NCBI GenBank assembly: GCA_021741145.1
Contig: JAIOYK010000026.1
Span: 1-64,000, forward strand
Direction of reading: 5' to 3'
DNA: 64,000 nt
From: Rhodospirillum sp.
Lineage (GTDB): Bacteria > Pseudomonadota > Alphaproteobacteria > Rhodospirillales > Rhodospirillaceae
The first letter of the stretch is position 1. Each line of letters begins with the position of its first letter. Of this stretch, positions 1-64,000 are shown one piece after another. The position numbers and the translations under genes are program-made. The notes under the pieces are model-generated. The model saw only the letters and a list, made by a program, of their open reading frames with translations. It searched no databases and was not told the DNA's origin.

Positions 1-102
1 GCCCCTCGCGGCTCCCCTTTTCCCGTCCGCGCCGCTTCCATCCCAGGCTCCCACATCCGAGTCCGATCCCGCGTCCCCCCCCTCCCACCAGGACACTCCA
101 AC

Positions 103-492
103 ATGACTCCCTCTTCCGCCCCCCCACCCCGGGACCCCGGAACCATCTCCGTGGAGTTGGACAAGGTGACCAGTCTGATCGCCACCGCCCAGCGACTGGT
201 GGGCGAGAATCGGGCCGTGGACCTCTCCGCCCTGGAAGGGAAGGTCGCATCGATCTGCGGCGCGGTCGCGGACTTGCCCCGGGAAGACGCGCGCCGCTTC
301 CTTAGCGCCCTGGAATCGCTTATCACGGGACTGGATCAACTGGAGTCCGCCCTGCGGAGACGCTACGGCCCTCTGTTCGATCCGCCCGAAGGCCCCGCCA
401 TGGCTCCGGCCCGGGCCGCCAAAGCCGCCCGGGCCTATGACGCCCTTGACGGGACACAGCCCACCGCCCACTCCTCCGGGGACGGGTCGTGA
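103..492 (+). CDS. hypothetical protein upstream of fliO/fliP
   Basis: ORF with plausible ATG; position directly before flagellar fliO-fliP; no recognised domain. Confidence 0.5.
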   Translation: MTPSSAPPPRDPGTISVELDKVTSLIATAQRLVGENRAVDLSALEGKVASICGAVADLPREDARRFLSALESLITGLDQLESALRRRYGPLFDPPEGPAMAPARAAKAARAYDALDGTQPTAHSSGDGS

Positions 493-618
493 TCTGAATT
501 CAATCGTTGAGCGGGAAGGGAAGCCGGAAAACCGGTCTCCTTTCGGCTCGCAGCCCTAACGGAACGGCCGCGGTTTCCATCGCGCCCCTCCCCCTTGGAA
601 ACGTACCGGGTCCCGCCC

Positions 619-990
619 ATGGACATGGACAACTACCTTCGCTTCATGCTGGCGCTCGTCTTCGTGCTGGGCCTGCTGTTCGCCCTGGCCTATGTGATGA
701 AGCGATTCGCCGCTCCGGGCATGGTCCGGAACCGCTCGGCCAAACGGATCAAGGTCCTGGAGGCCCTGGCCGTGGACCCCAAGCGGCGTTTGGTGCTGGT
801 CCGCCGGGACGACGTGGAGCATCTGCTCCTTGTGGGGGGCGACAGCGATCTGGTGGTGGAAGGCGGCATTCCCGCCCGGGAGGAGGACCCCGACCAGGGG
901 GCCGGCACGCCCTTCGCCCGCATGCTCAAGGGCGCACGGCCCGCCGCGAAGGATCCAAATCCCGGATCGGATGGGGAGATCCGGCCATGA
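619..990 (+). CDS. fliO: flagellar biosynthesis protein FliO-like
   Basis: Short protein with one N-terminal TM (LRFMLALVFVLGLLFALAYVMKRF) and FliO-like LEALAVDPKRRLVLVRRDDVEHLLLVGG, immediately before fliP; ORF track begins at TTG 595, ATG at 619 preferred. Confidence 0.85.
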   Translation: MDMDNYLRFMLALVFVLGLLFALAYVMKRFAAPGMVRNRSAKRIKVLEALAVDPKRRLVLVRRDDVEHLLLVGGDSDLVVEGGIPAREEDPDQGAGTPFARMLKGARPAAKDPNPGSDGEIRP

Positions 991-1817
991 CACCGATGTC
1001 CTTTCCTCCGGGCGGACCGGGTCGCAGGCCCCTTTGGCTCATGGGCGCGATGGCAATCACGGTCTGTCTTGGCGCCCTCTGTCTTGGCATGGTCCTGGCG
1101 ATTTGGGGCGCCCATCCGGCGCTGGCCCAATCGCTGAACCTGAACCTGGGCAACGACCCCGGTGGCGATGGCTCGACGACCTCGCGCATCATTCAACTCG
1201 TCGGTCTGCTGACGGTCCTCAGCCTCGCGCCTGGTCTGCTGATCATGGTCACCAGCTTCACCCGGGTGGTGGTGGTGCTATCCATCCTGCGCCATGCCCT
1301 GGCCACGCAGACCGCGCCGCCAAACATGGTCATCACCAGTTTGGCCCTGTTCATCACCTTCTTCATCATGGCCCCGACCTTCGAGCAGGCCTGGGATAAC
1401 GGCCTGGCTCCCCTGATCGCCGAGGACATCACCGAGGAGGAAGCCTTTCCCTTGATGGTCGAACCCTTCCGGGTCTTCATGCTGGCCCATGTCCGGCCGA
1501 AAGACCTTCAATTGTTCATGACTTTCAACAACGAAACGGTGGCCGAGGCCAAGGATGTGTCCATCCAGGCTCTGATCCCCGCCTTCATGATCAGCGAGTT
1601 GAGGCGCGCCTTCGAGATCGGCTTCCTGATCTTCCTGCCCTTCGTGGTGATCGACATGGTGATCGCTTCGGTGCTCATGTCCATGGGCATGATGATGCTC
1701 CCGCCGATGATGTTGGCCATGCCGTTCAAGCTGATCTTTTTCGTGCTGGTGGACGGCTGGTATCTGATCGTGGGCTCCCTGCTCTCGAGTTATGGCGGCG
1801 GGCCGGGAGGGGGGTAA
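987..1817 (+). CDS. fliP: flagellar type III export protein FliP
   Basis: LMVTSFTRVVVVLSILRHALATQTAPPNMVITSLALFITFFIMAPTF and C-terminal VIDMVIASVLMSMGMMMLPPMMLAMPFKLIFFVLVDGW are FliP hallmarks; start trimmed to ATG 987 within the 507-1817 ORF. Confidence 0.95.
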   Translation: MTPMSFPPGGPGRRPLWLMGAMAITVCLGALCLGMVLAIWGAHPALAQSLNLNLGNDPGGDGSTTSRIIQLVGLLTVLSLAPGLLIMVTSFTRVVVVLSILRHALATQTAPPNMVITSLALFITFFIMAPTFEQAWDNGLAPLIAEDITEEEAFPLMVEPFRVFMLAHVRPKDLQLFMTFNNETVAEAKDVSIQALIPAFMISELRRAFEIGFLIFLPFVVIDMVIASVLMSMGMMMLPPMMLAMPFKLIFFVLVDGWYLIVGSLLSSYGGGPGGG

Positions 1818-1855
1818 ACGCCTCCCCGATCCGCGCCCTCATCCCTCGGTCGCCC

Positions 1856-2896
1856 TCACCCCTCGGCCAACGCCCTTGCATCGGCCAAAAACGTCTCCAC
1901 ATCCGCCTCCGTCGTCTCGAAGGAAGCCACCAAGCGCACCGCGTCCGGACCGGCGGGCGCGGCGGGATAGAAGGCATGCCCCCGGGCGCGCAGCCCATCA
2001 CGCAAGGGCTCGGCCAGATCGACAAACGCCATGTTGGCCTCGACCGGCCCCAGCAGGCGGGCCCCGTCTAGGCCATCCAGCCCCACGCCCAGGCGCGCGG
2101 CCATGGCGTTCGCATGGGTGGCCGCCTTCAACCACAGGCCGTCCTCCAGCCAACCCACGAGTTGAGCCGACAGGAAGCGCATCTTGGAAAAGAGCTGTCC
2201 TGCTTTCTTGCGGCGGAATTCCATCTCGCGTTTTTTCGCCGGATCGAACAGCACCACCGCCTCTGCGGCGAGGCAGCCGCCCTTGGTCCCACCGAGGGAG
2301 AGGACTTCCACACCGGCCTTCCAGGTCACCTCCGCCGGGGAACAGCCCAGGGCGGCCACGGCGTTGGCGAAGCGCGCGCCGTCCATGTGCAGGGACAGGC
2401 CATGGCGCCGACACACCTCCGCTACCTCCGAGACCTGCGCGGGGGTGTAAAGGGTTCCCACCTCGGTGACATTGGTGATGCTGACCGCCGCGGGCTGGGC
2501 CACATGGACGTCATGCTCCCCGGCCAGGACCACCGCCCGGTCCAGGGCCGAAAGGCTTATCCTCCCCTCGGATCCGGGTAAATCAATCAGCTTGGCACCG
2601 CCCGAGAAGAACTCGAAGGCACCGCATTCGTCCACGTTTACATGGCCGTCCAGGTGGCAATAAACCGCGCCCCAAGGCGGAGTCAACCCGGCCAAGGAAA
2701 GAACATTCGCCGCGGTGCCCGAGGCGACGGGCAGGACCGCCACCTCCCGCTCGAAGACCTCCGACAGCCGGGCTTCAAGCCTTTCGGTCCAGGGGTCCGC
2801 CCCATAGGGCATGGCCGGGCCGCTGGCCGCGGCCGCCAGGGCCTCCACCACCTGGGGAAGGGCTCCGGAAACGTTGTCGCTGCAAAGATTAACCAT
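1856..2896 (-). CDS. ltaE: low-specificity L-threonine aldolase (PLP-dependent)
   Basis: SDNVSGALPQVVEAL, HMDGARFANAVAALG, LSLGGTKGGCLAAEAVV typical of threonine aldolases. Confidence 0.85.
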   Translation of the reverse strand: MVNLCSDNVSGALPQVVEALAAAASGPAMPYGADPWTERLEARLSEVFEREVAVLPVASGTAANVLSLAGLTPPWGAVYCHLDGHVNVDECGAFEFFSGGAKLIDLPGSEGRISLSALDRAVVLAGEHDVHVAQPAAVSITNVTEVGTLYTPAQVSEVAEVCRRHGLSLHMDGARFANAVAALGCSPAEVTWKAGVEVLSLGGTKGGCLAAEAVVLFDPAKKREMEFRRKKAGQLFSKMRFLSAQLVGWLEDGLWLKAATHANAMAARLGVGLDGLDGARLLGPVEANMAFVDLAEPLRDGLRARGHAFYPAAPAGPDAVRLVASFETTEADVETFLADARALAEG

Positions 2897-3060
2897 GGAA
2901 ACACCCGGGTCCTTGATGGGGAAAGAGACAATGCCCCAACAAATAGGGCGTCATTTCCCACGGACAAGCGTGGGAAATGTTCTTGCCTCATTGGTGAAAG
3001 GCTGGCTAGGCTTGAACTGGGATACAGTATGCACGCAATCCACTGGGGAGTAGATCGCGC

Positions 3061-3837
3061 ATGGGGACTGGAGCGGTGGCCCTGGAAGTCCGGGGAATCC
3101 ACAAGACGTTTGGTCAGTTGGAGGTGCTCAAGGGCATTTCCCTAACCGCCCGGGATGGGGACGTGATCTCCATCCTCGGCTCCTCCGGCTCCGGCAAAAG
3201 CACTTTCCTGCGCTGCCTCAACCTGCTGGAAAACCCCGACAAGGGATCTATCCGTCTGCGGGGGGAAGAGTTGAGCCTGAAGCCAGAGCGGGGCAACGGC
3301 TTGGTGGCGGCCAATGCCAAACAGCTCGCCACCTTCCGGTCACGCATGGGCTTCGTCTTCCAGAACTTCAACCTATGGCCCCACCTGACAATCCTCGAAA
3401 ACATCATGGAGGCCCCGGTCCAGGTGAAGAAGCAGCCCAAGGCCGAGGTCAGGGAGCGGGCGCTGGCCCTGCTCGACAAGGTGGGCATCGCCGCCAAGCG
3501 AGATTTTTATCCCGCCCATCTCTCCGGCGGGCAACAGCAACGCGCCGCCATCGCCAGGGCACTCTGCATGGAGCCCGAGGTGATCTTGTTCGACGAGCCC
3601 ACCAGCGCGCTGGATCCGGAACTGGTGTCCGAGGTCTTGGGGGTCATGCGCGCCCTGGCCGAGGAGGGCCGGACCATGCTGGTGGTGACCCACGAGATGA
3701 ATTTCGCCCGGGATGTGTCCAGTGAAGTGATTTTTTTGCACCAGGGACACATTGAGGAACAGGGTCCCCCCGCCCAGATATTCTCCCAACCCAAGACGGA
3801 TCGGGTCCGCCAGTTCCTGACCAACCACCTGTCTTAA
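3061..3837 (+). CDS. polar amino-acid ABC transporter ATP-binding protein
   Basis: Walker [19 protein letters not shown], signature [15 protein letters not shown], Walker [15 protein letters not shown]; HisP/OccP-like. Confidence 0.93.
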
Positions 3838-3879
3838 TCCTTGTCCCGTCCCAATTCATTAGAGGAAAAGAAACCGACC

Positions 3880-4644
3880 ATGTTGACCTTGAAAAAAACC
3901 GCGACCGCTCTGATCGCCGCCGCTGGCATCGCCCTTGGCGCCCAGGCCGCCCAGGCCGAGTCCATCAAGATCGCCACGGAGGGCGCCTTTCCTCCGTTCA
4001 ACTTCATCGATGCCGCGGGCGTGCCCCAGGGTTTCGACGTGGACATCGCCCACGCTCTTTGCGCGGAAATGAAGGACGATTGCGAGATCGTCACCCAGGA
4101 TTGGGATGGTATCATCCCCGGTCTGCTGGCCAAGAAATACGACGCCATCATCGCGTCCATGTCGATCACGCCGGAGCGCCAGGAAAGCGTCCTCTTCTCC
4201 AACCCCTACTATAACAACCAATTCCATTTCGTCGGACCCAAGGACAAGGACTTCGACATCTCCAAGGAAGGCCTGAAGGGCAAGACCCTGGGCGCCCAGC
4301 GGGCCACCGTCTCGGCCCAGTGGATCGAGGAGAACCTGGGTGACACCGTGGACCTGAAGCTCTACGACACCGCCGAGGAAGCCTATCTTGACCTGGACGC
4401 CGGTCGGGTGGATCTGCTGCTCAACGACACCTATCCCACCTATGACTGGCTGAAGAGCGACGCCGGAAAGAACTACGAACTCAAGGGCAATTCCGTGATC
4501 GACGACGACGTGGTCGGCATTGCCTTCCGCAAGGACGAGACGGCCCTGGTCGACAAGGTCAATGCCGCGCTCAAGGCCATCATCGACAACGGCACTTACG
4601 CCAAGATCAACGAGAAGTACTTCCCCTTCAGCTTGCTAAACTAA
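3880..4644 (+). CDS. polar amino-acid ABC transporter periplasmic binding protein
   Basis: Signal peptide plus IKIATEGAFPPFNFIDAAGVPQGFDVDIA, family 3 solute-binding protein; ATG 3880. Confidence 0.93.
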   Translation: MLTLKKTATALIAAAGIALGAQAAQAESIKIATEGAFPPFNFIDAAGVPQGFDVDIAHALCAEMKDDCEIVTQDWDGIIPGLLAKKYDAIIASMSITPERQESVLFSNPYYNNQFHFVGPKDKDFDISKEGLKGKTLGAQRATVSAQWIEENLGDTVDLKLYDTAEEAYLDLDAGRVDLLLNDTYPTYDWLKSDAGKNYELKGNSVIDDDVVGIAFRKDETALVDKVNAALKAIIDNGTYAKINEKYFPFSLLN

Positions 4645-4694
4645 GTAAAGGTCCTCCCCACTTTCTTGTCTCGTCATTCCCGCCCTTCTCCTCC

Positions 4695-4817
4695 GTCATT
4701 CCCGCGTCGGCGGGACTCCAGAGTGGGGGCCGGTGACCGAAGCGGTCAACGCGACCGTGCCAAGGGTCGCCAACGACAGCGAAATCAACCCTGGATCCCC
4801 GTTTTCACGGGGATGAC
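4695..4817 (+). repeat. dispersed ~123-bp palindrome-ended element, copy 1
   Basis: GTCATTCCCGCGtcGGCGGGA...ATCCCCGttttCACGGGGATGAC; aligns end to end in the same orientation with 57204-57325. Confidence 0.75.
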
Positions 4818-4843
4818 GATAGGGAAGACGCGGGAATGACGAT

Positions 4844-4915
4844 GGAGACCTGGGCGGAGACCTGGGCGGAGACCTGGGCGGAGACCTGGGCGGAGACCTG
4901 GGCGGAGACCTGGGC
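4844..4915 (+). repeat. 12-bp tandem repeat (GGAGACCTGGGC) x6
   Basis: Six exact head-to-tail copies read directly from the sequence. Confidence 0.97.
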
Positions 4916-4981
4916 GCGCGCGATCGGGAATTAAGCGGGTCCCAAAGGACCCATTCTCTCTCCCTCCATGAAGGACCGGGC

Positions 4982-5680
4982 ATGGATTTTCAGGGCTATG
5001 GCGATCTGCTGATCCAGGGGGCGGGCATCACCCTGCGTCTGGCCGTCGGGGCCGTGGCGCTCGGACTGATCCTCGGCCTCTCCGGCGCGGCGCTGAAACT
5101 ATCGCGGAACAAGCTCGCCCGGGCCGTCGGCAATGGCTACACCGACCTGTTCCGGGGTCTTCCGGAATTACTGGTTGTCCTGATCTTTTATTACGGAGCG
5201 GAAACCCTCCTCCGCCATGTGGTCAACGACCTGCTCGGTATCGACACCTATGTGGAGATCAGCCCTTTCCTGGGCGGCGTGCTGGCTCTCGGCCTGATCT
5301 TCGGCGCCTATTCCTCGGAGGTCTTCCGGGGCGCGGTTCTCTCCATCCCCAAGGGTCATGTGGAGGCCGCCAAGTCCTTTGGCATGACGCCCTTCCTGAC
5401 CTACCGGCGCATTATCCTGCCCCAGGTCTGGCGGGTGGCCCTTCCCGGCCTGGGCAACCTGTTCCTGGTGACCCTGAAGGACACGGCCCTGGTCTCGGTC
5501 ATCGGCCTGGACGAGTTGATGCGCGCGGCCAATACCGCGGGGCGTTCGACCCGGGACTACTTCACCTTCCTGATGGCCGCGGCGCTGCTCTATCTCGCCT
5601 TGACCGTGTTGTCCATGGCGGTCATCCACCTGCTGGAACGCCGGGCCTCCCGGGGCCACCTCGGCGCCGCCGGACATTAG
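4982..5680 (+). CDS. polar amino-acid ABC transporter permease (HisQ/ArtQ type)
   Basis: LPELLVVLIFYYG, EVFRGAVLSIPKGHVEAAKSFGM, EAA loop. Confidence 0.92.
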   Translation: MDFQGYGDLLIQGAGITLRLAVGAVALGLILGLSGAALKLSRNKLARAVGNGYTDLFRGLPELLVVLIFYYGAETLLRHVVNDLLGIDTYVEISPFLGGVLALGLIFGAYSSEVFRGAVLSIPKGHVEAAKSFGMTPFLTYRRIILPQVWRVALPGLGNLFLVTLKDTALVSVIGLDELMRAANTAGRSTRDYFTFLMAAALLYLALTVLSMAVIHLLERRASRGHLGAAGH

Positions 5681-5695
5681 GGAAGGACGCGAAAC

Positions 5696-6421
5696 ATGAA
5701 TGTCGATCTCATCCCCGGCTTTCTGTTCAAAATGCTGACGGAGGGTCTGCCCACGACCATGGCCCTGGTCGCCCTTTCGGTTTCCATCGGCTTTTTCCTG
5801 GCCGTGCCGACGGCCCTGCTGCGGGTCAGTCACAATCCAGCGGTCCGGGTCCTGCCTTATGCCTATATCTTCTTCTTCCGGGGCACGCCCCTGCTGATCC
5901 AAATCGCCCTGGTGTACTACGGCCTGTCGACCCTGGAGTGGATCCGCGGCAGTGAATTCCTCTGGCCCATCCTCCGCGAGCCCTTCTGGTGCGCGATCAT
6001 CGCGTTGTCCCTCAACACCGGCGCCTATTCCGGCGAGATCCTGCGGGGCGCCATCCAGGCCATCCCCCGGGGCGAGGTCGAGGCCGCCCGCGCCCATGGC
6101 ATGCACGGCTGGCTGATCGTGCGGCGGATCCTTCTGCCCCGGGCGTTTCAGATCGGCCTGCCCGCCTATGGCAACGAGATCATCCTGATGGTCAAGGGCA
6201 GCGCGCTCACCTCCACCATCACCCTGCTGGACATCACTGGCGTGGCGCGCAATCTCTATGCCCGCTATTACACTCCGATGGAGGCTTTCGTCACCGCGGG
6301 CGTGATTTATCTGGTCCTGGTCTTCCTGTTGACCCGCCTGTTGCGCTGGGTGGAAGGGCGCCTGTCCCGCCACCTTCTTGGTCCGCCGGAGACGGAACTG
6401 GCCCAGGACCGCGCGTCCTAG
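5696..6421 (+). CDS. polar amino-acid ABC transporter permease (HisM/ArtM type)
   Basis: FFFRGTPLLIQIALVYYG, NTGAYSGEILRGAIQAIPRGEVEAARAHGM. Confidence 0.92.
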   Translation: MNVDLIPGFLFKMLTEGLPTTMALVALSVSIGFFLAVPTALLRVSHNPAVRVLPYAYIFFFRGTPLLIQIALVYYGLSTLEWIRGSEFLWPILREPFWCAIIALSLNTGAYSGEILRGAIQAIPRGEVEAARAHGMHGWLIVRRILLPRAFQIGLPAYGNEIILMVKGSALTSTITLLDITGVARNLYARYYTPMEAFVTAGVIYLVLVFLLTRLLRWVEGRLSRHLLGPPETELAQDRAS

Positions 6422-6466
6422 AGTGAACCTGGGCCAGCTTGGCCCAAGCTGGCCCAGGTTCACTCT
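6420..6466. terminator. long perfect inverted repeat at 3' end of permease gene
   Basis: 21-bp perfect arms AGAGTGAACCTGGGCCAGCTT / AAGCTGGCCCAGGTTCACTCT around GGCCC loop; overlaps the TAG stop; no strong U tract. Confidence 0.65.
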
Positions 6467-6572
6467 CATTCTATCGATTTTAGAGGATCCTCGAGGCCAA
6501 GTTGGTCCGCGTCACGCCATAGGCGTGCTTTCAGCACGACGCGGCCCCACTTGATCTCGGAGCACTCTAGAC

Positions 6573-7163
6573 ATGACCTCTCCCGCTGATCCGACGACCA
6601 AGCCCCCACCGAAACGGCGGCGGTCTCCCATGGAGCCCATCCTCTTCCCCAACCGAGGCTTACGGGTCTGGGGGTATGGGATCCTGGCCGCCGGATTCGC
6701 CGCGATCGGCTTGGTCCTGCCCATGGTGGTGGGCGCCCGCGCCCTGCCCTGGATGCCGGTCCTGTTGGCGCCCGCGGTCTGGATGGGCCTGATGTCCTGG
6801 GGACACGCCGTCCTGTTGGTGACCTCCAATCCCGTGGGAATGCGGGTCCGCGCCCCCCTCGACGTCTGGGGCGTCCTGCTGCCTCCCCCCCAGGACATCC
6901 GTTTCCCCTGGGAAGCGGTGACGGAAATCCACCTTTTGGAAAGCCAGGATCCCCGCGCCCTGACCAGTTGGGGCAAGAAACTTTCCCGACCCGAGGGGGA
7001 GTTGCGCATCATGCTCGCGGACAGACGCGTCGTTCGACTGACATGGACCATGGTGGAAGGCCATCTGCTGGACATCGCCGAACTGGTGGCCGTGGCCTCC
7101 AACCAACCGGTCCAGGGCCGGGACCGCTATGCGCCAGGCGGGATTTTAGGGGACATGGAGTAA
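6573..7163 (+). CDS. hypothetical membrane protein
   Basis: ORF with two predicted hydrophobic segments; no recognised family. Confidence 0.6.
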   Translation: MTSPADPTTKPPPKRRRSPMEPILFPNRGLRVWGYGILAAGFAAIGLVLPMVVGARALPWMPVLLAPAVWMGLMSWGHAVLLVTSNPVGMRVRAPLDVWGVLLPPPQDIRFPWEAVTEIHLLESQDPRALTSWGKKLSRPEGELRIMLADRRVVRLTWTMVEGHLLDIAELVAVASNQPVQGRDRYAPGGILGDME

Positions 7164-7181
7164 TCCAGCCTCTTTCCGGAG

Positions 7182-7619
7182 CTACCGCCCAAGGGCTCGG
7201 CTCCGGTCGATATCATCCTTGACGTAATGGTGCACGCAGACCTTGCCCACGGGGTTCAGGAAGGTCCCAAGGGACTTGGCCAGGACCAGCGCCGTTGGGA
7301 TCCCCACGATGGTTAGGGCCAGGGCGACGATCTGAAAAAGCGCCACGACCACCGAGATCAGCCCGATGGGCAGGTAGAGGATCATGATAATCGTCGAATA
7401 GGCCGACCAGACCGAATTGCTCTCCCGCTTCAGATCCTTGCCGTCGACCATGCTCCAACTGAATGGCAGGAACAGAAACTTCCCGTATTGCATCAATCCA
7501 AGGCCGATGGGCGCGGTGATCACCAGGACGGTGAGCAGCAGGCCCAGCAGCCAAGTCCAGGCCGCCGTGATAAAACCCAGGAATGGGAAGTACCACAGGA
7601 TATTTCCGAGCATGCGCAT
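7182..7619 (-). CDS. YccF-family inner-membrane protein
   Basis: MRMLGNILWYFPFLGFITAAWTWLLGLLLTVLVITAPIGLGLMQYGKFLFLPFS characteristic of YccF; start trimmed. Confidence 0.85.
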   Translation of the reverse strand: MRMLGNILWYFPFLGFITAAWTWLLGLLLTVLVITAPIGLGLMQYGKFLFLPFSWSMVDGKDLKRESNSVWSAYSTIIMILYLPIGLISVVVALFQIVALALTIVGIPTALVLAKSLGTFLNPVGKVCVHHYVKDDIDRSRALGR

Positions 7620-8134
7620 GGCGAGGTCCTTCCTTTTATCCCGGCACGCTCCAAACCATCTTCGCGAGGGCAAGGATCCGAACTCTGGCGAAGGCGATCT
7701 TCGGGGGCTTGACGCCAATACCCTGAGCGATTCGCGCGCCGAGGACAAGGGCGGCCTGTCTGATGCCCCCTGATCGGATCAAACGGCGCGCGACAGGAAA
7801 ACGTCCATCCTCTGGATTCTCCGACCCGGAACCAACAATCACTTCCCCTTCCACGGCAATCGACGCCGCTTCGAGAGAGCTCCCTTGGGATCGGAGGACC
7901 CCCACCCTCCTTGGATTTTTCGCGACCCATCACCACCCGAACCAAAGCAGGAAAATGCGAATTCCGTTGGGTTCGAAAGCCCACAACCGTTTGTTCCCGT
8001 GGCCAAAAAATGCGTTCCCGCGGAAAATAAAGGGACGACAGAGCCACGAAATGCCCCCTATCCTTCTTCATGGATCGAATACGGAGCGCGGGCCGGGTCG
8101 TGGCCCCGGTCATAACGGAATAGGGGAGCTGCGT

Positions 8135-9886
8135 ATGGAACGGAACCAGTCTGGAGGGACCCCACGACAACGCTTGGGTATCCTTGTCATCAAACCATCG
8201 CGATACGACGATGACGGCTATGTCATCCAGTGGTGGCGATCCTTTCTCGTCGCCAATGGATTGACGGTGGTTGGTGGCTTGGTCCAGGACGCGGCGGAGC
8301 GCCATGCCCTGGGGCCGGACGTGGACATCGAATTCAAGATGATCGACGAATTCAGCGAGATCATCCGCCCCGCCCGACTGGCCCAGTGGCTCGGCGAATT
8401 CGACAAGGCCGCCGTGTTCCTGACCAATGTCCAGACCAGCCAGTTTCCCCGGGCCCTGGACCTGTGCCGCCAGTTCACCGACTTGGGTTTCCCCTCGATC
8501 GTTGGCGGCTTCCACGTCAGTGGTGTCCTCGCCATGGTCCCCGACTGGGAACCCGGTTTCGCCGACGTGGAGAAGTCCGGCGCCATTCTATACGCCGGTG
8601 AACTGGAATGTGGCATCGACACCCTTCTGGCCGATATCTGGGCCGAAGACGTCAAACCGCTTTACAATTACCTGAAAACGCCGACCGACCTAAGCCTCGC
8701 TCCGCCCCAGGCCATCAATCCGGCGCTCAACGCGCGCAGCCTGGAAAAGCTCTATGGCATGGAAGTCAGCCGGGGATGCCCCTTCGTTTGCAGCTTCTGT
8801 TCCATCATCAACGTCCACGGGCGGACCATGCGCAGTCGCGATCCGGCCAAGATCGAACAGTATCTTCGGGACTGCGCGGCCGCGGCCAAGACCCGGAGGG
8901 TCAGCGTCTTCATCACCGATGACAACTTCGCCCGCAATCCCCAATGGCGGGAAATCACCTCGATCATGATCCGTCTGGCGAAGGAACTGGACGTTGAATG
9001 GAACTCCTTCGTCCAGGCCGATCTACTCGCGCCCAAGATCAAGGGATTTGTCGAGGCCTGCCGCGACGCCGGGGTCAAGAGTGTTTTCCTGGGCATGGAA
9101 TCGGTGCGGGCGGACAACATCGCCGCCGCGGGCAAGGGGCAGAACAAAATCCACCAGATGCGGGATTCGGTCATGGCCTGGAAACGGGCCGGGGTGGTGA
9201 CCATGGCCGGATATATCATCGGCTTCCCCAACGATACGCCCGAGCGTCTGGCCGAGGACATCCGATATCTGCAAGACGTCATCCCCCTCGACTATGGGGA
9301 ATTCTTCCTGCTCAGCCCCCATCCGGGATCCGAGGACCATAAGCGCATGCTGGCGCAGGGTGTCCCCATGGACCGGGATCTGAACAGATACGACACCACC
9401 CATCCCGTGGTTGACCATCCGCTCATGAGCCGCGAGGAATGGCAGCGGCAATACTGGAAGGCCTGGACCTCCTATTTCAGCGCGAAACACCTCAAGACCG
9501 TGATCGCCAGAGCCCTTTACTACAATCTGCCCATGCGGGAAGTGCGCAGTACCTTTGTCTGCTCGCGGGGGGCCGCGGACTTCGAACGGGTGCACGCCCT
9601 GGATGCCGGTGCCGTGCGTATCAAGGACCGCCTGTCCCGCCGCCCGGGCTTTCCCATCGAACCCATGGTCCCCTATTTCGTCAAGCGCGTACTCCAGAAC
9701 GCGCGCATCCTCGCTGTCACCGGCGCCGTCTTGGTCTATGCCTATCTCCTGGAGCTCTGGCTGCGCCGGGAACAGCGAAAGGGCCGCCTTGAGAGCTACA
9801 TGGGGAATATCCCCCTGAGGGAGGAAGGTCCCGCTCCGATCGACACCGCCGAGGAGCCCCTCCAGACCGCCACCGCGGCGGAATAG
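8135..9886 (+). CDS. B12-binding-domain radical SAM protein with C-terminal TM segment
   Basis: SRGCPFVCSFCSI (CX3CX2C cluster motif), N-terminal cobalamin-binding-like Rossmann region (VGGFHVSG), C-terminal ILAVTGAVLVYAYLLELWLRR; start chosen at ATG 8135 in the 7763-9886 ORF. Confidence 0.85.
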   Translation: MERNQSGGTPRQRLGILVIKPSRYDDDGYVIQWWRSFLVANGLTVVGGLVQDAAERHALGPDVDIEFKMIDEFSEIIRPARLAQWLGEFDKAAVFLTNVQTSQFPRALDLCRQFTDLGFPSIVGGFHVSGVLAMVPDWEPGFADVEKSGAILYAGELECGIDTLLADIWAEDVKPLYNYLKTPTDLSLAPPQAINPALNARSLEKLYGMEVSRGCPFVCSFCSIINVHGRTMRSRDPAKIEQYLRDCAAAAKTRRVSVFITDDNFARNPQWREITSIMIRLAKELDVEWNSFVQADLLAPKIKGFVEACRDAGVKSVFLGMESVRADNIAAAGKGQNKIHQMRDSVMAWKRAGVVTMAGYIIGFPNDTPERLAEDIRYLQDVIPLDYGEFFLLSPHPGSEDHKRMLAQGVPMDRDLNRYDTTHPVVDHPLMSREEWQRQYWKAWTSYFSAKHLKTVIARALYYNLPMREVRSTFVCSRGAADFERVHALDAGAVRIKDRLSRRPGFPIEPMVPYFVKRVLQNARILAVTGAVLVYAYLLELWLRREQRKGRLESYMGNIPLREEGPAPIDTAEEPLQTATAAE

Positions 9887-9950
9887 CCTCTCCGGACGGA
9901 GACGCCAGCGAATAGACCTTGGTGACGGGGAGACCTCGGGCGTATACCGG

Positions 9951-10931
9951 ATGGTCTCCCCCCACACCGCTTCTATCATTCGGGTCGTTCGCGCCGTGTA
10001 TACTGTCCTGTCCGTTACCCTGCCCTTCTTCGCCATCATCGGCTGCGGCTGGCTCGCCCGCCGCCTGTCCCTCGTTCCCGAAGCTTCGGTGGCGGGGATG
10101 ACCAGCTTCGTCTTCACCTTCGCCCTGCCCGCCCTGCTGTTCCGCTCCACGGCCACCCGCCCCATCGCGGAGATCGCCGATTGGCCCTTCATGGGGCTAT
10201 ATGTGCTGGGAATGCTGGTGACCGTGGGCCTGGGCATGGCGGTTGGGCGGTTGTTTTTCAAGGCGGATCTCCAGGGCCTGGGAATCCACGCCCTGGCCGC
10301 GGCCATGGGCAATCTGGGCTTCATGGGGCTCCCCCTGATCTCCGGCCTGCTGGGGGAGGCGTCCCTGACTCCCATGGTCCTGATGCTGACTTTGGATGTC
10401 ACGGTGTTGGTCCCCCTGATCCTGGCGTTCTTGGAACTGGGGCGGTCCGATCAGGCCGGCGCCAGTCTGGTCCGGCGGATCTGGAGGGCGGCGCGAAGTT
10501 CCATCCTGAACCCCATCGTCATCGCCATTTTTTTGGGAATCGGCGCCTCCCTGCTGTCCCTGGCCCTGCCCTTGGGGATTGACAACTTCCTGTCGCTTCT
10601 GGGGGCCGCGGCCGGTCCCACGGCGCTCTTCGCCCTTGGAGCCTCCCTGTATGGCCGCCCCTTGGCCGATGGCCTGGGCGAGGCTGGAACCATGGCCGCG
10701 ATGAAGCTTTTGGCCTATCCCCTGGTCATGGCCACGGTCATGATGTCCCTGTATGATGGGGATCCCCTTTGGACCCGGTCGGCCATCCTGGTCGCCGCCC
10801 TGCCCTGCGCGGGTAATCTTTATGTCTTCGCCAGCCGCTATGGGGCCCGGGTGGCCCGGGCCTCCACCGCGGTCCTGCTATCCACCAGCTTCGCCGTGGT
10901 CAGTTTCACCCTGCTCGTCTGGGTTTGGTAG
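9951..10931 (+). CDS. AEC family (auxin efflux carrier-like) permease
   Basis: Ten-TM-like hydrophobic pattern, FFAIIGCGWLARRLSLVPE start typical of AEC transporters. Confidence 0.8.
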   Translation: MVSPHTASIIRVVRAVYTVLSVTLPFFAIIGCGWLARRLSLVPEASVAGMTSFVFTFALPALLFRSTATRPIAEIADWPFMGLYVLGMLVTVGLGMAVGRLFFKADLQGLGIHALAAAMGNLGFMGLPLISGLLGEASLTPMVLMLTLDVTVLVPLILAFLELGRSDQAGASLVRRIWRAARSSILNPIVIAIFLGIGASLLSLALPLGIDNFLSLLGAAAGPTALFALGASLYGRPLADGLGEAGTMAAMKLLAYPLVMATVMMSLYDGDPLWTRSAILVAALPCAGNLYVFASRYGARVARASTAVLLSTSFAVVSFTLLVWVW

Positions 10932-10950
10932 ACGCCTCCCTCCAAACGCG

Positions 10951-11320
10951 AAAAGGGGACCGGCTCCCCCGAACCGATCCCCCCTCGCGCGACCAGACCG
11001 GTAAAACCGGGACCTGGCGCGTAAACCTTTGCCTTTGGGTGGAAGGGAGCGGCTCCCCCGAACCGCCTCCCCTCCGCCACGCCCGAAGGCGTGGGAACTC
11101 ATGTTTGGATGTAACGGGCCCGGCGAACTGGGTCCGGCGAACTGGGTCCGGCGAACTGGGCCCGGCGAACTGGGCCCGGCGAACTGGGGAGGTCGGCTCC
11201 CCCGAACCGAGCCCCCCCGTCACCCCCACCCGAAGGTGGGATCTCGCGCGCGCCTCGAAAGACGCGCCTTGTTTAGATGAGGGAACCGGATCCCCCGAAC
11301 CGGTTCCCTCCCATCGGGAA
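10951..11320. repeat. cluster of four REP-like hairpin units
   Basis: Core CGG[C/A]TCCCCCGAACCG at 10961-10976, 11050-11065, 11194-11209, 11287-11302, each flanked by pairing G/C tracts, in a convergent intergenic gap. Confidence 0.8.
11119..11188 (+). repeat. 14-bp tandem repeat (YCCGGCGAACTGGG) x5
   Basis: Five consecutive units differing only by one C/T position. Confidence 0.95.
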
Positions 11321-11406
11321 GGGTCAAGCCTGCCAGACCCTGCCCAACGTTCCCCTTTTCGGTGCTCCCAACCCTTCGGCGGACATCTCCGCGAGGGTGG
11401 CGGCGA

Positions 11407-11697
11407 TCAGCCAAACTTGAACAGGACGCCGTATCCACCGCGGGGATAGGTCCATTCGACCTCGCCGGTCTCCTGGCAGACGATGCGGCAGGTGCCACAT
11501 TCCATGCAGCCGTCGGCGACGATTTCGACCTTGCCCTCCTCGGTGTCCTGGTAGCATCCCGCCGGGCAGATATTGACCATCGCCTTCAACTGCTCGGAGG
11601 GGACCTTTTCCGCATTCACCCGAATGTGGGGAGCCCCTTCGTCCACCCGATACCGGTTCTGGAACAGCTTCTCTTCGATCTTCTCGCTCATCGCCAT
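11407..11697 (-). CDS. fixX: ferredoxin-like protein FixX
   Basis: CPAGCYQ...[33 protein letters not shown]; adjacent to fixC. Confidence 0.95.
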
Positions 11698-12989
11698 GCC
11701 CTCGCTACCTTGACGGCGTCGCCCACGAGCCCGAGCACACCCCGGGCCTTACGGAAGCTCCGCACGATATCTTTTTCCTTGGTCAGCTTGTCGACACCAT
11801 CGACCCGGAAGAAACTCTCCGCGGCCTTGGCCATCAAACGCGGGTAGGTCGTGACGAATTGCTTGTTCCGCCACAGTGTCTCGGGAAGGTCCTTGTACTT
11901 TTTCAGGTCCTTCAGGACGAAGCTCTCCTCCAGCTTTTGGCGATAGAGCTTCAGGTTGGCCGCGGTCATGGGTTTGCCCTCGGCCTTCAGGGTAATGATG
12001 GTCTCCGCGGCCAGACGACCGGAGGTCAGTGCCAGGTTGGAGCCTTCCCGATGGGCCGCGTTCACGAAATGGGCCGCGTCCCCCGCGATCAGCCAGCCGT
12101 CCCCATAGACCTTGGGAATTGCCTTGTAGCCGCCTTCCGGGATCAGGTGAGCGGCGTATTCCTTGACCTCGGAACCCTTAATCAAGGGGGCGATGGAGGG
12201 GTGGGACTTGAGGGTGTCCAGCAACTGGGCCGGAGAAATCCTTTTCTCGACGAAGTCGGACACGATACAGCCGATGCCCAGGGCGATGCTTTCCCCATTG
12301 GTATAGAGGAAGCCCGTGCCCAGCATACCAGAGGTCACGGTACCCAGGACCTCGATCACCACGCCTTCATCGTCCCGGATATTGAAACGTTCATTGATCA
12401 CCTCCCGGGGCAGGAAGTGCATTTCCTTCACCGCCAGGGCGGCGTGTTCCGGGTTGATCTCCTCCCGCAGACCAGAGCGCTGCCCCACCAGGGCGTTCAC
12501 GCCGTCGGCCATCAGAACCACATCGGCGAAGACCTCGCCCTTGTCCCGGTCCACCCGCGCACCGATCACCTTGCCGGTGTCGTCGCGGATCAGGTCCAGC
12601 ACCGTGGTCTCGCAGACGACCATGGCGCCCGCGTCCCGGGCCCGCCGGTTGAACCACTTATCGAACTGGGCCCGGATGATGGTGTAGCGGTTGGGCTTTT
12701 CCTCGTTGAAGTTCTCCGAACGGAAGTGGCTTCCCACATAGGACCGTTCGTCGAGCATCCACATGCGCTGTTCGATCACATGGCGCTCGAGCGGCGCTTC
12801 CTCGCGGAAGTCGGGGATGATCCGTTCCACGGCGTCGGCGTAGAGGATGGCGCCCTGGACGTTCTTGGAGCCGGGATATTCGCCCCGCTCGATCTGCAGA
12901 ACATTCAGTCCCGCCTTGGCCAGCGTGTAAGAGGCGGCGTTGCCCGCCATGCCCGCGCCGACGATGATCACATCGAAATGTTCAGCCAT
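11688..12989 (-). CDS. fixC: electron-transfer flavoprotein-quinone oxidoreductase FixC
   Basis: FAD motif [22 protein letters not shown]; fixABCX context. Confidence 0.95.
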
Positions 12990-13007
12990 TGTCGTTGCCT
13001 CTCCCTG

Positions 13008-14111
13008 TTAGCTGGCCATGCGCCGGGCGGCCAGACGTTCGGCGAAGGCCTTGGTCAGCGCGGGCAGGATTTTGGTGGCGTCGCCCACGATGCCATGGTG
13101 GGCGAATTCGAGGATCGGCGCGTTGGGGTCGGTGTTGATGGCGAGGATCCGATCGGCGCCCTCCACGCCCACCCGGTGCTGAATGGCCCCGGAGATGCCC
13201 GCGGCGATGTACAGCTTGGGACGGATGGTCTTGCCGGTCTGACCGATCTGGCGATCGGAAGTGATCCAACCCTTCTGAACCAGCGGGCGGGATCCGCCAT
13301 ATTCGGCGCCCAGCACCTCCGCCAATTCCTTGACCAGTCGGAAGTTCGCGGGGCTGCCCAGGCCCAGGCCACCGGCGACGACGATGTCGGCATAGGCCAG
13401 ATGGGCGTCCTCGGAGGCGGCATCGGGAATGAACTCCAACACCTTGGTGATGATGTCCGTCTCTTCCAGAGCCAGCTTGAACGGCACCACCTTGCCGGTC
13501 CGGCCGGGAACCCGCTCGGGCATGGCCATCACCCGGGGGCGCACCGTCGCCATCTGGGGCCGGAAGTTCAGGGTGTAGATGGTGCACAGCAAGGTGCCGC
13601 CGAAGGTCGGGCGGGTGGCCGCCAAGGACCGGTCGTCGTCGATGGCCAGCTCGGTGGAATCCGCGGTCAGACCCGTTCTCAGGGTGGTGGCCACGGAGCC
13701 AGCCAAATCGCGTCCCAGATTGGTGGCGCCCAGCAGCAGGACTTCCGGCTGATGGCTGTTCACCAAATCAGTCATGGCCTTGGTGAAGGACTCATTGCGG
13801 TAGTCGGACAGCAGCGGATCGGTCACGCTGTATACAACGTCCGCGCCGTACTCAAAGGAGTCCCGGGTGGCCAGCGCGACACCCCCGTCCGGGGCGCCCA
13901 TGACCACGGCGCAGAGGTCGACCTCCAGCTTATCGGCCAGCTTGCGGCCCTCGCCCAGGAGTTCCCAGGACACGGGATGCACTTGGCCGCGCTCCAGCTC
14001 GACGAAGACCCAAACGTGTTTGTAGCTCTTGAAATGCTCGGGCAGTTCCTTCTTGGCGCTGGCCCGGCTCGCCTGGGGGGCGGGTTTCTTGGCGTCCGTC
14101 ATCTCTCGCAC
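13008..14111 (-). CDS. fixB: electron-transfer flavoprotein alpha subunit FixB
   Basis: ETF-alpha C-terminus [35 protein letters not shown]; fixABCX context. Confidence 0.95.
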
Positions 14112-14119
14112 CCTCTCTC

Positions 14120-14971
14120 TTAGGAGGCCAGGACCAGCTCGGGGATTTCGGCCTCGAGCTTGGGATTGGCGGTGAACAGGGCGTCGATGGCGGCTCGCGC
14201 GATCTCGGCGTCGGATTTGCCCTCGGTTTCCACCAGGACGGCTTTCTCATTGCGGGGCTTCGGGGCGAAGACCTTCTTCACCACCGTCGGCGAGCCGCGC
14301 AGGCCGCATTGGGTGATGTCTTCCACTCCAGCCTGTTCGGCGTTCCAGGTGGTGACCTCGGCCCGGGCGGCCCGGAACATGTCGGGCAAGGAGCCGCGAC
14401 GCAGGACATTGGAGCCCTCCAGCATGGTAATCAGGCAGGGCAATCCGGTGGTCAGCACCTGGGTGCCGCCCTCGGCCCGGCGCTCCACGACAATGGAGCG
14501 GGACCCCAAATCCAGGGAGCGAATGGCCGAGACATAGGTCAGTTGGTTCAGCCCCATGCGCTTGGCGATGCCGGGACCGACCTGGGCCGTATCGCCGTCG
14601 ATGGTCTGCTTCCCGGCGAAGACGATGTCCACGGGCTCCTCGGCGTCGATCTTCTTGATCGCCGTGGACAGCGCGAAGGAGGTGGCCAGGGTATCGGACC
14701 CGGCGAAAAAGCGGTCGGTCAGCAGGACCGCGGCGTCGGCGCCACAGGCCAGGGCCTTCCGGAGACTCTCGTCGGCCATGGGCGGCCCCATGGTCAGGAC
14801 CGTCACCTTGCCGCCGAACTGGTCCCGAAGGCGCAAGGCCTCCTCCAGCACGACGAGGTCATAGGGGTTGATGATCGTCGGCACGCCCTGGCGCATGATG
14901 GTGTTGGTCACCGGATGCACCCGGATCTGCGCGCTGTCTGGAACCTGTTTTATGCAAACAACGATATGCAT
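14120..14971 (-). CDS. fixA: electron-transfer flavoprotein beta subunit FixA
   Basis: [48 protein letters not shown]. Confidence 0.95.
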
Positions 14972-15129
14972 ATACCGTCTCCTCCATCGCGGGGGCCCTG
15001 GAGGCCCGACTGTTTCCGGTGCGGGGTGCGCCCCGCTGAAGTCCTGGTCGTTTCAGCTTGTCTCGTCTTTCGCGAACGGTCGGTTTTCCGACGGGGTCCG
15101 GGGTCGTCTTCGTGACCCATTCCCAACAA

Positions 15130-15145
15130 AGCAAAAGCCATGCCA
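15130..15145 (-). promoter_or_regulatory. sigma54 (-24/-12) promoter for fixABCX
   Basis: Minus strand TGGCATGGCTTTTGCT matches TGGCACG-N4-TTGCW with correct spacing. Confidence 0.85.
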
Positions 15146-15207
15146 AAATTACCGCCTTGAAAAATCGAGGATTTCCCTAGGGAAGAGACCGACATTTCCT
15201 TTGTTTG

Positions 15208-15223
15208 TGTCTTCTAACCGACA
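15208..15223. promoter_or_regulatory. NifA upstream activator sequence for fixABCX
   Basis: TGT-CTTCTAACCG-ACA fits TGT-N4-T-N5-ACA. Confidence 0.8.
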
Positions 15224-15255
15224 AAGAAACCCGACATCCCCCTGTCGGACATCCC

Positions 15256-15603
15256 TCAGGCTTCGGCCGAAGCGCCGACGGATGCGCCTCCCAAAGGCTC
15301 AATGGCTTCCAGACCGACAAAGGCCTTGCCTTGCTCTTCCTTGAAGACCTTGAACAGCTTTTCGGTGCGGGCGTCGGTTGTGGTGAAATCCATGTGGGCG
15401 CGCGCCAGGCAAGCCCGGTGCGCGGAGCGCAGGGCATCGTCGTTGGTCTCGTCCACCTCGGTCTGGTCCAGGTAGGTCTGGTACTTCTTGAGAATGTGAA
15501 GACGGTTCACATCGACCAAATGTTCGTCGTAGTCGATATCCAGGAATTCGAAGAACTCCTCGGCGTCGGACAGGGACGTCAACTCGCGCATGAATCGGCT
15601 CAT
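15256..15603 (-). CDS. nifW: nitrogenase-stabilizing/protective protein NifW
   Basis: MSRFMRELTSLSDAEEFFEFLDIDYDEHLVDVNRLHILKKYQTYL typical of NifW; follows nifV. Confidence 0.93.
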   Translation of the reverse strand: MSRFMRELTSLSDAEEFFEFLDIDYDEHLVDVNRLHILKKYQTYLDQTEVDETNDDALRSAHRACLARAHMDFTTTDARTEKLFKVFKEEQGKAFVGLEAIEPLGGASVGASAEA

Positions 15604-15644
15604 CGGGGGATATCCTCTCTTATCGGGTCGGATCGGGGGCGGGA

Positions 15645-16826
15645 TCAGCTCGCGGCCCGGTGATGGGGACGGCTGAAATCCATGGTCTCCACGGCCTCGG
15701 CCACGGACAGGGTTTCCACGTAAAAGCGCTTCAGGTCGCCCTCCGAGGGGATCGCCTTGGTCTCCCCCGCGTGGCGGCGCACCCGGGCGAGCATGGCCCG
15801 GGCCTGGGCCTCGCCCGGCGACAGGCCGAGCGCGTTGCAGGCATGCAGAACCCCGGCGACACCGGAATGCTTGCCCAGGACCAATTGGTGGCAGCGCCCC
15901 AGGTCGGCGGGGGACAAGGCCTCGTAATTCTTGGGATCGCGAAGCAAGCCGCTCACATGGATCCCGGATTCATGGGTGAAGATCCCCGCGCCCACGATCG
16001 GCTTATTGACCGGCACCGGACGGCCCGAGGCCTCGGCGACCAAACGGGACACCATGGTCAGCGCCTTGGGGTCGACACCCGTATGGCGGTCGTAGATGTT
16101 GCGGCAGGCCATTACCACTTCCTCCAGCGGCGCGTTCCCGGCGCGCTCGCCGAGACCGTTGACCGTGGTGGAGACATGGGTGGCCCCGCCCAGGACCGCG
16201 CCCAGGGAATTGGCTGTCGCCAAACCCAGATCATCATGGGCGTGAATTTCCAGCTCCAGTCCGGTGGCGGCGCGCATGCGCTTGAAAAGGGCCTGGGTGG
16301 TGAAGGGATCCATGATGCCCAGGGTATCGGCGAAGCGGAAACGCCGGGCACCGGCCTTCTCCGCCTGCTCCAGGACCCGCAGCAGGAACTCCGGATCGGC
16401 GCGGCTGGCATCCTCGCCACCCAGGGCCACCTCCAACCCCTTTTCCAAGGCGGTCTTGACCATGGTTTCGATATGGGCGAGCACCCAGTCCCGATCCCGG
16501 CCAATCTTCCGTTCGATCTGTTGGTCCGACACGGGAATGGACAGGTTGATCATGTCCACGCCGCAGCGGGTGGCCGCTTCGATATCATCCAGGTGCATGC
16601 GGCACCAGGCGATGGCCCGGGTTGTGTCGAGCAGGTCGGCGACGGCGCGAATGCCCTCCTGTTCCTCGGGTCCCATGGCGGGGATCCCCACTTCCACCTC
16701 GGGCACCCCGGCATGTTCCAGGGCTCCGGCGATGGCGAGCTTTTCCGCCAGCGTGAAAGTGACGCCAGCGGTCTGCTCGCCGTCACGCAAGGTGGTATCG
16801 TTAACGACCACGGACGCGAAGGTCAT
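15645..16826 (-). CDS. nifV: homocitrate synthase NifV
   Basis: [63 protein letters not shown]. Confidence 0.95.
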
Positions 16827-16927
16827 GACCGCTTCTCCTTGACCAGGTCCGCGTCACGCCTTGGGGGAGGGACGCGTGAGAGAACAGGCGATGCCAACCC
16901 AAAAAGGGTCGACGCTGCCGAGGGGGA

Positions 16928-17254
16928 TCAGGCGGGAACCGCGTAGGCCCCAACTGGAGCGGTCCCAACTGGCGAGGCCCCGACTTGCTTGGCCTTAGCC
17001 GCCAACTGGTGGTCGGCGGCATGCGCCGGGATGATCCGGACGGGCTTGCCAACGGCTTCCATGATCTTCTGCTGGACGCCCATCAGGGTCACGCTGGCCA
17101 ACTGGCAGCCGACGCAGGCGCCGGTCATATCCACGAAGATCTTGTTCTCCTCGATCCGAACGACGCTGATATCACCGTTGTCTTTCCGCAAACGCGGGCG
17201 GATGGTGGTTTCGATGATCTCGAGGACCTTGGCTTCGAAGGCTTCCTGGGACAT
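16928..17254 (-). CDS. NifU C-terminal domain (Nfu-type) Fe-S scaffold
   Basis: IRPRLRKDNGDISVVRIEENKIFVDMTGACVGCQLASVTL with CXXC; lacks N-terminal IscU domain. Confidence 0.9.
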   Translation of the reverse strand: MSQEAFEAKVLEIIETTIRPRLRKDNGDISVVRIEENKIFVDMTGACVGCQLASVTLMGVQQKIMEAVGKPVRIIPAHAADHQLAAKAKQVGASPVGTAPVGAYAVPA

Positions 17255-17314
17255 GGCGAGGGCTTCCTTTTCTCGTCTTCGAATGGGGTTCGCGGGGAAA
17301 AAAGCGCCGTCGCC

Positions 17315-17653
17315 TTAGCAAGACCCGGGAGCGGAGAAGGACTTGCCGCAGGAGCAGCTTTCCGTGGCATTCGGGTTTTCGAACACGAACCCGGCCCCGC
17401 CGACGCTTTCCTTAAAGTCCAGGACCGTGCCGGTCAGCAGGGGCTGACTGGCGGCATCCACGAAGACCTTCACGTCCTCGCCAATATCGATCACATGATC
17501 ACCGTCCTTGGGAGTGGCCTCCAGGCCCATGCGGTAGACAACACCAGCGCACCCACCGGACTGCACCATGATGCGCAGACCCTCGGCCTTCTCGGCGGAG
17601 CCGGAAACGACCTTGCGAACGGCGGCGGCGGCGGATTCAGTCACATTCATCAT
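17315..17653 (-). CDS. nif-associated IscA/HesB-type iron-sulfur assembly protein
   Basis: GLRIMVQSGGCAGVVYRMGLE... C-terminal ESCSCGKSFSAPG (A-type carrier cysteines). Confidence 0.92.
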   Translation of the reverse strand: MMNVTESAAAAVRKVVSGSAEKAEGLRIMVQSGGCAGVVYRMGLEATPKDGDHVIDIGEDVKVFVDAASQPLLTGTVLDFKESVGGAGFVFENPNATESCSCGKSFSAPGSC

Positions 17654-17706
17654 CGGGGGGACCCTCCTTCATGGAACAGGCAACAAGGGTTGTGCGCCTG
17701 CTACCA

Positions 17707-17722
17707 AGCAAGGAGTGTGCCA
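17707..17722 (-). promoter_or_regulatory. sigma54 promoter for iscA-nifU-nifV-nifW
   Basis: Minus strand TGGCACACTCCTTGCT, near-consensus -24/-12. Confidence 0.9.
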
Positions 17723-17804
17723 ATCTTCATTTTATTGATTTACAACAATTTTTCAGAAAATCAGGGCTGGAGGATTTCCGACAATCCCCCCCCTTCACTC
17801 CATT

Positions 17805-17820
17805 TGTCGTAAAGCCGACA
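17805..17820. promoter_or_regulatory. NifA upstream activator sequence
   Basis: Minus strand TGT-CGGC-T-TTACG-ACA. Confidence 0.85.
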
Positions 17821-18009
17821 TGAAAAACGGGGGCTTCATGGCACAACCGGGCGGCCCCCTTACCGCGTCACCCCAGGGCCGCGAGGTAGTCCCCGACGGC
17901 CTCCTCGATCTGGCCCGCCCCTGGCGCTTGGATGGGGATCCCGCCGTGGACCTCGTCGCCGAGGGCATCCGGACCATTCTCCAGACCGCGACATCCCAAA
18001 GTGCCCCTC

Positions 18010-18576
18010 TCACAGGATCGATCGAAAAACCGCTGTCACTTGATCGGTCGTAAGCCGAGGCCCCTGCCCGACCGCGTGCATCAATCCGATCCCGTCGATC
18101 AATCCGGCGCAGGTCTCGATGGGAAACTCTTGGCGCCGATCCGCGATCAACCCGAAGAAGAAAGCGATCGGTCGGCGCGCCGCGGCGGTCAATCTCTCTC
18201 CGACTCCCGCCAGATCGTCCTGACGCGTCGACGCCAGGGTCAGTTCCATCCTGGCCAGAAACAAAGGACGCGAGGCATCCGCGTAGCTCACCAGTTCCCG
18301 CGCGACATAGGCAACGGCCTCGTCCATCCCCCCGGTCGCCACCGCTTCAGCGAAGCCGATTTGAAGGTCATCGCAGTCCTTTTCCAACATCGCCGCGAGA
18401 TGGTCCGATGCGGCCAGAAGCAAAGCGGCCTTTTTCGGAAAATAGTAGGTACTGGACCCCCTTGGCAGTCCAGCGGCATCGTCCACGGCGCGGTGCGTCA
18501 CTCCCGCGAGCCCCCGCGTCGCGAGAATATCGATAACGCAATCCAGAATCGCCTCGCGGCGGCCGCTTTTCTTCAT
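18010..18576 (-). CDS. TetR family transcriptional regulator
   Basis: N-terminal HTH: REAILDCVIDILATRGLAGVTHRAVDDAAGLPRGSSTYYFPKKAALL. Confidence 0.9.
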   Translation of the reverse strand: MKKSGRREAILDCVIDILATRGLAGVTHRAVDDAAGLPRGSSTYYFPKKAALLLAASDHLAAMLEKDCDDLQIGFAEAVATGGMDEAVAYVARELVSYADASRPLFLARMELTLASTRQDDLAGVGERLTAAARRPIAFFFGLIADRRQEFPIETCAGLIDGIGLMHAVGQGPRLTTDQVTAVFRSIL

Positions 18577-18587
18577 TGATCCCCACC

Positions 18588-18603
18588 CTCTACAAATGTA
18601 GAG
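18588..18603. promoter_or_regulatory. palindromic operator candidate CTCTACA-AA-TGTAGAG
   Basis: 7-bp perfect arms in the divergent tetR/ridA intergenic region. Confidence 0.7.
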
Positions 18604-18651
18604 TTTTTCACATCAAATGACAAAACATCCCATAAGAGGACGCTTTCAACC

Positions 18652-19059
18652 ATGTCACGACCCATCACGCGCATAAACCCCGCGACCCTGCCACCCACCG
18701 GTGATTTGGGGTATTCGCAGATCTCCATCGTGGAACCCGGTCGCATGGCCTATATCTCCGGCCAAGTCGCTTTGCGCCCCGACGGAGCACCGGTTCCCGA
18801 CGATCTCGTCGCACAGATGGAAATTGTCGCGACCAATGCGAAGGCGGCGCTGACGGCCATTGGCGCCACGCCCCAGGACGTGGTCATCGCCCGTGTTTAC
18901 ATGACCGATCTGACCCCTGACCGCCTGGAGGCGGTGATGCCGTCCTTCCTGGCGACGTTCGATGGCGCGCGACCCTGCGTGACCGGCGTCGGGGTCGCGG
19001 CCCTGGCCGCGCCCGACTTACAGATCGAGTTGGAAATGACCGTGAGACTGCCGGACTGA
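18652..19059 (+). CDS. RidA family (YjgF/UK114) protein
   Basis: RMAYISGQVALRPDG...RVYMTDL...CVTGVGVAALAAPDLQIELEM. Confidence 0.92.
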   Translation: MSRPITRINPATLPPTGDLGYSQISIVEPGRMAYISGQVALRPDGAPVPDDLVAQMEIVATNAKAALTAIGATPQDVVIARVYMTDLTPDRLEAVMPSFLATFDGARPCVTGVGVAALAAPDLQIELEMTVRLPD

Positions 19060-19095
19060 CCCGCGGTCCTGGCCCCGGTCCCGACCCAAACGACC

Positions 19096-20313
19096 CTACC
19101 CCTTCCGGGACCGGGCGAGGCGCGCGCCACCCCACAGGAAGATCCCCAAGGCCGCGACGGGGAAGAGGAAACCGGCAAGGCTCGCGCCCTTCCAATCCCC
19201 CACGGCGAAGGCCCAGCCGCCCAAAGCGGACCCCAAGGCGCCCCCCATGAAGAAAATCGCCATGTAGAGGCCGTTCAACCGCCCCCGGATTTCCGGCGCC
19301 TGGGAGAAAATGACCCGCTGATTGACCACCAGATTCATGGTGACACCGAAATCGATCAGGATGGCCGCGGCCACCACCAACCCGAGAGCCAGGTTTGAGC
19401 CCGTCTCTCCCAGAAAAGTCATAGGGAAGGACAGGGCAACCATGCACATGGCGGTGATACTGGCGGAAAAACCCCAGCCCCGGTCTGCGATCCGCCCGGC
19501 GATGGGCGCCGCCACGGCCCCGGCCACCCCGGCCAGGGAGACCCAGCCGATCCCCGCCAGCGACAGGTTGAAGGCCGGTCCGGACAGATAGAGGGGCGCC
19601 GTCGTCCAAAAGAGGCTGAAGGCGGCGAACAGCCCCGCATGGGCCAAGGCCCGGCGCCGCAAGTCGGGCATGGTCAGGATCAGGCTGACCATGGACAGCA
19701 TCAGGTCGCCATAGCGGGGCTTTGGATTGGGGTCCCGGCGGGGAAGAAAGAAGCGGTGAACGACAAGCAGAACCACCATGGCCCCGGCGGACAGGAAGAA
19801 AACCGCCTGCCAGGACAACAGGTCGGCGATGAAGCTCGACAGGGGCCGGGCGGTCATGATGCCGAGCATCAGGCCGCTCATGACATTGCCCACCACCCGA
19901 CCGCGAATGGCTTCGGGCGCCATATGGGCCGCGAATGGCACCAGGACCTGGATGCCGACCGATCCCAAACCGACCACGAACATGGCCAGCAGGAACAGCC
20001 CCCCACTCGGTGCCAGGGCCACGCCCATCAGACCGGCCCCGGCCAGGACAAGCAGGGTCAGAACCAACCGCCGGTTCTCCACCCGATCCGCCAGGGGCAC
20101 GATCAACAGCAACCCCAGGACATAGCCCACTTGGCCGAGGGTAACGATCAACCCCTGGGCTTCCGGCGTCAGCGCGAGATCCCTGGCGATGGATCCCACC
20201 AAGGGCTGAGCGTAATAGAGGTTGCCCGCGATCAGCCCACAGGACAGAGCTAACAGGAAGGTCAGCCAGCCAATCCGCGCCGTGCCCGTTTCCGCGAATC
20301 CTGGCCCCGTCAT
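19096..20313 (-). CDS. MFS transporter
   Basis: 12-TM pattern; GNLYYAQPLVGSIARDLALTPEAQGLIVTLGQVGYVLGLLLIVPLADRVENRRL; start trimmed. Confidence 0.88.
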   Translation of the reverse strand: MTGPGFAETGTARIGWLTFLLALSCGLIAGNLYYAQPLVGSIARDLALTPEAQGLIVTLGQVGYVLGLLLIVPLADRVENRRLVLTLLVLAGAGLMGVALAPSGGLFLLAMFVVGLGSVGIQVLVPFAAHMAPEAIRGRVVGNVMSGLMLGIMTARPLSSFIADLLSWQAVFFLSAGAMVVLLVVHRFFLPRRDPNPKPRYGDLMLSMVSLILTMPDLRRRALAHAGLFAAFSLFWTTAPLYLSGPAFNLSLAGIGWVSLAGVAGAVAAPIAGRIADRGWGFSASITAMCMVALSFPMTFLGETGSNLALGLVVAAAILIDFGVTMNLVVNQRVIFSQAPEIRGRLNGLYMAIFFMGGALGSALGGWAFAVGDWKGASLAGFLFPVAALGIFLWGGARLARSRKG

Positions 20314-20529
20314 TGACCCAGAACCGCGAACCGAAGAAAGCGCCAGGGAACGCCCCAGGGAACGACAAGGACAATTTTCATCATAGTGCGCTATCCAAAT
20401 AAACAAAGGCCCCCCTCGCCAGGGGGCGGAACCAAAGGGGCCCATCGGATCGGAAGGGAGAAGCCCGCTCGAAGGCGGAGACATAGGGTGCGGGGTCCCT
20501 GGGCACAAGGGACCGGTTGGGGCGAGGCG

Positions 20530-21234
20530 TCAGTTGGCCAGCAGGGCCTTTCCATCCTCGGGACCAAAGCAGAGGGCGTGGTCATCACAAGCCTCGCAAT
20601 GGGGTGACTTGCAGACAACCACCCCCTCGCGCTGGCAAAGCTCGCGGTAGAAGAATTTCTTCCATTTCATGTTCTTGGTATTCCGCGAGGCAAGCGGCGA
20701 GAAATGGCGATTCAGGAGACGGGAGAGTTCACCCCGGTTCACTAGACCCAAATCTTGCCAAAGGTGATTCGGACGCAGGGCGCGGCGGGCCACCATTGCG
20801 GCCAACCAGACCTCCTCCTCCACCCCCATGGTCCGGTGGTCGAGTAACAGGTCGCGGAGGTCCTCTTCCTCGATGGCGTCCGTGCCGGAGCCACCGTCAC
20901 AGGACAGCAGAGCTGTCAGCCCCGTGGCATGGGGAAAGAATAAGCCGATAAGCGCCGCGGTATCCCCTGGCGTCAGCCCCAGGCCATGATTCAGGGGGGC
21001 GCCGGTGGCCGCGGTTTCGGCCCGGGCCGCGGCGATCAGGCAAGCGAAGACATGGCGGTCAAAGGCGTCGCCCCGGGCGGGGCCGCCCATCAGCCAGCCA
21101 AGGGTGATCGTTCCAAGGTCTCCCGTACCGGACCTCTCTCCGTCCAAGGGTGGCCAAAGCCGCGCGCCGAGACCGCCCGAAGAGGCAATGGCGCCGCCAA
21201 AGTCATCGAAGCGAATACCGTCGATCTTGGACAT
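20530..21234 (-). CDS. nifQ: nitrogen fixation protein NifQ
   Basis: C-terminal CQREGVVVCKSPHCEACDDHALCFG cysteine motif plus nif context. Confidence 0.9.
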   Translation of the reverse strand: MSKIDGIRFDDFGGAIASSGGLGARLWPPLDGERSGTGDLGTITLGWLMGGPARGDAFDRHVFACLIAAARAETAATGAPLNHGLGLTPGDTAALIGLFFPHATGLTALLSCDGGSGTDAIEEEDLRDLLLDHRTMGVEEEVWLAAMVARRALRPNHLWQDLGLVNRGELSRLLNRHFSPLASRNTKNMKWKKFFYRELCQREGVVVCKSPHCEACDDHALCFGPEDGKALLAN

Positions 21235-21315
21235 GGGGACCTCCTGACGCGGGTTCGGCTGGGGAAAAGGGGAAAACCGGGTCCGTGATTGGGGACCCGG
21301 CCCTCGTGCCGGGAT

Positions 21316-21612
21316 TCAGGCGGAGACCGCCGCGTGGGTCTGGGCGTTGGTGCCACAAACGGTCTCGCAGGCTTCGCAGCCGATACACTTGCCCTCGCTG
21401 GACACAACCATCACCTTGCGGGTGATTTCCTCGTCCTCGTCGTAGGGATCGCAGAGCTCTCCATCCTCATTGACACCCTTCATTTCCAGGACACCGTGTC
21501 CACAGACCTTGAAGCAGCGGCCACATCCGATGCACAGCTCGTCGTTGATCTGGGTCAGATACTTGGGCTCCCACTCGGAGCCGTCCCGGGTTTTGTAGGT
21601 GATGTTCGCCAT
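21316..21612 (-). CDS. fdxB: nif-specific 4Fe-4S ferredoxin III
   Basis: CIGCGRCFKVCG and CIGCEACETVCG; MANITYKTRDGSEWEPKY start; nif context. Confidence 0.92.
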   Translation of the reverse strand: MANITYKTRDGSEWEPKYLTQINDELCIGCGRCFKVCGHGVLEMKGVNEDGELCDPYDEDEEITRKVMVVSSEGKCIGCEACETVCGTNAQTHAAVSA

Positions 21613-21878
21613 GTCCAGCTTTCCTTTCGCAAGTCTTTCCAGAGGCATATTCGGCGAAAGTGTCCCCCACTTCGCGGAAATGCGAAAAACCAATGTCTTA
21701 GTCTGGGTGGGCGGGGCGTCGTTCACGCGCCCCTACCCGTTAAGTTTTCATCGGAAGCGAATTGAACTGGTCCCTAGTGCATCGACCCAGACAAAGGCGA
21801 CAGCCGTAGTCTGGAAAGTTGATGCATAAACAAAGACCTAGCGCACCGCCAACTGAATCTTTCGACTGCGTCGGCGCG

Positions 21879-22352
21879 CTAGGCGTCCGCGGCGTCCTGG
21901 AACGTCTTGATGGTCTCGACGGCGTCCTCGACCAGCTTGGTCCCCTTCTCGCCCAGCTTCTCCAGGGAGAGGAAGCCGAAGCGATGGATGTCGCGCAGGT
22001 AGGTGTTTAGCACCACCAGCTTGCCGGTGGTCAGCAGCATGCGACCGAAGCCCTCGTGACTCATCTTCATCATCGGCGAGGCGATCTTACCGGTATACTT
22101 CTCGATGGTCAGACCCACCGCGGCATAGAAGATCTCGACGCGCCAGATGATGTCCGGATCGGGATCGCCGATGATCGGCATCTGCTTGCGCTGTTCCTTG
22201 GTCACGATGAACGGACCGAGGATTTCGGCGTCGCTCTTTCCTTCCCAAGTGCCATAGGTGTCCTGGGCGCGGACCTGCAATACCAGTTGCTTCACGAATT
22301 CACTGTCGAGGGCGGCCTGATCGGCCGCGGTCATCTCAAGAACATCGGACAT
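21879..22352 (-). CDS. NifX-associated nitrogen fixation protein (DUF269)
   Basis: [50 protein letters not shown]. Confidence 0.93.
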
Positions 22353-22858
22353 CAGACGGTTTCCTCCACCATGTCATCTTCATCCAGGAAATCCAGCGCG
22401 CGGGTATCGCCGGTTTCCTCCCTCATCAGCTTGCGCAACCAGGGCGGGGGGTTGCCGTTCAACATGGCCCGAATACGCTCCAACACCTCGGTGATGGGCT
22501 CGTCGTTGGGGATCTTCATCGGGTGGATCTTGGACTGCACCACCCGGGCCGCGGCGGGACCGCCGATGGCCTTGATGAACAACATGGAGATCCCTTCCAA
22601 GGCCTTGACCTTGGCCCGGATGCGGTCCTCGCCGTCATCGGTGTGCTTGCCGTCCTGGGACGACAGGTTGTCGAACTGGATCACCTCGACAAAGCTGTAG
22701 CCGTCTTTACCCACTTCATAGACCGCCATGTTCTTCGCCCCGTTGAAATGGGCGTTGACGGTTTTCATGTCCTGGGTCGCCAACGCGACTTTCATGCGTC
22801 CTCCTCCGGTGGGCTTGGCGGCGGCATCTTCGACAAGACGGAGTCTCCTTGCGTTCAT
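22352..22858 (-). CDS. nifX: nitrogen fixation protein NifX
   Basis: [41 protein letters not shown]; follows nifN; start ATG 22858 inferred. Confidence 0.92.
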
Positions 22859-22862
22859 CGCT

Positions 22863-24251
22863 CTAGCCCTCCTGCTCGGTGTTAAGGGTGATGGGGGTGT
22901 GGCCGTATCCCCCCTGCTCGTCTTGCCCGTGGGTCCCATGGGCCTCGTGGACATCCATCAGGGCGTTGGCCAGGGTGAAAGACAGGTCGCGGGTTCCACG
23001 GTATCCAATGGTGACCCGGTGGTTTGACCCCACCCGATCAACGATGGGAAAACCGGCTCGGAAATGGGGCACGCCCGCCCGGTGGGCAGGCAGTCGACCG
23101 TTGGCGTTGGCGATCATCAGGTCGCAGCCTTCGGCCCGGTCGGCCAGATCCTCCAGGTCACCAACCACGACCTCCGCGGTATCCAGCGCCGAGAGGAAGG
23201 GCGCTTCGGTCGGCACCACGACGGCCTGAAGCTGGGCCCCCATGCCGGACACAAGGGTGGCATAGGCCCAAACCATGTCCGGCTCTCCGGCGATGGCGAT
23301 CCGCGCGCCCCCGAAGGCGAAATGGCTGTCCATCAGGGCATCGACAAGCTGGTTGCGCTGGCGGCGCAGGCGGGTGGGCACGGGACGGCCGGAGACCTGG
23401 GAGAGTACCGTCATCAGCCTGTCCACGGCCTCCAGACCGGTCAGGCGATCCAACTGGGTGGTGGGCACGCCGGTGCGCGTCTCCAGGGTCTCGCCGGAGA
23501 GGCGCATGTGCTCGCCAATGGCGATCGTCGCCTTGGCCCAGCCCATGGCGCGGATCTCGTCCAGCGTCGTGCCCCCCAGGGTGGTGGGGATCCAGGTATC
23601 GGGCACATGGCCGTCCAGGGATCCCGACAGGTCCGGCAGGATGGTGGCCTCCAGTCCGAAGCACGCGATGATGTCGCGCAGTTCGTCGATATCGCCCGGC
23701 GTCATATGCGACCCGGCCAGGACATTGACGCGGTTCTGGCTGGAGGGTGCCTTTTCCTCGGGCACCAGGGTCTCGATAATGGCCTTGACCGCCTTGCCCC
23801 AGCCCATTTCCAGGCCACCGGAGAAGTCCGGCGTCCGCACGGGCACGACGACCACGTCGTCCAGCTCGCGGTTGCGGGCACGAATCAGCTTGAGGTCGCC
23901 GATCATGTCCTCGCCCCGGGTTTCCGTCAGCCCCGTGGAGGCCAGACCGATCAGTTTGGGCTGGGCGCGCTTGACCACGTTGACCAGGGCCTGCTCCACG
24001 TTTTCCATGCCGCCGAGGATGGTACTCACCTCGCTCATGGCCGTGGTTTGCAGGGGGATGGCCTCGCGGAAATGGCGGACCAGCATGACGAGGGCGAAGG
24101 CCGTGCAACCCTGGGAGCCGTGGAACAGGGGCATGGAGCCCTCGACGCCCATGAAAGCCATGGCCGCGCCCAGGGGAGCGGAGGTCTTCAGCGGGCTGAC
24201 CGACAGGGCCTTGCGGACCTTCGTCACCGATGCGGGGGCGTGGTGGGTCAT
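22863..24251 (-). CDS. nifN: nitrogenase FeMo-cofactor biosynthesis protein NifN
   Basis: LKTSAPLGAAMAFMGVEGSMPLFHGSQGCTAFALVMLVRHFREAIPLQTTAMSEVSTILGG; start overlaps the nifE stop. Confidence 0.95.
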   Translation of the reverse strand: MTHHAPASVTKVRKALSVSPLKTSAPLGAAMAFMGVEGSMPLFHGSQGCTAFALVMLVRHFREAIPLQTTAMSEVSTILGGMENVEQALVNVVKRAQPKLIGLASTGLTETRGEDMIGDLKLIRARNRELDDVVVVPVRTPDFSGGLEMGWGKAVKAIIETLVPEEKAPSSQNRVNVLAGSHMTPGDIDELRDIIACFGLEATILPDLSGSLDGHVPDTWIPTTLGGTTLDEIRAMGWAKATIAIGEHMRLSGETLETRTGVPTTQLDRLTGLEAVDRLMTVLSQVSGRPVPTRLRRQRNQLVDALMDSHFAFGGARIAIAGEPDMVWAYATLVSGMGAQLQAVVVPTEAPFLSALDTAEVVVGDLEDLADRAEGCDLMIANANGRLPAHRAGVPHFRAGFPIVDRVGSNHRVTIGYRGTRDLSFTLANALMDVHEAHGTHGQDEQGGYGHTPITLNTEQEG

Positions 24252-25711
24252 TATTCGGCGGCTCCTGCCAGGGGGGTGGCGGCGGACGCGGTGTGGACTG
24301 GGGTCAGGGCGACGGGCACCTCGTCCCAGGGCGCGGGCAGGCGCACCTGCTCCCAAACCGGATTGTTGATCTCGATATCCATCTGGCGAACCATCTCGAT
24401 CATGCCCGCGTAGCCTTCGAAACCCGCGTGGCGTTCCTGGTTGATGTCCATCCAGGCGGTGCGGGCCTTCAGGGCGACAAACTGGGAGCGGCCACCGGAC
24501 AGCATGATGTCCGCCTCGCCGTCCTTGAACATGCGGTACATCTCGCCGTTGGGAATGGAGCCGAACAGTTCGCCCATCTTGCCCGTGGTATTTTGCTGAA
24601 GGGCCCGCTTGGCCTTGCCCTTGTCGTCCTCGGTGGACTTGCGAACCGAGGTGCCGATGACCTCCATGCCCATTTCCTGGAGGGCATGGACCACCGACCA
24701 GCTTTTCACGCCACCGGTGTAGAGCAGCACCTTCTTGCCTTCCAGGCGCGGCTTGTACTCCGCCATGGCGGCCCAGGCCTTGGCTTCCTCCTCGGCGATC
24801 AGGGCCTCGGTCCGGTCGATCAGATCGGCGTCGGCGCCCCGCTCCACCAGCATTTTCGCGATGGTGCGCAGGGACAGGCTGGTGTCGCCGATGCCGTAGA
24901 AGGAGCCCTCGAAATAGGGGATGCCATATTTTTCGCGCATGCCCCGGCCCAGGTTGATCATGGCCTGGGAGCAGACCATCATGTTGACCTGGGCGGTATG
25001 GGCCGCGGCGATGTCCACGTAGCGGGACCGCCCTGTAATGCAGGCGCGGATACGGATGCCCAGGCGCTCCAACAGCGGTTCCACCGCCGCGAACTCCCCG
25101 GCCACGTCGTATTCGCCGATGATGTTGATATCCGTGGAACCCACATCGTCGGGCTCCAGGGTGCCGACGACGTGGTCCAACAGAGCCTGAGCGCCCAACT
25201 TGTTCCCGAGGTTCTTGGAGCCGACGAAGCCCGGTGCGTTAACCGGAATCACCGGCTTGCCCAGGCGCTCGGTGGCGACCCGGCAGACCGTGTCGATGTC
25301 GTCGCCGATCAGGGCGGGCACACAGGTCTGATAGACGAAAACCGCCGGAGGATCGTATTTGGAGATGGCATCCTTGATCGCCCTGTAGAGCTTCTTTTCG
25401 CCCCCGCCGATCACGTCCAGTTCCGACAGGTCGGTGGTGAAGCCCCAGCGGTAGATCATGGGTCCCTTGGTGCCCACGTTGCGGGTATCCCAGGAGTTGC
25501 CCTCGCAGGCGATGGGACCATGCACCAGATGGACCACGTCGGTCACCGGCTGCAGGGCGATCTTCGCGCCATCGAAGGCGCAGCCACCCGCCGCCGCGCC
25601 GGGGGTCAGGCCCTTGGTGGCGCAGCCCTTCTTCCGGTCCACGTCGGACTTCGCGCGATTCTTGTCGCAGTCCGGCTCGTTGAAGACACTGGCGATCCGG
25701 TCACTGATCAT
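24251..25711 (-). CDS. nifE: nitrogenase FeMo-cofactor biosynthesis protein NifE
   Basis: TPGAAAGGCAFDGAKIALQPVTDVVHLVHGPIACEGNSWDTR; upstream of nifN; start at MISDRI preferred. Confidence 0.95.
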   Translation of the reverse strand: MISDRIASVFNEPDCDKNRAKSDVDRKKGCATKGLTPGAAAGGCAFDGAKIALQPVTDVVHLVHGPIACEGNSWDTRNVGTKGPMIYRWGFTTDLSELDVIGGGEKKLYRAIKDAISKYDPPAVFVYQTCVPALIGDDIDTVCRVATERLGKPVIPVNAPGFVGSKNLGNKLGAQALLDHVVGTLEPDDVGSTDINIIGEYDVAGEFAAVEPLLERLGIRIRACITGRSRYVDIAAAHTAQVNMMVCSQAMINLGRGMREKYGIPYFEGSFYGIGDTSLSLRTIAKMLVERGADADLIDRTEALIAEEEAKAWAAMAEYKPRLEGKKVLLYTGGVKSWSVVHALQEMGMEVIGTSVRKSTEDDKGKAKRALQQNTTGKMGELFGSIPNGEMYRMFKDGEADIMLSGGRSQFVALKARTAWMDINQERHAGFEGYAGMIEMVRQMDIEINNPVWEQVRLPAPWDEVPVALTPVHTASAATPLAGAAE

Positions 25712-25763
25712 CACGATCCTCCGAGGCAAGAGTTGGGGGACATCACTGCCGTCACCTCGGATA

Positions 25764-25779
25764 AGCAAAAGGAATGCCA
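25764..25779 (-). promoter_or_regulatory. sigma54 promoter for nifENX operon
   Basis: Minus strand TGGCATTCCTTTTGCT. Confidence 0.85.
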
Positions 25780-25835
25780 ACTTCATCTTTCGTGTGAAAG
25801 CAATGCATTAACCCAATTCCCCTCCCCATTGGACC

Positions 25836-25868
25836 TGTCGTGTGACGAACAATGTCGGCTTTCCGACA
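25836..25868. promoter_or_regulatory. tandem NifA upstream activator sequences
   Basis: TGT-CGTGTGACGA-ACA (25836-25851) and TGT-CGGCTTTCCG-ACA (25853-25868). Confidence 0.88.
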
Positions 25869-26016
25869 TGGTTAAAGACCCTATTCCTGGTATAGGGTGG
25901 GGACGGTGTAAAAAGCCGTGACATCTGGACACCGCTTGGTGTAGAGACAATTTCACACTTCGTTTGGCATGAATGCCATTCGTATTACACGAAAAAACTG
26001 TTTAAAAGAGGCGCGC

Positions 26017-26907
26017 GTGAAGCACCTAGACTCCCTGGAAGCGGAAAGCATCCATATCCTGCGGGAGACCGCGGCCCAGTTCCAGCGACCCGTGCTGATG
26101 TATTCCATCGGCAAGGACAGCTCGGTGTTGATGCATCTGGCGCGCAAGGCCTTCTTCCCCTCCCGCCCCCCCTTCCCCTTCCTGCATATCGATACGACCT
26201 GGAAATTCCACGAGATGATCGCCTTTCGCGACCGCCGCGTGGCCGAGGAAGAGGTGGACCTGATCGTCCACACCAACCCGGACGGGTTAGAGAATAAGGT
26301 CACCCCCTTCACCCATGGGGCGGCCTATACGGATATCATGAAGACCCAGGCCCTGCGTCAGGCCCTGACGGCGGGCGGCTACGACGGTGTGATCGGCGGC
26401 GCCCGGCGGGACGAGGAGAAGTCCCGGGCCAAGGAGCGGGTCTTCAGCTTCCGCGACGCCCATCACCGGTGGGATCCGAAGAACCAGAAACCCGAACTGT
26501 GGAACACCTATAACGGCCGGACCAACAAGGGCGAGAGCGTGCGGGTCTTCCCGCTCTCCAACTGGACCGAGTTGGACATCTGGCTTTACATCCTGCGCGA
26601 GGGGATCCCCGTCGTCCCCCTGTACCTGGCCAAGGACCGCCCGGTGGTGGAGCGCGACGGCGCGCTGATCATGGTCGACGATGACCGCTTCCCCCTCCTG
26701 CCCAATGAAACCCCAATGATGAAGTCGGTGCGCTTCCGCACGCTGGGCTGCTACCCCCTGACCGGCGCCATCGAAAGCGAGGCCGCCACCCTCCACGAGA
26801 TCATCGCCGAAATGCTGGTGGCCCGAACCTCGGAACGCCAGGGGCGCCTCATCGACCAAGACCAGTCCGCCTCCATGGAACTGAAGAAGCAGGAAGGATA
26901 TTTCTAA
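26017..26907 (+). CDS. cysD: sulfate adenylyltransferase subunit 2
   Basis: [48 protein letters not shown] 26017 fits family N-terminus, ORF extends to 25969. Confidence 0.95.
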
Positions 26908-28862
26908 TGGACGGCACCCCTTCCAACGCAGCCCCCTCCGCCCACCCCTCCCTCGCCGCGCAACGGGTCCAGACCTACCTGGAAAAGCACGAGGACAAGG
27001 GCCTGCTGCGCCTGTTGACCTGCGGTTCCGTCGACGATGGAAAATCCACCCTGATCGGCCGCCTGCTCCACGACACCAAGCAGGTCTTCGACGACCTGAT
27101 GAGCGCCCTGGAACGGGACAGCAAGGTCTCCGGCACGACCGGTCCCGGACGGGTGGATTATGCCTTGCTGCTCGATGGTCTCCAGGCGGAGCGCGAACAG
27201 GGCATCACCATCGACGCCGCCTATCGCTATTTCAACACGGAGAAGCGGAAATTCGTCGTCGCCGACGCGCCCGGCCACGAGCAGTACACCCGCAACATGT
27301 GCACCGCGGCCTCCACCGCGGAACTGGCCATCCTGTTGGTGGATGCCCGCAAGGGGGTGATCACCCAGACCCGGCGTCACACCTATGTCTGCTCCCTGAT
27401 GGGGATCAAGACCGTTGTGCTCGCGGTCAACAAGATGGACCTGAGGGATTATGATCAGGGGGTCTTCGACGCCATCGTCGCGGCGTACTTGCCCTTCGCC
27501 GCGAAGCTGGGCATCGACACCGTCACCTGCATTCCCCTCTCGGCCCTGGAGGGCGACAACATCGTCGCCCCCAGCCCCCATATGCCCTGGTACACCGGCC
27601 CGGCCCTGCTGCCCTTCCTGGAGGAGGTGGACGTCGCCACCGACCGGGAGCACTCGTCTTTCCGCTTCCCGGTCCAATGGGTCAATCGGCCCAACCTGGA
27701 TTTCCGCGGGTTCTCCGGCACCGTGGTCTCCGGCGCCATTTCCGTGGGCGATGGGGTCAGCACCCTGCCCAGCGGTCAGAAGTCCAAGGTGGCGCGGATC
27801 GTCACCAAGGACGGCGACCTGGCGCGCGCCGTGGCCGGTCAGGCGGTGACCCTGACGCTGACTGATGAAATCGATGTCAGCCGCGGCGATATGCTGGTCC
27901 CGACCGAGGACCAGCCGGCCATGGGCGACCATTTCACCGCCAATCTGATCTGGATGGACAGCAACGCCCTGATGCCGGGCCGGGAATATTTGGTCCGCAT
28001 GGGGCCGCGTCAGACCCGGGGCCAAGTCACCTCCATCAAGCACAAGATCGACGTCAACACCATGGACGAGCGGCCGGCGCCGACCCTGGAACTGAACGAT
28101 GTGGGGCTGGTCAACCTGAGCATCGACCGCGCCCTGCCCTTTGACCCCTACACCGAGAATCGGGATACCGGATCCTTCATCCTGATCGACCGGCTGACCA
28201 ACGCCACCGTCGGCGCGGGCATGATCCAGTTCTCCCTCTGGCGGTCGACCAATCTGGCCTGGCAGCACCTGGAGATCGGGCCGGAACAGCGGGCCCGGCA
28301 GAAGGGCCAACGGCCCTGCGTGCTCTGGCTGACGGGCCTGTCCGGCTCGGGCAAATCGACCATCGCCAACCTGTTGGACAAGCGCCTCTACGCCGAGGGG
28401 CACCATGCCACCATGCTGGACGGCGACAACGTGCGCCATGGCCTGAACAACGACCTGGGCTTCACCGCCCAGGACCGGGTGGAGAACATCCGCCGGGTGA
28501 CCGAAGTGGCCAGCCTGATGGCCGACGCCGGGCTGATCACCCTGGTCTCCTTCATCTCCCCCTATCGGGAGGAGCGGAACTCGGCCAAGGTCCGCATTGG
28601 CGACGCCCGCTTCGTGGAGATCTATGTCAAGGCCGACGTGGCGACCTGCGCCGAGCGCGATCCCAAGGGCCTCTACAAAAAGGCCCTGGCCGGAGAGATC
28701 AAGAACTTCACCGGCGTGGACGCCCCCTACGAGGAACCCCTGGACCCCACGGTCACCGTGGACACGGCCAACAGCACGCCCGAGGAAGCCGTGGAATTGA
28801 TCCTCGACTGGCTGCGTGCCCAGGGCTTCCTGTCGGTCGAAGGGGACGGGTCGGGGATCTGA
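26907..28862 (+). CDS. cysNC: bifunctional sulfate adenylyltransferase subunit 1 / adenylylsulfate kinase
   Basis: GTPase [19 protein letters not shown] and C-terminal APS kinase [22 protein letters not shown]. Confidence 0.95.
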
Positions 28863-29023
28863 TCCCGCCCCTTGGGCATACAAGCAATCTCATGTCCCGG
28901 GATGGCCAAATCCGGCCCGCCCCGGGACACGTCTTCCGCCCCATGGGTGTTGGAAATCGGGTACCCAAGACAGCATGGGCTCCGTATAAGGAAAGCTGTC
29001 CCTTCCCCGCCCCGGAGAGCCCC

Positions 29024-29674
29024 ATGCCCGGTTTCGCCGAGTTCCCAAAGCTCCATGTCCTCGACCATCCGCTGATCCAGCACAAGCTGAGCTACATGCG
29101 GAACAAGGATACCTCGACCCGCACCTTCCGCATGCTGCTGAAGGAAATCGCCCTGCTGATGGGCTACGAGGTCACCCGCTCCCTGCCAATGACCACCGAG
29201 CGAATCGACACTCCCCTTGAGCCCATGGATGCCCCGGTCATCCGGGGCAAGAAGCTGGTGGTGGTCCCCATTCTGCGTGCGGGTCAGGGCATGGCCGACG
29301 GCTTGTTGGAACTGGTGCCCAGCGCCCGGGTCGGCCATATCGGGCTTTACCGGGACGAAGAAACGCACCAGCCCGTGGAATATCTGGTGAAGCTGCCCGA
29401 CCCCGCGGAGCGGATCTTCATCCTGGTCGACCCCATGCTCGCGACGGGCCATTCGGGCGCCCACGCGGCCACCGTACTCAAGCGCCATGGGGTGCCGGGG
29501 GAATCCATCCGCTTCATGGCCCTGGTCGCCGCGCCCGAAGGGGTGAAGACCTTCCAGGCCGCCCACCCGGACATCCCCATCTACGTGGCCAGCCTGGACC
29601 GCCAGTTGAACGAAAAGGCCTATATCTGCCCAGGCCTGGGCGACGCGGGCGACCGGCTGTTCGGCACCAAGTAG
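29024..29674 (+). CDS. upp: uracil phosphoribosyltransferase
   Basis: [41 protein letters not shown]...[11 protein letters not shown]...[17 protein letters not shown]. Confidence 0.95.
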
Positions 29675-29777
29675 AGCCTTTCACCGCCATCCGACAGAAT
29701 GCACTCGTTAACCGATAGCGGAAGAGTTTATCAGGGGAAGCCTTATCGTCCGAAATGTGGGCGAGGGCATCCTCCCC

Positions 29778-31013
29778 TCACTCCGCCGGGGAGGGCTCCA
29801 ATTCCGCCTTCTTCCGGGTCAGCGGGCTATCGGTGATCGGCAGATTGACCACCGCCGCGGCCACGCCCAACAGGGCCGACAGGATCCACATCAGGTCGAA
29901 ACTCCCGGTCATGTCGTAGATCACGCCCCCCAGCCAAGCGCCGAAGAAGGCGCCGATCTGGTGGGACAGCATGACAATTCCGAAAAGCGTGGCCATGTAT
30001 CGCGACCCGAAAATCTGCACGATGATCCCGCTGGTCGGCGGCACCGTCGACAGCCAGAGCAGCCCCAAGGCCCCACCGAACAGCAGGAAGGTCAGTTCCG
30101 TCTTCGGCGCGGCCATGAACACCAGGATCAGCACCGCGCGCAGACCATAGATAGCCGAAAGCAGCCATTTCTTGCGGTAGCGGTCCCCCAGGGCTCCAGC
30201 GGCGATCGTCCCCACCATGTTGAAGAGACCAACCACCGCCAATGTTCCCGCGGCCACGCCACCCGGCAAGCCGCAAGTCTGCACGAAGGTCGGCAGGTGG
30301 GTGGCGATGAAGGCGATGTGGAAGCCGCAGACGAAGAATCCCAGGGTCAGCAGACGGTAGCCGCCATGGCCGAAGGCCTCGCCCATGGCCGCGCCCAGGC
30401 TGGCGCTCTCGCCCTCGGCCGCCGCGCTGTCGGGGCGCCCGGCGAGCACCAAACCCAGGGGCACCATGATCAGGCTGATCGCCCCCATGGCCACCAGGGC
30501 ATCACTCCATCCCAGGGCCTGATTGAGGGCCTCCGTCGTCGGGGCCATGGTGAACTGGCCGAAGGACCCTCCGGCACTGACGATCCCCAGGGCAAGCCCT
30601 CGCCGCCGGGGCTCCACGAGGCGTCCGACCGCCCCCAGCACCACCGGGAAGGTGGTGAAGCCCACGCCCATGCCCAGCAACAGGCCGCCGGTGGCATGCA
30701 GGCCCCAAGGAGAGGTCACCCCCGCCATCAAGGCCAGGGACAGGCCATAGAGGAGGCCGCCAATGACCAGCACCCGCGCCGTTCCGAAGCGGTCGGCGAT
30801 CATCCCGGCGATGGGCGAGGCCAAGCCCCAAAGCAGGTTCTGGATGGCGAAGGCCAGACCGAAGGTCGTGGTGCTCCACCCCAGGTCCGCGGCCATATCC
30901 GGGATGAACAATCCCAGGGACTGCCGCACCCCAAGGTTCAGGGCGAGGATCAGTCCTCCGGCGACAATGACCAATGGGAAACCAGGGTGGAGGCCAAATG
31001 GGACGCGGCGCAT
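29778..31013 (-). CDS. MFS transporter
   Basis: 12-TM pattern, NLGVRQSLGLFIPDMAADLGWSTTTFGLAFAIQNLLWGLASPIAGMIADRFG. Confidence 0.88.
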   Translation of the reverse strand: MRRVPFGLHPGFPLVIVAGGLILALNLGVRQSLGLFIPDMAADLGWSTTTFGLAFAIQNLLWGLASPIAGMIADRFGTARVLVIGGLLYGLSLALMAGVTSPWGLHATGGLLLGMGVGFTTFPVVLGAVGRLVEPRRRGLALGIVSAGGSFGQFTMAPTTEALNQALGWSDALVAMGAISLIMVPLGLVLAGRPDSAAAEGESASLGAAMGEAFGHGGYRLLTLGFFVCGFHIAFIATHLPTFVQTCGLPGGVAAGTLAVVGLFNMVGTIAAGALGDRYRKKWLLSAIYGLRAVLILVFMAAPKTELTFLLFGGALGLLWLSTVPPTSGIIVQIFGSRYMATLFGIVMLSHQIGAFFGAWLGGVIYDMTGSFDLMWILSALLGVAAAVVNLPITDSPLTRKKAELEPSPAE

Positions 31014-31411
31014 GACAGTCTTCCCTGGATTGAACGGACAGAGATGTTAGGAATAGATCCTAACCGGACCGTCCCCGGAGAGGCGACTGAATCTTCCTGT
31101 GGGTGGCGGTGAGAATAATTAACTCCTCCCGCCCTTGGCCAGCCCCGCCACCGATAGAAACCCTCTGAAAAGCCAAGGACTCAAGGCGCGTCACGGGTCG
31201 CGCCACACGGGACGAAGGGGGACGGCCCGCTGTTCCTGGTCCTGCTTTTCCTTGGCCTGTTCTCCACCTTTGGCGCCGTGGCCCTGGCGGCGACGGTGAT
31301 GACCCTCGCCACGCCCGAAAAGGATCCCGAGGAAAACTAGCCAGATCGGGGCGAGGGGCTTATATGGGTGCGGACAGGCTCCCCCTCCCCCCCTTGAGTT
31401 CGCGAGACGCC

Positions 31412-32737
31412 ATGAACAATGACCCCCGCAAGGTCGGTATCGTCAGCCTGGGCTGCCCCAAGGCCCTGGTGGATTCCGAACGGATTCTCACCCGCCTGCG
31501 CGCCGAGGGCTACGAGGTCGCCCCCACCTACGAGGGCGCCCATGTGGTCATCGTAAACACCTGTGGCTTCCTGGATTCCGCCAAGGCCGAAAGCTTGGAG
31601 GCCATCGGCGAGGCGATGGAGCAAAACGGCAAGGTGATCGTCACCGGCTGCATGGGCGGGGACGAAGCCAATATCCGCGCCCACCATCCCGAAGTGTTGG
31701 CCGTCACCGGCCCCCACCAATACGAGCAGGTGGTCGCCGCCGTGCACGCGGCCGCGCCACCGTCCCACGATCCCCATACCTCGCTGGTGCCACCCCAGGG
31801 CATCCGCCTGACACCGCGCCATTACGCCTATCTGAAGATCTCCGAGGGCTGCGACCATTCCTGCTCCTTCTGCATCATTCCGGACCTGCGTGGCCCGCTC
31901 GCCAGCCGCCCGGTCGGGTCGGTCCTGGCCGAAGCCGAACGCCTCGCCGCCGCCGGGGTCAAGGAACTGCTGGTCATTAGCCAGGACACCAGCGCCTACG
32001 GGGTGGACCTGAAATACGCGCAAAGCGACTGGCGGGGCCGCCCCGTGACAGCCCGCATGACCGAACTCTGCGCGGCCCTGGGCGAGTTGGGCATCTGGAC
32101 CCGCCTCCATTACGTCTACCCCTATCCCCATGTGGACGAGATCTTCCCGCTGATGGCCGATGGCAAGGTCCTGCCCTACCTGGACATCCCCTTCCAGCAT
32201 GCCAGCCCCGGGATTCTGCGGGCCATGAAGCGCCCCGCGGCCCAGGAGAAGGTGCTCGACCGCATCAAGGCCTGGCGCGCCCAGGTGCCCGACCTGACGC
32301 TCCGCTCCACTTTCATCGTCGGTTTCCCCGGCGAAACCGAGGAGGACGTCCAGCGCCTGCTCGACTGGCTGGAGGAAGCCCAACTCGACCGGGTGGGCTG
32401 CTTCCAGTACGAAGCCGTCGAGGGCGCCAAGGCCAATGCCCTGGCCGATCCTGTTCCCGACGAACTCAAGGAAGAGCGCTGGCACCGCTTCATGGCCGCC
32501 CAACAGGCGATCAGTGAGAAGCGGCTGGCCGCCAAGGTGGGCAAGACCCTGCCGGTGATCGTCGACGAAGTGGACGAGGACGGCGCCATCTGCCGCACCC
32601 AGGGGGACGCGCCGGAGATCGACGGCAGCTTTTACCTCAACGGCGAGACCGGCGTCGCGCCCGGGGATATCGTCCTGGCCACCGTCGAGGAATCCGACGA
32701 ATACGACCTCTGGGGATCCCTCGCGGATGGCCGTTGA
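31412..32737 (+). CDS. rimO: ribosomal protein uS12 methylthiotransferase RimO
   Basis: [27 protein letters not shown] and [23 protein letters not shown]. Confidence 0.95.
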
Positions 32738-33407
32738 CCCCGACAGGGTGGCCCTGGGTCTGCTTGCCGGAGGCGAGGGAAAGCGCCTGGGCGGAACCGC
32801 CAAGGGGCTGCTGATGCTCGCCGGCCGCCCGATGGCCCATTGGGCCCTGTCCGCCGTCGCGGGACGGATCGGCCCGCGCGCCATCTCCGTCCACGCCGAG
32901 GACCCCCAATGGGACCCCCTGGGCCTGCCCCAGGTGGTGGACTGGCCGGGTCCGCGCATGGGTCCCATCGCCGCCATCGCCGCCCTGCTGGAATGGGCCG
33001 AAGCCCAAGGGGCGGAGCGCCTGCTCACCCTGCCCGCGGATACTCCCTTTGTCCGAGCCGAAGCCATCGACCGCCTGTCCGCAGCCCTGGACGGCGCCTT
33101 CGGAACCAGGGATCCGGCGGAACTCCCGGTGGCCCTGCCGGTGTTCAAGAAGCGGCGGCACCATGCGCTCGCCCTTTGGCCCGTGGGGGGGCGCGCCGCG
33201 GCCGTGGCCGCCCGCGCTTGCCGGGAGGGCGGCGCCTCCCTAAAATCGATCTTCGAGGAAACGGGGGTTCTTCTGGTGGACTGTAACGATTTGGGACCGG
33301 AGGATCCGTTCCTGAACGTCAATACACCCGAGGAATTGGCCAAGGCCCGGACCCGGGCCACCACCCAGGTCGCCCGATCCCTCGTCCCCGACTCGCGAAA
33401 GCTGTGA
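32727..33407 (+). CDS. mobA: molybdenum cofactor guanylyltransferase
   Basis: [31 protein letters not shown]; adjacent to moaCDE. Confidence 0.88.
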
Positions 33408-33425
33408 ACCCGAAAGCCCCAAAAA

Positions 33426-33935
33426 ATGACCGATCCCCTTCCCAAAACTCCGGCACCCACCGATGGCCTGACGCATTTCGACGGTTTGGGTAACGCGGTC
33501 ATGGTCGACGTCTCGGCCAAGGGCGAAACGGACCGTGTGGCCGTGGCCAAGGGCGCGGTGGAGATGGCGCCGGAAACCCTGCGGCTGATCATGGACCGGG
33601 GCTTGAAGAAGGGCGACGTGCTGACCGTGGCCCAACTGGCCGGAATCATGGGGGCCAAACGGACGCCGGATCTGATCCCGCTCTGCCATCCCTTGGCCCT
33701 GACCAAGGTCACCGTGGACCTGACCCCCGACCCCGAAACCAACCGGGTCGAGATCACGGCCACTTGTCGCCTGAAAGGGCGGACGGGGGTGGAGATGGAG
33801 GCCCTGACCGCGGTGAGCGTGGCCGGGCTGACCGTTTATGACATGTGCAAGGCCGTGGACAAGGGCATGCGCCTGACAGATATCCGCGTGGTTTCCAAAA
33901 GCGGCGGAAAATCCGGCGATTGGACCGCCGCCTGA
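33426..33935 (+). CDS. moaC: cyclic pyranopterin monophosphate synthase
   Basis: [67 protein letters not shown]. Confidence 0.95.
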
Positions 33936-34000
33936 GCCGGGAGCGGAGCGATCCACCCGGAGCGATCCGCCGCGGGATATTTTATAAAAAGGACTCCTCC

Positions 34001-34252
34001 ATGAAGGTGCTGTATTTCGCCTGGGTTCGAGAAAAGGTCGGCCTGGACATCGAGGAGGTTTCACCCCCCGACACCGTCTTGACGGTGGGTGACCTCGCCG
34101 CCTGGCTTTCCACGCGCAGCCCGGGACACAAGGACGGACTGAGTGATCTCTCCCGCTTACGGGCCGCGGTGGACCAGGATTTGGCCCAACCCGACAGCCC
34201 CGTCACCGGGGTCGCCGAGGTCGCCTTCTTCCCCCCCATGACCGGAGGCTGA
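34001..34252 (+). CDS. moaD: molybdopterin synthase sulfur carrier subunit
   Basis: MKVLYFAWVREKVGLD... VAEVAFFPPMTGG C-terminal GG. Confidence 0.92.
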   Translation: MKVLYFAWVREKVGLDIEEVSPPDTVLTVGDLAAWLSTRSPGHKDGLSDLSRLRAAVDQDLAQPDSPVTGVAEVAFFPPMTGG

Positions 34253-34256
34253 TCCC

Positions 34257-34730
34257 ATGGTCGTGCGCGTTCAGGCCGAGGACTTCGACAGCGGCGCCGA
34301 AATCGCCGCCTTCGAACGCGACGCCGCCCTGGCGGGGGCGGGCGCGGTGGCGACCTTCACCGGGCTGGTCCGCGGACGGGACGGCGCCGATGGACCGGCC
34401 ATCGGCGCCATGACCCTGGAGCACTATCCGGGCATGACCGAACGCCAGCTCGAGGCCATCGAGGCCCAGGCCCGCGACCGCTGGCCCCTGACCGGGACGC
34501 TGATTATCCACCGCCATGGCCGCCTGGAACCGGGCGCCCGTATTGTTTTGGTCTGCGCCGCGTCCAGTCACCGGGAATCGGCCTTCGAGGCCTGCGCCTT
34601 CCTCATGGACTGGCTGAAAACCAAGGCTCCTTTCTGGAAACGGGAAGAGACCCCCGAAGGGGACCGCTGGGTCGCGGCCAAGGCAAGCGACGACGCCCGC
34701 GCCCGGGCCTGGGTCCCTCCCAAATCCTGA
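34257..34730 (+). CDS. moaE: molybdopterin synthase catalytic subunit
   Basis: GAVATFTGLVRG...MTLEHYPGMTERQLEAI...IIHRHGRLEPGARIVLVCAASSHRESAFEACAFLMDWLKTKAPFWKRE. Confidence 0.95.
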   Translation: MVVRVQAEDFDSGAEIAAFERDAALAGAGAVATFTGLVRGRDGADGPAIGAMTLEHYPGMTERQLEAIEAQARDRWPLTGTLIIHRHGRLEPGARIVLVCAASSHRESAFEACAFLMDWLKTKAPFWKREETPEGDRWVAAKASDDARARAWVPPKS

Positions 34731-34799
34731 TCCAGCGCGGTTCGCCACCGGTGACGAAATCCCCAATCATACAAACCACTCACCGATACCAAGATATCG

Positions 34800-35582
34800 T
34801 CACCCCGCCGCGGGATCGAGCGCGGTCGAACCCCTTCCAAAGCGGGCCTGATGGAGGGCGACCGCGTCCGCCCCGCCCGGAAAATGGAGCTGGCCGGACG
34901 GATCGTTGACGGCCGCCCAGACAGCATCGGCGACATCCGTCTCCTTCGTCGTCAACGCGGGGTTGGCGTAGGTTTCAAAGATCGGCGCGGCGAAAGCGGC
35001 ATAGGCCGAGGGAATCAAGTCCTCGACACGGAGGGTGGTGTTCCGCGCGAAGCGGGTCGTCGGCGCATATCCCGGCTCCACCAGCTTCACGCGAATATCG
35101 AAGGGGCCGAGTTCATGGGCGAGCGAGCCGGTGAAGCCTTCGATGGCCTGCTTGCTGGCGGTATAGGCCGCCGCCAGCGGCATCGCCGCGAGCGTGACGC
35201 TGGATGTCACGTTGACGATAACGCCTGATCGACGCGCGCGCATCCGCGGAATGACCGCCTGACACATCGCCATGACCCCGAAGGTGTTGGTGTCGAACAC
35301 CTTGCGAATGTGCGACAGCGGCGTGGCTTCGAACGCGCCGACGACACCGATTCCCGCGTTGTTGACCAATACGTCGATCGGGCCGGCGGCCTCGACCGCC
35401 ACCGCGATGCTCTCCTCGCTTGTCACGTCGAGCGGCAGGATGCGCAGATTCTCCGAACTCGGGAGAACGTCGGCATTGGGTCCGCGCATCGTGGCGATCA
35501 CGGTCCAACCCTTGGCCAGGAAGTGGCGCGCCGTCTCCAGGCCGTAGCCCGAGGATGTGCCGGTAATCAGGATCGTTTGCAT
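34800..35582 (-). CDS. SDR family oxidoreductase
   Basis: ILITGTSSGYGLETARHFLAKGW, VNNAGIGVVGAFE, YTASKQAIEG; start trimmed to ATG 35582. Confidence 0.9.
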   Translation of the reverse strand: MQTILITGTSSGYGLETARHFLAKGWTVIATMRGPNADVLPSSENLRILPLDVTSEESIAVAVEAAGPIDVLVNNAGIGVVGAFEATPLSHIRKVFDTNTFGVMAMCQAVIPRMRARRSGVIVNVTSSVTLAAMPLAAAYTASKQAIEGFTGSLAHELGPFDIRVKLVEPGYAPTTRFARNTTLRVEDLIPSAYAAFAAPIFETYANPALTTKETDVADAVWAAVNDPSGQLHFPGGADAVALHQARFGRGSTALDPAAG

Positions 35583-35741
35583 GGGTACCTCCATCTGTTT
35601 CCGAAGGCCCCTTGTTAACCTCAATGGACAGGACGATCCATAATTCACAGTCCAATATTGCTTTCCAACTATCCATATCGACGCCATGGCGATAGGATCA
35701 TCCCTTGGCTTCGACCGCGTTCTAAAGAGGTGAGCGACCCA

Positions 35742-36461
35742 ATGCCAACGACGTCACGGACGCGGCCAATCGATGCTGTCCTGCTCGATATGGACGGAAC
35801 GATCCTCAACTCGATCAAGGTGGCCGAGCGCATATGGCGTGCGTGGGCGGAACGGCATGGCCTCGACGTCGAGGCCTTCCTGCCAACGATCCACGGTGTT
35901 CAATCGATAGAGACGATCCGACGGGTTGGCCTTGTGGGGATCGATCCGCGGATTGAAGCCGCCGCGATCACGAAAGCTGAAATGGAGCATGTCGAGGGGA
36001 TCGAGGAGATCGTCGGCGCGACGGCGTTCCTCGCCGCGCTTCCTGACCAGCGATGGGGGATCGTGACGTCGGCGCCCCGGGCGTTGGCCCTGCGCCGGAT
36101 CAGGGCCGCCGGACTGCCAACTCCACCGCTGCTGATCGCTGCCGAAGACGTTGATCACGGGAAGCCGGCACCGGACTGCTTCCTGCTCGCGGCCGAAAAA
36201 CTCGGAACGCATGGAGACCGCTGCCTCGTGATAGAGGATTCCGTGGCTGGAATCGCCGCCGCGGAAAGCGCCGGGGCGACGGTGCTGGTTGTCACCGCGA
36301 CACACGACAGGCCGGTGGATATCCCGCATCCGGCGATACGGGACTATCGCGACCTCGCCGTCGAACGTCTGCCCGATGGCGCCATCTCGATTGGCCATGC
36401 CCAAGAGGCCGATAGCCCGCGGACCCGATTATCCTGCATTTTACGAGCGACAGCGCCGTAG
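35742..36461 (+). CDS. HAD-superfamily sugar-phosphatase-like hydrolase
   Basis: AVLLDMDGTILNSIKVAERIWRAW...HGKPAPDCFLLAAEKLG...VIEDSVAGIAAAESAGA. Confidence 0.88.
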   Translation: MPTTSRTRPIDAVLLDMDGTILNSIKVAERIWRAWAERHGLDVEAFLPTIHGVQSIETIRRVGLVGIDPRIEAAAITKAEMEHVEGIEEIVGATAFLAALPDQRWGIVTSAPRALALRRIRAAGLPTPPLLIAAEDVDHGKPAPDCFLLAAEKLGTHGDRCLVIEDSVAGIAAAESAGATVLVVTATHDRPVDIPHPAIRDYRDLAVERLPDGAISIGHAQEADSPRTRLSCILRATAP

Positions 36462-36562
36462 GCGCCACCACGGGACAAGAGGCATCGGGTCCAGCCCATG
36501 TCTCTTGGTATTGGAGAGGAAAGGGGTATGGAAAATCGGTACTCATCTTGCCTCATTCCGCT

Positions 36563-37501
36563 CTACGTGGGTTCGGCAGCCGCATGCATCCGAGCGAACT
36601 TTCCAGGTGGGCAACCCAACCGCTTGCGAAACGCCGTACTGAAGGCACTCGCGGATTCATAGCCAATCTCGTCGGCGATCCCATCCAGAGTCTTCGTCCC
36701 GCGCAATAGGGACTCTTTCGCGAGCGCCATCCGCCACCGGGCAAGATACTCGATCGGTCCGCAGCCGAGGACCTCGCCGAAGCGCGCGGCGAAGGCAGAG
36801 CGGGACTGCCCCGCGACCTTCGCCAAGCCCGCGACCGTCCAATTGGCCCGGACATCAGCGTGCATCGCGCCAAGAACACGGGCGAGGGCCGGATCGTGCA
36901 TACCCCTGAGAAGCCCGGCCTGGGTGTCGGCGGGTGCCATGCCGCGCCAGCGAAGGGCTTCGACAAGCAGGACCTCGAGCATACGCCGGAGGATCATTTC
37001 CCTACCGGGTTCGTCGCCGTCACATTCCTCCACGATGAGTTCGATCACTTGGCCGAGCCGTGTCGAACGCCCCTCCGAGGCGGGGATGTGGATCATGCGT
37101 GGAAGCAAGGCGAGTAGCAGCGGCGCGTTCACCGGTTCGATACGGAAGGTTCCGCCCAATGATTCGAAATCCGCTTCTCCCTCCCGCTCACCGTGGCGGA
37201 CCGGCTTGTCCATCGGATCGCGCGGTTCACATGCAACATCCAAATGGCTGCTCAACGTGAATGCTGGTGTGGACGGAAGGAGAAGGAAGGCACCTTGCCG
37301 CAAGCTCAACGGCTCTTGCCCCGCCAAGGAAATCCAGCATTCACCCTTCAGAATAATCGTGAAGCCGGGGGCGTCGTGGGCCGCGTAGCCGACACCCCAA
37401 CGGCCCCGCCCGGTAATGGGCTTGGAGATGGCGGTATTCGGTCGGAGCAACGCTATGACATCACTAAGCGGATCCAAGTTGGACGTTCCATAATCCATCA
37501 A
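36563..37501 (-). CDS. AraC family regulator with AraC-binding-like (cupin_6) N-terminus
   Basis: WTVAGLAKVAGQSRSAFAARFGEVLGCGPIEYLARWRMALAKESLL... IADEIGYESASAFSTAFRKRLGCPPGKF. Confidence 0.92.
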   Translation of the reverse strand: MMDYGTSNLDPLSDVIALLRPNTAISKPITGRGRWGVGYAAHDAPGFTIILKGECWISLAGQEPLSLRQGAFLLLPSTPAFTLSSHLDVACEPRDPMDKPVRHGEREGEADFESLGGTFRIEPVNAPLLLALLPRMIHIPASEGRSTRLGQVIELIVEECDGDEPGREMILRRMLEVLLVEALRWRGMAPADTQAGLLRGMHDPALARVLGAMHADVRANWTVAGLAKVAGQSRSAFAARFGEVLGCGPIEYLARWRMALAKESLLRGTKTLDGIADEIGYESASAFSTAFRKRLGCPPGKFARMHAAAEPT

Positions 37502-37818
37502 CGACTAAAGCTTATGCCACGTCCCAACCCGCTCGTCCAGCGCATCGGACGGGTGTCCTCATCAGGCAAGCCTCCTCGGATCTCGCGATGGGTGAACCAG
37601 GGCTATTTCGTAGGAAAACGGGATCTCGCCACGATCGACCCGTTCGAAGGTCCCGGCGGCCAGCGCGCCATCCACGCGTGGCCCCCTCGGACTCGTCCGT
37701 GGACAAAAGCAACGTGATCCCCGTCGGTTCGGTCCATTCGTCGAGATCCAAGGGAAGGCTCCTCCCCATTCAGACAAAAATGATCGCGCCCACCCCATAC
37801 TTCGCGCTAGAAAAGCCT

Positions 37819-37862
37819 GTCTGTTTGTTCTAGCTTAAAGTATGTCACAATGACAAACAGAC
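37819..37862. promoter_or_regulatory. nested inverted repeats upstream of tetR gene (operator candidate)
   Basis: GTCTGTTTGT (37819-37828) / ACAAACAGAC (37853-37862) enclosing TGTCA-CAA-TGACA (37843-37855). Confidence 0.6.
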
Positions 37863-37934
37863 CTAAAGGTGGCGCATATTGGAAAAGGCGACAATAGCCT
37901 TTGAGCCACGCACACGGACCATGGGAGCGAGTCG

Positions 37935-38516
37935 GTGCAGTCGAAACCAAGAGAACGTTTGATCGAGACGTCCCTCCGTCTCTTTTCCACGCATGGATTT
38001 CACGCCACGGGCATTGATCGCATCCTCGCGGAGGCTGGCGTCGCGAAGATGACCCTGTACAGGCACTTCCGATCCAAGGATGAGTTGATTCTCGCCGCCC
38101 TAGACCGGTACGAGACAATTTTCCGCGCATGGTTGGAGGGGGTATTACGCCATTCGGACCGGCCACCGGATCAACGAATCCTCGATCTGTTCGATAAGCT
38201 GTCCGCGTGGTTCGGGGCGAGTACCCTGAGGGAGCTGACTTTCCAGGGCAGCATGTTGACCAATGCCGCGGCGGAATTCGGTCAACCGGGCCATCCGGTT
38301 CACGACGCTGTCGCCGCCCATGTGCGTGGCCTGTCGTCGATCCTGGAAGACACGGTGAGCGAGGCTGGCTTACCCGCGAACCTGTCCAACCGACTGGTGG
38401 TAACCATGTTCGGCGCCGTTCTCCTGGCACAGGTTTACCGGGATCCCAGGGTCTTCCAGGATGCACGCCTTACCGTTAGCGCCATCCTTCGCGAGACCGC
38501 CCCCGTTCCCGCCTGA
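37935..38516 (+). CDS. TetR family transcriptional regulator
   Basis: RERLIETSLRLFSTHGFHATGIDRILAEAGVAKMTLYRHFRSKDELILAAL. Confidence 0.92.
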   Translation: MQSKPRERLIETSLRLFSTHGFHATGIDRILAEAGVAKMTLYRHFRSKDELILAALDRYETIFRAWLEGVLRHSDRPPDQRILDLFDKLSAWFGASTLRELTFQGSMLTNAAAEFGQPGHPVHDAVAAHVRGLSSILEDTVSEAGLPANLSNRLVVTMFGAVLLAQVYRDPRVFQDARLTVSAILRETAPVPA

Positions 38517-38589
38517 CTGGCGCGCATGGCCACCGTCCACCCGACGAAACATCCCCGCTTCCGATGAACACCGGAAGCGGGATTGGGTC

Positions 38590-38850
38590 CTATTCCTTGC
38601 GCTTCTCCACGACATCGAAGGTGGCATTCAGATCCATGTCGTATTGCCCATCGGCGCAAAAGACATCATCCAACTCATAGCCATCACCCTCGGCCTCGAC
38701 ATTGTCGGGGTCGACCTCGCAGTGCATCTCGGCGAGCTTGGCCGAAATCGCGGCCTGGGTCTCCGCGGAGACTTCCCCGGCCATAGCCGGAGAAACCATC
38801 AAGACGAGGAGCCCAACGGACACCGCCATCCCTTGCATGGTCTTTTTCAT
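38590..38850 (-). CDS. small secreted PepSY-like protein
   Basis: Signal peptide MKKTMQGMAVSVGLLVLMVSPAMAGE, then acidic PepSY-like region with a Cys pair. Confidence 0.6.
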   Translation of the reverse strand: MKKTMQGMAVSVGLLVLMVSPAMAGEVSAETQAAISAKLAEMHCEVDPDNVEAEGDGYELDDVFCADGQYDMDLNATFDVVEKRKE

Positions 38851-38881
38851 CACATCCCTGTTCCTTTTTTGTGACTTGCTC

Positions 38882-39352
38882 TTACTGAATTTGAATGACA
38901 ACCCGCTGATCCGCGCCGGACGTCCCGGGGATATAAAGATCGTGGGTTCCCGGCTTGATGGCGATAAAGGACAATTCGGCGGTCCCTTCTCCATCGAATT
39001 CCAGGGAGTCGACGGCCATGGGCCGGACCTCGATATCATTGATAACGATCTCGTTCATCCAGATGGCTCGGAAAAAGCTTGGCCCGGTGATCCCCAGTTC
39101 AGCCGACCCATCCGCGGTTATTTGCAACTTATAATAAGCTCCGGATTGCAGTGTGATCGGCCCTTCCCCATCGTACAACGGCTTGCCGGAAGCCAAGGTC
39201 AGGTGAATTTCCTCCCCCCGATTGCACTTGGCCAACAGCCCCGCGAATCCCAATTTATCGCAAAGTGGCGCGGCCGAAGCCGAACCGGCGATCAGGCTCG
39301 CCGCAAGGGCCAAAAGCAGTACCCTCGTTCCCGTCATGTGCACCCTCCCCAT
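38882..39352 (-). CDS. secreted protein with cupredoxin-like beta-sandwich pattern
   Basis: Signal peptide ...LLLALAASLIAGSASA; SLEFDGEGTAELSFIAIKPGTHDLYIPG resembles cupredoxin-like C-terminal pattern. Confidence 0.55.
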   Translation of the reverse strand: MGRVHMTGTRVLLLALAASLIAGSASAAPLCDKLGFAGLLAKCNRGEEIHLTLASGKPLYDGEGPITLQSGAYYKLQITADGSAELGITGPSFFRAIWMNEIVINDIEVRPMAVDSLEFDGEGTAELSFIAIKPGTHDLYIPGTSGADQRVVIQIQ

Positions 39353-39943
39353 TCAGAACTTCACTCTGTTCGCCGAAACAAGAGCGCTCCGGCGCCAATG
39401 GCGACGTCCCCGCCCAGACGGAAATCATCGCGGCACCAAGTATCAGACCATCAATCACATCATGCAATCAGCCATTCGTATGAATTTTTCAATCATGGAG
39501 CGCGAGGCTAAGTAAATTCGATAGAAAAATGATCCCCCCTCACCATGTCTCTTATTATTTTCTTATTATTTATTCTTAAATAGCCTCATTTTCTCCACCC
39601 CATGGAGCACCGCCCCGAAAGAGCGATCGCGGGAAGGGGGGAGAGGGAGGGGGATACGGCCTCGGATGATCAAGCCAACCGTCCAATCCGCATTCGAACC
39701 AAAATAAAGAAAAATAAGTGCTCGGAAATAAATAAGATCGCTCTCTTCACACAATATACACCCCATAACTTGCTAATATTTATGATACTTGCAAATGATA
39801 GGTAGCATTCTATATTTTCACATGCCTTTCTTTTATGTCGCATAATATTTTCCGGAGACGGTTGACTCATCGGAATGACACACATACCCTAGGAGCCATC
39901 TCGCGTAGTCATCTTCATTCATTATAGACCTGGGACATTCCAT

Positions 39944-41143
39944 TTGAGCGGAACCGAACAACTCGTCGTCCGCGATCTTTTCAAGGTATTCGGCGACGAA
40001 CCGAAAAAGGCTATCTCCCTCTACCGGGACGGCTTGAGCAAGGAGGCGGTTTTCGAGAAAACCGGCCTCACCATTGGCGTATGCGACGCGAATTTCACCG
40101 TCCACAAGGGCGAGATTTTCGTGATCATGGGGCTGTCCGGATCGGGCAAATCAACCTTGGTCCGCATGCTCAACCGCCTGATCAGCCCCAGCTCCGGGGA
40201 AATCGTGGTCGATGGCGTGGACATCGCGGCGATGAACGAAGACGATCTGCTCGCCTTCCGCCGCAAGCACATCAGCATGGTCTTCCAGTCCTTCGCGCTG
40301 ATGCCCCACCTGACCGTCCTACAGAACACCGGCTTTGGGCTGGAACTGTCCGGCGTGGAGAAAGGCGAAAGGGATCAGCGGTCCCTCTCCGCCCTCGAAC
40401 AGGTGGGCCTCGCGGCCTGGGCCAACAGCTACCCCAACGAGTTATCGGGCGGCATGCAACAGCGCGTCGGCCTGGCCCGCGCATTGGCCAATGACCCCGA
40501 CATCCTGTTGATGGACGAAGCCTTCAGCGCGCTTGATCCGTTGATCCGGGCGGAAATGCAAGATGAGCTTCTGACCCTGCAGGAAGCGCAGAAGAGGACC
40601 ATCATTTTCATTTCCCACGACTTGGACGAGGCCATGCGCATCGGAGATCGGATCGCCATCATGGAAGGCGGCCGCGTCGTGCAGGTGGGGAGCCCCGACG
40701 AAATTCTGAACAACCCGGCGGACGACTACGTGAAGTCCTTTTTCCGGGGCGTGGACGTCACCAATGTGCTGTCGGCCAAGGACGTGGCCCGCAAACAACA
40801 GGTGACCATGTTCGACCGGGAAGGCAATGTCCGGGCCGCCCTGAACCGTTTGAGCCAGGCCGACCGGGACTTCGCCTATGTGGTGGACAAGGCCCAACGG
40901 TACCACGGCGTGGTCTCCATCGCCTCCCTCGAGGAGGAGTTGAAGAAACCCAAGCCCGAGATCCACAGCGCTTTCCTGCCGGACGTCACGCCCATTCCCG
41001 GAGACACCACCATTGGCGAGATCATCACCCTGGTGGCCCATGCCCCCTGCGGATTGCCCGTGGTCGATGAAAAGGGCAAATACCTGGGCGTTATCTCCCG
41101 GGCCGTCCTCCTTAAAACCCTGGACCGGGAGGGCTCGGAATAA
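39944..41143 (+). CDS. proV: glycine betaine/proline ABC transporter ATP-binding protein
   Basis: [58 protein letters not shown]-terminal CBS-like region; TTG start. Confidence 0.93.
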
Positions 41144-42252
41144 TGGCTGATCAACCCAACAATCCCTGGGCCACGCCCCAAGCCGACTCGGCCCCCTCGG
41201 TTCCCGACGCCGCGCCCGCGGCGTCCAACCCCTGGGGAAGCGGTGGCGGCGCGGCGGATGCGGCCACGAGCTCCGGCGGAAGCGATTTCCTGAGTCAGGC
41301 CCTTCCAGCGCCCGCTCATGATGCCTTCAGCCTTTGGGATCCGTTCAAGGATTCGGTGATCCCTCTCGACGTCTGGGTCGAGCACGGACTGGATTGGGTG
41401 GTGAACAACTTCAGGTTCATTTTCCAGGCCGTCCGCACTCCAATCGACACGGTTCTGACGGGCATCGAAACCACCCTGACCTGGGTCGCCCCGCCGGTCA
41501 TGCTGGTTCTGATCGGCCTGATCGCCTGGCAGATCGCCGGACGCAAAATGGCCATCGGCGCGGTTCTGTCCATGACGTTCGTCGGGCTCATTGGCGCCTG
41601 GAACGCCGCCATGGTGACCTTGGCCCTTGTCTTCACCTCGGTCTTCTTCTGCGTGATTGTTGGACTCCCCACCGGGATCTGGCTGGCCCGCAACGACCGG
41701 GCGACCCAGATTACCCGACCCATCCTCGACGCCATGCAGACCACGCCCGCCTTCGTCTATCTGGTGCCCATCGTCATGCTGTTCGGCATCGGCAACGTGC
41801 CCGGCGTGGTGGTGACCATCATCTTCGCCCTTCCACCGCTGATCCGCCTGACCAACCTGGGCATCCGCCAAGTGCCGGAGGACCTGATCGAAGCGGCCCA
41901 CAGCTTCGGCGCCTCGAACCGGCAACTGCTGTTCAAGGTCCAATTGCCCCTGGCCATGCCCACCATCATGGCTGGCGTGAACCAGACTCTGATGCTGTCC
42001 CTGTCCATGGTGGTGATCGCCTCGATGATCGCCGTGGGTGGCCTGGGCCAGATGGTGCTGCGCGGCATCGGCCGCCTGGACATGGGGCTGGCGACGATTG
42101 GCGGCGTCGGCATCGTCCTTCTCGCCATCATTATCGACCGCTTGACCCAGGCCCTGGGCGTGTCCAAGCGCGACCGGGGGAATCTGGAATGGTTCGAGAC
42201 CGGTCCGGTTGGCCTGCTCCGCCGGATGCTGGGCAAGAAGCCAGCGGCCTGA
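41143..42252 (+). CDS. proW: glycine betaine/proline ABC transporter permease
   Basis: [69 protein letters not shown]. Confidence 0.94.
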
Positions 42253-42353
42253 CCGGACCCGCCCATACCCTTTTCACCCATCGGGATGGCCCGTCCTTTG
42301 GCCATCCCGTTCCTCCGCCCTCCAGCGGCGAAACCAATAGGAGAGCACGGACA

Positions 42354-43376
42354 ATGACCATCGCTTTCACCACCAAGACGGCGCGCCGCCTGGCCGCCAC
42401 CCTGGCCCTTTCTTCCACCCTTGTCACGGGAACGGCCCTGGCCGAGGACATGCCGGGTAAGGGAGTCTCGGTGACCCCCCTGAAGTCGTCCATCGCCGAG
42501 GAAACCTTCCAGACCGAACTCGTGAACAAGGCCCTGGAAGAGCTGGGCTACGACGTTCAGCCGATCCAGGAAATCGAGTACGCCACCGCGATCGTGGCCC
42601 TGGCCAACGGCGACGGCACCTTCATGGCCGACTACTGGGATCCCCTACACGTTGACTTCTATAAAAACGCCGGTGGGGCCGATAAGCTTTACATGGAAGG
42701 GGTTTATTCCCCGGGCGCCCTGCAGGGCTACCTGATCGACAAGAAAACCGCCGACAAATACGGCATCAAGAGCATCGATCAGCTGAAGGATCCGAAAATC
42801 GCCGCCCTGTTCGACGTCAACGATGACGGCAAGGCCGACCTGTCGGGCTGCAACCCCGGCTGGGGCTGCGAGAAGGTGATCGAGCACCACCTGGACGCCT
42901 ATGGTCTGCGGGACACCGTAACCCATAACCAGGGGTCCTATTCGGCCATCATCGCCGACACCATCACTCGGTACGAGCAGGGCGAGCCCATCCTGTACTA
43001 CACCTGGACCCCCTACTGGGTATCCGGCGTGCTGGTTCCGGGCAAGGACGTCACTTGGCTGCAGGTGCCCTTCTCCGCCCTGCCCGGCGAGCGCGAGAAT
43101 GTTGACACCTCCCTGCCGGACGGCAGCAACTACGGCTTCCAGGCCAACAACCAGCGCATCATCGCCAACAAGACCTTCGCCGAAGCCAACCCGGCCGCGG
43201 CCAAGCTCTTCGCGATCATGGAACTGTCGGCCAACGACATTTCCGCCCAGAACCTGCGGATGCGCGACGGCGAGGCCTCCGAAGCCGACATCTCCCGTCA
43301 CGTCGACGCCTGGATCAAAACCAACCAGGACACCTTCGACGGCTGGTTGGCCGAGGCCCGCGAGGCCGCCAAGTAG
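42354..43376 (+). CDS. proX: glycine betaine/proline periplasmic binding protein
   Basis: Signal peptide, [60 protein letters not shown]; start trimmed from 41334 ORF. Confidence 0.93.
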
Positions 43377-43431
43377 AGCGGAAATCAGCCGGGGATATCC
43401 TCTCCGGTTAAGTCTCCACTGGAACAAATTG

Positions 43432-43468
43432 GACCGGGCCGCTTCTGAAGAGCGGCCCGGTCTTTTTT
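43432..43468 (+). terminator. rho-independent terminator after proX
   Basis: GACCGGGCCGCT-tctgaag-AGCGGCCCGGTC-TTTTTT, 12-bp perfect stem. Confidence 0.95.
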
Positions 43469-43500
43469 GCGCCTATCCGATTCCCTTCGGATCGAACTGG

Positions 43501-44010
43501 TCAGGAGATTTCCGCGTAGCGCTCGCCCTTGGCATTGCAGACCGGGCAATGGTCCGGCGCGTCCCCAATGACCGTATGGCCACAGACCGGACAGACCCGG
43601 ATCGGCGCGTCAACGAGATCGGCGCCATCGCGCACTGCCCGCGCGGCTTGCTTAAACAGATCGTAGTGGACCTTCTCCACTTCCATGGCGAGGCTCATGG
43701 AGCGCTCCGCCCGCCTGTGCCCCTCGGCATGGGCGATGGCGACCATGGCGGGATACATCTCGGTGAATTCGTGCTCCTCGCCCATCATGGCATCGTCCAG
43801 ATTCTCGCTGGTGCCCTTCACCCCGTCCGCGGCCCGCAGGTGAGACAGGGCGTGGATGGTTTCGGCCGCGGCCACGGCCCGGAATAGCTTGGCCACCTGC
43901 TCGAACCCATCCTTCGCGGCCTGCTCCCCATAGGCCAAATACCGGCGGTTCGCCTGGCTTTCCCCCGAGAAGGCTTCCATCAGTTCGTCTTGCGCGCTCA
44001 TGGCGTTCAT
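43501..44010 (-). CDS. rubrerythrin
   Basis: FSGESQANRRYLAYGEQA... C-terminal rubredoxin-like VCPVCGHTVIGDAPDHCPVCNAKGERY. Confidence 0.93.
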   Translation of the reverse strand: MNAMSAQDELMEAFSGESQANRRYLAYGEQAAKDGFEQVAKLFRAVAAAETIHALSHLRAADGVKGTSENLDDAMMGEEHEFTEMYPAMVAIAHAEGHRRAERSMSLAMEVEKVHYDLFKQAARAVRDGADLVDAPIRVCPVCGHTVIGDAPDHCPVCNAKGERYAEIS

Positions 44011-44314
44011 GTCCTTTAAAAGACTCTCGAATCTCTGTCCCTTGACGCGCGTGCTGGCGCGCTCAACGGCGGTGATCCCTGACTATATCCCCAACCTGGG
44101 GTGCGAACACTGATCGGGATCAAACGGCAAATGACGGAACTCGAAATAATTTTACGACTTTCTGTATAAATATCGTTTTTTCTTGTTTTGGCCGATTTTC
44201 CCGTGCACCCTTCGGAAAAATAAATTCCGGCCCAATAAGGGCGGAACGCCCGGGACGGATCAAAGCAACGCCCTGTCCCGGGTTGGGAGACACCAGGAAC
44301 AGGAGGATTTGTCC

Positions 44315-45619
44315 ATGCGTAAGACGTCCTTGTTGAGCATGCCACCCGGCGTGACTCGCCGGACCATGTTGAAGACCGGCGCGGGCCTCGCGGCCCTGGG
44401 CGCCGCCAGCGCTTTCCCCGCGCCTTTTGTGCGCGCCGCCAAGACCTTCAAGATCGGTTTTGTCAGCCCGAAGACCGGTCCCCTCGCCGTCTTCGCGGAA
44501 TCCGACGATTTCACCATGGCCCAGGTGATGAAGGCGATCGGGTCCGGTATCACCGTGGACGGCGCCCAGATCCCCGTGGAGATCGTCTACAGGGACTCCC
44601 AGTCCAGTTCCAACCGGGCCGCCGAGGCGGCGTCGGAATTGATCCTGGACGAGGGGGTGGACCTGGTCGTCGCCGCCAGCACCCCGGCCACCACCAATCC
44701 CGTGGCCGACCAGTGCGAAGTCAACGGCGTGCCCTGCATTACCAACGACACCCCCTGGCAGCCCCATTTCTTCGGCCGGGGCGGCGACCCCGCCACGGGG
44801 TTCGAGTGGACCTACCACTTCTTCTGGGGGCTGGAGGATATCATCGGATCCTTCACCAGCCTGTGGTCCAACCTGGAGACCAACAAAGTCGTTGGATCCC
44901 TCTGGCCCAATGATTCCGACGGCAATGCCTGGGGCGACCCCAAGATCGGCTTCCCACCGGTACTCGCCGAGCAGGGCTATACCCTGGTCGACCTGGGCCG
45001 TTTCCAAAGCCCCGCGGACGACTTCACCTCTTATCTGATCGATTTCAAGGCCAAGGGCGTGGAGATCGTCACCGGCGTGGCGCCGCCCCCCGATTTCGCC
45101 AACTTCTGGGCTCAAGCCGGGCAACAGGGCTTCAAGCCCAAGATCGCCACGGTCGCCAAGGCCAGCGAATTCCCGGCGGCCATCGAGGCTATCGGCGACC
45201 GGGCCGAGGGGCTGTCCGTGGAAGTCTGGTGGTCCCCGGTCCACCCCTTCTCCTCCAGCCTAACGGGTCAAAGTTCCGCCGAACTGGCCGCTGCCTATAC
45301 CGCGGCGACGGGACGGGTCTGGTCCATGCCTTTGGCCTTCAAGCATTCCCTGTTTGAAGTCGCCCTGGACGCCATGAAGCGCTCCGCTGGCCCCGGCGAG
45401 CCCGAGGCCCTGCGCGACGCCATCGCCGCGACGAACCTGGCGTCCATCGTCGGTCCCGTGAACTTCCAGACGGGACCGGTGCCCAACATCTCCAAGACTC
45501 CCCTGGTCACCGGCCAATGGCAACGCCCGGCCGCGGGCAAGCCCCTGGAGCTGGTGATCGTGGACAACGCCATGGCCAAGGACATTCCCGTCCAGGCGGA
45601 ATTGAAGCCTCTGCCGTAA
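44315..45619 (+). CDS. branched-chain amino-acid/aromatic-type ABC transporter binding protein (Tat-like signal)
   Basis: TRRTMLKTGAGLAALGAASAFPAPFVRAAKTFKIGFVSPKTGPLAVFAE; precedes livG/F/H/M. Confidence 0.88.
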   Translation: MRKTSLLSMPPGVTRRTMLKTGAGLAALGAASAFPAPFVRAAKTFKIGFVSPKTGPLAVFAESDDFTMAQVMKAIGSGITVDGAQIPVEIVYRDSQSSSNRAAEAASELILDEGVDLVVAASTPATTNPVADQCEVNGVPCITNDTPWQPHFFGRGGDPATGFEWTYHFFWGLEDIIGSFTSLWSNLETNKVVGSLWPNDSDGNAWGDPKIGFPPVLAEQGYTLVDLGRFQSPADDFTSYLIDFKAKGVEIVTGVAPPPDFANFWAQAGQQGFKPKIATVAKASEFPAAIEAIGDRAEGLSVEVWWSPVHPFSSSLTGQSSAELAAAYTAATGRVWSMPLAFKHSLFEVALDAMKRSAGPGEPEALRDAIAATNLASIVGPVNFQTGPVPNISKTPLVTGQWQRPAAGKPLELVIVDNAMAKDIPVQAELKPLP

Positions 45620-45751
45620 CGGTTCGAGTGCTTCCGGGCGCCGGACACTGCCCATGATCCCGTGGCGGAGGTCTTCTCTCGCCGCCGCGGTTCCGTCCGG
45701 CGCCCCTTTTTCCTCCGCCATCCAGCCCCAGAAAACCGGGAGCCATCGGCC

Positions 45752-46477
45752 ATGACCGTGCTGCTGGACGTGAATTCCGTGGACAAGTCCTATGGCAGTC
45801 TTCACGTCACCCAACATTTGTCCTTTTCCCTCGCCGAGGGTGAAGCCCTGGGCGTGATCGGACCCAATGGGGCGGGCAAAACCACCCTGTTCAACCTGAT
45901 CACCGGCGACGTGAAGCCGGACGGCGGGTCGTTGTGCTTCGCCGGAACTCCCTTGGACACCCACCCCCCCTCCGGCCGCTGCCGCCTGGGGATCGGGCGT
46001 ACCTACCAGATCCCCCACCCCTTCACGGGTATGACCGTGTTCGAGAACGTCCTGGTGGGGGCGGCCTTTGGCGCGGACATTTCCGAAAGCGCGGCGAACC
46101 GGGTGGCCATCGACATCCTCGACCGCTGTGGCCTGATCGACAAGGCCAACCAGTTGGCGGGCAGCCTTACCCTGTTGGACCGCAAGCGGCTGGAACTGGC
46201 CCGGGCGCTGGCCAGTGGCCCCCGGTTGCTGCTGCTCGACGAAATCGCCGGAGGCCTGACGGAACACGAGGTCCATGACCTGATCGCCCTGATCAAGGAG
46301 ATCCGGGAAAGTGGCGTTTCCCTCATCTGGATCGAGCACATTGTCCACGCCCTGATGGCCGTGGTCGACCGGCTGATGGTTATCAACTTCGGCGCCCTGC
46401 TGCGCGAGGGCGCCCCCCGGGCGGTCATGGACAGCCCGGACGTGAAGGAGATCTACATGGGGATCGACGTGGAATGA
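45752..46477 (+). CDS. livG: branched-chain-type ABC transporter ATP-binding protein LivG
   Basis: GPNGAGKTTLFNLITGDVKPDGG, RTYQIPHPFTGMTVFENVLVGA. Confidence 0.88.
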   Translation: MTVLLDVNSVDKSYGSLHVTQHLSFSLAEGEALGVIGPNGAGKTTLFNLITGDVKPDGGSLCFAGTPLDTHPPSGRCRLGIGRTYQIPHPFTGMTVFENVLVGAAFGADISESAANRVAIDILDRCGLIDKANQLAGSLTLLDRKRLELARALASGPRLLLLDEIAGGLTEHEVHDLIALIKEIRESGVSLIWIEHIVHALMAVVDRLMVINFGALLREGAPRAVMDSPDVKEIYMGIDVE

Positions 46478-47175
46478 CCGCTCTGCTCGACGTGACCGGC
46501 TTGACCGCCCAGTACGGGGATTCCCAGGCCCTGTTCGGCATCGATTTCTCCCTCGACCAGGGCGAGACGGTGTCCATCATCGGATCCAACGGGGCCGGAA
46601 AGTCCACTTTTCTGAAAAGCCTTTGCGGCCTGCTCCCCCGCCCGGTCGAAGCCATCCGCTTCAAGGGCGCGCCCATCGGCGGACTGGCCGCCCATCAGGT
46701 GGCCAAGGCCGGGATCGCCCTGGTGCCGGAAGGGCGGCGCCTCTTCCCCAGCCTGTCGGTGGAGGACAATTTGCGCATCGGCGCCACAACGGGCCGCCCC
46801 GGGCCCTGGTCCCTTCCCCGGGTTTACGATCTATTTCCCGCCCTGCACGCCCGGCGCAAGCAGCCCGGGACGGCCCTCTCCGGAGGCCAGCAGCAGATGG
46901 TGGCCATTGGCCGGGCCTTGATGGCCAATCCAGAGGTGCTGCTTTGCGACGAAATCTCCCTGGGTCTGGCGCCAACGGTGATCAAGGACATTTACCGGGG
47001 CCTGGAAACCGTCATCGGCGAGGGAACCTCCGTCATCGTCGTCGAGCAGGACATCGCCCAGGCCCTGAAAGTGTCTTCCCGCTTCTATTGCTTCCAGGAG
47101 GGCCGGGTCTCCCTGAAGGGGCGTCCCGGCGCGGTTCCCATGGCGGACATCTCCGCGGCCTATTTCGGAGTGTGA
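46474..47175 (+). CDS. livF: branched-chain-type ABC transporter ATP-binding protein LivF
   Basis: GSNGAGKSTFLKSLCGLL, LVPEGRRLFPSLSVEDNLRIGA, LSGGQQQMVAIGRALMANPEVLLCDEISLGLAPTVI. Confidence 0.9.
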   Translation: MTALLDVTGLTAQYGDSQALFGIDFSLDQGETVSIIGSNGAGKSTFLKSLCGLLPRPVEAIRFKGAPIGGLAAHQVAKAGIALVPEGRRLFPSLSVEDNLRIGATTGRPGPWSLPRVYDLFPALHARRKQPGTALSGGQQQMVAIGRALMANPEVLLCDEISLGLAPTVIKDIYRGLETVIGEGTSVIVVEQDIAQALKVSSRFYCFQEGRVSLKGRPGAVPMADISAAYFGV

Positions 47176-47179
47176 GCCC

Positions 47180-48052
47180 GTGATCGACTGGATAAACACC
47201 CTGATCCAAGGCCTGCTGACCGGCGGTCTCTACGCCCTGTTCGCGGTGGGCCTCTCGCTGGCGTTCGGCGTCATGCGGCTGGTCAACATCGCCCATGGCG
47301 ACCTGATCATCCTGGCCGCCTATCTGGCCCTGGTGGCCGTGGAGGCGACGGGCATGCCCGCGCTCGCGGCCCTGTTGGTGGTCGTCCCCGCCATGGCCCT
47401 GTTCGGCTATGGCCTGCAACGGGGCCTCTTGGTCCATACCGTGGGCAAGGGGTTGCTGTCGCCGCTGTTGGTCACCTTCGGCCTGTCCATCATTCTCCAG
47501 AACTTGATGTTGGAGATCTTTTCCGCGGACAGCCGGGGCGTCCAGGCGGGCCTATTGGAGACCCTGTCCCTGGAGGTGGTGGACGGCATTACCGTCGGAG
47601 TCCTGCCCCTTCTGATCCTGGCCAGCGCCGTGGTCGTCGTCGGGGGACTGCAACTCCTTTTCTCCCACACGGGCCTCGGCCGGTCCTTCAAGGCGACATC
47701 CGACGATCCAGAGACCGCCAGCCTGATGGGCATCGACCCCAAGCGGGTTTATGCGCTCGCCATGGGACTGGCCATGGCCATCGTCGCCATCGCCGGAGTC
47801 TATACGGCCATCCGCACCAGCTTCGACCCCCTGAACGGGCCGAGCCGCCTTCTCTTCGCCTTCGAGGCCGTGATCATCGGCGGTCTCGGCTCCCTTTGGG
47901 GTACCTTGGCGGGTGGGTTGATCCTTGGACTGTCCCAGGCCATCGGATTCCGTCTGGATCCGGGCTGGGGCATCCTGGCCAGCCATCTGACCTTCCTCGC
48001 CGTGCTGGTGGTCCGCCCCAACGGCCTCTTCCCCCGCACCCGTGACCGGTGA
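47180..48052 (+). CDS. livH: branched-chain-type ABC transporter permease LivH
   Basis: LIQGLLTGGLYALFAVGLSLAFGVMRLVNIAHGDLIILAAYLAL. Confidence 0.92.
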   Translation: MIDWINTLIQGLLTGGLYALFAVGLSLAFGVMRLVNIAHGDLIILAAYLALVAVEATGMPALAALLVVVPAMALFGYGLQRGLLVHTVGKGLLSPLLVTFGLSIILQNLMLEIFSADSRGVQAGLLETLSLEVVDGITVGVLPLLILASAVVVVGGLQLLFSHTGLGRSFKATSDDPETASLMGIDPKRVYALAMGLAMAIVAIAGVYTAIRTSFDPLNGPSRLLFAFEAVIIGGLGSLWGTLAGGLILGLSQAIGFRLDPGWGILASHLTFLAVLVVRPNGLFPRTRDR

Positions 48053-48060
48053 GGCGCCCC

Positions 48061-49128
48061 ATGACCGACTGTCTTCCGCACCCGCCCGCCCCTCCGGCCT
48101 CCACCCGTTATTCCGTGGTCACCCAGACCCGGTTCAGCCGCATGGGCGAGATCGCCCTGATCCTGGTGGCCATCGCGCTTTGCCTGATGCCCTGGTGGGG
48201 AGATCGGGGATTGATCCGCACCGCCACGGAGTTCCTCTACGTCCTCGCGCTGGCCCAGACCTGGAACCTGCTCGCCGGATATGGTGGTTTGGTCTCCATC
48301 GGCCAACAGGCCTTCATCGGTCTGGGAGGCTATTGTCTGGTGGTTTTTGGCGTCCAGATGGGGGTGAACATCTTCCTGGTGATCCCCATCGCCGCGGCGG
48401 TATCGGCCCTGGTGGCCATCCCCGCGGGCGTCCTGTTGTTTCGGTTGCGGGGGGCCTATTTCGCCGTGGGAACCTGGGTGGTGGCCGAGGTTCTGCGCCT
48501 GTTGACGGCCAATACCACCGCGGTGGGAGGCGGTTCTGGAACCTCCATCACCACCGCTGTCAAGGGCATCCCGGCCTGGTGGCGGGAAAGCCTGACCCTG
48601 TGGATCGCCATTGTCCTGGGCCTGGGGGCCATCGCCCTGGGATATCTGTTCCTGCGGTCGCGGAACGGGTTGGCGCTCCAAGCCATCCGGGATTCGGAGC
48701 CGGCCTCGGAGAGTCTGGGGATCCGGGTGGACCGCATGCGCTGGACGGTCTACCTGCTGGCCGCGGCGGGCTGCGGCGCGGTGGGCGCGCTGATCTTCAT
48801 CAGCAAACTGCGCATCTCGCCGGAGGCCGCCTATTCCCTGGACTGGACCACGACCATGTTCTTCATCGTGGTGATCGGCGGCATCGGCACCCTGGAGGGG
48901 CCAATCCTGGGAACCATCCTGTTCTTCGCCCTACGCGGCCTGCTGTCGGGATTCGGCTCCTGGTACCTGATCCTTCTCGGCGCCGTGGCCGTGCTGGTCA
49001 TGGTACGCTGGCCCGATGGCCTTTGGGGCCTGCTATCCCGCAAATGGGATCTGGCCCTTTTCCCCACCCAACGGCGCGTCGTGGCAATCGCACCAAGGAA
49101 AGAGGATTCCCCCCATGGCTCCCGGTGA
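48061..49128 (+). CDS. livM: branched-chain-type ABC transporter permease LivM
   Basis: LAQTWNLLAGYGGLVSIGQQAFIGLGGYCL, LRSRNGLALQAIRDSEPASESLGI. Confidence 0.9.
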   Translation: MTDCLPHPPAPPASTRYSVVTQTRFSRMGEIALILVAIALCLMPWWGDRGLIRTATEFLYVLALAQTWNLLAGYGGLVSIGQQAFIGLGGYCLVVFGVQMGVNIFLVIPIAAAVSALVAIPAGVLLFRLRGAYFAVGTWVVAEVLRLLTANTTAVGGGSGTSITTAVKGIPAWWRESLTLWIAIVLGLGAIALGYLFLRSRNGLALQAIRDSEPASESLGIRVDRMRWTVYLLAAAGCGAVGALIFISKLRISPEAAYSLDWTTTMFFIVVIGGIGTLEGPILGTILFFALRGLLSGFGSWYLILLGAVAVLVMVRWPDGLWGLLSRKWDLALFPTQRRVVAIAPRKEDSPHGSR

Positions 49129-49990
49129 AACCCCGTCGGAAAATCCAGAGATCGGCGACCGCGTCCAGACCGGCGCCTTTTTCACCAACCTGCACGATTG
49201 GGACGAAAGTGATGGACTGGGAAATCCCTTACCCACCTTGCTGATCCACGGTTCCGGTCCGGGTGTGACCGCCTGGGCGAACTGGCGTCTGGTCCTGCCG
49301 GAGTTGGCCCGCCACGGCCGGGTGCTGGCTCCGGACATGGTCGGCTTTGGCTTCACCGACAGGCCCCAGGGTTTCGCCTATACCCTGGAGAGCTGGGTCC
49401 GCCAAATCACCGAATTGCTCGACTCCCTGGGGCTCGAAAAGGTCAATCTGGTTGGAAACTCCTTCGGCGGTGCCGTCTCCCTTGCCTTCTCCCTCGCCCA
49501 TCCGGATCGGGTGACCCGGTTGGCGCTGATGGGCAGTGTCGGCGTGCCCTTCCCCATCACCCCTGAATTGGATGCGGTCTGGGGCTATGAACCCTCCCTG
49601 GACGCCATGCGCGATCTGCTCGACATTTTCGCCTTCGACCGATCCCTGGTGACCGACGAACTGGCCGAACTCCGCTATGGGGCGAGCATTCGCCCGGGGT
49701 TCCAGGAGACCTTCTCCGCCATGTTCCCCGCCCCCCGCCAGCGCTGGGTCGAGGCTCTGGCCAGTGCCCCCGAGGCCATCAGGGCCCTTCCCCACGAAAC
49801 CCTGCTGATCCACGGACGGGACGACCGGGTGATTCCATTGGCCACATCCCTCACCATGCTGAACCTTATTCCCAAGGCTCAACTCCATGTTTTCGGGCAA
49901 TGCGGTCATTGGGTGCAAATCGAGCACCGGGATCGCTTTTGTCGCCTCCTCCTGGACTTCCTGGCGGAAGGTCATCCGGCGGCCCTGTAG
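49115..49990 (+). CDS. alpha/beta hydrolase resembling meta-cleavage product hydrolases
   Basis: LLIHGSGPGVTAWANWR, NLVGNSFGGAVSLAFSLAHPDRV (GNSFGG nucleophile elbow), LLIHGRDDRVIPL, FGQCGHWVQIEH. Confidence 0.85.
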   Translation: MAPGETPSENPEIGDRVQTGAFFTNLHDWDESDGLGNPLPTLLIHGSGPGVTAWANWRLVLPELARHGRVLAPDMVGFGFTDRPQGFAYTLESWVRQITELLDSLGLEKVNLVGNSFGGAVSLAFSLAHPDRVTRLALMGSVGVPFPITPELDAVWGYEPSLDAMRDLLDIFAFDRSLVTDELAELRYGASIRPGFQETFSAMFPAPRQRWVEALASAPEAIRALPHETLLIHGRDDRVIPLATSLTMLNLIPKAQLHVFGQCGHWVQIEHRDRFCRLLLDFLAEGHPAAL

Positions 49991-49994
49991 CCGA

Positions 49995-50942
49995 TCAATA
50001 CCCCCGGGCCAAATCCCGGACCCGACCAAGCCCCTCCTCTCCCCGGTCCTTGGCGGAGAGGAGGGCCGCCACCACCGCGGCCGCGGGACCGCATTGGGTC
50101 TGGGCGGAGACATGGGGGGTCAGAAAGATCCGAGGGTGCGCCCACACCGGGTGCCCGGATGGGGGCGGCTCCGGATCTGTCACATCAAGGACCGCGGCGC
50201 GCAGATGCCCGCTGTCCAGCCGGTCAAGCAGGTCCTCCAGGGGCAGGGTCGACCCCCGGCCCAGGTTGATGACGACCGCTCCCCGGGACAGGACGTCAAG
50301 GCGAGCGCCGTTCAGGATGCCCCGCGTCTCATCCGTCCCGGGCAACAGGTTCACCAGGATCTCCGCCTCCGCCAGGAACCGCTCCAGGGTTTCCTTCCCG
50401 GAGAGGCAAACCACCCCCGGGACGACCCGGGGGGAGCGGGACCAGCCACGGACCGGGAAGCCCGCATCCCGCAAGCGCTCGGCCACCTGGGTCCCGAGCG
50501 TCCCCAAGCCGAGCACGCCACAACGCACCTCCCCCGGCGGGCGATAGGTCAGGTCGCCCCACGCCCCGGCCCGGGTCATGGTCAGGTACCGGTCAAAATC
50601 CCGCTGGAAATGAATCGCCCAATGGAGGGCGTATTCGGCCATCTGCGCCCCCATGCCCGCGTCGACAAGCCGGTGCACGGCGATGGTTTCCGGAATGTCC
50701 AAGGCGACCAGATGGTCAATCCCCGCGCCCAGGTTCACCAGGGTGCGTAAATTGGGCAGATGGGGGAGAACCTCCTTGACCCCACGCCATGAAATCAAGG
50801 TTTCGATGGCCGTGGAGTCCTCCACCGCCTCCCAGGTCACCACCGACCGGGGAGCCAGCGCGGCGCGCAGGGCCGTCAGCCAGGGATCCTGGGGTAACTT
50901 CGGGGCATGGAACAGAACAGGCGCGGAGGGGGAGGAGGTCAT
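49995..50942 (-). CDS. ghrA: glyoxylate/hydroxypyruvate reductase A-like D-2-hydroxyacid dehydrogenase
   Basis: CGVLGLGTLGTQVAERLRDAGFPVRGWSRSPR, VINLGRGSTLPLEDLLDRLDSGHLRAAVLDVTDPEPPPSGHPVWAHPRIFLTPHVSA. Confidence 0.88.
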   Translation of the reverse strand: MTSSPSAPVLFHAPKLPQDPWLTALRAALAPRSVVTWEAVEDSTAIETLISWRGVKEVLPHLPNLRTLVNLGAGIDHLVALDIPETIAVHRLVDAGMGAQMAEYALHWAIHFQRDFDRYLTMTRAGAWGDLTYRPPGEVRCGVLGLGTLGTQVAERLRDAGFPVRGWSRSPRVVPGVVCLSGKETLERFLAEAEILVNLLPGTDETRGILNGARLDVLSRGAVVINLGRGSTLPLEDLLDRLDSGHLRAAVLDVTDPEPPPSGHPVWAHPRIFLTPHVSAQTQCGPAAAVVAALLSAKDRGEEGLGRVRDLARGY

Positions 50943-51021
50943 TGGCGGGCTTTCTACCGAGACGATGTCAAAGCCACATTATGGCACCCTGTCCCCCCCC
51001 TTCCAAGGCCGCCCGCGCGAG

Positions 51022-51483
51022 TCACGTCGCCAGACCGAACTGGATCTCCACTTCGTTCCCGGGATCCTCTGACCCCTTCCAGACATGGTAGACTTCTCGG
51101 CTTTCCCCGGAGAACCCCAGTCCCGAGGCCACGATTTCCTGGACCAGGGGTCCATAGCAATCCGGGAACAGGGACGAAAGGGGACCCCGATGGGTCCGCG
51201 TCGCGACACGAATGGGGGGGAGGGGCCGCGCGGCCCCGTCAACCACGGCCGTTTCGGAGGGGCGATGGACGGGGCGGCAGATTTCCCATCGGAAGAGGGT
51301 CTCCCCATCCTTGGGAAGGTCGTGGGAGACGAAGATCCAGGGACCGGAGGCGGTAAGGCCATCCTTGGCCACCCGCTCCTCGATCAAGGCACCGCAGTCC
51401 AGTCCCGCGGCCCCAATATCGGGAATGCGCAACCACCGCTCCAGCGACACCACCCACATATCGGCTGTTTGCTTGATTTCCAT
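51022..51483 (-). CDS. hypothetical protein, possible GyrI-like effector-binding fold
   Basis: MEIKQTADMWVVSLERWLRIPDIG...GLTASGPWIFVSHD...EVEIQFGL; start at ATG 51483 inferred; fold assignment weak. Confidence 0.5.
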   Translation of the reverse strand: MEIKQTADMWVVSLERWLRIPDIGAAGLDCGALIEERVAKDGLTASGPWIFVSHDLPKDGETLFRWEICRPVHRPSETAVVDGAARPLPPIRVATRTHRGPLSSLFPDCYGPLVQEIVASGLGFSGESREVYHVWKGSEDPGNEVEIQFGLAT

Positions 51484-51630
51484 GGCGATCTCCCGACACC
51501 ACCTCAACGGGTCTCGACCGACAGGATCAAGACAAGCCGTTCTACTCCCCCCCATGGGATCTATCAATGTGGTTGGCCGGATCACGAGCCGGTCAAAGGA
51601 CGGTCCTCCCCACCGTGAACCGGCCAAGTA

Positions 51631-51987
51631 TCAGCGCTGGGGCACGATCACCAAACGCTCGACCAGCTTGCCGGTCTTCATGTGGGTCTCGACGATCTCG
51701 TCGACGTCCTCGGCGGTTTTGGGGCGGTACCAGACGCCTTCCGGATAGACCACCATCAACGGCCCCGCGGAGCAGAAGCCCAGGCAACCCGAACCGGTCA
51801 GACCGACCTGCCCCATCAGGCCCTCGGTCTCCAACTTGGCGCCCAAACGCTCCCACAAAGGTTGGCCGCCCAGGGATCCGCAACTCCCCCGGGGGTGATT
51901 GGGGGGCCGTTGGGTGAAGCAAGCGAAGATATGGCGCTTGTAGACCTGGGGAAGCGTGAACTCGGCGGCGCTTTCGATGGCATCCAT
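51631..51987 (-). CDS. thioredoxin-like [2Fe-2S] ferredoxin (Shethna I type)
   Basis: CFTQRPPNHPRGSCGSLGG and GSGCLGFCSAGPLMVVYPEGVWY four-Cys pattern. Confidence 0.92.
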   Translation of the reverse strand: MDAIESAAEFTLPQVYKRHIFACFTQRPPNHPRGSCGSLGGQPLWERLGAKLETEGLMGQVGLTGSGCLGFCSAGPLMVVYPEGVWYRPKTAEDVDEIVETHMKTGKLVERLVIVPQR

Positions 51988-52050
51988 GGCGGCGTTCCTT
52001 CATGACTGGCCGGGCCTCGGTCCCGACGCGGGTGGATCGAGACCTGGGTT

Positions 52051-52066
52051 AGCAAAGGCCATGCCG
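52051..52066 (-). promoter_or_regulatory. sigma54 promoter for [2Fe-2S] ferredoxin
   Basis: Minus strand CGGCATGGCCTTTGCT; GG-N10-GC spacing correct. Confidence 0.7.
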
Positions 52067-52216
52067 CGGGGACTGACGCCTCCGATCCCTCCCTGTGGGA
52101 GCAAACTCCCAAAGCCCCCTCAATCTTTTGTTTCGAAAAGAAAAAAGGGAGTTTGGAAGCATGGCCTCCAACCGGATCCGGGCGGGAGCCCGGCTGGCCG
52201 CGAGGCCAAGTGCGTC

Positions 52217-52232
52217 TGTCGGCTTTTCGACA
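52217..52232. promoter_or_regulatory. NifA upstream activator sequence
   Basis: TGT-CGGCTTTTCG-ACA, one base different from the nifE-proximal UAS at 25853. Confidence 0.78.
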
Positions 52233-52586
52233 ATCAGGACCATTTTTGTCCGAAATAGAACAGGCCGCCGACGGAAATGCGCCGCTTTCGCCCGACCCGC
52301 TTCTTGCCGAGGTTCCGGCACCAACCGACCCGATTCGCGTTCCTTGCATGACACCCATGCATGATCGATATTTTAAACTCCATTCGAGCAATTGGTTTCG
52401 ACCTCCTATTTAGGCGGTTTGCATGGGGGAAATGCCTTGATTTTGTGCGCCGCCTTCGCAGGCGCACCCAAAAATGACATTTTTGTGCATCCACTCTTGT
52501 CGATTTTTTTAAACGTGCCATTGTCCGTTCCCAAGAGGGCGCCGGGTGGGCGTCAAGACGAACCTCTTGGGTAAGGACAAGCATGG

Positions 52587-53696
52587 ATGGGTGCGACGGA
52601 ACCTCTGGTCCGGTTCAAGGACGTTCGAAAGACCTATGACGGCGATACCCTGGTTGTGAAAAACCTGAACCTGGATATCGGAGATGGCGAATTCCTCACC
52701 ATGCTGGGTCCCTCGGGGTCGGGCAAGACGACCTCCTTGATGATGCTTGCCGGGTTTGAAGTCCCGACCCATGGGGAAATCCTGTTGGCTGGCGCCTCCC
52801 TGAAGAACACTCCACCCCACAAGCGCGACATCGGCATGGTGTTCCAAAACTATGCCCTCTTTCCCCATATGACCGTCGCCGAGAACGTGGCTTTCCCCCT
52901 GTCGGTGCGCGGCATCGGGAAAAGCGAGCGGGAAGAGCGCGCCGAAAAGGCCCTGGACATGGTCCGCCTGGGTGGCCTGGGCGCCCGGCGCCCGGCCCAG
53001 CTTTCCGGTGGCCAGCAGCAGCGCGTCGCGCTGGCCCGGGCCCTGGTTTTCGAACCCCGTCTGGTGCTGATGGACGAGCCCCTGGGCGCCCTGGACAAGC
53101 AGTTGCGCGAACACATGCAGATCGAAATCAAGCACCTGCATGACCGCCTGGGAATCACCGTGGTCTACGTGACCCACGACCAGTCCGAGGCGCTGACCAT
53201 GTCCGACCGGGTGGCCGTGTTCAACGACGGGATCATCCAACAGCTCGACAGCCCCCGGGACCTTTACGAAAGTCCGAACAACAGCTTCGTCGCCCAGTTC
53301 ATCGGCGAGAACAATATCCTCAACGGCACCGTGGAGAGCCTCGACGAAGGCTTCGCCGGGGTCCGCCTGGATGGGGGCGGCCATGTCCGCGCCCGGGCCG
53401 TCAACGTTGGGGGTGTTGGGGCCCGCACCTCGCTGTCCTTCCGACCGGAGAAGGTCCATATCGAGGGCATCGGCGCCGATCACGAGAACTACCTGCCCGC
53501 CCTGGTGGAGGAAACCATCTACCACGGCGACCACATGCGGGTCCGGGCCAAGGTCGACGGCAACGAGGATTTCACCGTGAAGATGCGGTACCGGTCCGGT
53601 CGCGAGGAACCCAAGGCCGGAGACGATCTGTTCGTCGCCTTCGCCGCGGAGGATTGCCTCGCCCTGGATCCGGTCGCACCCACGACCACGGCCTGA
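52587..53696 (+). CDS. potA: spermidine/putrescine-type ABC transporter ATP-binding protein
   Basis: [67 protein letters not shown]-terminal TOBE region. Confidence 0.88.
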   Translation: MGATEPLVRFKDVRKTYDGDTLVVKNLNLDIGDGEFLTMLGPSGSGKTTSLMMLAGFEVPTHGEILLAGASLKNTPPHKRDIGMVFQNYALFPHMTVAENVAFPLSVRGIGKSEREERAEKALDMVRLGGLGARRPAQLSGGQQQRVALARALVFEPRLVLMDEPLGALDKQLREHMQIEIKHLHDRLGITVVYVTHDQSEALTMSDRVAVFNDGIIQQLDSPRDLYESPNNSFVAQFIGENNILNGTVESLDEGFAGVRLDGGGHVRARAVNVGGVGARTSLSFRPEKVHIEGIGADHENYLPALVEETIYHGDHMRVRAKVDGNEDFTVKMRYRSGREEPKAGDDLFVAFAAEDCLALDPVAPTTTA

Positions 53697-53829
53697 TGCC
53701 CACGGCCTGATACCCGCGGATCGAAGCCGGTCCCGTTTCAAGCTTTTCCGAGCGACCCATCCCCCGGGACCCGGCCTCGCTCTCCTCTGGTCCCAAGCAG
53801 ACCTCATCTATCAAGGGAGTCCATAGACC

Positions 53830-54882
53830 ATGACCATTCTGTCCCGCCTGCTCACCGGATCCGCGCTGGCGCTTTGCGCCGTCGCGGCCGCGTCTTCGGC
53901 CCAGGCCCGTGATCTGACCGTCGTGTCCTGGGGCGGCGCTTACCAGGACGCCCAGAAGGCCGTCTATTTCGAGCCGTTCATGAAAGAGACCGGCGTCAAG
54001 ATGCTCGACGAGTCCTGGGACGGCGGCATCGGTGTGCTGCGCGCCAAGGTCGAGGGCGGCGCATCCACCTGGGACGTGGTTCAGGTGGAAAGCGAGGAGC
54101 TGGCCCTGGGCTGCGAGGAAGGCCTGTTCGAGGTTCTGGACTTCACCAAGATTGGCGGAACGGACGCCTATATGAAGGAAGCCGTGAACGAATGCGGTGT
54201 GGGCGCCATCGTCTACAACTTCGTCCTTGGCTACGACAAGGACAAGCTGTCTGAAGCCCCGACCGGTTGGGCCGACTTCTTCGACAGCATGAAATACCCC
54301 GGCAAGCGCGCGCTGCGCGCCGGTCCCAAGACCACCCTGGAAATCGCCCTGATCGCCGATGGCGTGGCGCCCTCCAAGGTCTACGAGGTCCTGGCCACCG
54401 ACGAGGGCGTGGACCGGGCCTTCAAGAAGCTCGACACCATCAAGAGCGACCTGGTGTTCTGGAAGGCGGGCGCCCAACCGCCGCAGCTTCTGGCCTCCGG
54501 CGAGGTGGTGATGACCTCCGTCTATAACGGCCGCGTGGACGCCGCCAACCGCAATGACGGCCGGAACTTCGGCATCGTCTGGGACGGCAGCCTGTTCACC
54601 ATCGACAGCTGGGTGATCCTGGCCGGGTCCGAGAACATGGCCGACGCCTATAAGTTCCTGGACTACGTCGGCAAGCCCGAGGTCGAGGCCCGACTGCCCG
54701 TCGAGATCGCCTATGGCGTGCCCGCCAAGGGGGCCAACGCCCTGATCGATCCGGCCCGGGTCAAGGATCTGCCGACGGCCGACGAGAACATCGCCAACGC
54801 CCGGGAAATCTCCACCGAGTTCTGGCTGGAGAACATCGACCGCCTGACCGAGCGCTTCAACAAGTGGGCCGCCGTCAACTAA
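53830..54882 (+). CDS. potD: spermidine/putrescine-type periplasmic binding protein
   Basis: Signal peptide, DLTVVSWGGAYQDAQKAVYFEPFMKETGVKMLDESWDGGIGVLRAKVEGG. Confidence 0.85.
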   Translation: MTILSRLLTGSALALCAVAAASSAQARDLTVVSWGGAYQDAQKAVYFEPFMKETGVKMLDESWDGGIGVLRAKVEGGASTWDVVQVESEELALGCEEGLFEVLDFTKIGGTDAYMKEAVNECGVGAIVYNFVLGYDKDKLSEAPTGWADFFDSMKYPGKRALRAGPKTTLEIALIADGVAPSKVYEVLATDEGVDRAFKKLDTIKSDLVFWKAGAQPPQLLASGEVVMTSVYNGRVDAANRNDGRNFGIVWDGSLFTIDSWVILAGSENMADAYKFLDYVGKPEVEARLPVEIAYGVPAKGANALIDPARVKDLPTADENIANAREISTEFWLENIDRLTERFNKWAAVN

Positions 54883-54900
54883 GGCGAACCGACCAAGAAT

Positions 54901-54934
54901 GGACGCGTGGCCCGCCAATCCTGGCCACGCGTCC
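54901..54934 (+). terminator. 12-bp stem-loop after potD-type gene
   Basis: GGACGCGTGGCC / GGCCACGCGTCC perfect arms, 10-nt loop; no U tract, in the intergenic gap before the permeases. Confidence 0.6.
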
Positions 54935-55041
54935 CACTCGGGAGCGCCTCTCCGGAGGGGGGAATCATCTCTCTCTCTTCCCCTCCCCGGGGAGAGCCCC
55001 TTTGTTTTTTTCCCACGGATGACCGACAGGGCGGACCGACC

Positions 55042-56262
55042 ATGGATGATGGACTTTCCCTCAAGGTGAAACTGCGACGCGCCGAGCGCATGCGCCAATG
55101 GCGGGCTTTTGGGCTGATCGCCCCCATGTTGCTGTTCCTGGTGGTCATCTTCGTGGTGCCCATCGCCGACATGCTTCGCCGCTCCGTCCATGACGTGGAC
55201 TTATCGGAGGTCTGGCCCCGAACCACCCAGGCCATCGGCGCGTGGACCGACCGGACCCAGGCGCCGGACGAACCGATCTTCGCCGCCCTGGCCCAGGACA
55301 TCCGGGATTCCCAGGCCAACCGGACGCTGGCCACCGCCGCCCGGCGCCTGAACTACGATTTCTCCGGATCCCGGAGCCTGATCTTCGGCACCGCCCGTGC
55401 CCTACCCGAGGACGCCCCCTCCTGGAAAGCCGCGGTCCTGGAGGCCAACGACACATGGGCCAGCCCGGAAATCTGGGCGGCCATCGACCGGGCGAGCGGC
55501 CCGATCACGGCCTTTTTCCTCCTCCAGGCCCTGGACCTGGAGCGGGACCCCATGGGTAACCTGCGCGCCGCGCCGGAGGATGAGTCCATTTACCTGGACG
55601 TTCTGGCCCGCACCTTCGGGGTCAGCCTGTCGGTGACCCTGCTCTGTCTGGCCTTGGGCTTTCCCGTCGCCTACCTGCTGGCCACCCTGCCGCCCAGCAA
55701 GGCCAACCCCCTGATGATCCTGGTGTTGCTGCCCTTCTGGACCTCCCTTCTGGTGCGCACCGCGGCCTGGATCGTCCTTCTCCAGGACCAAGGATTGGTC
55801 AATGGCGCCCTGCAATGGATGGGGATCATCGAGCACCCCATCCGCCTGATTTTCAACCGGGCGGGCGTTCTGATCGCCATGACACACGTCCTTCTGCCCT
55901 TCATGATCCTGCCGCTCTATTCGGTGATGAAGGGAATCCCGCCGGTCTACATGCGCGCGGCCCGGTCCCTGGGGGCGCCGCCGACCGTGGCCTTTCTGAG
56001 GATCTACCTGCCCCAAACCCTGCCGGGCATCGCCGCGGGCACCCTGCTGACCTTTATCATCGCCCTTGGGTACTACATCACCCCGGCCCTGATTGGTGGC
56101 GCCGCCGACCAGATGGTCAGCTATTTCATCGCCTTCTACACCTCCGACACGGTCAACTGGGGCATGGCCTCGGCGCTCGGCACGGTCCTGCTGACAGCGA
56201 CGTTGATCCTCTACACCATCTACAACCGGCTGATCGGCGCCGACCAAGTGAAACTCGGCTAG
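55042..56262 (+). CDS. potB: spermidine/putrescine-type ABC permease
   Basis: LLPFWTSLLVRTAAWIVLLQDQGLVNGAL, RAARSLGAPPTVAFLRIYLPQTLPGIAAG; start trimmed to 55042. Confidence 0.87.
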   Translation: MDDGLSLKVKLRRAERMRQWRAFGLIAPMLLFLVVIFVVPIADMLRRSVHDVDLSEVWPRTTQAIGAWTDRTQAPDEPIFAALAQDIRDSQANRTLATAARRLNYDFSGSRSLIFGTARALPEDAPSWKAAVLEANDTWASPEIWAAIDRASGPITAFFLLQALDLERDPMGNLRAAPEDESIYLDVLARTFGVSLSVTLLCLALGFPVAYLLATLPPSKANPLMILVLLPFWTSLLVRTAAWIVLLQDQGLVNGALQWMGIIEHPIRLIFNRAGVLIAMTHVLLPFMILPLYSVMKGIPPVYMRAARSLGAPPTVAFLRIYLPQTLPGIAAGTLLTFIIALGYYITPALIGGAADQMVSYFIAFYTSDTVNWGMASALGTVLLTATLILYTIYNRLIGADQVKLG

Positions 56263-56278
56263 GAAGGGAGACCGAACC

Positions 56279-57106
56279 ATGCGCTCCGCCCACAACCGCA
56301 CGACCGAGGAATGGATCTGGCTGGTCGTCCTTTGGGTCTCCGCCTGCGGCGTCCTGTTTTTCCTGATGGCCCCGATCCTGGCCATTATCCCCCTGTCCTT
56401 CAATGAGGGGCAGTTCCTGACCTATCCCCTTTCGGGCTTTTCCCTACGCTGGTACGAAGACTTTTTCACCGATGAGTCCTGGATCCGCGCCCTGAAAAAC
56501 AGCGTGATCATCGGCGTCGCCTCGACCCTGTTGGCCACGGTGCTGGGCACGCTGGCCTCCCTGGGGCTGATCAAGGCCACTTTCCGGGGCAAGGGATTCC
56601 TGATGGCGCTCCTGCTGTCGCCCATGATCGTGCCCCTGGTCATCACCGCCGTCGGCTTCTACCTGTTCTTCGCCCCCTATGGCCTGACCGCCAGCTATAC
56701 GGGCCTGATCCTGGCCCATACCGCCCTGGCCTCGCCCTTCGTGGTGATCGCGGTCAGCGCCACCCTGCAAGGCTTCGACATGAACCTCGCCCGGGCCGCG
56801 GCCGGTCTGGGCGCCGATCCGGTGACCGTCTTCCGCCGGGTCATGCTGCCCCTGATCGCCCCGGGCGTGGCCTCTGGCGCGCTGTTCGCCTTCGCCACCT
56901 CCTTCGACGAGGTGGTGGTGGTCCTGCTCGTCGCCGGGCCGGAACAACGCACCCTCCCCCGGGAAATGTTCAGCGGTATCCGCGAGAACATCAGTCCGAC
57001 GATTACCGCGGTGGCGACCATCCTGATTGTCTTCTCGACGCTCCTGTTGGTCTCGCTGGAAGTGCTACGGCGGCGGAATGAGCGGATGCGGGGGATCCGA
57101 GGGTAA
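56279..57106 (+). CDS. potC: spermidine/putrescine-type ABC permease
   Basis: FNEGQFLTYPLSGFSLRWYEDFF, ARAAAGLGADPVTVFRRVMLPLIAPGVASGALFAFATSFDEVVV. Confidence 0.88.
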   Translation: MRSAHNRTTEEWIWLVVLWVSACGVLFFLMAPILAIIPLSFNEGQFLTYPLSGFSLRWYEDFFTDESWIRALKNSVIIGVASTLLATVLGTLASLGLIKATFRGKGFLMALLLSPMIVPLVITAVGFYLFFAPYGLTASYTGLILAHTALASPFVVIAVSATLQGFDMNLARAAAGLGADPVTVFRRVMLPLIAPGVASGALFAFATSFDEVVVVLLVAGPEQRTLPREMFSGIRENISPTITAVATILIVFSTLLLVSLEVLRRRNERMRGIRG

Positions 57107-57137
57107 AACCAAGGCTGGGCTAGCACCCAGACCCGCT

Positions 57138-57158
57138 CGGGGAGGCTGGGCCTCCCCG
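57138..57158 (+). terminator. G/C-rich hairpin CGGGGAGGC-TGG-GCCTCCCCG
   Basis: 9-bp perfect arms downstream of potC; followed by AACCCCTTCT. Confidence 0.65.
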
Positions 57159-57203
57159 AACCCCTTCTAAAAGCTACGAAAAAATCAGATCCCGTCCTTT
57201 TTG

Positions 57204-57325
57204 TCATCCCCGTGAAAACGGGGATCCAGGGTGGGAACAGGTGATGGAAGCGTTCGACGCGACAGGCGCGCATTTCACCCATGACATCGAAACAAACCCT
57301 AGATTCCCGCGTGCGCGGGAGTAAT
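57204..57325 (+). repeat. dispersed ~123-bp palindrome-ended element, copy 2
   Basis: GTCATCCCCGTGAAAACGGGGATCCAGGGTGGG...CGTTCGACGCGAC...GACATCGAAACAAACCCTAGATTCCCGCGTGCGCGGGAGTAAT; homologous to 4695-4817. Confidence 0.75.
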
Positions 57326-57549
57326 AAACAAAAAAATACGTTTCCTAATTTCAGGAAGCAATAGAAATATTACATCCCCTAGCGTCATTCCAAGAAATGA
57401 CGGTAAAAATCCATCTTCTTCATCCTAGTAGAACTCTATGTGAAACGTTGAAACCACTCCTCCGTACTCATTCCTCTCTAAATGAGTGGAAATAATAAAA
57501 ATGAAATTTAGTCGATTTTATCAGGTTTCATCTTGACCAGAAGAATGCA

Positions 57550-58233
57550 CTAGAAGCCTTGGTAGACAATATAACTGATCTTATTTTCGCCCATCTCGGT
57601 CACCGCTATGGAGACGTTCCTGAAGTCAATGTGTCCGAGGGTTTTCGGATCGACTTCATAGACCAAATCCTGGGTGAAAGCCGGGCGAGCCAAGTCGTTC
57701 ACATACTCTCGGTAAGTCACCCGCAGTTCGGAAGCCACACGTCCCTGGTAGATGAGTTCCTTACGAAATCCCCCGCCCGACAAGTCGTATTTATCGACAT
57801 TATAGGCCAGGGATGGGACCTCGAAATCGATAGATTCCAATGTAGCCTCGACCCAATAGCGGTCGAATTTTTGATCATTGTTGTCGTCGAAGAAGCAAAT
57901 GCCCCGTTGTTCACCAAGATTGAAATAGACATTCGTTGTCGTGCAGTAAGCCTGCTTATCCCCAACTTTCGCTGGAATCAAAACCGTCCCCTGGGGAGCG
58001 TTTACCCGCGCAAAACCAATCGTTTCGGACACGCCGTCCACCAGAACGGCTCGCGTCGCCGCAGTGTAGGAATATTCCTGGAAGATCGTATCCCCCACCC
58101 GCGCGGTTGCCTCTAGGCCCAACTCAGGCTTCAGACCAGTTTCACGGACGGTCGCCGCCCGATCAACCCTGGCGGTTCCAGAACAACCCCCGATGGCAAA
58201 AACCGCAGCCATTACACCGGAAACCAACCACAT
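57550..58233 (-). CDS. putative lipoprotein of unknown function
   Basis: Signal with lipobox-like FAIGGC; no recognised family; start MWLVSG inferred. Confidence 0.6.
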   Translation of the reverse strand: MWLVSGVMAAVFAIGGCSGTARVDRAATVRETGLKPELGLEATARVGDTIFQEYSYTAATRAVLVDGVSETIGFARVNAPQGTVLIPAKVGDKQAYCTTTNVYFNLGEQRGICFFDDNNDQKFDRYWVEATLESIDFEVPSLAYNVDKYDLSGGGFRKELIYQGRVASELRVTYREYVNDLARPAFTQDLVYEVDPKTLGHIDFRNVSIAVTEMGENKISYIVYQGF

Positions 58234-58338
58234 CTTTTCACAAGCCACCGGTCCACTCCCCCAAGAGAGCCACATACCCGTCGACAGTATCCCAGGGCTA
58301 CGCCCGCAGTCCATAAGGAACAACTAGGACTATCTCCC

Positions 58339-58920
58339 TTACAAATACGGCGGCGTACAGGCTGAGATCAGCACGCAAGGTTCGTCGAAGGGGTTCCGAA
58401 AGCGGTGCGGGCGGCGGCTGTCGAAGAGGTAGGCATCCCCCGGACCCAGGATGTGGCGCTCATCTTCCACCGTCAGTTCCATGCGTCCGGAAATGATAAT
58501 TCCCCCCTCCTCGGACTCGTGTTGAAGCAGGGTGCGCCCCGTGTCGGCGCCCGGGTCGTAGGTCTCGTGCAGGATCTGGAGGCCATGCTGGCGCGCGTCG
58601 CCCACCTGACGGAAGGCGATGGCCCCCTTGCTCTTGCGTTGAAGCTCGTGGGTGATCTCCGTCAGGTCCTCGGACCGGAAAACAATGCGATCCGGAGGGG
58701 GCATCTCCTGGCTGAAAAACTCCTGCAGCGACATGGGAATGCCCTGCAGCACCTTGCGAAGCGACGCCACCGAGGGGCTGCTGTGGTTCTGTTCGATCAG
58801 GGAAATGGTGCCGTTGGTCACCCCGGCCCGGCGCGCCAACTCCCGCTGGGACAGGCCATTGGCCTCGCGGATCGACCGAAGGCGCGCCCCCACATCCACA
58901 TCCATTCGTTCGGCTCCCAT
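58339..58920 (-). CDS. XRE family regulator with C-terminal cupin (PuuR-like)
   Basis: RLRSIREANGLSQRELARRAGVTNGTISLIEQNHSSPSVASLRKVLQGIPMSLQEFF then cupin; next to gabD/gabT and pot genes. Confidence 0.9.
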   Translation of the reverse strand: MGAERMDVDVGARLRSIREANGLSQRELARRAGVTNGTISLIEQNHSSPSVASLRKVLQGIPMSLQEFFSQEMPPPDRIVFRSEDLTEITHELQRKSKGAIAFRQVGDARQHGLQILHETYDPGADTGRTLLQHESEEGGIIISGRMELTVEDERHILGPGDAYLFDSRRPHRFRNPFDEPCVLISACTPPYL

Positions 58921-59129
58921 ACACCCACGCGCGGGCTGTTTAGTTGTTTAGGATTTTAGATCACCCATGCACCAAGGCCAACCTCCTTAAACGCATTTCC
59001 CCCTTCCGTTTAAAATCATGGCACAGTCATCGGTGATATTGTTTATAATTTTAGACGGCTGTATGGTTTTGTCGAACAGAGGGTCAGCCCGGCCCTTTCC
59101 CCTACCGTCCCATGGGAGTGCCCCCCACG

Positions 59130-60596
59130 ATGCCCACCCTCTCCGACCCCGGTTTGCTCAAGACCCAGGCTTTCATTGGCGGCGCCTGGACCGACGCCGA
59201 TGACGGCGCCACCTTCCCCGTGACCAACCCGGCCAATGGAGAGGAGATCGCCCAGGTCCCCGACATGGGCGCCCAGGAAACCCACCGGGCCATCCGCGAC
59301 GCCGATGCCGCCATGACCGCCTGGAAAGCCCGCATCGCCAAGGACCGGGCTGGCGTTCTGCGCCGTTGGCATGACCTGATCCTCGCGGCCAAGGAAGACT
59401 TGGCGGTCCTGATGACCGCCGAGCAGGGCAAGCCCCTCGCCGAGGCCCGGGGTGAAGTGGCCTATGGCGCCAGCTTCATCGAGTGGTTCGCCGAGGAAGG
59501 CAAGCGCATGTATGGGGAGGTCATCCCCGCCCACGGCACGGACAAGCGCCTGCTGGTCCTGCGCCAGCCCATCGGCGTGGTCGCGGCCATCACCCCCTGG
59601 AACTTCCCCATGGCCATGATCACCCGCAAGGTCTCCCCGGCCCTGGCCGCGGGCTGCGCCGTGGTGGTCAAGCCCGGCGAGGACACTCCCCTCTCGGCCC
59701 TGGCCCTGGCCGAACTGGCTGTCCGGGCGGGCATGCCCGCGGGACTGTTCAATGTGGTGACCTGTTCCAAGCCCAAGGCACCAGAGGTCGGTGGCGCCCT
59801 GACATCCAGCCCCATCGTCCGCAAGCTCTCCTTCACCGGCTCCACGCCGGTGGGCAAGCTGCTGATGGCCCAATGCGCCGGAACCGTGAAAAAGGTTTCC
59901 CTGGAGCTGGGGGGCAACGCGCCCTTCATCGTCTTCGACGACGCCGACCTGGACGCCGCGGTCGAGGGCGCCCTGGCCTCCAAGTACCGCAACACCGGGC
60001 AGACCTGCGTCTGCGCCAACCGTCTGCTCGTCCAGGACGGGGTCTACGAGGCCTTCGCCGCCAAACTGGCCGAAGCGGTCAAAACCATGGCCGTCGGACC
60101 GGGCCTGGAGGGCGAAACCCAGCAGGGGCCATTGATCAACACCGCGGCCCTGGAGAAGGTCGACGCCCTGGTCCAGGACGCCCTGTCCAAGGGCGCCACC
60201 GCGACCCTGGGCGGCAAGCCCCATGCCCTGGGCGGAACCTTCTACGAGCCCACCATCCTGACCGGAGTCACCCCGGCCATGCGGGTGGCCAACGAGGAGA
60301 TCTTCGGTCCCGTCGCCCCCCTCTTCCGCTTCAAGACCGAGGAAGACGCCATTCACATGGCCAATGACACGCCCTTCGGCTTGGCCGCCTATTTCTACGC
60401 CCGCGACGTGGGCCGGGTCTGGCGGGTCGCCGAGGCCCTGGAATACGGCATCGTTGGCATCAACGAGGGCATCATCTCCACGGAATCCGCGCCCTTCGGC
60501 GGGGTCAAGGAATCCGGCATCGGGCGGGAGGGCTCCCGCCACGGCCTGGATGACTTCACCGAGATGAAATACCTCTGCCTCGGCGGCGTGAAATAA
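59130..60596 (+). CDS. gabD: succinate-semialdehyde dehydrogenase (NADP+)
   Basis: AAITPWNFPMAMITRKVSPALAAGCAVVVKP, VSLELGGNAPFIVFDDADLD, NTGQTCVCANRLLVQ. Confidence 0.93.
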   Translation: MPTLSDPGLLKTQAFIGGAWTDADDGATFPVTNPANGEEIAQVPDMGAQETHRAIRDADAAMTAWKARIAKDRAGVLRRWHDLILAAKEDLAVLMTAEQGKPLAEARGEVAYGASFIEWFAEEGKRMYGEVIPAHGTDKRLLVLRQPIGVVAAITPWNFPMAMITRKVSPALAAGCAVVVKPGEDTPLSALALAELAVRAGMPAGLFNVVTCSKPKAPEVGGALTSSPIVRKLSFTGSTPVGKLLMAQCAGTVKKVSLELGGNAPFIVFDDADLDAAVEGALASKYRNTGQTCVCANRLLVQDGVYEAFAAKLAEAVKTMAVGPGLEGETQQGPLINTAALEKVDALVQDALSKGATATLGGKPHALGGTFYEPTILTGVTPAMRVANEEIFGPVAPLFRFKTEEDAIHMANDTPFGLAAYFYARDVGRVWRVAEALEYGIVGINEGIISTESAPFGGVKESGIGREGSRHGLDDFTEMKYLCLGGVK

Positions 60597-60631
60597 GCCG
60601 AGTCCCCCTCCTATCCAATGGATCGAACATC

Positions 60632-61927
60632 ATGACCAAGACCACCAACGCCGCCTTGCAGGACCGTCGCCTCTCCGCCATTCCCCGGGGCGTGGCGACC
60701 ATGCTCCCCCGTTTCGCCGCCCGCGCCCAGGGCGCCGAGTTGTGGGACGTGGAGGGCAAACGCTACATCGATTTCGCCGGGGGCATCGCCGTCCTCAACA
60801 CCGGTCACAACCACCCCAAGGTCAAGGCCGCCGTCGCCGGGCAACTCGACAACTTCTCCCACACCTGCTTCCAGGTGGTCCCCTACGAGAGCTACATCGC
60901 CCTGGCCGAGCGACTCAACGCCCTGGTCCCCATCGCCGAACCCTGCCAGACCCTGTTCCTGACCACCGGCGCCGAGGCCGTCGAAAACGCCATCAAGGTC
61001 GCCCGGGCCCACACCGGCCGCCCCGGCGTGATCGCCTTCTCCGGCGGGTTCCATGGCCGCACGATGATGGGTATGGCGTTGACCGGCAAGGTGGCCCCCT
61101 ACAAGATCGGTTTCGGCCCCTTCCCCGGCGATGTCTACCATGTCCCCTATCCCAACGCCTATCACGGGATCTCCGTGGCCGACTCCCTGACCGCCCTGGA
61201 GGACCGCTTCAAGTCGGACATCGAGCCGAACCGGATCGCGGCCCTGATCCTGGAGCCGATCCAGGGGGAAGGCGGCTTTGTCATCTCCCCGCCCGAATGG
61301 GTCGCGGCCCTGCGCGAGATCTGCGACAAATACGGCATCCTGCTGATCGCCGACGAAATCCAGACCGGATTCGCCCGCACCGGCAAGATGTTCGCCATCG
61401 AACATAGCGGCGTCGAGCCGGACCTGATGACCATGGCCAAGTCCCTGGCGGGCGGATTCCCCCTTTCCGCGGTTACCGGCAAGGCCAGCATCATGGACTC
61501 CGCTGTTCCCGGCGGCCTGGGCGGCACCTATGCGGGCAGCCCCCTGGCCTGCGCCGCCGGTCTGGCGGTCCTCGACGTCATCGAGGAGGAAAAGCTGATC
61601 GAGCGGGCCATCCATCTCGGCGACCGCATGACCACCCGCCTGAAGGCACTCGCCAACCGCAACGACGTCTCCTGCATCGGTGACATCCGCGGTCAGGGCG
61701 CCATGGTGGCCATGGAACTGGTGAAGGATCGCGACGCCAACAGCCCCGATGCGGAGCTGACCAAGGCCCTGGTCCAGAAGGCCGCCGAAAATGGTCTGAT
61801 CCTGCTGTCCTGCGGCACCCGGGGCAATGTGATCCGCTTCCTCTCCCCGCTGGTCATCACCGACGCCCAATTGGACGAGGGCCTGGATATCCTGGAGGAC
61901 GCCCTGTTGTCCCTGCTCCAGATCTAA
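60632..61927 (+). CDS. gabT: 4-aminobutyrate aminotransferase
   Basis: FAGGIAVLNTGHNHPKVKAAV, ILLIADEIQTGFARTGKMFAIEH, MAKSLAGGFPLSAVTGKA. Confidence 0.93.
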   Translation: MTKTTNAALQDRRLSAIPRGVATMLPRFAARAQGAELWDVEGKRYIDFAGGIAVLNTGHNHPKVKAAVAGQLDNFSHTCFQVVPYESYIALAERLNALVPIAEPCQTLFLTTGAEAVENAIKVARAHTGRPGVIAFSGGFHGRTMMGMALTGKVAPYKIGFGPFPGDVYHVPYPNAYHGISVADSLTALEDRFKSDIEPNRIAALILEPIQGEGGFVISPPEWVAALREICDKYGILLIADEIQTGFARTGKMFAIEHSGVEPDLMTMAKSLAGGFPLSAVTGKASIMDSAVPGGLGGTYAGSPLACAAGLAVLDVIEEEKLIERAIHLGDRMTTRLKALANRNDVSCIGDIRGQGAMVAMELVKDRDANSPDAELTKALVQKAAENGLILLSCGTRGNVIRFLSPLVITDAQLDEGLDILEDALLSLLQI

Positions 61928-62121
61928 GGGGGGACGCGGGAGACCGGGTTCCCGGACCCTCGTCCGTTCCAAGACAGACCGTGGGAGAACACCAACCCCG
62001 CCTCCGTGGCGAGGACGGCTTTCCCCGGTCTGTTCACTGCCTGATATTTCTCTCGACAAAAGTCCGTCCCGTTGTAATTCTAGCCCTTCAACTGTATTTT
62101 AGGGACAAAGGGACAGATTAC

Positions 62122-62922
62122 ATGACACATTTTTTTTCGAAATTGGTCCTATTGACTGTATGCGGATTGATTGGCTCGGTCGGATCAGCCTCCGCGGCGG
62201 CGATGTGCCAGGGCTTCGGCCCGCAGACGCCACGCGACATTTCCAATGTCGAAGGCACCAATACCCGGGTTTTTTCCGAGGCCCCGCCCGCGGATCAGCT
62301 CAATCTGTGCAACATCCACACCCATACGAACGCCGAGCATAAGGGACCGGGATTCACGGTATTCGCCGGTGATCAGGAGCATGGCGGATATCAATGCAAC
62401 GAGACCGCGTCTCTGTCGAAAGAAGAACTCGAGGATCCGGCCCATGGGCACGGCGCGTTTCACGGCATCGTTCCCGGCGACACGATCGAAGTGCATTGGG
62501 TCTATACATCCTGCGATGTCCCGCCCGGCGAGGGGCTCGAGTCGTGCATGAGTGATAGCTGCGCCAATCCGGAATTGCGCGTCGAATCTCAGGTTTTTCT
62601 CGTCGTGAACGATAAGAACGCCTTGAATTTCGCGGATTTCGCCTACGGCAACACGATTGTCAACGGTCTGCACCAACCAAAATCGCTTCCGACCGGCACC
62701 GGGACCCCGGTTGTGTTCGCCGGTTCCACCACCGGACCTAAATTCACGGAAGAGCATTGCTCACCCCTTCAGGTGACCTGGAGCGTGCGCCCGACCTGCG
62801 CGAAGATCGACGTCAATTCCCTATACAAATGGGCGGAAGACGGCAATGTCTTCCATGAGGAGCACTCCCATGGCGTCCGCCAGTTGGTAACCGCGCCCGA
62901 GTTGCTCGCGCCCATTAAGTGA
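62122..62922 (+). CDS. secreted delta-class carbonic anhydrase-like protein
   Basis: Signal peptide; MCQGFGPQTPRDISN...NLCNIHTHTNAEHKGPGF...IVPGDTIEVHWVYTSCDV; resembles the delta-CA family. Confidence 0.7.
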   Translation: MTHFFSKLVLLTVCGLIGSVGSASAAAMCQGFGPQTPRDISNVEGTNTRVFSEAPPADQLNLCNIHTHTNAEHKGPGFTVFAGDQEHGGYQCNETASLSKEELEDPAHGHGAFHGIVPGDTIEVHWVYTSCDVPPGEGLESCMSDSCANPELRVESQVFLVVNDKNALNFADFAYGNTIVNGLHQPKSLPTGTGTPVVFAGSTTGPKFTEEHCSPLQVTWSVRPTCAKIDVNSLYKWAEDGNVFHEEHSHGVRQLVTAPELLAPIK

Positions 62923-62974
62923 GCGTCTGGAATATTCTCCTTCCTTTTGGAGGAGCCCGTCGGAGGAGATGCCC

Positions 62975-63814
62975 TCACACATCCCCCACGATCCGCGCCA
63001 GTTCATCCATAACCAGGCGGACGCGGGGCACGGATCGCAAATCATCGTGGACGACCATCCAGATATCCCGCGAAGGCGGACTCTCCTGGCTGGCCAGAAC
63101 AACCAAACCGGCTTCCTCCCCCATGAACCGGGGGAGGAGCGCCACCCCCAACCCACCCCGGGCAGCCACGGCGTGGGCGGTCAAATCGTTGCTTCGGAAT
63201 ACCACCGGTCGCCCCGCCAGACGTGGCTCCAGCCAGCGCCATTGGGGGTAATGGGCGGTTGTTTCCTCGTATCCAATGATCGGCCAGTTTTTCTCCCGCG
63301 GAACGAATCCTGGCGCCCCGTAAAAGCGGAAGACCAGTTCCCCCACCTTGCGGGCCACCAGATCCGGCTGTTCGGGCCGAGATAAACGAAGGGCAATATC
63401 CGCCCGCCGCCGGTCCAGATCCGCCCGCTCCACCTCCCCCAACAGAGTCACCACAAGCCGCGGATGGCGTGCCCGCAAATCCGCCAGGGCCTTGGCGATG
63501 ACCCATCCCGCGAGGCTGGGCGGCGCGCTGACGGTGACCGCCCCGGCCAAGCTGTCCTCCAGGGCATCCACCCCTCGCACCACCCGGGCGACCCCGTCGG
63601 AAACCCCCGCCCCCAGTCGCGCCACACGCCGTCCCGCTTCGGTGAGGAGAATGGAGCGGGGCAGACGGTCGACCAGCCGCGCCCCCAGGTCTCGCTCCAG
63701 GGCGGCGACCCGACGGGCCACGGTCGAATGCTCCACGCCCAAGGTCCGCGCCGCCGCGGACAGGCTGCCCCCTTCGGCCAGGGCGAGGAAGTGACGGAGG
63801 TCTTCCCAGTTCAT
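62975..63814 (-). CDS. LysR family transcriptional regulator
   Basis: NWEDLRHFLALAEGGSLSAAARTLGVEHSTVARRVAALERDLGARLVDR. Confidence 0.93.
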   Translation of the reverse strand: MNWEDLRHFLALAEGGSLSAAARTLGVEHSTVARRVAALERDLGARLVDRLPRSILLTEAGRRVARLGAGVSDGVARVVRGVDALEDSLAGAVTVSAPPSLAGWVIAKALADLRARHPRLVVTLLGEVERADLDRRRADIALRLSRPEQPDLVARKVGELVFRFYGAPGFVPREKNWPIIGYEETTAHYPQWRWLEPRLAGRPVVFRSNDLTAHAVAARGGLGVALLPRFMGEEAGLVVLASQESPPSRDIWMVVHDDLRSVPRVRLVMDELARIVGDV

Positions 63815-63926
63815 GATCATTTTTCCCCAAGAGCTGGGTGATCATAGGCATTCTCACCCATGCGATGGGACTCCATTCTTCCGCCACCCCCTAACAGAGG
63901 CCATAACGGCAGAAGGAGTTTTCCCC

Positions 63927-64000
63927 ATGGTCATGGTGATTTGCATGGACGCCCCGGGCGGCGTCGATCAGCTTTCGGTCCGGGACATGGATCCCGGTCG
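63927..64000 (+). CDS. N-terminus of probable NADPH:quinone oxidoreductase-like protein (truncated by window)
   Basis: ATG 63927 reads MVMVICMDAPGGVDQLSVRDMDPG, divergent from LysR gene. Confidence 0.45.
   Translation, partial: MVMVICMDAPGGVDQLSVRDMDPG

Follow-up and report, generated by a model that had tools for sequence, protein, structure and literature searches.

Ferredoxins that accompany nitrogenase have been described in several nitrogen fixers. The [2Fe-2S] protein FdxD of Rhodobacter capsulatus, whose gene presumably adjoins nifH, has a plant/adrenodoxin-like fold that differs from that of the thioredoxin-like ferredoxins. Its production is NifA-dependent and it has been called a Shetna ferredoxin (PMC6925177); it is an accessory protein, dispensable for diazotrophic growth and tied to oxygen protection (PMC10936413, 2024). 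FeSI of Azotobacter vinelandii (Shethna protein I, encoded by fesI, Avin_01520; PDB 5abr) has two ties to nitrogen fixation: fesI is part of the major nif cluster, and expression of fesI is 2.3-fold up under N2 fixation (PMC8561814). A comparative regulon survey predicted NifA sites before alphaproteobacterial ferredoxin genes, including fer2 in Rhodospirillales (PMC4999443); fer2 may or may not belong to the FeSI family. Here, we describe a ferredoxin of the same thioredoxin-like [2Fe-2S] type as A. vinelandii FeSI, with the same four cysteines. The window (the whole stretch of 64,000 nucleotides analysed) comes from a nitrogen-fixing alphaproteobacterium and carries its gene alone with a predicted NifA/sigma54 promoter of its own, whereas fesI sits within the nif cluster. 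Helper genes of this kind are already known from other nitrogen fixers, and it is the solitary placement that is unusual.

The ferredoxin and its relatives

The features of the locus, with one nif gene of the window, are as follows.

22863–24356, minus strand: nifN frame
51022–51483, minus strand: ORF of 153 aa downstream of the ferredoxin and on its strand, without a family match
51631–51987, minus strand: FeSI-type ferredoxin gene, 118 aa, assigned from PDB matches, NCBIfam scores, cysteine positions and the tree
51995–52000, minus strand: Shine-Dalgarno-like AAGGAA, 7 bases 5' of the ATG, read from the sequence
52051–52066, minus strand: predicted sigma54 (-24/-12) promoter CGGCATGGCCTTTGCT, a 16-mer with 9 of 11 consensus positions
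52097–52110, no strand: GGGAGCAAACTCCC, a perfect inverted repeat that precedes the -24 element
52118–52130, plus strand: IHF-like site CCTCAATCTTTTG with an intact TCAA-N4-TTR core, lying between promoter and activator site; suggestive only
52217–52232, no strand: putative NifA upstream activator site 1, TGTCGGCTTTTCGACA, TGT-N10-ACA, 150-bp gap to the -24 element
52247–52262, no strand: candidate NifA site 2, TGTCCGAAATAGAACA, TGT-N10-ACA, 180-bp gap to the -24 element

The initial annotation had placed a Shethna I-type ferredoxin at 51987–51631 on the minus strand, and the gene, strand and coordinates are correct. Similarity to solved members identifies the product as a thioredoxin-like (Shethna I/FeSI-type) [2Fe-2S] ferredoxin, with matches to PDB 1f37 from Aquifex aeolicus (E 1.7e-27, 99.2 bits, residues 18–115) and to 5abr, the A. 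vinelandii FeSI type (E 6.5e-17, 65 bits). All four cluster cysteines (C23, C36, C68 and C72, arranged C-X12-C ... C-X3-C) are present and align with those of 1f37 and 5abr. The protein scored below the curated cut-offs of both NCBIfam NF041612 (C. pasteurianum 2FeFd equivalog; E 2.1e-23, 82.8 bits, cut-off 150) and NF041613 (A. vinelandii FeSI equivalog; E 1.9e-22, 79.5 bits, cut-off 195) and is thus a relative rather than a member of these equivalogs; the latter score also indicates that it is not a close orthologue of A. vinelandii FeSI. The match to Pfam PF01257 (19.9 bits) likewise lay below the cut-off of 24.8. A search of its own genome found no second good copy.

A protein search of 84,980 genomes returned best matches from Methylocystis, Bradyrhizobium, Rhodoblastus, Afipia and one further proteobacterium, at 64–73% identity. 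The fetched flanks contained nif genes at all seven best-match loci (L004–L008, L010 and L011); at the Azorhizobium oxalatiphilum locus (66% identity) none were found within 8 kb. The seven proteins have the N-terminal LPQVYK and QPLW[ED]R segments in common with the window ferredoxin. Their genes lie near nif genes; the window gene is 26 kb off. A quick maximum-likelihood tree of 100 rows groups the window protein with these seven, all nif-linked (SH-aLRT 92); since the alignment is short (106 columns), details inside this clade are unsure. Other thioredoxin-like ferredoxins from Rhodospirillales and Burkholderiales belong to the same superfamily and retain the cysteines, but have 36–50% identity to the window protein, are mostly not nif-linked, and fall for the most part in a separate clade across a split with a support of 99. 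Among 148 related genomes, NifH was found in 43 (own genome included), and a ferredoxin with >50% identity was found in none except the genome itself. In G001, a congener that has NifH, no match to the ferredoxin was found at E 1e-10. In three genomes of another family (f21), nifH lies some 11.5 kb from the gene of a second Shethna-type ferredoxin that is more distant from the window protein (G092:C36, G126:C16 and G138:C1; 43–46% identity), so the nif linkage of Shethna-type ferredoxins may have multiple origins.

This organism has its nif genes dispersed over several contigs, and a lone gene under predicted NifA control accords with such scattering. Present in the window are fixABCX, nifW, nifV, an IscA-type gene, nifQ, a 4Fe-4S ferredoxin gene, a DUF269 gene, nifX, nifN and nifE, and the nearest of its nif genes lie ~26 kb from the ferredoxin; the distance of ~26 kb originally given for the nif block is right for nifE. 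The remaining genes are on other contigs: nifHDK and draTG-like genes (named by position and by similarity between relatives) on C78, and nifA on C32 (C32:107570–109315; 689.6 bits in a profile search, cut-off 528.85), where it adjoins nifB-fdxN. The fdxN-like product, a 61-residue two-[4Fe-4S] ferredoxin encoded directly behind nifB (L129:5517–5702), is the likelier nitrogenase electron donor. Within the window, a TetR/BetI-like regulator, a Rid-family gene and an MFS transporter (18010–20508) split the nif block between iscA-nifV and nifQ. Two TGT-N10-ACA sequences (25836–25868) occupy the gap that separates nifE from a CysD/CysNC-like sulfate-activation pair running divergently (25969–28862); NifA control might extend to sulfate activation, but no strict sigma54 site was seen on the plus strand. 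An alternative nitrogenase as a target of the ferredoxin was considered and not supported, the genome having a single full-length NifH-family match.

Promoter elements and their genome-wide specificity

The GG-N10-GC element reported at 52066–52051 is present on the minus strand as CGGCATGGCCTTTGCT, matching 9 of 11 consensus positions with a -24 box that begins CGG, not TGG. From its position, transcription is predicted to start at ~52040, leaving a leader of ~50 nt. The activator site TGTCGGCTTTTCGACA was described as almost identical to that of nifE, and a single base indeed distinguishes it from TGTCGGCTTTCCGACA, the nifE site at 25853. Two elements were absent from the initial annotation: the second TGT-N10-ACA at 52247–52262, and the IHF-like core at 52118–52130, one of five TCAA-N4-TTR cores in the window. 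The 150 bp between activator site and promoter compares with 45–90 bp at the nif operons of this genome; this longer gap and the CGG start of the -24 box speak against NifA control. The stretch from the NifA sites to the sigma54 promoter, in which no gene end is known, also contains a terminator-like hairpin (52153–52171, minus strand) and the inverted repeat at 52097–52110; scans of the window found no other occurrence of either. Inverted repeats allowing 2 mismatches were no commoner than chance in the window, and an Rfam scan of 51000–52700 gave one sub-threshold match only.

Single motifs were not informative in the window: TGT-N10-ACA was found 9 times against 4.96 expected and a loose sigma54 pattern 19 times against 25 expected, neither alone beyond chance. 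Because these single-motif statistics were not significant, a whole-genome core motif, a survey of sigma54 sites with activators and a joint simulation were used. When upstream regions were simulated, 1 of 20,000 with the composition of this intergenic stretch and 0 of 20,000 with that of the window contained a sigma54-like site preceded at 25–250 bp by TGT-N10-ACA; none had the arrangement with two upstream TGT-N10-ACA sites. The core TGTNGGNTTTNCGACA has three copies in the 5.47-Mb genome, at iscA-nifV, nifE and the ferredoxin, and every copy precedes a sigma54 site; its reversed control has none. Pattern searches of the whole genome returned 22 strict sigma54 sites, compared with 2 for the reversed pattern; sites looser than YGGCAY-N5-TTGCT were surveyed in the window and fetched loci. 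Only five of the 22, those of nifE, iscA-nifV, fixABCX, nifB and the ferredoxin, have TGT-N10-ACA 25–250 bp upstream, and reading the sequence flanking the other 17 revealed none in that interval. The nifH promoter, matched by a slightly looser sigma54 pattern, has one as well. A sigma54 site at another locus (L137) was rejected as a NifA target, its TGT-N10-ACA at 19 bp being judged too near.

The core motif, the paired sites, the simulation, the presence of NifA in the genome and the nif-linked clade strongly support, at the level of sequence, a predicted co-regulation of the ferredoxin with nitrogenase by NifA and sigma54. The earlier proposal of co-induction is thereby well backed by the genome-wide core, the sigma54-plus-activator sites and NifA itself. 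We expect with considerable assurance that expression would depend on NifA in vivo, and the protein would very likely be made only during nitrogen fixation.

Role of the ferredoxin and alternative readings

In three of the seven nif-linked loci (L007, L010 and L011), the ferredoxin gene is the last of a BolA-glutaredoxin-ferredoxin cluster, with TGT-N10-ACA 64–107 bp above a weak -24/-12 element before the first gene. These clusters lie near nifH in Bradyrhizobium and Afipia (L007 7300–8030, L010 7365–8004 and L011 1828–2489; the L007 BolA and glutaredoxin genes were recognised by similarity to the L010 proteins). Fe-S clusters are handled by BolA proteins and by monothiol glutaredoxins, a kind to which the glutaredoxins of these loci may belong, and the gene order favours Fe-S handling over electron donation; the link comes from other genera, and neither gene adjoins the window ferredoxin. 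On balance, we lean toward an accessory that handles Fe-S clusters or gives redox protection while nitrogenase is assembled and is not the main electron supply to NifH. More tentatively, the nif-linked FeSI clade may be a NifA-controlled Fe-S trafficking factor that partners a nif-specific BolA-glutaredoxin pair and has here been split off as a stand-alone NifA unit.

The initial annotation had proposed an electron donor or an Fe-S delivery partner. The BolA-glutaredoxin-ferredoxin clusters lend delivery indirect support, whereas support for donation is weak. A main donor role is less likely because the genome encodes FdxN, another 4Fe-4S ferredoxin and FixABCX (fdxN behind nifB, the 4Fe-4S ferredoxin gene in the nifE-nifQ block) and because the nifH-bearing congener G001 lacks the ferredoxin gene. 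Direct donation to NifH, alone or as a back-up, would suit a ferredoxin co-regulated with the nif genes, and the C. pasteurianum 2Fe-2S homologue docks the MoFe protein by Glu31, Glu34 and Glu38 (PMC8561814). In the alignment, the window protein retains one of these three acids as E46, which is E or D across the whole nif clade, but has P43 and A50 in place of the other two. Moreover, no known nitrogenase donor has a [2Fe-2S] cluster alone, and the NifA-controlled [2Fe-2S] FdxD is no electron donor (PMC10936413). We therefore regard direct donation as unlikely.

It is about equally doubtful that the ferredoxin transcript takes in the ORF at 51483–51022 as a functional nif partner. This ORF is on the same strand, 147 bp downstream, and a terminator scan detected no U-tract terminator in the gap; against this, the gap contains a strong predicted hairpin. 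The ORF has no Pfam or NCBIfam match at E 0.001, and Pfam at E 10 gave nothing over the cut-off. Its relatives were found in only 2 other genomes of 148 (45% and 34% identity), with no ferredoxin near either of the two loci. The suggested co-transcription is thus not supported, nor is a nif role for this ORF.

On the other side, a polyamine-type ABC operon runs divergently from 52587 onward and shares a 599-bp gap with the ferredoxin, which sits between this operon and a GhrA-like gene plus the orphan ORF. As the activator sites lie in the common gap, they could in principle serve the operon, or both directions. This is very improbable: the plus strand lacks a good sigma54 site toward the operon (the best has 6/11), and the operon is conserved in family members in which the left-hand genes of the window were not found beside it, so that its own control need not involve NifA. 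It is kept in G001, G010, G012 and G028, and the fetched regions of these four genomes contained neither the ferredoxin nor the ORF at 51022 nor the GhrA-like gene beside it. This arrangement fits the best reading of the gene's origin, a nif-type FeSI gene relocated or acquired in this lineage with its own predicted NifA/sigma54 promoter, although gain and loss would fit alike.

The chance-level single motifs in the window and the 26 kb to the nearest nif gene might suggest an ordinary housekeeping ferredoxin whose promoter motifs arose by coincidence, but this reading is very unlikely, given a joint motif occurrence of at most 1 in 20,000, the genome-wide specificity of TGTNGGNTTTNCGACA and the nif-linked clade.

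A probable satellite member of the NifA regulon

Collectively, the data make it probable that the ferredoxin gene belongs to the NifA regulon as a satellite and that its protein acts as a nitrogenase accessory. At low fixed nitrogen and low oxygen, NifA would become active and bind at 52217–52232, and perhaps also at 52247–52262. With the DNA bent, possibly through IHF, a short transcript would be made by sigma54-RNA polymerase positioned at 52066–52051. It would encode a thioredoxin-like [2Fe-2S] ferredoxin that belongs to the nif-linked FeSI clade and forms homodimers (we infer both the involvement of IHF and the dimerisation). While nitrogenase is assembled, this protein would most likely handle Fe-S clusters or protect against redox damage.

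What Shethna protein I-type ferredoxins do in nitrogen fixation is not yet settled. Because the copy described here stands alone under a predicted NifA switch, in a genome without a second good copy, it offers an easy deletion test, and the BolA-glutaredoxin link in relatives provides a specific hypothesis of Fe-S trafficking in place of the usual guess of an electron donor.
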